From NCBI RefSeq assembly GCF_964340395.1, contig NC_135566.1, positions 13,561,501 through 13,625,500 on the forward strand: a stretch of DNA of 64,000 nt, in the 5' to 3' direction. Shown here one piece after another: positions 1-64,000 of this stretch. The position numbers and the translations under genes are program-made. Numbering within the stretch: position 1 is the first letter of the stretch; every line of letters starts with the position of its first letter. The notes under the pieces are model-generated. The model did not search any database, was not told where the DNA came from, and saw only the letters and a program-made list of their open reading frames with translations. This stretch comes from Glandiceps talaboti (Eukaryota > Hemichordata > Enteropneusta > Spengelidae).

Positions 1-3000
1 TCGCAGGGATTTCTCCTTTCAGATTTTCAGTATTTTCCAACAAACTAGCTTGTTCCTCATTGACACTATCGGTCACATGAAATTCCTCGCCTCCAATAAT
101 TAATGACATCCCAGATTCATTTCCCAAACTCTGTGTATCTTCTATATCTTCATCTTTATCAGTTGGTCCATCGTCTTTGTCTGTATCTTTATCAGTTGGC
201 CCATCATCTTCATCTTCTAAGGCTTGCAGTAAAAGGCGTTGCTTTGCTTCAAGTTCTTCCAGTTCAGGGGTGGTGCACCTAGAATTCTGGCCACTGTTCG
301 TTGCACTACTGATGACATATGTCTTCTCTGTGTCACTGTCTGCTGCTCCTCTTTTTGGAGTCCTGCCCGGTGGTGTTTCCGATGGCAGTGGTGGAGGAGT
401 GTTCCTTGGAGCTTCTGAAGGTAGAGGTGGCTTAAAAAGTACACCAGTAGAACCATCACCTGGGTTGGATAAAATGAACAAATATGTGTTCATCAAAGTG
501 TGAAGTCCCTGAGCACATGTACATGTAATGGTACACTGTTTTTTTTCAATCAAAATTATCTTAAATTACACTAATTGACTTTTGGGTTTTACAATTGTTT
601 GATGTTGTATGAACGTTCCATTTTGATTAATTGCACTCTTAGTATGTCCTCTAGTGTTGTTCGATTTACACTCTCACTCTCATACATGTGTGAAGTCTCA
701 CGAGATTTTAGTTTACCACGTTGTTGATTAAGGAGTTCGCTAAGTTAGGACTGTGTGAATTAATCCTACAAGTTTGAATTGTACAAACTTCATGGCTAGT
801 ATCTTATTGTGTTCATTGTCCCTTGTAAACACTTCGAGATGGCAGAAGGAGGACAATATGATTTGACAAAGGTAGACCCTAGGGAAGATCCAACTGAATT
901 CATGAGATCAAGGGTCAATTCCAACGCAAGCGGTTACAGTTCGAGTAAGCCTGATCAGTCATAATCTAGTTCCTGATGACTGTATTCCGATTTTACATTA
1001 CATTATCTTCATTCATTACATCTAGTCAATCTCGTTACTCTTGCACAGAATTCTGTGCTCCCCAACAGCATTCATATAAACGTTATGATGTTGTCGCATC
1101 CCCACGTGATTTTAGTTTCAAAAGATGGAGGTGGAGTTTGGTTGGACATTTGCATATCATATCAGTCCTAGAAAGGTCAACAATATTTGACCTTTGATTT
1201 CCCACTATCCGACTTGACAATGCTTTATGATGACAGCCTGTCAATTTGTGATGGATTACGCTTCACCCAGCATGGGGCTTAACCACATTTAATGCTTAGA
1301 GTAACAAGATTGACTAGACGTAATGAATGAAGATAACAATGATAACAGTGTAAAATGGGGATACGATCATCAGGAACTAGACTAGATCAGTCAAAGAATC
1401 AACTGAAAAGATTTCCGACAAAGAAGAACCAAATCACAAAACCAAGTCAGACGACAAGACCCAAAATGCAAGACCAAATCAATGATATGATATGTTTTAA
1501 TTATAAGTCCACTCCAGTTCAGTTGTGCTACATGGGGAAAATACAGATAATTATGTGTACATACTGTTGGCACTGTCTGAATCCAATTCCATATCATGTT
1601 CCACTCGTGGTTCCATTTTTTGTCTCTTCTTTGGTCTTGGAGTGCTTTCCTCTGTTCGTTCTCTCTTTCTTGCATCAAAACTAGACGGACTGAAATAGAG
1701 CTGCAGCACTTCTTTACTTTGATGTGGTTGCATCGGTGGCATGTTGAAACGAGCTGATTCCTGAAAAAAAATTAACAGATAGATTTGAAAATCTCTGCTA
1801 ATCACTGCTTTACATAAAAAGCCAATGCAGTTATCTCAAAGTTTGGAAAATGGTTGTGCAAATAACACTGGCTGGTCAATCGTGCCCATAACTTTGGTCC
1901 TATGGAACATTACGAATTTGTAAACTGAGTCAACATACCATTGTACATGAACATTGTTTGAGTATGGGTAATTTAGTAAAAGCTTACCTGTTCTGAAGAT
2001 ATCCCATTGTTGTCACTGATGAAGACTGACTACTGTTTCATTTGTTTTGCTTTTATCACAACTGCAGTGACTCGTGCAATCAGAAAATTTATTTTCGATG
2101 ACATTAATGTGAATATAACATCATTTTTCATATCCCATCTTGTGATATGGAAAAGTCAAAAATACCTCCATGGTAATTCATTTCCTTTCATATATACAAT
2201 ATATATAATATTTAAAAGTAAAGTTTTCCTTACATCTATCCCTCCTTCAGGCAATGGAACATTAAAACCTGGGAAGTCTATTATTTTCTCTGGATCATAC
2301 ACGGGTCGTTTCTCCTCTTGTATTTCTCCTGTCTCCAATTCGTCACCACTGTGAGTTGTAGCTGTAGAAAATGATAGCGATACCATTCCAAAATAAAGCT
2401 GGTTATTTAAACTTACAGAAATATGGCAAAGATTTTCTCTGTCATCTATGAAACAAAGTATGACTCTTTCACTTCTTAACTGTGACCTTGCCATGTTGGT
2501 TGTATATGATTAAACTCTGACCTTGCAATGTTGGTTATTCACTGAAACTCTGATATTACCGATGTTGGTTATTCAGTGAAAGTTGACATTGTTGGTTATA
2601 CTGTTACATAGTTAAACTCTGACCTTTACCATGTTGGCTATAGTTACATAGTTTAAACTTGACCTTTACCATGCTGGTTATTCTGTTACACAGTTAAACT
2701 CTGACCTTTACCATGCTTGCTATACTGTTACATAGTTTAAACTCTGACCTTTACCATGTTGGCTATACTGTTACATACATGTGTTTAAATTCTGACCTTT
2801 ACCATGCTCGTTATACTGTTACATAGTTAAACCCTGACCTTTACCATGTTGGCTATACTGTTACAGAGTTTAAACTCTGACCTTTACCATGCTTGTTATA
2901 CTGTTACATAGTTAAACTCTGACCTCTGCCATGCTGGTTATATTGTTACATAGTTAAACTCTGACCTTTGCCATGCTGGTTATACATGGTTAATCCTGAT

Positions 3001-6000
3001 GACACTTCTTCTGCTTCTTTGAGGTAACCAGGAGGGTATCCATGGATCCTCATTTGATAGATATACGGTGGTAAGTTTTGGTTTCCTATACCCAAAGCTT
3101 CTCTGAGTGAGTCACTGTAAAAAGAATGGTGACATAACAACGGTGAGGATGACACTGTGCTGTTTACTCTCACAGTTCTCCATTAGTCCTGTGACAAACC
3201 ACTCACCTAAATCAGTTGTGAACAAGCCTGAAGATTACACCATTCTTGTACCGAACTTTAAGGATATACATGATATGTAGAACAAAGATGATATGTAAAT
3301 TAAGTGGCAATTGACAGGACTTCAGTGACTGTAGTTCATAGTGCAGAAATACCTATCTGTTATTGCTGTTCTAAAATCTTTTTAAAAAACCAACAACCAC
3401 ACACTCACTCAGTGGATGTACCTTTGTAATATTTACCAGATTTATCCCATTTCTAAGTGTTACCAGAGTTCTGATACTTCAGGAAAACTACAGTTAGTTA
3501 ATTGTATTAATATATGGAAGTAAACTTTTGTTCTAAACACAAAAGTGTTACCTGAAATTATCAACTGAGTACTTTGTCAACAGATTGACCCATAATTCAG
3601 AATGCAGGTTACCTAAATAAAGGAATCACAGGTACATGTGTACCTGGAAGTTTATATTGCCTACCAGTCTGTTTTACTGAGATGGTTAAATGTACCATTA
3701 TGTTCAAATTCTATAGGATGATATTCTCTTATATCTTACCTGATGACACCTGGTTTTACATTTGGAAATTTCTTGACAAGTTCTTCCCCATCTTTATGAT
3801 ATCTACTAGATCGAGGTGAGTTTCCAAACTGTGTCATAAACATTTGTCTGTTTTGATTAATTTTGGCCATATCACGTGGCTGAAAGTGATGAAAAAAAAT
3901 TGCAGATATGTAAGATAGTGGAAATGTTCAAATGAATTAAGTTATTCCTTTACTAATTCCTTTACAGTATTGTTTACACCCTTCCAAAAGTGTTAGAAGT
4001 CAGAATGGTTTCAGCAGGATTTTAGAAAACTTATTGATTATGAGATCAGTGATATCAATCCTAGTGAGGCCAGATTTGAACTGTGTAGTCTTTTCTTTTC
4101 CGATTGTAAATTGGTAGAAGATTCATCTTTGAGACTGTCTAAGGAATAAATGATTATTCATAGCAATTTCTTTGGCACTGGCTAGGATAAAGTACACTTC
4201 CGCTAATAGTACGTGATAAATATTTTTCGAAATTTACAGTAGCAAAATTATTTATAACTTTATATAAGAATTTTTGTGAAGTTGGTCTGTCCTGTGATTT
4301 TCAAGAGCCTACATGTAGTACCAAATGCAAGAAAGGACACAAATTAACAATCTTTCATTGTTTAAAATAAAAGATTTGTCAGGATCTTACCTGGGTACAT
4401 TCTCGTAGCGAATGGTCCTCACTACCACAATTGAAGCACGTAGCCTTGATTTTGCTGAAAGTTATAATATTGATCAGAGTATTAGAATTAGTGACAACAA
4501 GTCATCATAGGCTTAACAACTCACTACAAGTACATCTGTCACCTATATCATAGTATGTATCTGTAATTACCTCTGACAAAAATGTTGGCAGAAGGTTAAG
4601 TTTTCATCCATGTTTGTTAGTAGGACATCTACATAAATGAACTATGGAATTAGATTTTTAAAGAATGCCTCATAAGACAATGTCCAATTGAGTAAATTTT
4701 ATGGTGATTCAATTTCGAATCTGGATTTTAGTGAAAATTCTAGCAAAGCCATGACATTGGAAATGCATATGATGTTTCAATCCATCTACTACAGACCTTG
4801 GTCACACAATGATTTAATTAGTCAGCGCGAATGTTTAAGAAACTGACTATCCACAAATAATGTTTAATTATGTTGGTTTTATATTATATAGTGCTTTCAC
4901 ACTCTGTGCTCAAAGTGCTTTACAATCATAACCCCTGGCATGGATCGACAAGTACAGTGGCACAGCGGCCCTTTACTTCTTCAACTCCCTGGGGAGCATA
5001 CAATCCATTGCAGCTTCTATAAGCGCATAGTATTAAATCATTCACACTGCAACCTTTATCCTACCAGGTCCCCAATTATACAGCTGGGCTGACTGAGGCA
5101 TAATCGTGGTTCAAATCTTGCCTACAGATGCAAAGCTGGCCACTCTAACCAATTGCCCATCATGACTCCAAATGCAACATTGCAAGGTAGTTGCATCCTT
5201 GGTCAATGTTCCGAGACTTTAATGTTGTATAATCAAATCAGTGTGTGATCAAGGTCTATACTAGATGGAACAAAACTTTGCATTCATTTCTAATTTACCA
5301 TTCCAAAGTAACTACAATGTTTATATTCTACTGTCACATTGATTCTTGGAACTATGCACAAAATATTCTCCAACAACTTGAATACACTTACGGTTTCCTT
5401 TTAGGTTTAGAGCCATCATCCTCCACAGGCAGTGCATCCATGAATACTTGTGTATAACTGTACACGATTCAGGAAAACAATATTCTGTACAATACAATAT
5501 TTGATTTCTATCCCATAGTTTTGCCATTCCTCCTGGAATGTACATAGTGTACAGTTGCTTCATTAGCTGAGTATACATATAAATCAATATATTTTTGGTG
5601 CTCATTTTAAAATAAGCAATCAAAATTCTATCTGACACATACATTAACACTAGAATAGTTTGACTAAGCTTTTAAGTACACTATTTATTATTCACTGAAT
5701 TGGCTGCAGGAATATTACAGGACTTTAACGAGTTACATCGCTATCCTCCAGACTTTGATATTGATATAAAGCTCTTTCAAAGTTCGATGAGTATAAGTTG
5801 AATTAATACATACTTTTTTTTTTCTTTTTCTATTTTTTTTCCTTTTTTTTTGGGGGGGGGGGGGTAAATATTGCTGCCTATTATTATGGTATTATATTTA
5901 CTGAAGCATGAGTATTATATTACTAATATACTAGGATAGTTTTTAGAATAAAAAGAGTATAAACTTCAGCTCATTCCACTTTCCTGTAAAATGTGTAGTG

Positions 6001-8975
6001 TAAGTGGACACAGTAACTTATTGGGCACTTACACCACACAGCAAACTGCGATAGATTAGCATAATGATATAGGATACGTGGGTATGTCCCAGCAGAGAGT
6101 AAGTTGTGGATTCCAGTCTATCAGAGGTTTACCCAGCTGATCAATACAGAAATCACTGTAGTACTGCACATTACCAATAGCTGTGAATGCCTGTCGTGAT
6201 TTCACCACGGATGAATCTGTAGTCTTTTGGTCCTTTTCTAGTACAATGGCTGAATTCTGTAAGTAAATGTCAATTAATTTTAAAATAAGTCTTGTTCCCA
6301 GCAATCCTGCTTCTGTTTTTTTTTTTATCTGGCAAACTGTGGTGTTAAGACTTTAACAATTCCAATAACAGAAAACAATGATGAAAAAATCTGATACATT
6401 TATTGGTTACACTCAATATCTTTAAATGTAACCTCAGTAAAATTAGTGGGAACATGAGTACATGTAGTGGTCAGCTGTAACTATGGAATTTGTCATTCTG
6501 ATGAGGATTGTCAATAACAACATTATACTGCCACCTAGTGGTCAGCTGTAACTATGGAATTTGTCATTCTGATGAGGATTGTCGACCAAGACAGATCGAA
6601 AACTCAAAGCTAAAAACTTTGAACTACTTGTGTGTTTTAACCTTTGTAAATCATTTGATCTACCAAGCTGATGAACATTTTTTGGTTACATGTAGATTAT
6701 ACCATAGACAGTGTCTATGATCATACCTACAAATGCACACTTACTGCACTTCATGCAAATACTGTGAGTGGAAAGTTTTATACTAACTCTTCTGTAAATT
6801 TCAGTACAAAATGCGAAAAAATGTATTTAGCTACTGCATAAACATATCTGCTGACTACCACGAAACAATGCATGTCCATAGTAAGGATTTCCACTGATCA
6901 ATGAACGGGGAACAAGTTTCAAATCAGTGTTGCGACAATTGTGTATAGGGGTACGCAACATAAATCATGAAATGACTAAAGTTTATGAAAATGTTTTTAT
7001 TTTCAGGAGTGGCGTTCCAATTTAAAGTTACAACTCCATCCCCGTTCAGAAATGGAAGTTTCGGAAGAAGTCACTGGTTTTAATATTTCCTGGGCATGTG
7101 GTATGACACTGACAGCGAGCAGACAGATTTATTACATCAGGACTGTCATCACCAGAAAACAAACAACTTGTAGATTTCTTACCTGTGGATAAGGTTGCAT
7201 TTTATCTGTATTTGTTCCATCTCTTGACAATTGTTGACCCCTGTATGCCAGACCAATCATAAACTCTTCTATATCTTGTTGATGAATCCTACAAGACAAG
7301 AAACATACAAAGCAGACAAATCAACATCATATTCTATTTCATACTTTGTATGTACACTTTCAGAATAAAGTGTGGGTAGAATGCTGTATTATCTTCTGTG
7401 GTATAACCCTCTCACATTGTTGTGTGTTGTGCAAATGAAAATCAAAACTATAGAACATTCATTCTTTGGCTTACTTGATTAAGTCGTTATTCATGTAGAC
7501 GACTTGAGCAATAGGTCCATCACGTCCTGCATTGTCAATCACAGCATTACTATATGAAAAGAGAAAAGCGTGATAAGTATCGATGGTTGGAATGTCCCTT
7601 CCTTTGTCATTATATGACATATATAAATAATGGAATTCTAGGTTTGAATTCATCTTTTCAGACTGTGTGAAGTAACTCCATACACAGCTAGCAGCCATGA
7701 ATGTATTTATCGTGCCACTCAACATCATACATTGTCCTTCGTGTACACAAAACATACTCTCATGTCATCCTACATCAACATGTTTCAATGGGAGAACAGT
7801 GTTCTGCACTGAAATGAAGTCTGTATATGTATGCATGGCAGAGACATACAAATTATGTAATAACAATTGACATACATTATTGCTCTGTTGATTTACATTA
7901 TGTTTGTAATAAGTTTAAGCAAGTACAGCTAATTGTTATTGTGGAAGGTGCAAAAAACATTGTCAATGTCATGACCAAATTCTGAAACTTACATGTATGC
8001 ATGTTATTTTGCACAATACTTTCTATTACTCAATCTTACAGTAAAATCTTCATGTTGTACCTACCTGCTCTTGATCAGCAATCTAAGTTTCTGTTTCAAT
8101 TGTTGATGTGATAAAAGTCAAGGGCAAATAGACTACTGCGCAAGAAATATGGAAATCTATAAACAAGTTACAACAAATTCTAATTTTGCCTTGGAGAATA
8201 TACAATATACATACTTTGTCATATATATCTTATTTAAATATGCGTGTTGTGTGTCTATCAATTCATACATGTAGTCTAGATCTGCCTGTGGTCTTGAAAT
8301 TTGATTACACTAGACTACTAGAATTACATGTACATGTAGACTACCCAATTCATAGGTAATGTAGGCCCCCCCCCCCCCCAACAAACAAACAAACAAAACG
8401 ATAACCAACCACAAGCAAATTATAATATTGCACCCAAGTTTACACATATGTTATTTATCACTTTTTTCTCAATACTGATTTCTACTTATTCAAATTCAAA
8501 ACAGTCACAATGTTTAATACTACATGATCGATACTGTATTTGCCAATTGTTGGAGTCATTTTGTCCTTCGATATACATGTACAATGTTTACAGTATGAGG
8601 GATGGCTTCACTGGACTTCTTGGGAGACAAGTGTTTATATACATGTATGCTTGAAGAACTATCCAGTATAAATAACAGTGTTTTTGCTAAGGTTTGGGAA
8701 CCCCGGTAACAGAAAGGGGGGAAGAGGTAAAACTGGTAGTGCTTCCCATGCAATGTATCATAGTTTAGGTGGGGAACCCCGGTAAAATGATGTGGGAACC
8801 CCGGTAGATTTTACCTACTTACTGCCCTTAAATAAAACACTGAATAAAGATTATTATGTATTATTATTATTACTGACAAGAATATAAAATAGTAGACTGA
8901 CACACTGTGCAATGAATAGTAAATGAATTATAGCATTGAAGTGAGGGTGTTAGGTCACAGGGGACAGCAATCATG

Positions 8976-9014
<39 letters not shown>

Positions 9015-9881
9015 GATCAAAGCAAAGAAATTATAGTAATATGAGGTTGGGTGTTGATTAGTGCAATAATCCCCTAGAATCTAAGATGTCCTGCCAATAT
9101 GCAGTATAACTGATACCACAGTAGAGATGTTGACATGATTTAGAGAAGGTCAATAATTAAGGAGTAAAGTCCACCAGGCGTCTTTATTCAGTCAATACAA
9201 AAGTGAGAAAAGACAAGAGTTTATTTATTTATTTTGATTTAATCTCAATCATTCAATCAATCAATCAATCAAGCAATCACATGATTGCTGTCCCCTGTGG
9301 TTAGGTTTAACATGGAAGTATAACTGACGTCGGTTATACCTTGTCTGCGATGTGCGTCTCACCACCAATATAAACACACCGTGTACAATCATGGATGTAT
9401 CAGTGAGTCTCACTAATACATTTGTACATTGCAATGAATTCACATAAGATTTGTACAATGTAATGACGGATGTTAAACACAGGCAGTCCACTCACTATTC
9501 TACAGTAAAACAGTACATGTATGTGTCACACAATATATTTCAATATGACATTGGATCTATTGGCTAATAGATACATGTTACAACCCACCATGGTCTAGAG
9601 TGAGTGAGGAAACTGTTGATCGTCACCCTCACTGTAATCATTGACGGAGAGTACAATGTACACTACTAATTACAATTTACAAATTCTGAACAACCTGCTC
9701 ATGACGTTCAAAGGATATTTTCTCTTCGTAGATTAGAAATTTCTTCCTCATATTCTTCCACTTTATCCTTGGTTTGACTATCTTCTTCATCCGATTCCTC
9801 GCTACTGGATCGTGATCCATTTTCAAATTGTTGAAACAAAGCATTGTTTCCGAACAAGTCTTCGGTCGAATTTCCAGCCAT
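1..9881 (-). CDS. ZCCHC8: Zinc finger CCHC domain protein 8, NEXT complex scaffold (3' end outside window)
   Basis: Coding exons in transcript order: 9881-9719, 8107-8065, 7549-7475, 7288-7183, 6256-6078, 5457-5392, 4454-4391, 3879-3740, 3114-2966, 2361-2234, 2029-1988, 1760-1565 and 459-1. All phases join, giving at least 603 residues. Family knowledge: ZCCHC8 holds the MTR4 helicase and RBM7 in the nuclear exosome targeting complex. Visible parts are an acidic/serine-rich N-terminus with a short coiled coil (exons 1-2), a CCHC knuckle with spacing C-x2-C-x4-H-x4-C (CFNCGSEDHSLREC, exon 7), and a proline-rich PSP domain (LPPYIYQMRIHGYPPGYLKEAE, exons 9-10). The C-terminal half has Pro-Ser-Glu-rich blocks and a helix (ELEELEAKQRLLLQALE) matching the conserved C-terminal region. 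Introns 1 and 5 look U12-type. The 42-bp exon 11 is the least certain. The ATG at 9881 gives the family-like start. Confidence 0.93.
839..964 (+). other. Small orphan ORF or detached first exon inside a ZCCHC8 intron
   Basis: A 41-codon ORF starts at an ATG in good context (G at -3 and +4) and begins MAEGGQYDLTKVDPREDPTE. It lies on the strand opposite ZCCHC8, in the intron between exons 12 and 13. A possible splice donor (GTAAGC) sits near 947, just before an inverted-repeat element begins. The composition looks like a genuine soluble N-terminus, not random sequence. I do not recognise the protein. It could be a 5' exon of a nested gene, a retrocopied fragment cut by the neighbouring element, or chance. 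Confidence 0.25.
951..1390. mobile_element. Fold-back element (MITE-like) with about 90-bp inverted arms
   Basis: The left arm (about 951-1040) and the reverse complement of the right arm (about 1298-1390) align through the shared cores CTAGTTCCTGATGA, TCTTCATTCATTAC and TCTAGTCAATC. The interior (about 250 bp) has no coding potential that I can support. It lies in a ZCCHC8 intron. No clear target-site duplication was found, so the ends are approximate. Confidence 0.7.
2465..2994. repeat. 42-43 bp minisatellite overlapping a ZCCHC8 splice donor
   Basis: About a dozen imperfect units recur every 42-43 bp. On the plus strand they share CTGACCTTTACCATG followed by a GTTATACTGTTACATAGTTTAA-like core. 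Units are most regular from about 2600 to 2990 and decay toward 2465. The last unit at the high end includes the final bases of ZCCHC8 exon 9 and its donor (exon end at 2966), so each unit carries a copy of that exon/intron junction on the minus strand. Confidence 0.9.
4880..5165. repeat. Interspersed repeat family A, copy 1
   Basis: This segment aligns with 30458-30660 through long shared blocks such as GGGGAGCATACAATCCATTG, TACCAGGTCCCCAATTATAC and GGTTCAA. It lies in the ZCCHC8 intron between exons 6 and 7. The block around 5090-5125 looks like a weak Pol III B-box (GGTTCAAATC), so a SINE is possible, but I see no convincing A-box or tail. Confidence 0.7.
5816..5866. repeat. Poly-T / poly-G low-complexity tract
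   Basis: A run of T-rich sequence passes directly into 10 or more G in the ZCCHC8 intron between exons 5 and 6. No coding or regulatory signal is evident. Confidence 0.85.
6466..6583. repeat. Tandem duplication, about 47-bp repeat spaced by 71 bp
   Basis: The block beginning AGTGGTCAGCTGTAACTATG and ending GATGAGGATTGTC occurs twice, starting near 6466 and 6537. It lies in the ZCCHC8 intron between exons 4 and 5. The near-identity suggests a recent local duplication. Confidence 0.85.
8676..8842. mobile_element. Short TIR element, family B, copy 1 (5-bp duplication AATAA)
   Basis: This 167-bp element begins CAGTGTTTTTGC and ends AATAAAACACTG, an inverted repeat. It is flanked by the direct repeat AATAA on both sides. 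A near-identical copy lies at 51157-51323, sharing the repeated internal phrase GGGAACCCCGGTA. It is non-coding, so presumably a non-autonomous DNA transposon. It sits inside ZCCHC8 intron 1. Confidence 0.85.
8956..9299. mobile_element. Inverted-repeat element built on ATTG/CAAT tracts
   Basis: The left arm starts CACAGGGGACAGCAATCATG and runs into an (ATTG)n tract. The right arm is the reverse complement, an (AATC)n tract followed by CATGATTGCTGTCCCCTGTG. The arms are about 60 bp and the interior about 220 bp. It lies within ZCCHC8 intron 1. It is interpreted as a MITE whose arm holds an expanded tetranucleotide. Confidence 0.75.
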
Positions 9882-10130
9882 TTTGAGTGCACGCAACGAG
9901 TGAATTACTCCTTTACGGCTGTCGTAATGTTCACTCTACACGTCCACATCTATTTTGTACCTATAACGCGATCAAGAATACGCTATACCCGTTCGAATGA
10001 AATTTAAGTGAATTGATCCTGTGTTTTCTAACATATATTAGACAAGGAAGTCTAGTAATGAAAAGAATGGTCATTTTAAGTGTTTTACGACGTAACGTAA
10101 AAGAGTACCATGTATTAATTCACAGCTGCA
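9882..10130. promoter_or_regulatory. Compact bidirectional promoter, ZCCHC8 / unnamed gene
   Basis: Only 249 bp separate the two divergent start codons (9881 minus, 10131 plus). The stretch is richer in CpG than its surroundings (CTACACGTCC, TAACGCGATC, TTACGACGTAACG) and shows no obvious TATA box near either gene. A shared CpG-type promoter is inferred from spacing and composition. Exact start sites are unknown. Confidence 0.6.
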
Positions 10131-12612
<2,482 letters not shown>

Positions 12613-13803
12613 TTTCTGCAGAACTAGTGTAGTAGAGTGAACCAATGTGATGATTAAATTGGCATTTTTGTTGTATGCTAGGGGTTCAACCCAGTCTTGG
12701 ACCTTCATCCAAACTCCCTAACTTTGTGACAAATGTTTGTTAGCCTTGCTGGTGTTGCTAGGAATCATCTATACCTTTAACCCCCAACTTTATTACAAGC
12801 GTATATCTTGTTTACCTCTCTAGTGTTGTCAGGATCATCTCAGACACAGTGTCTGCCTATTTACATTAGACTTTACACAATGTGATTTGCTTGTAAGTGT
12901 GAGGAACCATACCAAGCTATCACTTGCCATATCTTTACATAATGACAAAAAATAATATTTTTGATATATTTATATTTTGATATATTCATTGATGTAATAA
13001 AGATTACTGTTCTCTTGTAATGTGTTATTACTTACTTACTTACTGTCATGTCATGTCATGTCATTCATTAATACAACTATACAGCACCATCTTCACACAA
13101 TATATGGTCAAAAAACAAACTCAAACACATAGAGTATTGACAAGGTGAAGAAACATTTTATTACATACTTTCAAAACAATTAAATATAAATACAAATGTG
13201 GTTCATATTTTTGAGGCTTTGTAAAATGCTGTCAATGATAATTGTGAAAAAAACCTGAACTGAGTTGGTAGAATTTCCTATATTGAGAAAAAACTCTCAA
13301 GATTCAAGCAATACATACAGCAGGCTTGTTACAGAATAACCTCTATAGTAAGGTTGGTGTTTGATCGAGAGCAAGCATTCTCTCCACACCACCTGTGAAC
13401 TCATGTGTAGAAGCTGATTGGTTGAAGAAGTCACATGATGTATATTTTATGTCTATCTTGTCAAATTACATGGATATTACCTAGTTGGTATTAGTATATA
13501 AATATGTGACCCCAATACAAAGAAGCCTGAACATCAAAAGGTGGTACATGTACCTGTTACAGGTAATAAGAGGATCGTTCAAAATGCCAAAATTCATAAA
13601 ACCGAGCTTGTTGGTTTAGGGCTAGCCGAGTCAACCATCTAGGCTGTTATTGAGGCTAGTTATAGAAGTAGTCTTCATACTTACACTGAAATTAATTCGT
13701 TCCCATTTCAATGACCATACATGCATATTTGGAGATAGTGAATTGAGGGGGGGGGGGGTCGATTACATTTAGATGTTTTATGCTAAGGCAGAAAGTACGT
13801 AAA
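12613..13803. other. 3' UTR and intergenic stretch, no gene seen
   Basis: It holds the 3' UTR of the unnamed gene with an AATAAA near 12998, a short ACTT/GTCAT tandem tract near 13031-13070, AT-rich sequence and a G run near 13745. No conserved coding segment was found on either strand. Confidence 0.6.
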
Positions 13804-16733
13804 CAGGGTTCTCCACACGGTGGATAACAGTGGACGCTCCCGTCCACCTCTCGAAGGAAAAAGCCACCACAAAAAGCTTGCGTCCAGTTCTATTGTTCCA
13901 TTGTTAAAACTTGCCACCCATCTGAATTTGTATGGGTGGGGGACTTATCAATGGTGGACAATAATTCATTAACACTTAGACGGACTCTTTGCATTGCGAA
14001 AACAAAAGCAACTAACACGATGCTTTGTCGTTCAGATCTGATACAAAGACCGCTAAAGTCGGTCGGTAAAAGCCGCCACAAAAGAGTTGCGGTGTTTCAC
14101 TGTCAAACATCATTTAAAAGTGCCGCCCATACAAATACTATCACTGTCTTTCTATTGTGTGTACGTTGAACATGAACCGACAATGCAAGCACCGTGATGG
14201 TGTGAAATACGTGATATTAAGAATAAAATAACATTAAAGAAAACACAGTGTTGCCGAGTCGATCATTTTGTGAAGTTGAATAATACCTTTAATTTGAAAC
14301 ATTATCACTGAAATAATTTCTGCAGTGGCCATGTGCATAAAATGAACACAAAAATCTCGTCCAGTACCACTTCTAACTCGACTGTTACCTGATACACATC
14401 GAGAGAGAACACCACCATGTCGCTTTTCAAGTACATGACTCCCGTCAACCGTAAACGGAAGAATAACGATGAAGAAAACCAAGCTCCAACAGAACTGCCG
14501 AGAAGTGAAGTCAAGAAGGCCAAGCTAGACAGCGAAGTCACTGACAGGGGTATACAGTACACTCCCAAACAGTCCACGTCATTCCGAAATGAATGGATGA
14601 GAGGACGCGAATGGTTATACTTTCGCAATGGTGAGGGCATGTTCTGTCGTTTATGTCAGAAATACAACATGCGCCCATATGATCGTGGTACCTGGAACGA
14701 TATCCCATGCAAGAGAATTAGATTGAGTAGCATCAAAGATCACGAACAAACCGCAGCTCATAAAGATACCATCAAATTCGAACTTCAGTCACTGTCAAGT
14801 CAAAACATCGGCGAAGTTATCAATCCAGAAATAGCTAATGACGCAATCACATCAGCCTTCACCGTTCTATACTTCCTAGCAAAACGTCGAATACCACACA
14901 CAACGAATTTTGAACCAACCCTCGATCTCCTGACTCAACTCGGTTTATCAATCAAGCAACAGCTGAATGTTTGTAAGAACGTAACATACACGGGTGAACG
15001 ATCTATCCAAGAAATGCTGTATATACTGTCATCAATTCTAGAAGAGAAGACGATCGCTGAGTTGAAGAAATCAGAATTTTATTCCATTATGCTTGACGAA
15101 ACAACAGATGTCAGTACCAGTGAACAATTGACTTTGAACTGTAGATATTTGGACGAAAACGGGCATCTGACAGTTAGATTTCTAAAGATGATCGAACCAC
15201 TGAAACCACGTGGTGACCTGGCCGTGACCCTGAACGCCGAGTGTATTACCAATCACGTGTCGTCTTATCTGCGTGAGAAGGAACTCGACCTCGATAGTTT
15301 GGTTGGAATTGGGACAGATGGCGCCAGTGTTATGACTGGTAAACATTCTGGGGTCGTGAAGAGATTACAGAACATCGCCGAGACAGCTATTGGTATCCAC
15401 TGCCATGCACACCGTCTCCAGTTGGCAGCTGTACAGGCAGCGAATGCAGTCCCTTACGTGAAGAAGTTCACATCAATCCTCAGGCAGCTGTATGACTTTT
15501 TCAATAACAGCGCAGTACGTATGGCGGGCCTTCTCACGATCCAGTCAAATCTACTACAAGAAAAACAACTACGACCAATCGAACCGTCGTCAACGAGATG
15601 GCTCAGTATTGAACAATCAGTCACCCGGTTGAAGAACACTTTTGTCAGTGTTGTTCTGAGTCTTCGGTTCCCAGATGAAGATACAGGCATTCTAGGCAAG
15701 TTTAGCATCTTCGATGTTCATAATCTTAGTTCCGATGTCAGCGACGATGTGAGAACACTGTCACAACACTTTCTTCCAAAAGAAGATGTAGCAGACGTCG
15801 TCAACGAGTGGGACGGGTTCCGGGTCTACGCCAGAGATACCATTTTAAAACAGCCAGACGTGACATCCGACTACATCGTCAACCATCTGTGCATAACGCC
15901 ATCACTCACTTTTGCATTTCCAAGAGTAACACAACTTGCCAAAATTTATCGCGTTCTCCCCTGTCACACTGCTGATAGCGAAAGAACATTTTCCCAGTTA
16001 AAGTTAATTAAAACATTGCCACGCAATCGCCTGAATGAAGCATCACTTGACAGTTTAGTGAGGATTGCCACTGACGGTCCTTCAGTGGACAGTTACGATT
16101 ATCCAGCTGCAGTTCAACGGTGGGCTGGTGTGAAGAACCGTCGCATTCGGATTTCGTGCCAGTCAAAGTAATGAGCTGATAATGATGGAGGGTGAACTTG
16201 AACTTAATTTTAAAATTTGAACAGTAACTTTGAACATTTACAGTTAACCCAGTATTTACAGTCAGTCAGTCAGTCAGTCAGTCATGATATTTATTTTATT
16301 AAGCAGTCATTTATTTTATTAATCAGTCATTGCATTTCAAATCAATACTGTGGTGTGTGTATATGCAGTTGGAAGTCATATAGAAGTTGAATTGGGAGCA
16401 TTATTTTTTTTATTAATCAGTCCTTTTATTTCAAATTAGTATTGTATCATGCACATTAGTAGAATTACTAGAATGTCTTTAAAATAAACTTGTGTAGAAA
16501 AGCAAGACAAATTATCAACCATAAGTTTGTGTGGTGTATGAACTTAAGTTGTGTTGTGAATGTGCATTGAGAAACACTGGTGTGTATCAGTAAACAATGT
16601 GTCAGTTTGAAATTAACATAGAAGTTGAATCATTAACATTAATTAATCATGAATATTAATGATGTTATGAATATTAATTAATCATGAATATTAATGATTG
16701 TCCACCACAAGATTAAGTCTGTGGAGAACCCTG
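13804..16733 (+). mobile_element. Complete hAT-type DNA transposon, about 2.93 kb
   Basis: The ends are perfect inverted repeats, CAGGGTTCTCCACA at the left and TGTGGAGAACCCTG at the right. They flank a single intact transposase ORF. The sequence CGTAAA abuts both ends directly. If the element is taken one base shorter at each end, the flanks are ACGTAAAC and GCGTAAAC, an 8-bp duplication with one mismatch, as is usual for hAT. Sub-terminal regions are rich in GTGGAC/GTCCAC and in AT-rich palindromes (16620-16710), probable transposase-binding sequence. It lies between the unnamed gene and MED21. Confidence 0.9.
14417..16171 (+). CDS. hAT-family transposase (KIAA1586/ZNF862-like), intact 584-residue ORF
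   Basis: The protein cuts and pastes its own element, or could be a domesticated relative. There is a zinc-finger-like segment near residues 73-116 (FCRLCQ, later H-x5-H). The RNase H-like core follows: MLDETTD near residue 225 (first catalytic Asp), GIGTDGASVMTG near 298 (second Asp) and HCHAHRLQLAA near 330. Then come the SSTRW motif and a C-terminal hAT dimerisation segment, DSERTFSQLKLIKTLPRNRL, near 518 with the presumed catalytic Glu. The length is near the usual 600-700 residues. There is no frameshift or internal stop. It is a single exon with its ATG about 610 bp inside the left terminus. The closest human relatives, from memory of the motifs, are hAT-derived KIAA1586, C17orf113 and ZNF862. 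Confidence 0.92.
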   Translation: MSLFKYMTPVNRKRKNNDEENQAPTELPRSEVKKAKLDSEVTDRGIQYTPKQSTSFRNEWMRGREWLYFRNGEGMFCRLCQKYNMRPYDRGTWNDIPCKRIRLSSIKDHEQTAAHKDTIKFELQSLSSQNIGEVINPEIANDAITSAFTVLYFLAKRRIPHTTNFEPTLDLLTQLGLSIKQQLNVCKNVTYTGERSIQEMLYILSSILEEKTIAELKKSEFYSIMLDETTDVSTSEQLTLNCRYLDENGHLTVRFLKMIEPLKPRGDLAVTLNAECITNHVSSYLREKELDLDSLVGIGTDGASVMTGKHSGVVKRLQNIAETAIGIHCHAHRLQLAAVQAANAVPYVKKFTSILRQLYDFFNNSAVRMAGLLTIQSNLLQEKQLRPIEPSSTRWLSIEQSVTRLKNTFVSVVLSLRFPDEDTGILGKFSIFDVHNLSSDVSDDVRTLSQHFLPKEDVADVVNEWDGFRVYARDTILKQPDVTSDYIVNHLCITPSLTFAFPRVTQLAKIYRVLPCHTADSERTFSQLKLIKTLPRNRLNEASLDSLVRIATDGPSVDSYDYPAAVQRWAGVKNRRIRISCQSK

Positions 16734-17336
16734 CGTAAACTCTGATAAGCTTAGGCAGTTCCACATATTCAATGAATACAGACTTTAGCGGAAGAGTATG
16801 AGCAGACCCTTAGAGAATTAAAATCAAATAGAAGTTGCTATATGTAGTAGATAATTGAAGTCTTTATATGGGAAGATTATTCATAATACAAATGTATTAA
16901 CATGGCTACTAGTACTGCACTACTACTTACTAGCAAAGTAACATTCTGTATTGCTTCTCCATAGGCAGTCTAGCAAAGCAGTATTTAATACAGGTTTCAA
17001 CAGTCTTTTCCTGACACTTTGCTGGACTTGTTGATGAGCAATTATTCATATTTTCACTTACACTTCCAGAAACCATACATTCATGTGTGAGAAATACAGG
17101 GTACTATACTATATCCTGTGTTCTGTACTCTGTATTTGGCAATATGGTTCCAAAACACATATTCAGACATTTTTTTGAAAATGAAGATCATTATTAAATT
17201 CTTCCATGAACTGAATACATGGTGAAATAAATATATTTCCATATATGGCCAGTCATGTTATAATGGCTGCTATCTATCGCCCTCTAGTGTCAGGCATATA
17301 AAACATTGTCACTTTCCTAAATTCTACAATGAAGTG
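16734..17336. other. Region downstream of MED21, no separate gene seen
   Basis: This AT-rich segment lies between the hAT right end and the MED21 stop. It presumably holds the MED21 3' UTR on the minus strand. No conserved coding segment was found. Confidence 0.5.
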
Positions 17337-17544
17337 CTATCTGCTGCTCTGTGTATTTTGTGCCTGTAGTTGTGAGTCTGCAATCTCTTTCAATGCTTCT
17401 TGTATTCTTTCCAGCAACACTTCCCCTTTCCTGACAATCTCTTGGAGTCTTCTAGCAGCATCTCTGTTCTCTTGCTCTAACCTTTGTAAACTTGCGTTCT
17501 GAAAATACAAAATATTGGAAAAATTATTAAGCACGTTTTTTTTT

Positions 17545-17622
<78 letters not shown>

Positions 17623-19533
17623 CTGTACACTCACATGTATTGACTAGCCAAATCACTGTGACCTGGTCCATGCTAATAGTTACACAGAAGCAGTAACTCT
17701 AATGGGAGAGGTCATTATACCTAAAGACACTGAACATTTAATAACTTGTAATGTATGAATGCAATTTTGATTCAAACCTTTGCATGTTTGTTTTTTTGCA
17801 TTGGAGATTAAGTTAGACTGCAAGATACATTGTGTTGTTCTGCCCTCACTGCCGGTCTCCTCACCTCCTGGGAGGGGTGGATCGATGTTTGAGGGCGCCC
17901 CATCATGGCATACCTTACAGACTAAGATAAAGTTTACCATTTTCTTACGTTGTCTTATGTATTGTATTTCATACTCAGTCAGGCAATGAGCACAATACAC
18001 AAGTAGGAAAACATCAAACTAAAGAAAACACACAAAGTAGATAACTTTGAATCCACATTGCATTGTTACAGTGAAAATGCTGTCATTATTTTCACAGCAT
18101 ACTTGCAAATTAGTCATCATCTGTAATCCAGTACATTTAAACCAAACATTCTCATTGGATCATTTGGGAAACATCAAGCGTGGAATATTAGGTATTATGG
18201 TACATGGACACACAAACATAAAATAACACCTAGTACACGATGCAAGGCCAATTTAGTATTCATTTATGATAATTATGTTAATGTATATTCAGGTATTCAA
18301 ATTTTATGTTAATAACTTGTTATCAATATTAGAATATATTCATTGGCCTGACATCTTGCACTACACATGAAATAAGAAGAAGAAATACATTCGTACATTG
18401 CTCACCTGTAATTCTGTGGTAGATTCATCACTGGGAAGGGAATCTATAAGTACGTCTATATCTTTGGCTGTTCTGGCTATGAGTTGTGCAAATAGTAACG
18501 TATGGTCCTCTGATGTTTGTCCTTGTTCCGAACCATCTATACATAATGTAGTTAAAAGAAGATAAAAGGGTAAGAATGTAGGACAGTGATCTGATTGTAC
18601 AATAATCACATGTATGTGATGATCAACCTAGGGAGTTGTGATTCGGTTAGTTTCACAATAGATTAGGATGAGACTCCTTAACTGGCAGGGAATTCAATCA
18701 CAGGTTCTCGCATAAGTGTTGTCTTACATTTGGAGGAATACAGATTTTATAGGATCTTTTTTTTTTGTTCTGGACCAACTTTTTCTACAGCTCTTACAGA
18801 AAACTGTCTTTCATACCTAGATCTGAATCCTAATCCAAACTGGGCCATTAATTAACGTAGGGCTGATTTGTACCATTCATCAGAAATGGCTGCTGTTCTA
18901 CATGTACCGGTACACTGACATGCTGCATGAATTTTAATGTAATGTTTCAAGACACACACATTAAACTAACATAACTGATAACATAGAACTTCATTTCCTA
19001 TGGGTAAAATGAAGTCTTCATTTATGATTAGGTCACATCAATTTGTAACTGATCATCCATATTCTTGCAACTAATGATACAATCATTACCTGGGGTATGG
19101 AAATACTGATAGCACAGAACAACCCCCTGTGGATATTTCACAAGCCTACATTGTATGTCAATAAATCATGTACATATCAATTACAGCTGAAGTGATTTAC
19201 CAATAGTTGCAATATGCTATGTGAGTAATTTCTGCTCTGAGCTTAGAACATTCTCACAAACCAGAGCTGTTATTTCTTCTGCAAGACTGCGAAATAATCA
19301 GATATAAACCACTACACGGTCATTACCTTGTTTATCAAAGCCTGAAAATTTGCCAGGAACTGATGCCTCTTGAAGAACACCTATGCTGTTACAGAAGTGA
19401 TCTGCAAGCTGAATAAAAAAAAGAGAAGAAATTTCATTGGTAACTTAGTGCAAATTATCATAGTAAATTGTCAATGGTGGTGTAAAATATTGCTATAGAT
19501 TACACAAATTATAAGTATTTGGACTCTTATTCA

Positions 19534-19592
<59 letters not shown>

Positions 19593-19594
19593 CA

Positions 19595-19668
<74 letters not shown>

Positions 19669-20106
19669 ATTGGCTGAAAGCACACTTCCTTAATCCTTGC
19701 CTGTGCTAAAACTTAAAAGATAACTATTTACATTGACATTGCAAAATGAAAATAGGCAACAAATATTTTCCTGTTCAAAGATAATGGGTCTGAAATTTGT
19801 TTCCATGAAGTAGATCCATATTATGTATACTAGTAAAGTTCTGTAAGGGATAGCAAAAATATACCCCACTCCTGGGGGCGCTATCACAAATAAATGTGTA
19901 CTGCGGTTCCCACAATCATAACAAAAGTGACTTGATAGTACAAGTATATGAGAGATTCCGGAAGGTGATTTTATGTTGGATATCCGTCAAGTTGAACTTC
20001 GTGTACTCGTTTAAACTCAAGTAATGTTTTGAGTTGCACATAATTTCGAATTATTTACACAAACCTGATTGACAGCATCTTGTATTTGAGTCAATCTGTC
20101 CGCCAT
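17337..20106 (-). CDS. MED21: Mediator complex subunit 21
   Basis: Exons in transcript order: 20106-20065, 19408-19327, 18536-18406 and 17498-17337. They sum to 417 nt (138 residues plus stop); the human protein is 144. The N-terminus MADRLTQIQDAVNQ matches the family almost exactly. The central LIARTAKDIDVLIDSLPSDE is the most conserved block. The C-terminal exon is a long charged helix (RLEQENRDAARRLQEI). Family role: a middle-module Mediator subunit that pairs with MED7 in a coiled coil and is needed for RNA polymerase II transcription. All junctions are GT-AG and phases agree (0, 1, 0). It is divergent from RPLP2. Introns carry TG and AT microsatellites. Confidence 0.97.
17540..17620. repeat. 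(TG)n microsatellite in the last MED21 intron
   Basis: About 80 bp of TG with one TA interruption, preceded by a T run. It lies upstream of MED21 exon 4 in transcript sense. It explains the apparent His-Thr frames here. Confidence 0.97.
17840..17960. repeat. Short dispersed repeat, partner of 25075-25165
   Basis: Shared core: GGGGT-GA-CGATGT-TGAGGGCGCCC followed by CATGGCATACCT. Both copies continue with partial similarity for about 40 bp. It lies in MED21 intron 3. The element type is not identified. Confidence 0.5.
19537..19665. repeat. Long (AT)n tract in two blocks
   Basis: Two (AT)n blocks separated by TATTCACTT, in MED21 intron 1. This kind of sequence readily extrudes as a cruciform and is likely variable in length. 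Confidence 0.97.
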
Positions 20107-20326
20107 TGCAAATTTGATAGTTTGTTTTTTCTCATCTCCAAGTATTTTGGTGGAAAAACATTATAAGTGTTATTCTTACAACAATTTAGATATAGAATAG
20201 AAAATTTCAGCATATTTTATTTATCTTACTTATGAAATACGCATTTTCAAGGAAGAAGATTATCGAGCGAAATGGGGTCACAGCCTTTCAAATTTTAAGG
20301 TCAGACTGGGAAACCCGTCATTTGAC
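20107..20326. promoter_or_regulatory. Divergent promoter, MED21 / RPLP2
   Basis: About 220 bp separate the MED21 start codon from the inferred RPLP2 start. A pyrimidine tract CCTCTTTC at 20326-20333 fits the 5'-terminal oligopyrimidine start typical of ribosomal protein genes. It is followed by a short non-coding exon ending at a GTAAGT donor (20390/20391). The start site is inferred from the motif only. Confidence 0.6.
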
Positions 20327-23300
20327 CTCTTTCGCCATATTGAAACCACGAATTTGCGTGATCACGTTTCGTGTCGCAGAAAGACTTAAAGTAAGTATTG
20401 AAACCAAAAAAATAGAAAATTACGATATTATTTAAGTAAATCATAGAGTATCAATTTATCTTTTGACGGATTCTACAAGAGAAATATTGTGGATTTGTTA
20501 AGATATTACGACCACTTTCGATGTACGTAGTGGTGCATGTTCGCACTCCTCCGGCTCCACAGTGAGCATCATTGAAACACGTGTGAACTGTCGGGTTGTT
20601 CTGTCACTACTAGAGAGTGGAATAATTAGTCTACACCAGTTCACGTTGTGCTTGGGATTTCACGTGGTTTACAGACGTTAGACTTCCATTAGATGAATAA
20701 GCACATGGCATGTGCAGTAATTTATTAGCTAACTAAACATGCCGGAAATAAAAAGCAAAACTGGACACGCTTCCATCTTGAAGCATGCGCCAGGTGCCAT
20801 CTTGTGTCCATCTGTTGTGCAATACCATGTGGTGAAATAGAAGGAAAAAGACCTTCATTAGAATACTTAACTTCACTATCATAACAGTAGCTGCAATAAT
20901 TGTAGCGTCTTGTTGCGGTTTTGTGGTTTTTTTCGTATGTTTTGGTGACTTTTTAAGTTTTAGTGTTTAACCCGCACCTAACGCTACAATTCCTAGTGCA
21001 GGAATTCCAATCAGCTGATGCGACGCGGATCTGCATCGCATGTATCAATCCCTATTTTCGCCAAAATATCGACCTACCTACGGAAAATCTGACATTTCCT
21101 AACCGCAACACTTCTTAGGAATCCCCCGCAGCACAATCGACGCCCCGATCTGCCCTTTCCTCCGTCAAAAACGGCCGCCGAACATGCGAGACTAGACAAT
21201 TTTGAAAACGAAGGTCGTTGATCACGCGATACATTTGCCGAGATCTCGTAGCCGCGAAAGTTTTCAAAATTGTCTAGTCTCGCATGTTCGGCGGCCGTTT
21301 TTGATGGGGGAAAGGGCAGATCGGGGCGTCGATTGTGGGGGGGGATTCCTAAGAAGTGTTGCGGTTAGGAAATGTCAGATTTTCCGTAGGTAGGTCGATA
21401 TTTTGGCGAAAATAGGGATTGATACGTGCGATGCAGATCCGCGTCGCATCAGCTGATTGGAATTCCTGCACTAGGAATTGTAGCGTTAGGTGCGGGTTAA
21501 ACACTAAAACTTAAAAAGTCACCAAACAGACGAAAAAACCCATAAAACTGCAACAAGACGCTACAATTATTGCAGCTATCATAACAGGTACATTGTAACA
21601 CATACTTTTTTATTCATTTTCTCCATAAACTGCAAACTGAATATTGCAAGAATATCGAAACTTTTGCGCCCAGATGAAAACAAACGTCAACTTTAGTTGC
21701 CATCAATTTTAACACATATGACTTTCAAAATTATTGTAATATTACCTTTTGTTAGACTATATATAACCGTGTACATTGTATTAATCTTACAGAATGCGTT
21801 ACGTGGCGGCATATCTTCTCGCTGTATTGGGGGGTAACATCAAACCCAGTGCTGGAGACATCAAGAAGATCCTTGAAAGTGTAGGAATTGAAGCTGATGA
21901 TGAAAGACTGAACAAAGTGATCAGTGAACTAAGTGGGAAAGATGTGCAGGATGTAATGGCAGCAGGTGAGTCAGAAGAGAAAAAGGATTTTGATGGCTTG
22001 TAAAGCATACTTTCTAGGAAGATTCATCCACAAGTAACCCAGATACAGGTATAACTTCGAGGGATCGCTGAACGACTGCATATCATACACTGTTTATGTT
22101 CCCAACGAACAGTTTAGTTAGAATTAGATAAAAAACGGGCTTCCCATAGACCACTCATTACAAATATGAACACCACCACACTCCTGCCGACAAGCAGGCA
22201 CTGTATGTACACATACATGTATCACTTGTAACTTTGAATCAATACACTTGTATGTGTCAAAATCTGAGCCTGCAATGTGATGATTTTCAATAGCTTGTTT
22301 GTTGCAAGGACGATGTGTTTGTGTGTCTGTGTATCAGTAGGGGTCAGATGATATTGTTTATATTTGTATTGAGTGGTCTGTGGGAAGCCTGTCTCTTATC
22401 TATCTAAATTGTTCTTGGGGAATATAACGTGTGTATGATGTGCAGTCGTTCGACAAACCCTCACTGTTCTACCTGTACACGACGTGGTCTCACTATTGCT
22501 AAATAGCTAACAATTACAGTGTTACAAGTCTTTTGGCCACTCAACAATTAATTTAGTCTGGATGCCAATGTGGTAAATCGTAATGACACCGTATCGGAAC
22601 TAGACTACAAGTCATTTGTCAAATTAATGAAATGATTTCTTGAACCAAAATTAGTCTGAATACTATTTTTTTAATTTTTAACTTTAAAAGTGAAAATGTT
22701 TAAGAAAGTTGTGTAGTGTGGGTGGGTACCTTCTTTGCTAGTCTATTGAGAGTAGCCATTGGCATTGAAACAGATTCAAACCTGACTAGCCTCTAGACTG
22801 CCCTTTCAGCAGCAAGACAGGGATTGGCACAAGTCTGTAAATGTTGCTAACAGTCCTTTGTCTGTCTTGGAATTTCAAAACAATTTTAGAGCAGTCGGAG
22901 AAAGAATTAATTCCTGAAAAGTGAAATGAATTAAATGATCTACCTTGATATATTAAGAATTCTCATTGTTTTACATTTGTGGAAATATGCAATTTGTTGA
23001 AAGAAATTAAATGGCAGGCTTGCATAAAGTTAAAATTATGCTACATGTACTAATAATTTGTATGCCATCCAAAGTTCCTTGATGATATAATCTATAATCA
23101 CCATCTTTCGGCTGATTACTGATGCATCAAATAGTATTTGTCTGAGAACTTTGTGTTAGTATTTGTAAGGCTTCTTTAGCAGCCATAAAACATGCAAGGA
23201 AACTCACAAAAGAATCATTTCTGTATTTCAGGAAAAGAAAAGCTTGCGTCAGTACCATCTGGTGGTGCAGTTGCTGCCGGTGGTGGTGGCGGCGGTGCTG

Positions 23301-24264
23301 CTGCTGAAGGTAAGCTTGTGATTGCCTTGATTTACAACAACAAAAAGAATGAACTTGTCGTCAAAACATGATGCAACTAGCAAGGTGTTTGGGATTTTAC
23401 CTTTCTGTTATCGTACCCAGGCAATGTTTTTCTAAAGGTGGGATGGGAATTGTCGAGTAAACTTTGAGATTTCAATATCTTGTACTTAAAAAGTTCAGTG
23501 GGAATACCCAGTGCTGTTTACCTACATTTGCATCTACTGCTATTGGTAAGAAATACTGTCTAGATTTGAAACCTGTGGAAGAGTAAGATAAAGATTTACT
23601 GTGCGTCTTCCCAAGAAGATATTTGCGTATGCTACAACCTCTCTGGGGACAGTGAGGAGTTTCTAGTAATTCTAGTAGAACCCCAGTGACTTCACAAAAG
23701 TTCCATGATGATTCAATAAGTAATCACCATCTTTCGGCTGAAAACCTGATGTATCTACTTATTGGTCTGAGAATTGACACCGTGGCATCTGTATCGTGCG
23801 TCTGTGGTATCAGGGATGTAGCTAATACTGAAAGTAGCAAGTAAAATGTGAAAAATAGATGGTAATGTTTCGGTAATGGACTCATAATTCCTCCCAATTA
23901 TGGAAATATTCTGGTTGAAACAGAATTTTTAAACAATTTGTAAGAAAATTAACTGACAAAGCATTGTGGAATAGCCATTGTGTTTGTTGACTTCTGGCCC
24001 GTATCTACATCCCTGAGTGTAGAGACTTTGGGCCTGATCACTTTCAGATGGGGTAGTTGCTTTTTATAGCTTGTTTAGGTTGCTAGATCTGTGGCACTAC
24101 ACTCATTCAGTTCAGTGATGGTGACCGATGTACTGATGACAAAGATAGTTGCAATATTGTGACCTTTTTAATTTCAATTTTCAGAAAAAGAAGAGAAGGA
24201 AGAGAAGAAAGAGGAATCTGAAGAGGAATCCGATGAAGATATGGGCTTTGGTCTCTTTGATTAA
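20327..24264 (+). CDS. RPLP2: 60S acidic ribosomal protein P2
   Basis: Non-coding exon about 20327-20390. Coding exons 21794-21965, 23232-23309 and 24185-24264 sum to 330 nt (109 residues; human 115). The N-terminal helix domain starts MRYVAAYLLAVLGGN. It is followed by a Gly/Ala hinge (exon 3) and the acidic tail ending ESDEDMGFGLFD, the signature that binds translation factors. Family role: a P1/P2 heterodimer on uL10 forms the ribosomal stalk GTPase centre. Phases agree (1, 1). The ATG sits one base after the acceptor. AATAAA lies near 24340. The leader intron holds a 690-bp palindrome and the coding introns hold two C/D snoRNAs, typical of a ribosomal protein host gene. Confidence 0.98.
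20888..21576. mobile_element. Near-perfect palindromic fold-back element, about 690 bp, 11-bp flanking repeats
   Basis: The arms (about 20890-21210 and 21250-21576) are reverse complements with few mismatches over more than 300 bp. The outer end reads GCTGCAATAATTGTAGCGTC. A loop of about 45 bp holds TTGATCACGCGATACATTTG. The sequence TATCATAACAG occurs directly outside both ends (20877-20887 and 21577-21587), consistent with a target-site duplication. An 11-bp duplication would suit a Mutator-like fold-back element; that is inference. It lies in the RPLP2 5' UTR intron and is more GC- and CpG-rich than its surroundings. Confidence 0.9.
22059..22462. mobile_element. MITE-like element in RPLP2 intron, about 110-bp inverted arms
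   Basis: The left arm starts GAGGGATCGCTGAACGACTG. The right arm is its imperfect reverse complement, ending CAGTCGTTCGACAAACCCTC. Shared inner blocks include TTCCCATAGACCACTCA and ACAAATAT. The interior is about 190 bp and non-coding. No flanking duplication was clear. Confidence 0.8.
23071..23153 (+). ncRNA. C/D-box snoRNA, RPLP2 intron copy 1
   Basis: Terminal stem AAAGTTC / GAACTTT closes the RNA. C box TGATGAT (23080-23086), D' box CTGA (23112-23115), C' box TGATGC (23120-23125) and D box CTGA (23142-23145) are correctly ordered. The guide before D' (TAATCACCATCTTTCGG) is complementary to the conserved large-subunit rRNA segment CCGAAAGATGGTGA. The same antisense core is in vertebrate U32, as I recall. 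Pairing the fifth base upstream of D' places the predicted 2'-O-methylation on an A of GAAAG. It is about 80 nt upstream of the next RPLP2 exon, the usual spacing for intronic C/D snoRNAs. Confidence 0.88.
23698..23777 (+). ncRNA. C/D-box snoRNA, RPLP2 intron copy 2
   Basis: A paralogue of the snoRNA at 23071-23153, in the next intron. C box TGATGAT (23707-23713), guide TAATCACCATCTTTCGG, D' CTGA (23738-23741), C' TGATGTA (from 23747) and D CTGA (23767-23770). The D' guide is identical between copies, while the remaining sequence and the C'-D interval differ. That is the pattern expected when the D' guide is selected and the rest drifts. The terminal stem is weaker (AGTTCC / GAATT). Confidence 0.86.
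23811..24015. mobile_element. Possible 205-bp TIR element
   Basis: CAGGGATGTAG (23811-23821) and its exact reverse complement CTACATCCCTG (24005-24015) bound a non-coding stretch in RPLP2 intron 3. The CAGGG end resembles those of hAT-type elements. No flanking duplication is visible, so this is tentative. Confidence 0.45.
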
Positions 24265-25680
24265 AAAACACTACAAAGTTGACTATTGTAAATGAAATGG
24301 CTTTCTTAAATGCTACTATAATACCAGCATTGTGGCAAAATAAAGAAATGGCTTTTTGAGAAAACATGTTTTGTAGTATGTGTGTATGTTTATGTGCGTG
24401 CATGTGTGTGTGTTGAGAGTTGTGGTTCTACATTAAGTACAACTAACATCAGCCTAGCTACCCAGTTAGCCTGTCTCAAACTGCTAAAATTATGAGTTTC
24501 TCTATTTTATCACCTGGTGTTTAATTGTAAACATATTGTAAACTACTAGTAACAACTTCACTGAAAATTGAACTATAGTATATCAAGCCTGTGTGTATGT
24601 TTAGTGATGGATTTATCTGAACAGTTTGTGTTGATGGTAATTAATGAAGATAGACTTGGATCTTACGAACTTGCCACGGAGTTTTGGACAGCTTATGACT
24701 GGCAAGCTTGACAGCTTGATAGAATTGTCTTTTATCTGTTAGGTAGCTCATAAGGTGAATGTTGATATTGTAGTTGTACATGCGTGTCTGAACTTTTGCT
24801 TTGGAGTCGACTAGCCCAGAATGTTGTGTAGGATGTCTGATAGTTTGAGTCTGCTTAGTGTATGTGAAGATTTACTATTTCTGGGTGGTATGACATGCAA
24901 AATTATGTCTTGGTAATAATAATATATACTTTGTCTATCTGAATCAAGTTCATAAATGATATACATCGGTCATCACAATAGAATCCCTCCAAATATATTG
25001 ATAGCTTCTGGATTCTGTGTCTAATTCATTGTGATCAGGAGAGCATGTTAGTTGTTAGATATGTCATGTGGCTTCAGGCACCTCTCTCAAAGGGGTTGAA
25101 CGATGTGTGAGGGCGCCCTGCCATGGCATACCTAAGTTACAGCATTTTGAAGTTAGAGAAGAGTGCGTGTTTTTAATCAGCCTCTGTCAAAATTATACAC
25201 TTTGTACCGTAGGGTATACTTTTGTTCTCTGAAAATTAAAGATACCAGTGGCGGAAGGGGGGGGGGGGGGGGACTTATCTCAGACCAAACCCCACTCTCT
25301 TTCTTTACTCTCTTGTTTTGCCACAGGGCACTCAGGCTCAGTTAGTTTTGTTTACGGAAACAAACAAACACGCACATAAAACAAAACTGAGCCTGAGTGC
25401 CCTGTGGTCTTGCTTTGTTTCCTTTATTACCCACTACATGTACTTTGAAAGTTTGCCCCCCCCCCCCCCCCCATCCTGTAAACTTGCATTGATCAAAGAA
25501 TGAAAGAAGTTTTGCTTGTAATGACAGCTACTTTGCCAATGTGCAAACACATACATGTAAAGAAAATATACCATCTCTATTCTCTGATATCATTACCAAG
25601 GGGTGGCATTGAAAACGAAAGATTTCTGTGATGTACTGTAAGGGGCGTTAGAGTTTGAGGTCAACATCAGTACAGTCTGG
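24265..25680. other. RPLP2 3' UTR and intergenic DNA, no gene seen
   Basis: It contains the RPLP2 polyadenylation signal near 24340, a second copy of the short repeat found at 17840-17960 (at 25075-25165), G and C homopolymer runs (about 25258-25272 and 25457-25472) and a hairpin at 25321-25407. No conserved coding segment was found. Confidence 0.6.
25321..25407. repeat. Perfect 23-bp inverted repeat (hairpin)
   Basis: CCACAGGGCACTCAGGCTCA (plus GTT) at 25321-25343 is exactly reverse-complemented at 25385-25407 around a 41-base A/C-rich loop. It lies between a G run and a C run that could extend the fold. There is no coding relation. Confidence 0.85.
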
Positions 25681-26636
25681 GTCATCAGAGGTCGCGAACT
25701 TCGCATCTGTTTCCTTTTCGCGGTAAAAAACTCGATTACTAAAAGTCCTAGTCGATTTTACAGGTAAGTAACCACACAGCCGATTTTCCAATCATTCTAG
25801 CACGGTATCAAGGTAAATATATGAACCAAAGACAAATATTTCTACGATATCTGATAACCTAAGTTGTTGGATCCGTAAACGCGGAAGTGAATTTGAATAA
25901 TTTATATATAAAGCTTATTACCAATACATGTAGCATCTGGAGGTACTAAGGGGTATCTGAGATACCTCCGACCACGCCAATACCAAAGTTCTCAGAGTAC
26001 GTGTACTATGTAGTCAATCTCGGTAAAGAACCATTTTGTACTCAATGAACTATTTTAAAACGTTATCTCTGCGCTCAATACCACTTATACAATGTAATTA
26101 CCCACTTACAAGTGTATTATTAGTATTATTAATGTTATTACGTTTACTACATTCAAGTACTTTTCGTCCAAAAGTATTGATGGTTTACGTTTCATGTTCA
26201 GATCATGGAAGTATAACCCATAGATCACATATGAATTACTGAGATCACATTCACAAATACATCCATGCTCAGACCAGTTTTATCATAATATTCAGTATTT
26301 GTCATTTTGATGGCCTCACTCTAAAATCATGAATGCTCCAATTTTGTCCTCAGACAATGGTGGTGCCATCAAACGATTTGTGACCCCATCCCAGCCATAC
26401 TGGCATCAGGTTCCTTTGGAGATTTTTTTAAGTCTCATGATAAAGTAATCTTTGTATATTGAGATCCATCTTTACACATTCACACGACTGACTATAGTAC
26501 TACTAATAGTTTTGATAAGGAGGTATAAGCTTATACACTTCCCTGGTTGAGACACATTTCAAACCATCAATTGATATGATTGTATCCACAGTCAGTTATT
26601 AATCAAATTTACCATCACTCACTTCACAGGTCCATC

Positions 26637-28211
26637 ATGTTGGCTTTCCTTGGCTATCCCAAGGCATCAACATCACAAGATGGTGATCCAGCTGGCCAAG
26701 ATGATACAGAGGGAGATCGACATGAGGATACAGAGCCAGAGACACCCGAGATTCTCGGCTCCTTAGAGGAGTTTGCTGAGGGGATTACCTCCTTTTACAA
26801 CAACACGGAGCTTAGCGATATCTCTCTCTTAGTTGGAAGTAAAATATATCATGCCCACAAGTTCATAGTCACAAGGTCCAGCGATGTATTGCAAACGATG
26901 CTGACAAGTTCAAACTGGAATGAATCTCAACAGTGTGAAGTCAAGCTGGAGGAGTCTGATGATTGTGCCGAGATGTTTCCCGATTTCTTGAAGTTCATGT
27001 ACTCAGGACGTATTGGGTTGACCATCCAAAATGTTCTACCTGTGTTGTTCCTAGCCGACAAGTATAATGTCAAAGCTCTGCGTAAAATTTGCTCCGACTT
27101 CATGAGTGAAAAGGTAAAGAAGCGAAGTGTTTACGGTGCCCTAAGATGGCTTTCCTATGCCAGAAAGTTTGAGCTTCAGAGTCTCGGGGAAAGTTGTATT
27201 GAGGTCATACTGTCTCAGCTAGACAATGTTGTGAATACCAACGAATGGCTTGAACAAGACGTTGACTTTATTCATGAAATTCTGAAGAGTTCAGATGCAG
27301 TTATATGCGATGAGTATGCACTGTATGTCGCCGTTCAAAAATGGCTAATGGTACCCGAACGGGAAGACGAACTGGATGATAACATTAAACAACTTATCCC
27401 ACTCATCCGATTCTCGCAAATAGAACCACAGAGGTTATATTCCTTGGAAGAGTCAGAGCTAGTCAAGAAGAGTCCAGATCTTGTTAAACCACATATCACA
27501 GAAGCTTACAGATTCCATGCCCTTGTGGAAAGCATGACAGACCACTTTCAAGGAGAAGAACACATCCCACGATGTTACTCCTCACAGCGCTACCTTCACC
27601 AGATGAAAGATGTCTTATCACTAGCATCGGGACAAGACCGTAAGAACATCCTCTGGAAAGTTCCTGTTACTTCATCTGATCCATACGTTGGTTCTGACAA
27701 AAGGTCTCGCCCTAAAACCTGGAGTGGTCTTTGTCAGGTAGGAGGGCGCGGTGGCATGACAATTACTCTTCATCCAAGCGAAGATCACGTCAGCAAGAAA
27801 TTCAAAACCTATATCCTGATTCGTGCCACTCGGGGAACCGATCTTGGTATTCAACGTAAAATGGGTGTGGTGCGAGGGGGATCACGGGTACAGATGTATC
27901 ACCATGGAGAATATTTTACACCTGGATTCCCAGGTGGCCATCCACATAGCATGATGCACTTTCACTCACACATGAGAAGACCCATGTGGTTTGATGATGA
28001 GGACTCGCCACCATTCGGTGGTGCAACACCAGTCCTTTCCTTTGACCCACCATCAAGACACAAGCAGTATCCGTATGGTGGTATTGAATCTTTGCATAAT
28101 GAATCTAAGAGAATTCCTCTGCCAGGCACCCAACCTATTCACTTTGAAATCAGAGACATCGATCCAGACACAAAATTTCTTGTAAGCATAGGTATTGTTC
28201 TGATTGGCTAG
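26637..28211 (+). CDS. BTB/BACK domain protein, BTBD17-like
   Basis: A single coding exon encodes 524 residues from the ATG at 26637, which follows an acceptor (TTCACAG ending 26629). An in-frame ATG at 26580 lies before that acceptor and is probably intronic. A 5' non-coding exon likely ends at the CAG/GTAAGT donor at 25763. An acidic N-terminus (to about residue 60) precedes a BTB/POZ domain (about 60-165; LSDISLLVGSKIYHAHKFIV). A BACK domain follows (about 185-285; WLEQDVDFIHEILKSSDAVI). The C-terminal part is MATH/TRAF-like and includes a His/Gly/Met/Pro-rich loop. This order matches BTBD17. Some relatives are secreted, but I see no signal peptide here. The function is not established from the sequence. 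Confidence 0.85.
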   Translation: MLAFLGYPKASTSQDGDPAGQDDTEGDRHEDTEPETPEILGSLEEFAEGITSFYNNTELSDISLLVGSKIYHAHKFIVTRSSDVLQTMLTSSNWNESQQCEVKLEESDDCAEMFPDFLKFMYSGRIGLTIQNVLPVLFLADKYNVKALRKICSDFMSEKVKKRSVYGALRWLSYARKFELQSLGESCIEVILSQLDNVVNTNEWLEQDVDFIHEILKSSDAVICDEYALYVAVQKWLMVPEREDELDDNIKQLIPLIRFSQIEPQRLYSLEESELVKKSPDLVKPHITEAYRFHALVESMTDHFQGEEHIPRCYSSQRYLHQMKDVLSLASGQDRKNILWKVPVTSSDPYVGSDKRSRPKTWSGLCQVGGRGGMTITLHPSEDHVSKKFKTYILIRATRGTDLGIQRKMGVVRGGSRVQMYHHGEYFTPGFPGGHPHSMMHFHSHMRRPMWFDDEDSPPFGGATPVLSFDPPSRHKQYPYGGIESLHNESKRIPLPGTQPIHFEIRDIDPDTKFLVSIGIVLIG

Positions 28212-28300
28212 TATGGATGCAAATCTCAATGAAGAAGATGCTGATTGGCTAGTATGGATGCAAATCGCAACAAAGAAAATGCTGATTGGCTAAGATAGAC
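28196..28300. repeat. Short tandem duplication spanning the BTBD17-like stop codon
   Basis: CTGATTGGCTAGTATGGATG occurs at about 28198 and 28240, with a third partial copy near 28282 and single CTGATTGG motifs at about 28379 and 28433. The first copy encodes the last residues and the stop of the gene. So the C-terminus lies in a young duplication. Confidence 0.8.
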
Positions 28301-29164
28301 TGCCAACTGTGATGATGTTTTAGTAACTTGCTTTCTTTGAAGATTTTAATCATAGCATTATTTGAGAAGCTGACTGTTCTGATTGGCACATTGGAAATGT
28401 CAATCATGCATGATGACACTGAGGGAGTTGCTCTGATTGGCCAATGTGGGCCAACCAAGACTTCATTTCAGCATCTTCTCCAATCCTAATCATGGATATA
28501 TTAATTAACATCTTGAAGAGATTTTTCCAAAACAAGACTCACTAATCAACTAATTAATTGTTTACTATTTACTGTTTGAACCCAACTACAGACTTTAATT
28601 CCTTTGGTGGTCATGCTTTCTCACATGCCACACTGTGTCTTTGAAACAAATTGCCACTGGAACGTTGATGGGATACCCACAGTTAATGTTTGCAGGTCAA
28701 AACGTACTTATTCGTGAAAGTTTTCAATATTTAACTGTACAGTGCCTCTGAACTTTACTTCGTATTGGATACAGGCACTCTATACATTTTCTGATCGATT
28801 GATTGTTTGCACTATTAATATTGATCCATAACAGGTGTGTCTCCTTGCCATTTTATAGTGAATACTAAATTCTATCATCCAATCATTTTAATCTGTCTGA
28901 ATACCAGGTTTGAATTCTACCAATAGCATATGATGGTTTTGTAGAAATTCCATTACTAAATAGTTCTGTATGCTTCAGTGAGTAAAATACAATATTCTTC
29001 AAGTACATTTGAACATGCAGCACAAATTACCTCTAACACCCTCCCCCCCCCCCCCCAAAAAAAAAAAAAAGCAAGAATAAATTCAGCTTATACCCCTTGC
29101 TATTCAAGTAGAGTTACAAGATGGATCAAAAAGGGGGCTCCTAGGTGACAGCCTTGGGTCCATC

Positions 29165-29425
29165 TTAAAGTGGCACAAGCTGAGTTAATAAGTGTTTTAC
29201 TCAAGTGAAAATATTTACATCAAACCTCAAATTAAACCATTCTGGTATTATAATAAATGTATGTGTAACTCTTCTAAGACATTGCAAGTATCTTCTGGCA
29301 CTGTGAGAACAGTTGATTGCATAGTAGGGATTTCCTCTACATTTTTTGTACGTATAGTAAATTACGTCATCAGATCGTTTATTAATTATATCTTATTACC
29401 AGGTTTGAGTTCCGTTCAGTCAATT
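29165..29425. repeat. Interspersed repeat family C, copy 1
   Basis: It matches 59093-59160 plus 59578-59695 through AAGTG-CACAAGCTGAGTT, AAGTGAAAATA, GAACAGTTGATTG-ATAG and ACATTTTTTGTAC. The other copy is split by a nested element, so this one shows the uninterrupted order. Confidence 0.75.
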
Positions 29426-29967
29426 ACAAATGATGGTTAAGTATACTTCAGTAAGTAGAATACTAAAAGTACCATTTGAATGTGTAAACAACAATTGCAC
29501 CTAACAACTTACAAAACACAGCCTGTGCCCTGAGAGATTCTGTCAATAAAACAAGACAAAATTCTGAATTCGTTTTTCTCCCAAGCACATCTAATATAAA
29601 TTAAACAAAGTTATAAATCAATAATTTGAAACAAATATATCTGTACTTGCCTACAGTGATGTTTCCTGTTACACTCTCAGAAAATATAACTTGGTCTTTT
29701 GATCATAATAGTAAATTCTAATATACTTGTAAGTCATTTTTTTGTGTGAATAATTTTGTGGTATTGAAAGAATCTGATGATTTCAGATAGGACAGTACAA
29801 TTTAGTTACTTTGGAAAGATAAATTGGAAACGAATGCAACATTTTCAGATACTTTTTTTTATAAAGGCATATGTGTGTAGATTTTAATATGTGTGACACT
29901 GTAATGTTTTATGGCAATGCACTCTCATTTAAAAGTGCCTGAATTATGTACTGAAAATCTACGTTTA

Positions 29968-29973
29968 TGAAAT
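29968..29973 (+). terminator. Candidate polyadenylation signal of the BTBD17-like gene
   Basis: AATAAA in ATGAAATAAACATATAAATG, about 1.75 kb after the stop. It would give a long 3' UTR. It is one of several AT-rich candidates and was chosen only by motif. Confidence 0.35.
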
Positions 29974-30457
29974 AAACATATAAATGTAATCCAGAACATT
30001 ATTACCATATTTGTCCATCATATATGATCACTATTCTAGTAGCTGTGATGTGAATGACACTTTTTATGCTATAACAGAACCCCATTGCAGGTTAGTGCCA
30101 GTGTGTTCTCTGCAGTCATCTTTCACATAGTGAGTCATAGTGCAACTGAAAACTTAACCAACATGAGCACCCAAGCCGAACCTTACACTTCATAGAGATC
30201 TGCTATCATTATGTATTATTTCTCTCACAGCTTCGCTAAACTGTCTTAATTTATCAATTTGACCATTGATGTGAGATCTCACTAATATATCCCATTCTCA
30301 CAAGCCAGAATACATATTTCTGCTGGAGCAATGGTGTGTCTTGGATGGTGCTGTAAAAGAGGCTGTGGTTTACGACAATGATCCATAGTTGGACCATTTG
30401 CTGTAAACTGCAAGTCAAAACAAGCCCTCAACAGTATGACCAAGCCCACTCTATAAC

Positions 30458-30790
30458 TACTTTCACAGTGAGCGGCACAGCGGTCCTTGACACTTCCTCA
30501 ACCCCTGGGGAGCATACAATCCATTGCACCCTCTAAAGTGTATAGGATTAAAGCCTTCACATTGTAACCTCTGTCCTACCAGGTCCCCAATTATACAGCT
30601 GAGCTGACTGAGGCACAACTGTGGTTCAAGTCTGACATCACCCATTTAGAAATAAGCAACAGAGTGAGGCTCAAGTCTGCAATCTGCAGAGTCCAAGTCA
30701 GCTACTCACCATTCAACCATCATGACTCTACTTCAGCAATATACAGATTACAAGTCAGCCACTCTAACCGTTCAACCATCATGACTACAC
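30458..30790. repeat. Interspersed repeat family A, copy 2, with duplicated tail
   Basis: It shares GGGGAGCATACAATCCATTG and TACCAGGTCCCCAATTATAC with 4880-5165. Here the tail block (AAGTCAGC-ACTC ... TTCAACCATCATGACT) is present twice (about 30693-30728 and 30750-30786). It is non-coding. Confidence 0.75.
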
Positions 30791-31224
30791 TAGTGGAGCT
30801 TCATATAGATTGGTGTTATAAACATTTCTTGATTGCATGGTGATCCTTGCTGCAGTGTTCTGTGTATGTTGTTGTGGTTTGATATATTCATATGGCAGGC
30901 CATACAAAGTAAGGCTTTTGTGTCATGTTCTCAAAAGCATACATGCACAGGCAACTGTTATAATAAGCCAGCAAAGAAGTTTCAAAATATCCACACACAC
31001 ACACACACAAAAATAAAACAAAAATAAATAAATAAATCAAAGAAACACAATATATAATCCTGTAATCTCATCAACTCACACATACAATGAATCATATGAA
31101 TTTTATTTGTAATTTACTGGGAAAAACTTTATTTAGCACCAAAATATACAAAATACAAATGAAAATCAAAATGCAAGCATTACAGCTATGTATACTGCAT
31201 TGGTCTGTTTGTTTCCTATTCCCA

Positions 31225-31225
<1 letters not shown>

Positions 31226-31267
<42 letters not shown>

Positions 31268-31285
31268 ATCTATATCTATATATAT
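31226..31285. repeat. (TATC)n microsatellite
   Basis: A run of TATC units passing into TATA-rich sequence. It explains the Tyr/Leu/Ser/Ile repeat frame here. Confidence 0.97.
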
Positions 31286-31609
31286 ATAGTACTGTTCAAA
31301 ATATTGATGCAAAACTTTTTGAATATTTCTAATCAACATGTTCTAGCTGTGACTGCTAATTATGTAGAAGATTTGAACTGGATGCTATGATATTGGTGGG
31401 TTATTTGCAACCATTACAGTAACGGGGATCTGAATGTCATTTCATCAGTAGTGGATAGTTAAAACTATGGCTTTGAAAGTGATGGACAGTTTTCAACTTA
31501 TGAAAGGGCGCCCTCTGTAATAACAATATCTTCAGGACGTCTGATAGTAGATTTATTATTTTGTATGTTCATTATGGAAGCACTAAGATTTATACGTAAG
31601 ATTATTTCT

Positions 31610-31670
31610 TCCACTTTTACTCGACCTGTTTCGAACAAATCACTTGTCCTTCTTCAGTGTCTAACTGGAT
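31610..31670 (-). mobile_element. Penelope-like retroelement end with hammerhead-like core
   Basis: On the minus strand the order is CTGAAGA, a 6-bp stem (GGACAA / TTGTTC), then GAAAC. That matches the CUGANGA ... GAAA core of hammerhead ribozymes, which Penelope-like elements are known to carry. Stem I pairing is poor as I read it, so ribozyme activity is doubtful. The similarity may only mark the element family. Confidence 0.4.
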
Positions 31671-32031
31671 CTGACAGAATGATCCAAATTTGCTGGAGGT
31701 GTTGAGTAACCAGAGGTGTGAAAAGGTTAGCTTCAATATAAAACATTTAATATGTAAATTAAGGTGTGAAAGTACTTGTCAGTTATGTACATCTAACTGT
31801 CTACCTTCAGTGATAAATATCATATGAGTATTTGTGTATGTTGTATCTTGCTATGTGCTATGACCATGTGTATCTGTATGTTGGTTTGATGGTGTGATAA
31901 GGAAATTACTTCTCGGCACCTTCAAAGCCAGTCATAATCGTCCACCACTTATAAAATAATGTTCAGATCACAGGTAATTTATATTCAACAGCTCAGTAAT
32001 GGCTGTGGTACACTGAAAATCCAAACTGTTA

Positions 32032-32354
32032 CTATGCTGATGGAGGATAGAGTTTGATAAGTTGGTCTGTCTGTGATGGGTAGCCAGTTACTGGACAGCA
32101 TTTATGAGATCTTATGTAGGTGTAGATACATGGATAGCAGAAGACATATCTGTGGATGAAAGAGAATTGAAAAGTGAGTTACAAAACGGACAAATTCATG
32201 GTACAATGGAAACAGGGTTGGTGTGGTGTTTCACTGAGCAAGTTACAAAATAGTAATTCATATGCAAGGTATTCATATTACGTGCGGTAGGAATGAAGAT
32301 GTCATCGCTGTCATTGTCATGGTCGTTGTCATGGTCATCATCGTCATTGTCATT

Positions 32355-32394
<40 letters not shown>

Positions 32395-34851
32395 TCATCA
32401 TCATTATTATCATCATCTTATACTGTTGATAGAGGTCACAGACCTGCACAAAGTTCCAATAGTTTACAATAGTCTAGTCCAGTGCGTATTTGCCGGTATG
32501 ATGAATTTGGAAGTATGGATCAGATATGTGGTTGTATAGGAATGGTGCAGATTTACAGTGATTGTCTAGTCTTGAAGGATTTAAGAGTGGGAGCAGTGAC
32601 AACATGGTCCAGAAGATTGTTCCATGGTTGAAAGACTCTATGGGTGATGAAGTGTTGGCAAACATTGAGAGAGAGGGATTTAGATTTCTTGAGTTTGAGT
32701 GAATGTCCACGAGTTACAGAATTTGTTTCCATGTTGAGAAGAGGAGAGCGGAGATTATAGAGCCCATGTGTAAATTTAAATACATGTACTTCTGTCATGC
32801 CACCTTGGTTGTTGTTTCACCCATAACACACTATGTTTTTATACACACACAAAGACAACTTTACATGCAAAAGAAACTATTATATATAGAGGTGCCGCAC
32901 ACACATACACAAATTAGTATGTTGATTGATTATCAGTTGGAAAATAAACAATTGAAGCCATTAAAATCATCAAGTCCGGATGTCATTTTTTCAACAGAAG
33001 CCTGATTCTACTTCTCTGTACAAGAATAGCAATGCTTATTACTTTTCAAAGTGATTGGGTAAAGGATCCTGCTGTGTGTGTGCTTTGTGTCGCTGTTATC
33101 GTTAGAGTAGAATTGAATTGTGTCTATCTTTGTGTTAAAAACATTATGTCTCATGAGCGAAGCACCAGTACAACTTCATTCAATGACATGTTTTACTAAT
33201 AATAAGTCTTACCCAGAGGTAGATAAAGCTGTATCATTTGTACGTGTTCTAAAACAAAGTGGACACACTGTAGCATCTGCGGGTAAAGATTCTGGCCTTG
33301 ATTTAATCTTTAAAAAAAACAAAAAAACAACAACAACAACAACAATAATATACTTATATAAACTGAGATAATTGTGACTGTTTTTTGTCATTTCTTATCG
33401 TGACATTTTGTTCAGACACCGCACAACTGATTTCTCTAAAAAGCAAAGTTGTTCAAATCTTTCATGGCTGTGTCATATGAAAGCTTGTTTCAGGTTCTTC
33501 TGAAGAATAATAAAACAAATAATATGATATTTTCCAATAGGGTATTCGGTGGCCATTTTGGAATCTAAAAAGGGTTTATTTCAAGAAATTTGCAATGGCA
33601 TGTATTTTTAAAAATTGCATGGTGACCCATTATTTTTTTTCTCCTGATTTTGTGAATGAGAGACAATGCATATTGTTGATTCAGAAATAAATACACTTGA
33701 ATAACTACTAACCTTTGGGGGTTTTGGCACAGGGAGGGCAGTCAGTGACACTGTACTTCGATGACTCTCATTTGCATACCACCACTCTAAGAATTGGAGG
33801 AAGAATACTGCAACGGACAAACCATTGGAAACCCCGATAGCAACGGCACCTAGCAACCATTTACTGAATACCTTCATCTTCTCTGCAATACTAAATATCG
33901 AAATAGGATAAATAACTGATTGAAATAAAATATTTGTGTTCCGTGATTGACATCTAGATGTTGTAAAGTCTTTGCTCCAATAATGACTGATGGAACTGTA
34001 TCTTGCTGAATATACATCATCGTAAAACGAGACCTTTTTATGTCACCGTCCAAGATGCAGTGCGAAGAGGCTGTAGTGAGTGGACTCAATAGTGATTCGT
34101 AAAAACCCCAGTGCCTTATTTTTAGTTACTGTTAGGTTATCTAAGTAGAAACCTATGCTCTTGCTTGCCAGAATGCTGAATATGCCAAGTTTTTAACATT
34201 TTAAATTCTAATGGTGAACATATTGCCAAAATGAAACAGTAGCAGAAATGACAAAACAGATTTTATAAAGTTTATCCTGCTGTCTTTGATGAAATTATTT
34301 CCCTGCATCCAAGTTAGGATAGGGAAGTAAACCATAAAATACTGTGGTTTTATTAATCACATACCTGTTTGTATCTGTGAATGGACTTTGCAGTGATTGC
34401 ATCTGTGCCAGCATGTCTTCTCTTGTTAGATGCTGAAGCTTTACACCTGGAAACAAAAGATAGAAAATATGTCTTTAGATTCCCTCTCATGTTGAGAGGG
34501 ATAAAAACAATACATTGACAATAGTACAGAACTATGTTTCATAAGACTGTTTTGAAGAATTCCGACCTGCAACAAACAATAAATTATCGTGGAAACACTC
34601 ACATGACATCATTATATTTCAGGAAATATATGTATTTTTTATAAATTTTGGGTTCTGGAGATATTATTTCATGATTTCACATCACGTAAATTTTGTGCGA
34701 TTGCCAAGAAACACCAAATTGAAACTACGTTTCACCCCTACTGTTCTCACACAGGTTCACCATTACATCATGGGACTTAACGGACATACATATTTATGAG
34801 ATGAACACTGAATATTCATGACTATTTATCTGAAGGTGATAAGCACTGACT

Positions 34852-34893
<42 letters not shown>

Positions 34894-35796
34894 GACCGAT
34901 TGACTGACTGACTGTCTGACATAAAGCACCTGGGGTTTCCAGTATAATATAAAGTTGAGAGGAGCTCTACATTAGAAATCTCTCATGATTTAAAAAAAAA
35001 ATTTCAGGAAAAAAGCTGCCACTCTAATGGAAGTAGTTTATTCCATAGACTAGGCATAGCACATGAAAAAAAAATGCATGCCCACTATATGACAATAATT
35101 TGTCACTGAGTTCATCCAATAAATATTTGGCAGTTGATTGGCGTGTAAAGTGAGTTGGCTTCATGTGAATTTGACCACTATGATTAAAATATCAGGTTTA
35201 ATACATGTAGACATATTCTGTTTTAAACAATTGACAGTCTTACCTGCCAGATATATCAATGGTGAGTGATACCTTGACTTATCAAACAAATAGGCCAATT
35301 GATAAGATAAATGAGCTCCCTGCAAATAAACAAGAAATGACAGCATTCATTATTCCATCCAAAAGCCAAGTTGCATGAATTTATACCCTGGTCATTCTAC
35401 CTTGTCACAACACATGTCTACATTATTGCTTCTTGAAACACTACAAGTAAAAATGTTTGGAATTGTTTTTATTTTCTCCAGTATTTTTTAATTTTAAGGT
35501 TGTGCTGGTACACTCACAATATTCTCTATTATTTCTCTTCATTTAGCCACAAATATACTCGCAACATAAAGTATTGTCAATACTTAACTCATAGTGACAA
35601 GACCCCTTATGCAACCAGTTTCTTTGACTGAACAAAAAAACCTTGGGGAATACTGCCTATAACTCATAGTGACAAGGCCCCTTATGCAACCCGTTTCTTT
35701 GACTGAACAAAGAAAAAACTTGAGGAATACTACTTTAATATCAACACAGTATGGAAGAACAGAATTGTTCACATTCAACATATAAGTATCTGTCTT

Positions 35797-35844
<48 letters not shown>

Positions 35845-37958
35845 ACACAACAATGGTCTCCCTAAACAATGGTCTCCCTAAACAAAGCTGATCAGTCGCT
35901 TTTTCTTGAAGTTGAAGACAGTCCACACTCATTTGAAATATAATTTGACTCAAGAATGGCAAAGACAACAATGGGTTTTAGTGTCAAAAACTCCTTAAAA
36001 AGCAACAAAAAGAATATTGAACATCGAATGCGAACATGAGTATGTTTTACCTCCCATCCCATGTGAATATACGGATAAACAGCGACATAAATACTGCTAA
36101 ATTTCTTGAACTTGTCCTGTTCAGATTGTGACACTCCTACTCCATCCAACCATTCTTGTTTCCATCTTTCAAACAAGGCATCAAACTTTAGTTTCAGGTA
36201 CGGAATCAAGACCTGAAGATCAGAAGAAAACAAGAAATCAGAGATGAGTCAAGACTCAACACCAAAGTAAGCACAGAAATGTGTGCTGAATTTGACATTA
36301 TCACAAAAAGCTGCTACACACAATTGCCATTCAGACATTGTTATCGTATGTTCATGTGACTCGGATCACAATTTTTGTAGCACAATCAGATTAATTGAAT
36401 AATGCGTTTCAACAAAATGGCCATTTCCAAGTGCCAGCTGATATAGTATACAGTGATACGATATTATACTCTGTTGTTGCATAATTGCATTCTACTGCAG
36501 CTATTTGCAAACACATAGATTGAAGTCTGTTGGTTGAGCTTTGCTTATGGAAAGGATACAACTTCAGACATCAGACTTTGGACAAACAGAACCTGTTACA
36601 AGCTGGGGGGGGGGGGGAGTAAACAAATGAATTGGATTAATAACACTTGGTTCAGCATGTCAGAACAGCAATGACTTGTATTACACACCATGGTTTGATA
36701 AGAACAGTTTTATGGCATATTTATGTGTACATGAAATGCCAGGGGAACTGGAAATTTGTTTGTGAATATGAACCATAATGCAAAGTGGCCATACAACTCT
36801 TCTTATCAAATGATGAAATGTTATACAAGTCTCTGTACTTCCAACATGCTGTACATACCAAGTGTTATTAATCCAATGTCATTTGTTTACTTTCACTGTT
36901 TGTAACAGGTCCCATTGTTCCATGGTCTGATGTCGACAGTTGTAACATGATCATGAATTGTTTTACTGTATGTCTTTAACTTAGCTATTCTGTAGAGGTA
37001 CATAGTGATAGTGTGAATACCTGGGTAATTGTTCGGGTAGTAAACAGCCAAGCTGTATGAAAATCACACAATGCTTGCCAATGACTGTATTTCTAAGTCT
37101 AACAGAAAGAAAGCAATCCTTGTTATTCAAGTCAAACGAAGTTTATACGAAGTAAATATATCTGGATCTACTCACCAGCAGGAGAAGAGATTTGACATGT
37201 TCCTTCCTTGGTAAACTAGCGTGAAGACCTGCCATCCATTCCTTACTACAGGAATTTGGCACTCGTTTTAAGCCATAGAAGTTTTCTGAGAATGAGGCAG
37301 CTGATGAAAGATATTGAAAATCATGTTATAGCGCCCACTTTGACAGGATATGGAAATGACAAAAACAGACCACAGGGAATCATATTGATCATTGCCATTC
37401 AATCATACTCTATAAAAAATTATATAACTGAAAATAAGGTATTCATTTCCTTTGATTTACTTTCTAACCTTTCTTGAAATCATCAGTTTTAATTTATCAA
37501 CTTTTCAGTGCAATTTTCTTTCAACTCTAACTTTCTCTGTATTGTACATGTATAAGGTGTAATTTGGATAATGTGAATACTTCCCAAACAAATTTCAATA
37601 AAACAAATATAAAATTCACAGCACAACTGAAATTGATGGACATCTTACACTCGATAGTGACTGGATTGATTGTACTGCGTTTATCTTTATTCCGTGACCC
37701 AATATACTAACTGCTAATGCCTATAATCACTGTTGGTTGTCAACAAGTGTGGCAAGAGAAGCCTGCTCAGTGTGGTTGGTTGATGTCTTTATGATATACT
37801 TACATGTTGTAGATAGGAAGTGTTGTTGTAAAACTAAATCAAGGCTTAGATATATCTCATCACTGTATCTATACAACCAACCATACCTTGATGGGTTGTA
37901 TTCTGCTAACACCTGTACATGTACAGTTGACAATGTGTACATTAAACAAGGATTAGTT

Positions 37959-38025
<67 letters not shown>

Positions 38026-38593
38026 TACATACACACATGCATGCACTCACTCACACATGCATGCACACATACAAATGCACATGCACACACAGAAACACAT
38101 GTATGTGCACACATGCACACACACACACACACATACATACAAAATGTACATCCATCCATCCATCCATCCATCCATACATGTACATCCATCCATTCATTCA
38201 TACAACAAGCAACACTATAACAGCATTATACTGCAAATTTGACAAGTTGCACAGTATGTTGTTGTTATTGTTAGCAGCACTGTTGTGCTATTAATTGTTG
38301 TAGGTAATGTGAGCTTCACTTAGTTACTTCAGCAAATTTCTCTGCTGTCCCTATATATAAAACAAATGGCAAGATTGCAGCAAATGTACAAATGTATACT
38401 GGCAGGGGCATGCAATAAGTTGCCTGAGTGCATGGTCACAGTTAGTATTAATGTCTATATATCTCACCCTGAGTGCATGTTTAATAGCTGGTCTGATTGC
38501 AGACATCAACCCTTCTTGGGCAAGTACTTCAAAGAAGGTAGGTTTTTCTTCATCTGCTGTGGCAGATGTCAGGTGAGCTCCAAACTCTGCCAT
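32032..38593 (-). CDS. PEX12: Peroxisome assembly protein 12 (peroxin-12)
   Basis: Nine coding exons in transcript order: 38593-38468, 37912-37804, 37300-37176, 36212-36051, 35319-35244, 34446-34365, 33890-33713, 33307-33213 and 32149-32032. They sum to 1071 nt, 356 residues (human 359), and every phase agrees. Family role: a RING subunit of the peroxisomal PEX2-PEX10-PEX12 ubiquitin ligase that recycles the import receptor PEX5. The N-terminus starts [10 protein letters not shown]. The core includes the conserved block [13 protein letters not shown]. Hydrophobic membrane segments are seen (for example [15 protein letters not shown]). The C-terminal degenerate RING is split over exons 8-9 ([12 protein letters not shown], then [11 protein letters not shown] and KCCPVTGYP). 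Exon 8 uses an unusual but pyrimidine-preceded AAAG acceptor. The terminal intron holds a LINE fragment. Confidence 0.97.
32340..32415. repeat. (TCG)n/(TCA)n trinucleotide repeat
   Basis: A perfect GTC/TCG tract flanked by degenerate TCA/TTG units, in the last PEX12 intron. Confidence 0.97.
32490..32800 (-). mobile_element. Degenerate LINE fragment (CR1/L2-like reverse transcriptase C-terminus)
   Basis: On the minus strand a frame shows a [12 protein letters not shown] motif followed by a V-x-x-WN (VFQPWNNL) motif and [10 protein letters not shown]. These are hallmarks of the end of CR1/L2-type reverse transcriptases. The reading continues in another frame after about 32560, so at least one frameshift is present. 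It is a dead copy inside the last PEX12 intron. Confidence 0.75.
34852..34920. repeat. (ACAG)n microsatellite
   Basis: A run of about 40 bp of GACA units followed by GACT units. It lies in the PEX12 intron between exons 5 and 6. Confidence 0.95.
35587..35735. repeat. Two-copy tandem duplication, about 76 bp
   Basis: ACTCATAGTGACAAG-CCCCTT ... TTTCTTTGACTGAACAAA occurs twice with few changes, in the PEX12 intron between exons 4 and 5. A (TAAA)n tract follows at 35797-35845, then a short doubled AACAATGGTCTCCCTA. Confidence 0.9.
36557..36944. mobile_element. Long-arm TIR element, family E, copy 1
   Basis: It is palindromic over about 2 x 180 bp. Outer ends TACAACT...AGTTGTA enclose conserved blocks GTAAACAAATGAATTGGATT and TTAATAACACTTGG and their complements. 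Copies lie at 56877-57200 and 58820-59075. It sits in the PEX12 intron between exons 3 and 4. A G run marks an expanded site in the left arm. It is non-coding. Confidence 0.85.
37961..38200. repeat. (CA)n, CATG-rich and (CATC)n compound microsatellite
   Basis: About 60 bp of CA, then mixed CACA/TGCA tracts, a second CA run and a CCAT tract at 38148-38175. It lies in the first PEX12 coding intron. It explains the His-Thr and Cys-Val frames. Confidence 0.97.
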
Positions 38594-39420
38594 AGCGGTG
38601 ATGACTTTGATATAACTGTCCTTATAATTTCTCCTCTTCTCTTTTGCTCCTCTTAATCTAGCTTTCCTGTCTGCATACCCATTCTACCAAGAAGTACATG
38701 TATCTCCTACATACTGGTCAGAAATTCAAAAAAAAATTCCAACAGAGAGAGAAATTGTAAAATCATTTTTTAAGCATGCAAATGTTAATTTAGGATGAAA
38801 ATGTTAAGGTTCTCAGTTATGGATGAATTAGCCCCACTGTGAAGAGAACACAGGTGCTCCTCAAGATATTGCTCCCCTCCCCACCCAGCTCGATGAAATA
38901 AATAACCAGCAACAACACCACCACCACCACCACCACCACAAAGCAAAACAAATTTTTTTGTTTTCATTTGAAAAGTAAAAGTAAACCAAAAGAAAGTACA
39001 CATTGCATATTACAATCACAGGCACTTGAATCAATCAGTATGCATTTTTTTTTAAAAATGTATAGTAAAAGAAAAACCAAAGAAACAATTTTAAAGAAAT
39101 TTTCATGCAGATTGATTCAAGTGCCTGTGTGATTATGAATCATCCATCATCATCCATGGGTCTCCACTCTAGCTCTGTGAGTGAGCTATTGATTGAGCGA
39201 GTTCATGGCCATTTTCCGCGTAACGTCACCACGCAGATTCTCGATCTGGATGACGTTGCATGCATTCTCAAAGGTGGAAAATATTTTTAGGAGGTGCTGA
39301 AATAAATATGCTCAAATGTTACGATTAAATGTGCATAACCACATGCAGACAAGTAATCACGTACCTGTTCGCATATCGAAAAGTTCAAAGGTCAGCCGGG
39401 GTAGTAATGAAGCATTGTGG
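38594..39420. promoter_or_regulatory. Region between divergent PEX12 and AP2B1
   Basis: It contains the PEX12 leader, a (CAC)n tract near 38920-38940, an inverted repeat at 39004-39138 and CpG-containing sequence from about 39200 (TTCCGCGTAACGTCACCACG includes a CRE-like TAACGTCA). The AP2B1 leader exon probably ends at a donor at 39513/39514. A shared promoter is inferred from orientation. Confidence 0.5.
39004..39138. repeat. Inverted repeat (hairpin), about 30-bp arms
   Basis: TCACAGGCACTTGAATCAATC at about 39017-39037 pairs with GATTGATTCAAGTGCCTGTG at about 39110-39129. The spacer is A/T-rich. It lies upstream of PEX12. It is possibly a small MITE. Confidence 0.75.
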
Positions 39421-40875
39421 GAAGCAGGAAGACGCCGCCATCTTGTTCCGTAGATTTGGAAAGGATACCCATTAAATTTATCCGGTATCATCCACCGCAA
39501 AACCAAAATATTGGTAGGTATCCATGCTTTAAATATATCTCTTTGGTTAACAATAAGTTTTTGTCATACTTTTTGGAAGAGTTTATTAATCTTGACTTCT
39601 AGCAGACGGTGTGTAATGTTTCAATGGAGTGAACGTATTAACACTTCTAATAACAGGAACCGCCCCTCTCGCCACGTACAAATTTCGATGAGATTTCTTT
39701 ATTTTTGAGTTGGAAGACTGTTCTTTAGGCTGAGAGGCTTATTTCTAGACCGTTTTCTTGTGTAGTATTCCATGTGTGTGAGTTGCAAACAATAAAACAT
39801 TGGTTTGATTTATTTTTTATGTGGTTGTATGCGTACTTCCGGTCAAATCGTCAGCAAGTCGGGGGTGGCAGAAATTATCGGAATATAATATATGTTGTTG
39901 TTGTAGTAGTGTTGTTTTAAAACTTAGTCCATTGCAGTTTTATTTGTCGTATTCTGTTGTCTGAGCTTAAACAACAGCATGGAAAAATGGGGGCAAAGTA
40001 ATACCTTGAAAGGTAAAATCAGAAATACAAATGACATTCAATTGATATTATTACTACTAGAATGGAACGGCCGAGATTCAAAACATCATTGCCGACTTTG
40101 CCCCATTGTCATCGTACCACTGACATAACCATAAGTGGCAAGATATTGTGTTCAAAGCAAGGAAGTCATCGGTGACAGTGACGTTTTACATGATATGTAT
40201 TTATAAATGTTTCTTTTTGCCTTTGGAATTTTGTCCACAAGGAAATTCTACATAGCCGCCTGCATGTAATTAATTGTTGCACAAGTTATTATTCATTTCT
40301 AACATTTATGGTGTCTGGCACTTGTCAACTTTTCTGTATTGTACAATTTCAGGAGTCTGACACAGATTGCATACATATTGATTGTCTACATTTTATAAAA
40401 AGAAAATTTTTTGATGATTTACAAGATCAATATATTTTTTTGAAAACTACTTTTGAGTCTTGTTAGCAGCTCGGTTGAATTCATAATGTGATGGCTCTTT
40501 GAAAAAAATCACATGTGAAGGATGTATGTGTACATACAATAGACACATGTATGTGACATGTATGTGTACTGTATCATATTACGTCTGTGAAAGTGAAGCC
40601 TTATCTAAAGTACCATAATTGATGTAATTGTTATAACAGTGTGAAAATAATACCAATATTATAGGTCATACTTGTATTCCCAGATGACGATGGCTGTGAC
40701 TCGCAAAAATATTTGAGTGATCTAATATTTTTTCAGCACTGTTGATTGATTAAATTAACTTTTGTTGAGAAATATACACTGAATGAAATTATTTCAATAA
40801 AAACAAAGAAAACATTGTAATTTTGACATTTTTTTAATCATTCAATAGATAGATATTTGACTGTAAAACGCCAGG

Positions 40876-43800
40876 ATGACGGATTCCAAGTACTTCACCA
40901 CCACCAAGAAGGGTGAGATCTTTGAGTTGAAAGCCGAACTCAATAGTGACAAGAAAGACAGGAAGAAGGAAGCTGTTAAGAAAGTCATAGCCAGTATGAC
41001 TGTTGGCAAAGATGTCAGGTAAGGAGATTGGTAAACACTCCCTGATTTCTACCTTGGATTGCATCATAACATCCTGAATATTGTGATATTTTGTATGTCA
41101 TTTTACCCAACTTGAACTCAAGTAGATAAACAATTACAAATGTAGGGATGTTAAAAAAAGGCACATGTTGAAATTATGAGTGACTTGTCTGGCAGAACTA
41201 CAGGGAAAGTTGGTCTCGAAGGAAAGAATGAGACAGGGAGAACGTGCTTAAGATTTCCATACATTGTATCATACTTTTTGTTGGGAACTCGGTGAAATAC
41301 CCTGGGAATGCAGATAGATTTATACAACTGACAGCCTGATACAAAATTATTTTTGTGTAAAATAACATGTAATTTTACATGGGGGAGGAAACTGATATCG
41401 TGGACCTCACCCCACCATACTCTGTATCTGTGAAACCAGACACGTAATATCTATATATGAGTTGTTTATATAAATTGACACAGTTATCTTCTCTTGTTGC
41501 AGTTCTTTGTTTCCTGATGTGGTCAACTGTATGCAGACAGATAACCTGGAGTTGAAGAAACTTGTCTATTTATACTTAATGAACTATGCTAAGAGTCAAC
41601 CTGATATGGCAATCATGGCCGTCAATACATTTGTCAGGGTAAGCTACTATTTAATAGTACTAGTACTTGGATGTTTAGTTTAGTTAGATCAGGGATTCAC
41701 AGAGTAGTGGTCATTGACAACACGAGTGATAATCTCTGATATGCTATACATTGTAATATGAAATGCACCAGGAAAGTGACAAAATGTTGTATTAAAAGCA
41801 ACAAATGGATGACCCTAACACCAAGAATAATACTATTAAAGTATATTCAAATTACATGAATCAGAAAGAATTGAAAGCTATTAGAACCAGTTTCGCAAAA
41901 GTATTCTTCGTTCAGTTTACTGCTACAAATACTAAACATCAAACATGTTTCAGGACATGTAGGTACTTTTGACAGATCAGATTGAACTTGATATGCTTCA
42001 GATTACATTCACACAGTAACACGTTTGCTGGTGGGTTGGTGCGGGGGGGCCTTGCCCACACTAAGCTTGCTAACCAGCAGGAACCTAAGCAACAGATCTG
42101 TAGTTATTTTACTGGCAATCGTATTTACAGTAAATACATCAGATGTCAATTTTTCCATGCATGATTCTTTGCAGGACTGTGAAGATCCCAACCCTTTGAT
42201 CAGAGCACTAGCAGTAAGAACCATGGGTTGTATCCGAGTGGATAAAATAACAGAGTACCTGTGTGAGCCGCTGAGAAAATGCTTGAAAGATGAGGATCCG
42301 TATGTCCGCAAGACAGCAGCAGTATGTGTGGCCAAACTGCATGACATCAATGCCCAGTTGGTGGAAGACCAGGGGTTCTTAGATCATCTGAGGGACTTGC
42401 TGTCAGATTCCAATCCAATGGTAGGTTGAACTTTATTCTGTCTAAACCCATCTAGGGTAACAGTGACATTGTCCTTTGTATAGGTGAAATTTCTGGTTGT
42501 GTTAAACTTAGTACTGCATATGTCAGCCAGACTGTAATGGTACCTCAAATTTTAAAGATGCAAATTTTGTAAATTTTTGCATGGTAGAATAAACAAAAGA
42601 TTTCGTTATTTTCAACCTGTAATCATTCTTGAGTTTTACTGAAAGAATAAATTCACCCTGAGGGCCCTGATACATGTATGTATATATGCAGATATGAGAA
42701 TACATAACGCTTAGATCTATTACACTGCAGGCATTGTTGTGTACAGTCCTTTGATCAGTTGTTATTTTAGCTGAGATGGCTAACATATACTCACTCAGGC
42801 AGCAGAAATATTTGAGGTATAAATTCAGATAGAGATAAATATTGTTTTGTTTCTCTTCAGGTTGTAGCCAATGCTGTGGCAGCACTTGCTGAAATCAATG
42901 AGTCATCACCAACAGCTGCTGCCCTCATTGATATGAATTCACAAACTGTCAACAAACTGTTGACTGCTCTCAACGAATGTACCGAGTAAGTCATTCAAAT
43001 CCATCCGTTTACTTTATATAGGTATACAATAGATGTCTAATTTCAATGAAATCACCCAAGTTTGCAGAGTTTGGTAATGGTTAACTTCCACCGAAAGATT
43101 CATCATGGTTTACACTTCTGTTATCATTTAATATTATAAACTCGCCAGCACTAGTATTTAGCTGATGGTAACTTCACAGGAATGCCAACTTCAACAAGTT
43201 TTTCAGTCAAGGTTGAGTGGGATGGATACCTGTAAGATCAATGCTAGTAAATTCAATTTTGCTAACTCTGGTGGGCTCGTGAAAAAGTCAAGATATCAGT
43301 TGGTTCGTTTTCTCATTACAAGCATAGTCATAAAGTAATAGTGCTATCCTACTTCACAAAATCACAAATCTAATCCAGCCATGTTTTCTGTTAAAGATGG
43401 GGTCAGATATTTATTCTGGATTCGTTGGCCAACTATACTCCCAAAGATGAGAGGGAAGGACAGAGTATCTGTGAAAGAGTTACTCCACGTCTAGCTCATG
43501 CCAATGCTGCTGTGGTCCTCTCAGCTGTCAAGGTAATCTACAGTACATGGATTTAAAGAAATGCTTATGACAAACAAGTTTTCTTCTCCCTCACCCCTCC
43601 CCACACTAACTCAGATATAACCACACACATAACGTATAGACGTACGTACGTACGTACGTACGTACGTACGTACATACATACATGGATAGATACATACATA
43701 CATACATGTACATACATACATACATACATACATACATACATACATACATACATACATACATACATACATACATACATACATAAATACATACATACATAGT

Positions 43801-46800
43801 AATACATACATATGTACATACATACATACATACATACATACATACATACATACATACATACATACATACATACATACATACATGTACACACACACATATA
43901 CACATACAATTCTATATTTATTGTGGAATCATTTCAGAATAACAATTTCTTCTGTGTAGTCAATGTTTAATGGACTGAACTAGTTTTGTGAAATCAAAGA
44001 TGAAATGAAACTTTTCAACTGAAGGTTCTATACCAGGGCTCGAAATTCATTTTTTTTCTTGGTAGCCCAGGTGGGCTACCATCTTTTAAATTTGGTAGCC
44101 CGAGAGCAATGACTGGTAGCCCATATGCATGCATTCCTAAATTAATGGTGTCTGTGTATATATGTAACTATATGATGTATTGAATTCGATGATTGATTGA
44201 ATAACTTAAGAGTCACGTTAACACGTTATTTGTGTGTATTTCATGCCATATTTGACATTGGGGACACAATTTTTTGCATGTATGTGTCTCTGGGGCCGTG
44301 TCATTTACAACGTACGGTTATCATTGCAATGAAATAACATGTAGTCGCAATTCGTACTTGTAACTATTATCTAAATCTCTTGGTGCAGTGAGACCTGTAA
44401 AATTTGAATATGATTCAACGTATGGAAAACGTATAAACAGTTTCATAAGCCCCATGGCCATTTCCTGATGTGGAGACTACGTCTTGGGTAGTTTAGAAAC
44501 TATGTGCTGTTATCATTATCTATTCACGTGATTGGTTACTTATTAACAGACGGGTTAGACAGGATTTGTACATGACGGCCATTACGGCAAAGCCCCTTCC
44601 ATTCATGGGCGAAGAGATAATCAAACAGAGTCTAAGACCACATCAGCAGACGGTCCATGCTGAAAACTTCACTAAGATAAATTCAAATCATCATGTCACC
44701 ATTTCATTCTCACTAAAACTTCAACTTTCTTTTGAGCTTTGCTGCTACTACTAGATCGAATACATTACGTGAATTTACCATTCACCACTGCATGCTCTCA
44801 GGGGTTGCGTGAGCATGGTTTACACACGGAATGTTTTAGGCATCGTTCAAGAATAAACGAATCTGTAGGTGTATACCAAGTTAACAGTTCTCATCAGCAT
44901 AAAATTTTATCAAACACCATTACAACTGTGTCTCTGTCAAGTTGAAAGTTAAAGCTGTCATTCATGTTATGGAATTTAGTTACTGCAGCAGTGCTGTACC
45001 GAGAGTGTACTGTACCCCGACTCCGAGAAGAACCGGAAGGGCCCGGGCCGGAGAGCAGATTTCCAGAGAGTGATAACCATGGGAAATTGAAAGTACAGAA
45101 AGATAACAGTAAATCGCTATACAGAATATTGTTGCATATAAATGTTTTGTTGTGACATTTTGGAAGTACAAGCTGTGTATACGATGAACGGAAGAATGAC
45201 GTGTACAGTGTACATGTATTTCGTGTACATTTGATATACATGTAGTGTGGATGCAAATTTGGAAAGACGCACTGATTTTGACACTAATTTTGGCGAGAAC
45301 ACGTCCCACAGGACTGCGACCTCGGAGGCCCCCGGCCCGGGAAGGTGTCGGAGTCAGGGTGTCACAGTTTCATTCAAAACTTAGTAGCCCAATTGGGCTA
45401 CCACTCACATAATTTGGTAGCCCAGAGACAGACATTGGTAGTCTGTGGACGCGGGGCTACCGCGAATTTCGAGCCCTGTATACTAGGTGACAACTGTAAT
45501 AACATAAGACGAAAGACTGGGTAAGCTTCATCCATTGATGAACTATTCAGCTAGTAAAGATGACATTTTATTTGTATCGTCCTGCTTTCAGGTTTTAATG
45601 AAATTCATGGAGATGTTGGACCCTACGTCAGACTACACCGTTTCTCTCAGCAAAAAGCTGTCTCCACCACTGGTAACCTTGCTGTCAGCAGAGCCAGAGA
45701 TTCAATACGTGGCATTGAGAAATATTAATTTGATCGTTCAAAAAAGGTAGGAAATAATGAATATTTCAGGTTTTTAATATGTTCATGTAACGGGTAGCAT
45801 TGAAAAACATTAATTTGATTTTAAAAAGGCAAGGAAAGTTTGATTATTTCAGGTTTTCGTAGTATGTTTGTGTGATCAAATATAATAAAATGTGACTGAA
45901 CAGTTACTATGCCTTTCAAATTTATACCACTCAATTACCAATGTATACTAAATATTCAGTTATTAACTCGGCATAAATACTTGAAAAATTTTTATTTGGA
46001 AAAGCAGTAAGTACGTATCATATAGCAACTGTACTTGTGTATCACATCGACGCTGATATTCTTACACAGTACATAGAGCAGAAATTGTCGTCTGAAAAAT
46101 GTGGGAATATTTCCCATCAAAACAAAAGATTTTAATAGAAAGGGGGGCAAGAATGCCATTCCAAACATGGCAGGGCTCTTTGTTTCTGGACATGAATTCA
46201 TATGTGTATTAGGAAGTGCTGAATTTGATTCAGATGATAATTTTGTAAGCTTATGATCTTAGAAGACCTGAATACCATCAACTTTTTCATTCTTTTTTAC
46301 AGACCAGAGATCTTGAAACATGAAATGAAAGTGTTCTTTGTGAAGTACAATGATCCAATCTATGTGAAACTTGAGAAACTTGACATCATGATCAGACTTG
46401 CAACACAAGCTAACATTGCACAGGTGCTAGCAGAACTGAAGGAATACGCAACAGAGGTTGACGTAGACTTTGTGAGGAAGTCAGTCAGAGCCATTGGTAG
46501 ATGTGCCATCAAAGTTGAGGTATGGCCATATCAGACCGTCAGATTTAGAGGCAAATAATGGTTTTCACACAGTCAGTGCTTTCCTAGTCTAGATTCTACA
46601 CCTGTCAATATTCTCTCTATGATCACTATCTGCTCCAAGTATAGTCAAACTGACAAATTTCACTTTTCATGATTGCTCATTAATATTCAATTAGTATAGC
46701 TGCTCTGACTATCACTGGAATTTTGCACTTCATGTTTACTTAACTCCACCTCCTCCAATCTGAAAGTAAATAATGTGGGGATGCTATACAGTCATCATGT

Positions 46801-49800
46801 TTATATCAACACTGCTGGGGGTAAACACAGATTCTTGTGCTTAGAGTAACCACTTTGACTATACCGTTGAGATGATTGTAGTGATCGTAACATGTATAGG
46901 AAACTAGACTAGTGCTTCCCAACCATCTATAGAGTTATAGATTCCAATCTATGACTAGATCAAAGAGAGTAGATATCTTGACAAGTTCATTGTTGATTAT
47001 GTACAAAATGTAACTTGTAACTTAGTTATTTTCTGGTGAAAACATGGGCACACCTGAACAAACTTTCTCCATGTCAATTTTCCCCTCAATGAAGTCAAGT
47101 CTGTGAGGGGGCATCTTGTTGACCAAAAGACAACAAAGGCCCTTGGGATAATGCTGTAAACCATAGGATGGAACCCACTACTTAGAAATGCCTTCGGATA
47201 ACTCTAAATCATAGGGTGGAGCACATTACTGTAGAAATGCTAACCATGTAAATCATTGGGTGGAACCCACTACTCTATAAAGACTCGAGGCAAATGCTCT
47301 ACTGTATCCCTTCTGTAGATACTAGATATGTGTAGATGAAAAGTTTGGGAAAGAATTCCTATCATAGTAAGACAATCATAGATTCTTTCATCGATAAATT
47401 CAATATTTTTTCTACGACACACATAATGTCCAATAAAAGTGGTGTACTTAATTTTTACCGCTGTCTTGTCTTCCCAATAGCAATCTGCTGAAAGATGTGT
47501 TAGTACATTACTTGACCTCATTCAAACCAAAGTCAACTATGTTGTCCAGGAGGCCATCGTTGTAATCAAAGATATCTTCCGTAAATACCCCAATAAATAC
47601 GAGAGCATCATTTCTACGTTGTGTGAAAATCTGGATACTTTGGATGAGCCAGAAGCAAGGTGAGTTGAACTTTATCATTGTGACAACCTTTATTGCAAAC
47701 TGGGTGGTGGTGGTGGTGGTGGGGGGGGGAGGGGGGGGGGGGTGAAATCATCATGCCACCATTACCTTCTCAACTCACATATTTGAACATGAAACATGTG
47801 TTGTGCAAGTGTGTTTCAGTGAATTCTGAATAAATCAACATTGATTGGCTAGTTTTCCGCAAACAAGATGCTGTTGTGTACCACGCACAAATCAAAATAG
47901 CCCTTATGAAATGTAGATGTCAACAATGGGTCATGCCATGACAATTTGCATATGAATGACAATCGATTGGCTGTTACAGGAGTTAAACTTGAACCAATAT
48001 GTGTGTATATTTGATTGGCAGAGCATCAATGATCTGGATCATTGGAGAATATGCCGAGCGAATCGACAACGCTGATGAGCTTCTGGAGAGTTTCTTGGAG
48101 GGATTCCATGATGAAAATACACAAGTGCAATTACAGCTCCTCACAGCCATCGTCAAGTTATTCTTAAAGAGACCCACAGATACACAAGAACTGGTACAGC
48201 AAGTGCTCAGTTTGGCAACACAGGTATCCATTCTTTCTCAATCTATCTTCATTTTGGGCTCTCCTTCCATAGACAAATGCAGTTGTCTATACAGTGGTTT
48301 CAATGAAATACATTAAGTCAAGTTTTATGTCTGAAATCTACCTTATACAATGAATTTAGTGTGACAAGTTACACAAGGGGTTCCACACACTTGGAAGTCC
48401 GGCACTGTAGTTTTGTGCAAGGTTTTTATTACAGATTTGAAGTGTTGAATTTTGTAATCTGCTAGCATTGCCCAGTCATTTTACCTTGTTGCCCATGCAA
48501 AATTTGAATCATACCAGATTTCCTAACTCAGACAGGTTTTGACAAAACATTGACTGCAAAGTGAACATCTTGAATGTGAAGTACTTTTAATTTCTGTAAT
48601 TTCTTGATTCTATGACCACTGTTCCAGAATCTTTATATTGTGGTTACCAAATAAACTGTTTTTAATAAACGTTGACTTTAAATGGGAACTTAGGAAGTAT
48701 TCTTAATCTTGATTCCTTTGGTTACTCAACAGGATAGTGACAATCCAGACTTGCGTGATAGAGGTTACATTTACTGGCGATTGTTGTCTACCGACCCTGC
48801 AGCAGCCAAAGAAGTAGTGCTGGCAGAGAAACCACTCATCTCGGAGGAAACTGATCTGATTGAACCCACACTGCTAGATGAACTCATTTGTCACATTTCA
48901 AGTCTGGCATCTGTCTATCATAAACCACCCAGTGCGTTTGTCGAAGGACGCACAGCATTGAAGAAGGTTGCACTTCCAGCAAGACCACAGTCGTAAGTTT
49001 GACTGCATTTACATCTTAGAAACAAAACAGTGATGCTAGCTGTGGTTTTAGTGGCCTGTACCATATTGGGATACCCACAACCATCAACCTAATAACGTGG
49101 CGTATCTTAGTCTTTGATAATAGCAAAGAGCTGTACAGTTTGTAAGTGATGCTAGGAACAGAGTGAGAATGGGAATGTATTTGTATGCATATTTGCTCTC
49201 AAAAAAGAAAAAAAAAAATATTGAAAAGTACACTCCACAAATCGGGAAATGTCGCTATTGTTTATGTTTAGCACCATTAAAAGAAATGTTAGTATCCTTG
49301 ACATATAATATTACTTCACTGGTTTTTGATGAGTTGTCTAATTTTCCACTACAGGGCAACCTCAGAAGTGGCTGAAACAGCAGTCACGGCACCAACAGCT
49401 GCTGCAGCTCCTCCTCCACCAGCACAAGCACAAACCACAGTTATCCCATCACAAGGAGACCTGATTGGTGATCTCCTCAGTATGGACTTGGGACCACCAG
49501 CTCAGCAACAAGTTCAACAACAACCAACATCATACATCGAAGACACAGGGTCAATAGACTTATTAGGTGGTGGCTTGGACAGCCTGGTGAGTTGAGTTAT
49601 ATCAAATTGAACAGTGTTTTTGCTAAGGCTTGTAATTGGGGGATCTACCTGAGTTCCCCAATCACTTTACAGGGGTTGCCAAAACAAAATTATGTTACAC
49701 AGTGTAAGAGAGTACTACACAAATTTTACCAGATCCCTCCCTCTCTTACAGGGTTCCCCAACTTCAACACAAACACTTGCATGATTTTTGACATAAGCTT

Positions 49801-52800
49801 GTTTGTCATATTGTGATATCGATTTATATGTACAATACAGATCATGTTTTACATTAGATTTGTTGCCGAATTAATATCGTGCTTTTCAGAAAATCGAGAT
49901 AATGTATTAACACTTTTGATTGCATGCATCACCATGTTTCAATACCAGGACGATGTACTTGGGGAGGGAGGGAACTATGTCTATTATTAGTAATAAATTT
50001 AGGTTTAGTTACAAACCCAGATTTTGATGAATTCCCAGATTTTCATAGACAAATAATTGTCATCTGTTGCTACATGTAGCTAAAACTTTGACTACAATAG
50101 TCTCAGGCAAGACAGCCCATTGTAGTGCAACCCTTACAATACTGATGAGATGTCTGATAATTTGGGGTTTGTTTCCAAAAATGTATTATGTTATTACTAT
50201 TTTGTGAGTCGAAATTTTCATTTTTAGAAAGTAACTGATGTTTTTTTACCGTAAACAAATAAGCAAACACAAACCAAATAAATTCTTGAATCCAGCATCA
50301 ATTTCTGTCCCTTTGAGGAATACTGACTGTGTTATGATTACTTGCATTAAGTAGAAGTGAAACAAAAGTTTTGTTCGCAGGGATTTCAAAATTATGATTT
50401 TGAACACTATGAAGACCAATTATATAATCTGCTACTTGAAATTTCATTAGTATATAATAGTAATACTGACTTATCTTCTTTGCCAGTTGGGTGGACCCTT
50501 ACCAGCTGCAACAGGAGCAGCACCCACACCACCACCAATGGCAGCACCAATGGGATCCTCACTCGGAGGACTAGGAGATATTTTTGACTTGGCTGCTGGA
50601 CCAGGTCTTGGAGGTGGCTGCTATGTTCAACCAAAAGAGGTATGATGTCAAATGTTCTGTACAAAACTAGCCCAGTCACTTGTTTATGATGCTGTTACAT
50701 TGGTGTATAGGGAGGAGGGGAAAGGGGTTCTTGTGTCTTCTAACACAGAAGACTTGTTTATGGTCCATCTACATTAGGATGGGGGAGGGGGCACTATTGT
50801 TTCTAAATAGAAGACTTTTTTATAATGCATCCACATTAATGTGGGGGGGGGTGCTATGTTTTCTAACATAGAAGACTTGTTTATGATGCACCTACATTAA
50901 TGTTGGAGGGGGGGGGGACTATGTGTTCTAACATAGAAGACTTGTTTATGATGCAACCACGTTAATGTTGGGGGGGGGGGGCTATGTGTTCTAACTTAGA
51001 AGACTTGTTTATGATGGGTAACCACAAGGAAGGCCTTACTGATGGTGATCTGTAACCAGTTATGTAACCAGATATCAACACATCATAATAACTTGTCCTC
51101 GCAACTATCCCATGTAATCAAACTATATATGCAGTGATAGTTCAACATAGTGGGGACAGTGTTTTTGCTAAGGTTTGGGAACCCCAATAACAGAAAGGGG
51201 GGAAGAGGTAAAACTGGTAGTGCTTCCCATGCAATGTATCATAGTTTAGGTGGGGAACCCCGGTAAAATGATGTGGGAACCCCGGTAGATTTTACCTACT
51301 TACCGCCCTTAAATAAAACACTGGGGGATGTGTAACAGATACATGGGAAGACATGATGTGATGTTATTTATAAATCATACAAAACCATCATTACATATTT
51401 TAAAATGTCTACATTGAAGAATCTAAAATAAGTACTCGTTAATCTTCCATATTGCAAAGCAGGTATCATTGCATTTTTCTTTGTATTCTATCAGATATGG
51501 CTACATCCTACGAAAGCTAAGGGTCTAGAGATCAGTGGCACATTCTCACGTCGTCAGAATCAACTATATATGGACATGACAGTTACAAACAAGGCCTTGC
51601 AACAAATGACAAACTTTGCTATTCAACTCAACAAAAATAGGTAAGTGACCAAAAATTGTCTATTTTAGTGAGGGCAAGGTTGATGTGTTTCTTTGTCAGC
51701 CGCTGTGATGGTGGAATGAAGAGATGGGAGGGGTTAGATATGGGTACCTGGTAGGATAGAGGTTACTTTGTGATGGATTTAATCATGTGTACTTACAGAA
51801 GCAGCCGTGTATTGTGAACTCTGTAGAGTGTTGAAGTATAGTGTTTTGTAACACATAGAGATCTGCACCAGGGGTAATAATTCAATTCTTAGTTAGCTTT
51901 CCCCTACTTCATACATCCCATAATACATTTGTAGTGTTCTGTGTTTGTATGTTGAGAGTTGTCATGCCCCTAATTAGACAATGTGGGGGTGGGGGTGGGG
52001 GCTGTAATCATAGCCCATAGAGTTGTCATGCACCCCAAAGTCGATAATATTAAGTTTTCATGCCCTCTAAGTAGACGATATTGAGTTGTCATGCCCCCTA
52101 AGTATGCAATATTGAGTTGTCAGGCCCCCCCTACATGTAAGTAGGTAATATTGTGACGACTTGTCATGCCCCCTATAAAGTAGACAGTATTTAGTCATGC
52201 CCCCCCCCCCCCCCCCCCCCCCCATATTTAGATTTGTAGCCATACTCCCTACGTAGGCAATTTTGAGTATGACATTGAGTATTGTGATATTGAATATGAT
52301 GCTTCATGTACCTTTTGTTGTACTTGTTCCAGTTTTGGAATTATCCCAGCTGCACAACTGCTTGTGGTGTCACCGTTAAATCCAAACCAATCCAATGATA
52401 CATCATTACCATTAAATACAGTGGGTCCAGTGCTACGCATGGATCCATTAACAAACCTTCAAGTTGCAGTGAAAAACAGTATCGATGTGATGTATTTTAG
52501 TGTCGTTGTTCCCATGCACGTGTTATTTGTGGAGGACGGACAGATGGGTGAGTAAATATTTAGAAATGTTTAAAAACAAGATCATATAGCAGACATCCAG
52601 AGCACACATTTAGGATAGAAACAAAGAAAGATGAGACTTGTCCGTCCAAATAACGGTTTGCCAAATACTATGAACATTTTACTGGGGACACATACTTTTT
52701 TATGAGCAAGACAACATTAGAAATAATAGGATATGACATCATTATCAAAGCTGACTGGTCACTGAGTTACACAATAGCAGCAGCACACATACAGTCAGGT

Positions 52801-54751
52801 ACTAAGACATACACAGATGTAGATGTTGAGTAAAATTGTGTGGCTTCATCAAAACTTCATTTGCGGAGGGGATGACTGGTCAGCTTAGATAAGGATCTTA
52901 TATTCAATTATTCATGTTGTCTCGCTCATAAAAAAAATGTATGTGTCCTGACCAAAGTGTTCATACTGTTTGTCAAACCATTGTAAATGTTACCAATTAA
53001 TGTGTACTCAGGTGCACACTGAACTGTACTAACAATACTTCGAGATGATTTATGATGCCTGCAACAATCATATATCAACAGAGTAGTTTAGTGAAGGTTT
53101 TATGTGAGAATTTTCAGCCTCCGCAAAAAACTTGACCTCTGCTTGTACCACAATAAATAAAAATCATGTGATATGAAAGTCTCGTGCTTGCAAGTTTGGA
53201 GTGTATATTTTTTTCAAGATTTTATGCAAGTATTTTCATTTTCATTTTCATTCTTTTTTTCATTTCTCTATATAATGTATAAGGGTTTCTCTTTGATTAT
53301 GGAATTAATGTATTTTGGTTTGATCTATGTTTTTGTTACAGAGAGGAAAACTTTCCTTGCCACATGGAAAGACATACCTTCATCAAATGAGATAAATTTC
53401 CAAATAACAAATGTTAACATGAACACAGGTAAGACTTCTCCACAAATCTTTCATTTGTGTTTTCATTTTAAGAACGCTAGTAGTAATACAGGGTAAATGA
53501 AGTTGCCTTGGTGTTTCACCCATGGTACATTTATTTATTTATTTAAACTTTGACAATAATCGGGCAGACCACACAGGTGACAAACACCGATAAATGTACA
53601 AGTATGCAAAAGAATGAAAGACAACCGACAAAAACTACAGTTACAAGATCAATGGAAAAACCTAAAATTACATTCAACAACACTTTGTACAATGACAGAC
53701 TGAGAGGTACAGAGATTTTCGCGATCAAACTTGTTCATAAAGTAGCTCATGGTAATGGTTTGCAATCTGAGTATTGAAATTCTTCAAATGCTTATTTTTA
53801 ATGACAAGTGACATATCAAATGACAAGGTGTTCCAAATACAATAAATTCTGTTAAAAGTAGAATTCTCAGTTTTAAAATAAGGAATGTTCGGATGAGCCA
53901 TGATATTCTTCACACAAAGATGGACACAGTTCAACTCTAGACTAACAATAATAGACACACAATTGAACAAAGAAATCTATTGGGTATGAAAAACCCAAAT
54001 GTTTATAAGGCTTGTGTCACCTGTGGTACAAGAATAACTGATGCTAATGAAAGTAACTTTACTCTTCTTTTTCAACAGATACTATTTGTCAAAAGTTGCA
54101 AGCTAACAATATTTTCACAATAGCCAAACGAAATGTAGAAGGCCAAGATTTATTATACCAATCATTGAAATTAACAAATGCTATTTGGGTGCTTGCCGAA
54201 TTAAAAATTCAGCCGGGAAATCCTACAATAACGGTAAGTCTTATCATGAATGTTATCAGAGTTCAATAAAGTAATGTTAACCGTTGTGAATGAGTCTGAG
54301 AACAACACTGCATTATTGTCATGTTGGTGTTGTCAAACATGTATACTGAACATACAGGCATGGAACCTTCCCCATATAACAAGTGTAGTGTTCCGAAACC
54401 ACACCCAAAAAAAGGATGACACATCATACCAACCAAAGAAAGGGATAAAGTGGCCACATCTGCAGTTTCAACCCAAATCCTCGAGAAACATCCACCAAAT
54501 GTGCTGAAGATATTAAAAACCCAACAATCCAATTAATTGGTCACAAGTAGTACCCTTCCCCGTGTAATTTTGGTCACTCCTTTCAATTTCTCTGAAATGA
54601 ATTGGTACCACTTCAGTGACATAAAGGTTAATAAAGGAACATCACATTCATGTCTTCATTTCTTTTCTATTTGCAGTTATCATTGAAATCAAGAGCAATG
54701 GACGTAGCAGCTGGAGTTCACCAATCATTTGACGTCATTTTACATAACTAG
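40876..54751 (+). CDS. AP2B1: AP-1/AP-2 complex beta-adaptin
   Basis: Seventeen coding exons: 40876-41018, 41503-41638, 42175-42420, 42861-42985, 43397-43532, 45592-45746, 46303-46519, 47481-47659, 48022-48223, 48733-48992, 49355-49586, 50487-50639, 51495-51640, 52333-52547, 53342-53428, 54079-54233 and 54677-54751. They total 2862 nt (953 residues; human 937-951), with consistent phases. The start [20 protein letters not shown] is diagnostic. The HEAT-repeat trunk runs to about residue 590. A flexible Ala/Pro/Gln hinge follows with a clathrin box (LLSMDLG). Then come the ear sandwich and platform ([33 protein letters not shown]). Family role: clathrin recruitment at plasma membrane and trans-Golgi. 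Many invertebrates use one beta gene for AP-1 and AP-2, so AP1B1 function may be shared. A leader exon probably ends at 39513. Confidence 0.97.
43636..43892. repeat. (CGTA)n then (CATA)n microsatellite
   Basis: ACGT-type units followed by a long ACAT-type array, about 250 bp in all. It lies in an AP2B1 intron just after exon 5. It explains the Tyr/Val/Cys/Met repeat frames on the minus strand. Confidence 0.97.
44034..45478. mobile_element. 1.45-kb non-autonomous TIR element with GGTAGCCC sub-terminal repeats
   Basis: Perfect 15-bp inverted ends, CAGGGCTCGAAATTC and GAATTTCGAGCCCTG, flanked directly by TATAC on both sides. TGGTAGCCC recurs at both ends (44060-44130 and 45385-45435), in part as a small palindrome. 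Internal GC-rich blocks (about 45020-45060 and 45320-45350) are loosely inverted. No transposase is present. It lies in AP2B1 intron 5. Its terminal sequence CAGGG suggests a hAT relationship, but the 5-bp duplication is atypical. Confidence 0.85.
47085..47290. repeat. Degenerate tandem repeat of about 50 bp
   Basis: Phrases such as CATAGG-TGGA-CCCACTACT and GAAATGC recur about three to four times, in the AP2B1 intron before exon 8. A G-rich tract lies near 47703-47742 in the following intron. Confidence 0.6.
49612..49775. repeat. Diverged relative of TIR family B
   Basis: It begins CAGTGTTTTTGCTAAGG exactly as the other family B copies, then diverges while keeping GTTCCCCAA phrases and a CAAACACTT end. 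It lies in an AP2B1 intron after exon 11. Confidence 0.6.
50700..51015. repeat. Tandem repeat, about 63-68 bp unit, four to five copies
   Basis: Units contain CTAACATAGAAGACTTGTTT, ATGATGCA and CCACATTAATGTGG followed by a G run. The copies are successive after AP2B1 exon 12. The expanding G runs suggest ongoing slippage. Confidence 0.9.
51157..51323. mobile_element. Short TIR element, family B, copy 2 (5-bp duplication GGGGA)
   Basis: It is nearly identical to 8676-8842 over the full 167 bp, with the same ends CAGTGTTTTTGC and AATAAAACACTG. It is flanked by GGGGA on both sides. It lies in an AP2B1 intron. The near-identity points to recent movement of the family. Confidence 0.9.
51955..52230. 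repeat. Degenerate tandem repeat rich in CATGCCCCC
   Basis: About six units of 30-45 bp with the consensus GTTGTCATGCCCCCTAAGTA then GACAATATTGA. They end in a run of more than 20 C. The array lies in the AP2B1 intron before exon 14. Confidence 0.9.
52654..52980. mobile_element. MITE-like element, about 110-bp inverted arms
   Basis: The left arm has GGTTTGCCAAATACTATGAA, GACACATAC and ATGAGCAAGACAAC. The right arm carries their complements (GTTGTCTCGCTCAT, GTATGTGTCC, TGTCAAACC). The interior includes CTGACTGGTCA. It lies in the AP2B1 intron after exon 14. Confidence 0.8.
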
Positions 54752-56876
54752 AGGAGTTATTCAGGGTAAAACAAAAGTAATAGCAGCTAGAAACAAAGCC
54801 GATAGAAGTAGAAACTGTATAGGACTTAGTATGCAATGTAGAGAAACCCTCGCCTGATTCTAATGGTACTGATCTACTAGCCTAGTTCCCATGCTATCCA
54901 TGATGTGTTAGTACTTCCGACATTTATAGCAAGGCAGTCACATTTGTGTTGTCTATTCCCAACTATATGGCCATGGATCTTGCTGTGTCAAGAAATAGAG
55001 GGTAGGAATAATGGACACTTATATTATGTAGTGACAGATAGATCAACCTGACAAATTTGAATCAAATTTCTTGGGAAAGCCAGAAAGGACAGTTTGACAA
55101 GCATGTCGACCGTGAACAAGTGAAACGTTACTCCTAAGTAATAAGAACCCTTGGTCATGGTACAAGAACTTTTGATGAAGATGCAAGCTGTTTTTGTATT
55201 TTGACTGCCAACAACATAACACAACATAAGCCAAAGAGTGAAGGAAAGTATCTGGTCTTGAAATACCAATCTTGTATGTAGGTTAGGACTGCCTTTTAAA
55301 ATGAAGGAAATGCTAAATATATTTGATAGCATGGATTTACATGTTAGTATCATGCCCATCACGTCGTCATTTTTTTTTTTACCCCTGTGATAGCTATTTT
55401 ATACTGTGTGGACTTTTCTGTTCAAACAACTACAAGTAATTGTATGATGTATTTATAAAGGAAAGAATATCCCACAGGTGGATTAGAGCTTTCTGTACAA
55501 ATTTTGTGACTGTAGAAATGGTTGGAAGAGTTAATTCTAATATCACAGAGACTGTTACAAAACAAGTTTATGAACAGACAGACGAATTCTATATTATTCA
55601 AGGTCTTATAATTAGATGACTTGCAGTGTTACGACTGTAACAAATCCACATCTTGTGATGCGAGGAAAGAAAACTGATGCAAAAGTATAAACAGACTTAA
55701 AAAAAACTTGAATGCATTTGTTTAATGAGGAGGGGGTGTAGTCTTGTAGATTTCTTGCTCTTATTTCACTGAGAATGTATAAATATGTATAAAATAGCAG
55801 CTGTACTTTCTTCTCAAAATGCCATGTTCAAAAGAGCCTCCCTCCCCTCGTCATAACTCCAGAAGACGTAACAAATAACTGCCACAGTGTTGACATGTAC
55901 TGCGTGAAGCATGACACCAGGGTATGCCTTTCTGAAGTACATGCATGGCCTTCCACTAGTTAAGCAGTTACATACAAGAATGTGTTGTTTTTTGTGAAAG
56001 TGTTTTTTTGTTGGACTGCCTATTCCCAGAGATACCCATGTATTTGTGATAGCTAACAATGGTACAATGCAGATGGCTGTAACTTTACACTGTATAGCAG
56101 TACAGACATACATTTTCAGATCTGATGTCAGTTGTAAGGCCTTTCACTTGTTACTTGGTTTAGGTTTTTATCAGAATTTATTGTGAAACACTTCATGTTC
56201 ACTTCAAATTCATTTACAACTTGTTTTCTGTGGAGTTCCTATTTAGCAGTCAGTACCACAGAAACCAAAATGCTGACTTGTGTACACAGCATTACAGCCA
56301 GCGCAACAAAGTTGGGAAAGACAAATACTTACTGCCCCCCTAACTGAGGTAAAAGTAAGTGTCAGAACCACAACTTAAAATTTGACTCAACGATAAAAAG
56401 GATGTTGGAGGGTAGACCTGTTAGAAAATTTACTTATGGTGTGCTTATTAAGGGTAGCAAGTCAAAAGTACATACGAAATGAGCTCACTTCGAAGTCTCA
56501 AATTTGGCTGTAAAATCCCTAATGTTGTTCTTGATTTCATTGTCATTATCTCGCACAAGATTTGTGCGTACTTCCGAATTATGTACTAGTACCTAAATAA
56601 GATTACATAGAAAAGTGTATGAGTGTGAGAGTATACGTAGAACAGCATTATTTTTGTAGAGATTTTACCGTGTGGCGAGTTGTAACTTTAAAAGACGTGA
56701 AAGTTGCAATGACCATGGGGGGAGAATGAATTTATTGTACAAGAAGTGCATGACCACACTGTGTATTTGATATGTATGTTGTATAGTGTCACGTTTATGT
56801 AATGTCTTTAAAACTGTATATTAAACCATAACATGAAAACCAGACATACTGTCTTCGTATTTTGTGTGCATTGGAA

Positions 56877-57200
56877 TACAACTGCTGACATCAGACCGTG
56901 TACGAATTGAAAATGTTACCAACAGTGAAAGTAAACAAATGAATTCGATTAATAACACTTGGCTCAGCATGTTGGAAGTACAGAGACTTGTATTACATTC
57001 TTTCATTTGATCACAAACAACTTTCCAGTTCCCTTGGCATTTCATTTATATGTAAAGGGTCCATCAAAGTGTTCTTTATCAAACCATGGTGTGTAACACA
57101 AGTCTCTGTACTTCCAACATGTTCTTAATCCAATTCATTTGTGTATTTTCCCTGTTTGTAAGGGTATCTGTTCATCCATGGTGTGATGTCGGCAGTTGTA
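56877..57200. mobile_element. Long-arm TIR element, family E, copy 2
   Basis: Same ends TACAACT...AGTTGTA and inner blocks as 36557-36944 (GTAAACAAATGAATT, TTAATAACACTTGG, GTTGGAAGTACAGAGACTTG) in inverted arrangement. It is non-coding. Confidence 0.85.
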
Positions 57201-58819
57201 CATGTACATGTATTTGCTGTGTTTGTGTGTGTACTTTGGATTATTAAGTCACTTTGCCAATGAATGCAACCAGCGTAGACATTTGGCTTGTTTGATTTTC
57301 AGCCGTAGCTTGTCTCAGTTCACACCTAGACTTTTACAATATTTATATGTCAATGCAGTAAGCGAGAATATGAGTAGAAATTCTTACTGGATATTAAATC
57401 TACCCACTGTGTCAGGTGACATCAGTAGGACCAGCATTAGTCTATCTGCTAGACCTCGGATGTTCTTCTGATAGAATATGACACACGACCGAACATCGCT
57501 ATCGAGGATGCAAGCCCTCACTGCGAACTTTGTTTGCTTATAGTATCGAAAGAAAGCCTGAACGTCTAGCAGCAAGACTAGACCAGCATGTGATCTGAAT
57601 CAATGAGGCTTGAACCAGTAATGGTAGTATTTTACATTCAATGTGAATGCTATTGTTGTGAGGACTACATTTGTAGTCGTATGGGATGTGTCCCAATTTT
57701 TCAATCTCAGCACTCCAGCACTCACACTGTCATACATTCGTTACGGGATCGACTTGGCCCAGAGTTGGGTATCAGTCACAATTGAGAAGTGATATTGGCG
57801 TGCCAGAATCACCTACCCGAGTGATTGCTGCATGATTTAATTCTCATTTTTATAACATTCGAATACAATTACAATGGAAAGACTAAAATAAAAAATCACG
57901 CCACAGAATCACATCATTTTTAATAATCGCTGACACTGTTCTTTCGACAATCATATGAATTTTGCTGACTTCATGTTTGCCCAGAATCATAATCGCTAGT
58001 CTATTTCTGACCTATAGCCTACAATGCTGAAATGTTAAATTTTGTTCCCATAATTCCAAAATACGATATTTAGGATCGTAACACTTTTAATGAGTGTGGT
58101 ACACAGTGGAATTGCTTTTCTGAGCTGTTCATGTTATGGGTTGATTGTTCAGATAAAAGTCTTAGGTTCAAACATGGAAGTTTGAATTATTGGTATGCAG
58201 AGTACTGAACACAGTTTAACAGTAACGTGATTTACACTTTGTAATCACCTTTGACCACCACTAGTTTTCAGTCATACCTAACCCCCCTGGAATTGAGACT
58301 CTGGACTGGCTTCAGACAAACACACCCACAAACACTTATATTGTGCAAGAGCAGTACATTGATAGTTTGTCGCCGAGAACTTGATTAAAAAACAAGGTGA
58401 TTTATTTCAGAGACACTGTAAATAGTAAGCAATACTTGAGGTACAATAGTAGTCTGTATTCAGAGGCGGATCATATTTTGTTGTATTTCTAAAATCCTTC
58501 TGAAATATATATTTATTAATTACTAATTATGTACACATATATAGCCCACAACATGCGATATAATAATCAGCATGTACAATGCACATTCTCTGTTCTATAC
58601 ACATACAGAATGAGAATGCACACTGTGCCACTCACTGAGCCTGGGATTCGAACACGTAAAATATAATATAATCTGACTTAACTTCATGGAATGTCCTGCA
58701 CACACCATGTGTAATTCTATTTATTTCAGTGGTAACAATAGTATTAAAGATAAATTACAAAAAAGTCAAGATGACTGTTGATAGTCTAGTACATAGGTAT
58801 AATTCCATCTGTGCATGAA

Positions 58820-59075
58820 CGGAACCTGTGACAACCAGCCTGGGGAAAGTATACAAATGAATTGGATCAATAACTCAAACCCTTTGCTCAGCATGTTGGA
58901 ACAGCAGAAACTTGTATTACACACCATGGTTTGATAAGAACAGTTTTATGGCCTCTTTACAAAGTAATACAAGTTATTTACATGATGTGTCATGTGTTAT
59001 TAATCCAATTCAGTTGTTTACTTTCCCTGTTTGTAACAGATTCCTTTTGTCAACTGTCTGATGTCGACAGTTGTA
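58820..59075. mobile_element. Long-arm TIR element, family E, copy 3 (left end eroded)
   Basis: It shares CAAATGAATTGGAT, CTTGTATTACACACCATGGT and TGATAAGAACAGTTTTATGG with copy 1. The right terminus GACAGTTGTA is kept, but the matching left terminus is degraded. Confidence 0.8.
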
Positions 59076-59092
59076 TATGATGTAAATGATTA

Positions 59093-59840
59093 AAGTGACA
59101 CAAGCTGAGTTTATTCACATTTTTACTAAAGTGAAAATACCTACATAAAACCTTGATTAATTTAATTTAGCATAATGTGTATATCAACGCATGACTACGA
59201 AAGCCTATTAGGGACACACTTCATACTTCACACTCAGTTTATATGTGCATGTCACTAAAGCATTGCATTATGGGCTAATTTTCGTTCGTATAGTCTGCCA
59301 TTATGGAAATCTGTGTCCAGAATCAAGACTTGATCAGTATCACAGCAAGGTAAGTTACAAGTTATGTGGGTATGTGTAGCAATAAAAATATTTGAAACTC
59401 AGTAGATTATGCAGGCCTTCACCGTAATGAAGGGGGGAGGGGGGGGGGGGCTGATGTAGTAACTGGTTGTTTCATTTACTGGTAGAAACTACCTTTTCCT
59501 TGGCTGTACTGCCATTTTGTTCAAAGTCGATCAAAAGAGGTAGTGTGAATTCCCCAATAGGCTTTCGTACATGACATATATACATTGCAATTATCCTCTG
59601 GCATCTATAGAACAGTTGATTGTATAGCAGGGATATATTTCCTCGACATTTTTGTACATATAAACAATTACTTCATTTGGTCATTTACAGGTTAAAGCGG
59701 CCATATGCATGAGGATTGGAGTATTTATAAAACAATTTAATCATGGCTTCCTTGAAAAATCAGTGTAAAACAACATTTACCAATTGTGTGTTTGTAACGC
59801 AATACATTGCAAAAAGCTATTTAAAAAAGTGTAAAAAGTT
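59093..59840. repeat. Interspersed repeats C and D, interrupted by a nested element
   Basis: 59093-59160 and about 59578-59695 together match the single repeat at 29165-29425. 59695-59840 matches 11098-11245. The interruption is a TIR element at 59196-59569, bounded by TACGAAAGCCTATT and AATAGGCTTTCGTA. The order shows the nested element arrived after the host repeat. Confidence 0.75.
59196..59569. mobile_element. Nested TIR element in repeat C
   Basis: Inverted ends TACGAAAGCCTATTAGGG and CCCCAATAGGCTTTCGTA bound about 374 bp of non-coding sequence. It contains a G run near 59430-59450. Confidence 0.75.
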
Positions 59841-60168
59841 TAACATACTTGGCATATGTTGTTTCATAGCGCTAGCCCCAAAACAAAACATAATCCTACA
59901 ATTACTGCTGCTAGCTACTGGTACATGATTAAGTGTACACCAAAGAACATTTCTCTCTATTAAAATTTCCAGGTAAATCTGTACATGTCATCAAAATGAA
60001 ATGAAGGATGCCCACCTATCTATGGCCCCATCTCTCACTCAAAAATCAAGATGGCGATTGGAATGTTTGTGTTGGTGATTTACATGTGTAAAGCAACCGT
60101 GAATTTTAACAGATGATGGATGAACTTGGTGATGTTGCATTCAATCCACGTGGTGGCACCATCATCCC

Positions 60169-60387
60169 CAATCTGATTAAAATCTGATGTTAGATAGGCT
60201 GGTATTCCTGTATTTACCTTTATTCCATCATTATTGCGTCTTTTACGTGAGTTTTTTTTTCCTGGGCGAACGCCTTTCGCCCAGGAAAAAAAAAACTCAC
60301 GTAAAACTTCTAAAAGACGCAATAATGATGGAATAAAGGTAAATACAGGAATACCAGCCTATCTAACATCAGATTTTAATCAGATTG
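60169..60387. mobile_element. Near-perfect palindrome, about 2 x 105 bp, near FN3KRP last exon
   Basis: The arms begin CAATCTGATTAAAATCTGAT and end in exact reverse complement. The centre is CCTGGGCGAACG/CCTTTCGCCCAGG with almost no loop. The right arm has one small insertion (ACTTCTAAA region). It lies just downstream of the FN3KRP stop. Long apparent frames here are palindrome artefacts. Confidence 0.9.
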
Positions 60388-60442
60388 CATCATCCCTCAC
60401 ATCACATGCGTCATACGTCATTAGTCATTGGAAACGATACAT

Positions 60443-63400
60443 TCACATTGCTAGTAGGTCTCTCATTGCACCTAGTACTTGGTCTTTATACGCCGAACCA
60501 AAGTGATTCCTGAGATGATATAAGGATGAAATGACGTCATTGTTATACAGTATATGTGCTATTAAACCTGTAATGTTTTCAGAGTGAAGCGAAATCATGA
60601 TCATATACAGTATATTTTCACAATATCGTTGAAGTAGAGCTTAGCAAGTGGTGTTCAAAGTGAGATATCGCTTGACTGAGCACTACGGCGATTTTTTGTG
60701 TGATATCTGAGGAAGTCAGTGAAGTTCCTAAAGTAGCTGATATTAAAACAGAAATTTCAAGCAATAGAGTCTTTCCCCCCCCCCCCCAATGTTTATATGG
60801 TTGTGTCTAGGGCCTGGATGTGTCGGTATTCTAAATGGAAGGGTCCATTAACAATTAGGTGGGGAATGGTGGGAATATAATGGTGTAAATGTTTATTGAC
60901 TCAATGTCTCGAGGCGAAAAATTATATTCCCTCTTTCAAGGTTCATTACCACACATTGCAAATATGTCTGAAATAGATGGAATGTTAATTAAGAGATAGA
61001 CTGTGGTGGTTAGTATTAAATTATGTTGTCACAGTACGATTATGTGTGTGTATTCCCATCGTCAATACCGTGTCTTGTTTAACAATTTGTTTTTCACTGA
61101 CACCAGTGATGTTACTGGTATCCCTTGCAGAGGTATGTACATGTATGTGTTTATTGATTTATTCTAATCTTTAGAGTGCGGGGGTGGGGGGGGGTCAGGT
61201 GGAGGAATAGCTAATGAAATACAATTCATGAAATCTTCGTAGAACACAGTCCTCCCCCCTTCCGTGTGACTCAGAGGTGATAAATTTTGACTCAGAAGGT
61301 AAATGTCAGGGTCAAATTTAAAGATATTAACTGAAAGGTCATGTTCGCGGAAAGGTAACATAGGAGTAGACACTTGAATGATGTCTCTATGTCTTATGTT
61401 TCCAGAGCTGTTACACGTAATATTGCTGATAGTTTACACCATAGACAGTGGAGTATGTTTACACCAAATATGGCTGTCATTAAGCAATAAAGGTAATGCG
61501 AGCATTCATGTGTATACCCCCCCCCCCCGTTCTGTATGCCCGTGCCCACAAGATCGTTACAAAATATTGGTCATACTTTAAATGCCACATACTGTCTGGA
61601 ATATGCAATAATTAATCGATTTTGAGAACTGACCCTGAAGATCAAAGTCTAACTAGGGTGTAAAATGATGATGTATCATCATACATACCAGATATTAAAT
61701 TGGTTGAACAATTCATATAACCTAGCCCTTCTGTCGAAGCCAGCAGCTTTCGGGATTAGTTTGTGATATGCTGTAAAGAATGCCGAATCAAAGCCACCGA
61801 ACATATTCACCGAAGCTAAGTCATATTCGCTGTGACCATAGAATGCGGCTGGATCGAAGACAACTGGAATACAACGCACATGATTTTTTATGTTAATACC
61901 TAGCTGTATATATAATCTGAAGGCCTATTACAGTTTCCATGTATTTCGCTTATAATTGTAACATTCTCTCTCTCTCTCTCTCTCTCTTTATATTGTTGTT
62001 CTGTATTTCTTCAGACTTTATACCGCCAGTGGCCTAAATCTCCAAATAATCTCAACTTTGACTATTAGTGGATGGACTATGCCATAATGCTCTCGATCTC
62101 TCAGACTGTGAGTGAGGGGTAGTCGTGGGTGGTGGCGCTCCACACGTTAGCGCCAAAAGCCTGAGCGTGGCGCGGTCCAAACTTGGTCAAAACTCAGTAT
62201 AATATAAGTGGTCTGAGGTCAAACGTTATCATCACTGAGTCGGTCGGAAGTGACCATACAAATGGAATAATGTAAATAGATCAAGCATAATCAATCGGTT
62301 AATTCATATATGTAGATACATTACCTGGTTCATCTTCATTACCAGAAACATTAATCTTGGTCAAATCTCCATGTACAAGTGCTGGTTTTATTTCTCCCAC
62401 GTCAAGGAAGAATTCTGGTAATTTCCGCTGAAGTTGAGACCACAATTCTATGAGTTCTCTGTCCCCATGTGTCCTTTCTATGACGTCTATCTGATGTTGT
62501 AGTTTTTGTCTTGCAAAGAACGTCTGGAAATGTCGGATAAAGAGTATTTCAGGCAGGGATGTTGTAGACTTAAACAGGTTATAACACTTGTCAAGTAGTT
62601 CAAAGTTTGTTAGCATTAGCTTCGATCATGTCTTGTCGGCACGGAATGGAGAAGCCGAATTGCGAATTGACTTAAAATTGGGTGAGAAGTGCTCCACAAA
62701 AAAAAATGATTTGATGAGTTTGCCGTCGGACGTTTATATTATTAATTTTACTAATGAAAGCGAAAGCTAAATACAATACAGCTACTTACCATGAACTACA
62801 TACATATATATGGCCTGCACAGCAAATTTGTTATTTACTTTGAAAAATCGTTTTCATGTTGAAATGATGGAGAGGGATTTGCATAGTAAACTTTGTCAAA
62901 CGCAGCCGTCTAGCAATGCCTGTACGTAGATATCTACAAGCTTCCTAGATCTAATACTGCTTATATAGTAGTCTCGATCAGATACTGTATCGGGGTGCTC
63001 TCATCGGCTTTTATTTACCCTGTCTACTAATTAAAGAGTGAAGGCCGCGAGGCGGATGAGGGCTGAGCGACACGCTTACAGTCTAGCAATGTTTGTACAT
63101 GTACTTAGATACAAGTCTCCGCACATGACTCCCGAGTTTTTTCACTGTTCAGCGACAACTTGTAAGGGGGAGGGGGGTGATCAAAGTTACTAGCCTTCAC
63201 CGTGACACTCACCATCCAATCTTCGCACCATTCATTCCCAGTCGGAACGTACCCACAACAGGTCGGCTTGTCGAACCCAAATTTATCAACGTAGCTACTC
63301 TCTCCGCATCCTACTCGATTGGCTACTTTCTCTTCGTTCTTTCTCAACTGTTCATTATGCAGATGCATTCTTTAATAACAATGAACACATATGGAATTGC

Positions 63401-63875
63401 CAGAAATGCTAGTAGGATTTCATCAAAATATTTTCTTAGAAAACGAACAGTCTATAATACATACAGGTACACCCACTACCATCACCACCACCATCACCAC
63501 CACTACCACCTACGCAATCCCACAACTTATAATGTTACCGCATCCACTAAAATGGCTTCAAAGTATAAAAAGAACAAATAGAAACAAAATAATTTGTTAC
63601 CCTGAAAAAGCACCCAGAAGACAACCAAAACACAAAGGTAAATGATGCTGTTCTGATTTAAAAACAAAACAAAACAAAACAAAACATAATTACCTGGCGA
63701 TTAGTTCTCCAAGTTTGGATGCATGTTTACCAACTATGTCCATTTCTACATATTTCATAATAAGTATCGCACCGTCATGGTAATCAAGTACTCTGTAAGG
63801 AGTGGGCACTGTTATGGTCTGGGTAGCTATTATAGCTTGTAGCCCAGCCATCTCTCCATCAAACATTGTCCTGGC
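60443..63875 (-). CDS. FN3KRP: Ketosamine-3-kinase / fructosamine-3-kinase-related protein (5' end outside window)
   Basis: Exons in transcript order: 63875-63694, 63369-63213, 62523-62325, 61863-61689 and 60509-60443 (stop). All phases agree. The initial exon(s) with the N-terminal start lie beyond 64000. Family role: an ATP-dependent kinase that phosphorylates sugar amines on glycated proteins so that they decompose, a repair enzyme of the APH-like kinase fold. Recognised blocks are [24 protein letters not shown], the catalytic loop HGDLTKIN and [17 protein letters not shown] with the metal-binding DP motif. The last exon starts NHFGSAY, like the vertebrate C-terminus. The loop is odd: relatives have HGDLWxGN, whereas here W-x-G is replaced by T-K-I, though the key Asp and Asn remain. 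Confidence 0.93.
61960..61988. repeat. (CT)n microsatellite
   Basis: A short CT run in the FN3KRP intron between exons 61863-61689 and 62523-62325. Confidence 0.9.
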
Positions 63876-64000
63876 CTGTAACAGGTTTAGGTGAAAAGAT
63901 TTGTTCTAACAAACTAGACATTGGTTCGCTTGTTGAATTAACTATTCAATCTGTAAACTATATTACATAGATAGTGGACGAGGGGGCCATAAATATCTAT
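63876..64000. other. FN3KRP intron, window end
   Basis: The sequence upstream of the acceptor at 63876 continues as intron to the window edge. No upstream coding exon is visible in it. Confidence 0.6.

Follow-up and report, generated by a model that had tools for sequence, protein, structure and literature searches.

A probable U12-type AT-AC intron at the first exon junction of ZCCHC8 in the hemichordate Glandiceps talaboti

ZCCHC8 is the scaffold of the NEXT complex, which participates in snRNA decay, and the minor (U12) spliceosome is rare. In Glandiceps talaboti the first coding exon of ZCCHC8, read on without splicing, meets a stop within a few codons of its end, and the locus raises the question of how this exon is joined to the second, and by which spliceosome. 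A reading made from the letters alone (the sequence-only reading) had proposed a U12-type AT-AC intron. We followed up this proposal in the same 64,000 nucleotides of contig NC_135566.1 (positions 13,561,501 to 13,625,500; here called the window), in the complete genome and in the literature. Statements attributed to papers, cited by PMC number, refer to excerpts of their text.

The ZCCHC8 gene and the junction between exons 1 and 2

The minus strand of the window carries most of the gene, with exons 1-9 spanning positions 9881-2966 and the ATG at 9881. The end of exon 9 is approximate, since it sits within a repeated stretch, and the last coding stretch leaves the window and terminates in the adjacent DNA. 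The joined exons encode 328 amino acids that align with human ZCCHC8 in the PDB (E about 1e-76, query residues 18-324). The expected order of a coiled-coil segment, a zinc knuckle and a PSP domain was observed, with PF00098 and PF04046 both scoring over the Pfam cut-offs. When the first 129 residues were searched against the genome, three matches came back, all at this locus, which indicates a single gene, and no spliced copy was found among them. In viral contigs, none of 24 pattern matches was confirmed as a ZCCHC8 relative.

Coding exon 1 (9719..9881, minus strand), defined by its ATG and by alignment to human ZCCHC8, ends with a codon split after its first base. Without splicing, the frame reads RREN and then ATC CTT TGA, and the AAT codon is the one cut after its first base by the sequence ATATCCTTT. 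The homologous segment QQLKQKL resumes directly after GCCCTTGACTTTTATCAC, whose end at 8108 would be the end of the intron, in a 43-nt exon 2 (8065..8107, minus strand) that is followed by a U2-type donor, GTAGGT. Joining the two sites produces RRENQQLKQKL, which aligns with human RAENQELKRKL with zero gaps (query residues 18-118), so that the in-frame junction and family order anticipated by the sequence-only reading were recovered. The resulting intron 1 (8108..9718, minus strand; AT-AC, U12-type, 1,611 nt, phase 1) is thus delimited by its donor, its ends, its length and an enumeration of splice pairs.

For this enumeration, all GT-AG, GC-AG and AT-AC pairs keeping the frame into exon 3 were scored against human ZCCHC8, giving 47 candidates (43 AT-AC, three GT-AG, one GC-AG). 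The pair 9718/8108 obtained the top score of 181, with 163 for the second and 116 for the best GT-AG pair. Because the splice signals described below lie at this same pair, signals and protein evidence independently select one solution. A join to another AC, at 8102, six bases further on and 16 nt from the branch A, is likewise in frame (RREKLKQKL) and scores 157; the exact 3′ end of intron 1 therefore rests on homology together with the usual spacing.

The enumeration bears on the leading rival, in which the major spliceosome would remove a GT-AG intron from an upstream GT within exon 1 to the AG at 8091, and ATATCCTTT would be incidental. The sequence-only reading had held that exon 1 cannot end at any GT donor without a stop; this was incorrect, as five GT dinucleotides precede the stop and three GT-AG pairs are in frame, the best of them combining the GT at 9761 with the AG at 8091. 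Its product, VEEYEEEISNLRRENQQLKQ, would however lack 20 coiled-coil residues at the junction, across a region where the alignment to human ZCCHC8 is gap-free, and its donor, AAA/GTGGAA, looks poor. We consider this explanation very improbable. On their lower scores against human ZCCHC8, the GT-AG and GC-AG alternatives were rejected. The AT-AC assignment mends a gene model that annotation restricted to GT-AG introns would break at exon 1.

Splice signals of intron 1 and the minor-spliceosome components of the genome

The published U12 consensus consists of an RTATCCTTT donor and a UCCUUAACU branch site (PMC2846911). The putative 5′ splice site ATATCCTTT (9710..9718, minus strand, starting at 9718) matches the donor consensus exactly, letter for letter as the earlier reading had it. 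The intron ends in TATCAC, with the terminal AC at 8108..8109 (minus strand). At the predicted distance stands a branch-like site, CCTTGAC from 8123, with its A 10 nt ahead of the final base of the intron. The candidate branch site CCCTTGACT (8116..8124, minus strand) agrees with UCCUUAACU at seven of nine positions. One mismatch is a G for A, a substitution that also occurs in other published U12 branch sites (PMC7367187, from the excerpt), and immediately ahead of the branch core stands GC in place of TT.

To score these signals, the U12 weight-matrix scan that had been suggested was performed with a matrix derived from 15 U12 introns in the literature (Table 1 of PMC7367187, 12 rows; PMC2846911, three AT-AC rows). 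U2-type and GT-AG Trichinella rows were excluded; the matrix is small, and several of its rows are mutual orthologues (SMYD2, UFD1). At the proposed sites the donor scored 13.0, a value reached at three of 127,976 window positions including its own, and the branch site scored 9.5, with 16 of 127,976 positions as good. Among the remaining introns that separate exons 1 to 9, seven in number, six gave U12 donor scores from -5.6 to -14.5; the exception was intron 5 (9.4). Sequences within one mismatch of RTATCCTTT number 37 in the window against 41.9 expected, showing no enrichment of the donor motif. Nor is the exact motif enriched genome-wide, where 7,610 copies on both strands compare with 9,985 of the reversed pattern. 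Each of the nine CCTTRAC sites in the window is followed 8-21 nt later by an AC or AG, so that this loose spacing says little.

The genome encodes components of the minor spliceosome. Single matches over the Rfam cut-offs, each spanning the whole model, were obtained for U12 (E 2.7e-25), U6atac (E 6e-30) and U11 (E 6.6e-19), and the CCDC84/CENATAC family gave five matches within about 18 kb of a single contig. CENATAC serves minor introns of the AT type. Three of the four snRNAs specific to the minor spliceosome thus have a gene in this genome, as does CENATAC. Positions +4 to +9 of the intron 1 donor pair with the genome's own U6atac at six of six positions, and the branch site with its upstream flank forms nine of 11 possible pairs with the genome's own U12 snRNA, a result equalled or bettered at 62 of 127,976 window positions. 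Pairing with the genome's own U11 has no discriminating power, because the intron 1 donor (6.5) and the U2-type donor of ZCCHC8 intron 4 (also 6.5) score equally.

These pairings also speak to a second rival, that intron 1 has AT-AC ends but is a substrate of the major (U2) spliceosome, as reported for some human genes. AT-AC or related termini do occur in major introns, with a published count of 85 (PMC8280824, from the excerpt). However, the donor and branch site of intron 1 fit the U12 consensus and can base-pair with U6atac and U12 of this genome, and where a U2-like 5′ splice site would be sought in place of TATCCTTT, the donor is the U12 consensus. Removal of intron 1 by the major spliceosome is accordingly very unlikely.

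The weakest rival is a chance motif where the exon boundary has been modelled wrongly, with an additional, unseen exon in between. It can draw on the abundance of ATATCCTTT (7,610 exact occurrences on both strands of the 590 Mb genome) and on the other two exact RTATCCTTT sites of the window (39468 and 36559), where no exon end was seen on reading their context. It is most improbable given that the ZCCHC8 protein junction requires no added residues and that donor and branch site would fall into position together with a chance of about 1e-7. The excess over chance lies in both signals occurring jointly at the very junction demanded by homology. The value of 1e-7 is a rough estimate, obtained from the genome donor rate over about 20 allowed positions and a CCTTRAC Markov rate of 120 per Mb over about six, with the numbers of positions chosen by ourselves.

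Taken together, the signals and the protein junction indicate that ZCCHC8 intron 1 is very probably a functional U12-type AT-AC intron, its splicing being deduced from sequence. This reading, as first proposed, explains the donor, the branch site, the phase and the protein junction at once. In the mechanism that we envisage, U11 and later U6atac, replacing it, would recognise ATATCCTTT, U12 would base-pair with CCCTTGACT so that the branch A bulges out, and the first two exons would be linked by the minor spliceosome at the AC that lies 10 nt past the branch A, generating the coiled-coil segment RRENQQLKQKL.

Intron 5 and comparison with known minor introns

The donor score of intron 5, an intron that the sequence-only reading does not mention in its finding, raised the possibility of a second minor intron in the same gene. 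Intron 5 (5458..6077, minus strand; GT-AG, phase 2) separates exon 5 (6078..6256, minus strand), which ends WDIPT with its final codon split, from exon 6 (5392..5457, minus strand), which begins YTQVF. It starts with GTATCCTATA and contains TTTTCCTGAATC with an A 10 nt before its AG end. The pair 6077/5458 was the best of 43 frame-keeping pairs, scoring 207 against 196 for the next. Its donor GTATCCTAT scored 9.4, a value attained at 15 of 127,976 positions in the window. The published donor rule is RTATCCTT, in which one C may be T (PMC2846911), and the strict form fails here because position +8 is A. The branch candidate TTTTCCTGAATC scored 4.3, a value reached at 195 of 127,976 positions and exceeded by intron 3 (5.0), which has a U2-type donor; it forms eight of 11 pairs with the genome's own U12, equalled or exceeded at 485 of 127,976 positions. 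Intron 5 resembles GT-AG U12-type introns in its GTATCC donor start, in TTTTCCT as the first half of the branch site and in its non-zero phase, and differs from them in the A at +8 (by the RTATCCTT rule of PMC2846911) and in a branch site ending GAAT rather than TAAC. On balance intron 5 is likely to be a GT-AG minor intron, with the donor carrying the case. As excerpted, PMC6865273 reports that genes bearing minor introns have just one or two, so even two in ZCCHC8 would be within known bounds.

Intron 1 can be compared with the AT-AC U12 intron of human SMYD2 (ATATCCTTTA...CTTTCCTTGACT...AGCAC, phase 1; PMC7367187, Table 1). The two introns share the donor 9-mer, the branch core CCTTGACT, the AC end and phase 1, and they differ in gene and in the bases ahead of the branch core, which in ZCCHC8 are GC rather than TT.

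Minor-intron splicing of ZCCHC8 itself has been described in human. Near-complete loss of correct splicing in RNU4ATAC (Roifman) patients has been reported by name for three genes, ZCCHC8 among them, with 100% retention of its minor intron in affected individuals against 27.1% in unaffected individuals (PMC4667643, as excerpted). The human ZCCHC8 minor intron was also assayed by RT-PCR in cells of a CENATAC patient or cells depleted of CENATAC, a factor that mainly serves AT-type introns (92% affected, against 24% of G-type introns responding; PMC8280824, as excerpted). Because 24% of G-type introns respond, this assay is no proof that the human intron is AT-AC. The gene is shared and a minor intron has been published for it; that human intron may correspond in place to intron 1, to intron 5 or to neither. 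Within the portions covered, the ZCCHC8-ROS1 fusion literature names exon 2 as the fused exon with no mention of splice-site type, and one paper on U2AF35 names ZCCHC8 as an interaction partner only. Human U12-type introns are conserved in about 20% of invertebrate comparisons (PMC2831892, from the excerpt), and the survival of such an intron would on this figure not be exceptional.

In this context intron 1 is an ordinary further case of a known intron type, and minor-intron splicing had been described for its host gene before. It provides a clean AT-AC example in a gene that, in human, is sensitive to disease of the minor spliceosome.

Consequences of retention, and repeats within intron 1

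The donor of intron 1 overlaps the signal that would end translation if the intron were kept. The last T of ATATCCTTT is the first base of an in-frame TGA (9710-9708), and the reading frame of the retained form stops after 57 codons, which suggests that ZCCHC8 output would depend on minor-spliceosome capacity. We infer both the splicing of intron 1 and this regulatory effect from the DNA.

A broader proposal is that ZCCHC8 in this lineage has a pair of minor introns of contrasting subtype (AT-AC intron 1, GT-AG intron 5), that they form part of a feedback widespread in animals, and that regulation, not neutral drift, has preserved them. Minor-spliceosome capacity would then set the level of a nuclear decay factor, and that factor would act on snRNA precursors; the feedback reading arises because NEXT takes part in snRNA decay. 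We regard this proposal as unlikely. If both the two-intron reading and a positional match with the human intron were true, ZCCHC8 would offer a test of minor-intron regulation of nuclear RNA decay.

Intron 1 had also been said to host two transposon-like elements. Element 1 (8956..9299, no strand assigned) proved to be a real dispersed repeat on the evidence of its inverted repeats, flanks and genome copies. Its 55-nt terminal inverted repeats are 96% complementary, and the 7-bp flanking repeat ACCTAAC directly borders both ends. A genome BLAST search recovered 204 pieces, its own included, among the scored part of the candidates; among the matches listed, many span the first 58 bases at about 90%, and many others are TGAT simple repeat, so that copies are fewer than pieces. 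Element 2 (8676..8842, no strand assigned) is an element-like stretch with weak, imperfect 17-nt inverted ends (82%), CAGTG...CACTG. Both elements lie remote from the splice signals of intron 1.

Possible minor-type splice signals

Intron 5 of ZCCHC8 (6077-5458, minus strand) has GT-AG termini and a U12-like donor, GTATCCTATA, together with a weaker branch site, TTTTCCTGAATC, at 10 nt. Elsewhere in the window, two exact GTATCCTTTCC strings were present at 39468 and 36559 (minus strand). When both were read in context, neither lay at a visible exon end, and these strings serve as chance controls when calling U12 donors.

The ZCCHC8 coiled coil and upstream region

The coiled-coil segment of ZCCHC8 (residues 40-86; exons 1-3, 9881-7475, minus strand) matched the Pfam family Herpes_BLRF2 at 23.9 bits, below the cut-off of 25.8, most likely reflecting a coiled-coil effect.

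Direct reading of the sequence indicated that a plus-strand frame apparently begins at 10131, divergent from the ZCCHC8 ATG at 9881 (minus strand). The separation of these starts by ~250 bp suggests that they may share a promoter. A stretch of 326 codons at 11632-12609 had no Pfam match.

Other coding stretches

An open frame of 587 codons (14408-16168, plus strand) contained matches to the zf-C17orf113 and hAT dimerisation domains, both over the Pfam cut-off, and is either a remnant of a hAT element or a transposase-derived gene. Pfam also identified a BTB-BACK (kelch-like) coding stretch at 26580-28208 (plus strand). Finally, the gene at about 38700-36000 (minus strand), which we take to be PEX12-like, had a Pex2_Pex12 match on one exon, slightly below the Pfam cut-off.
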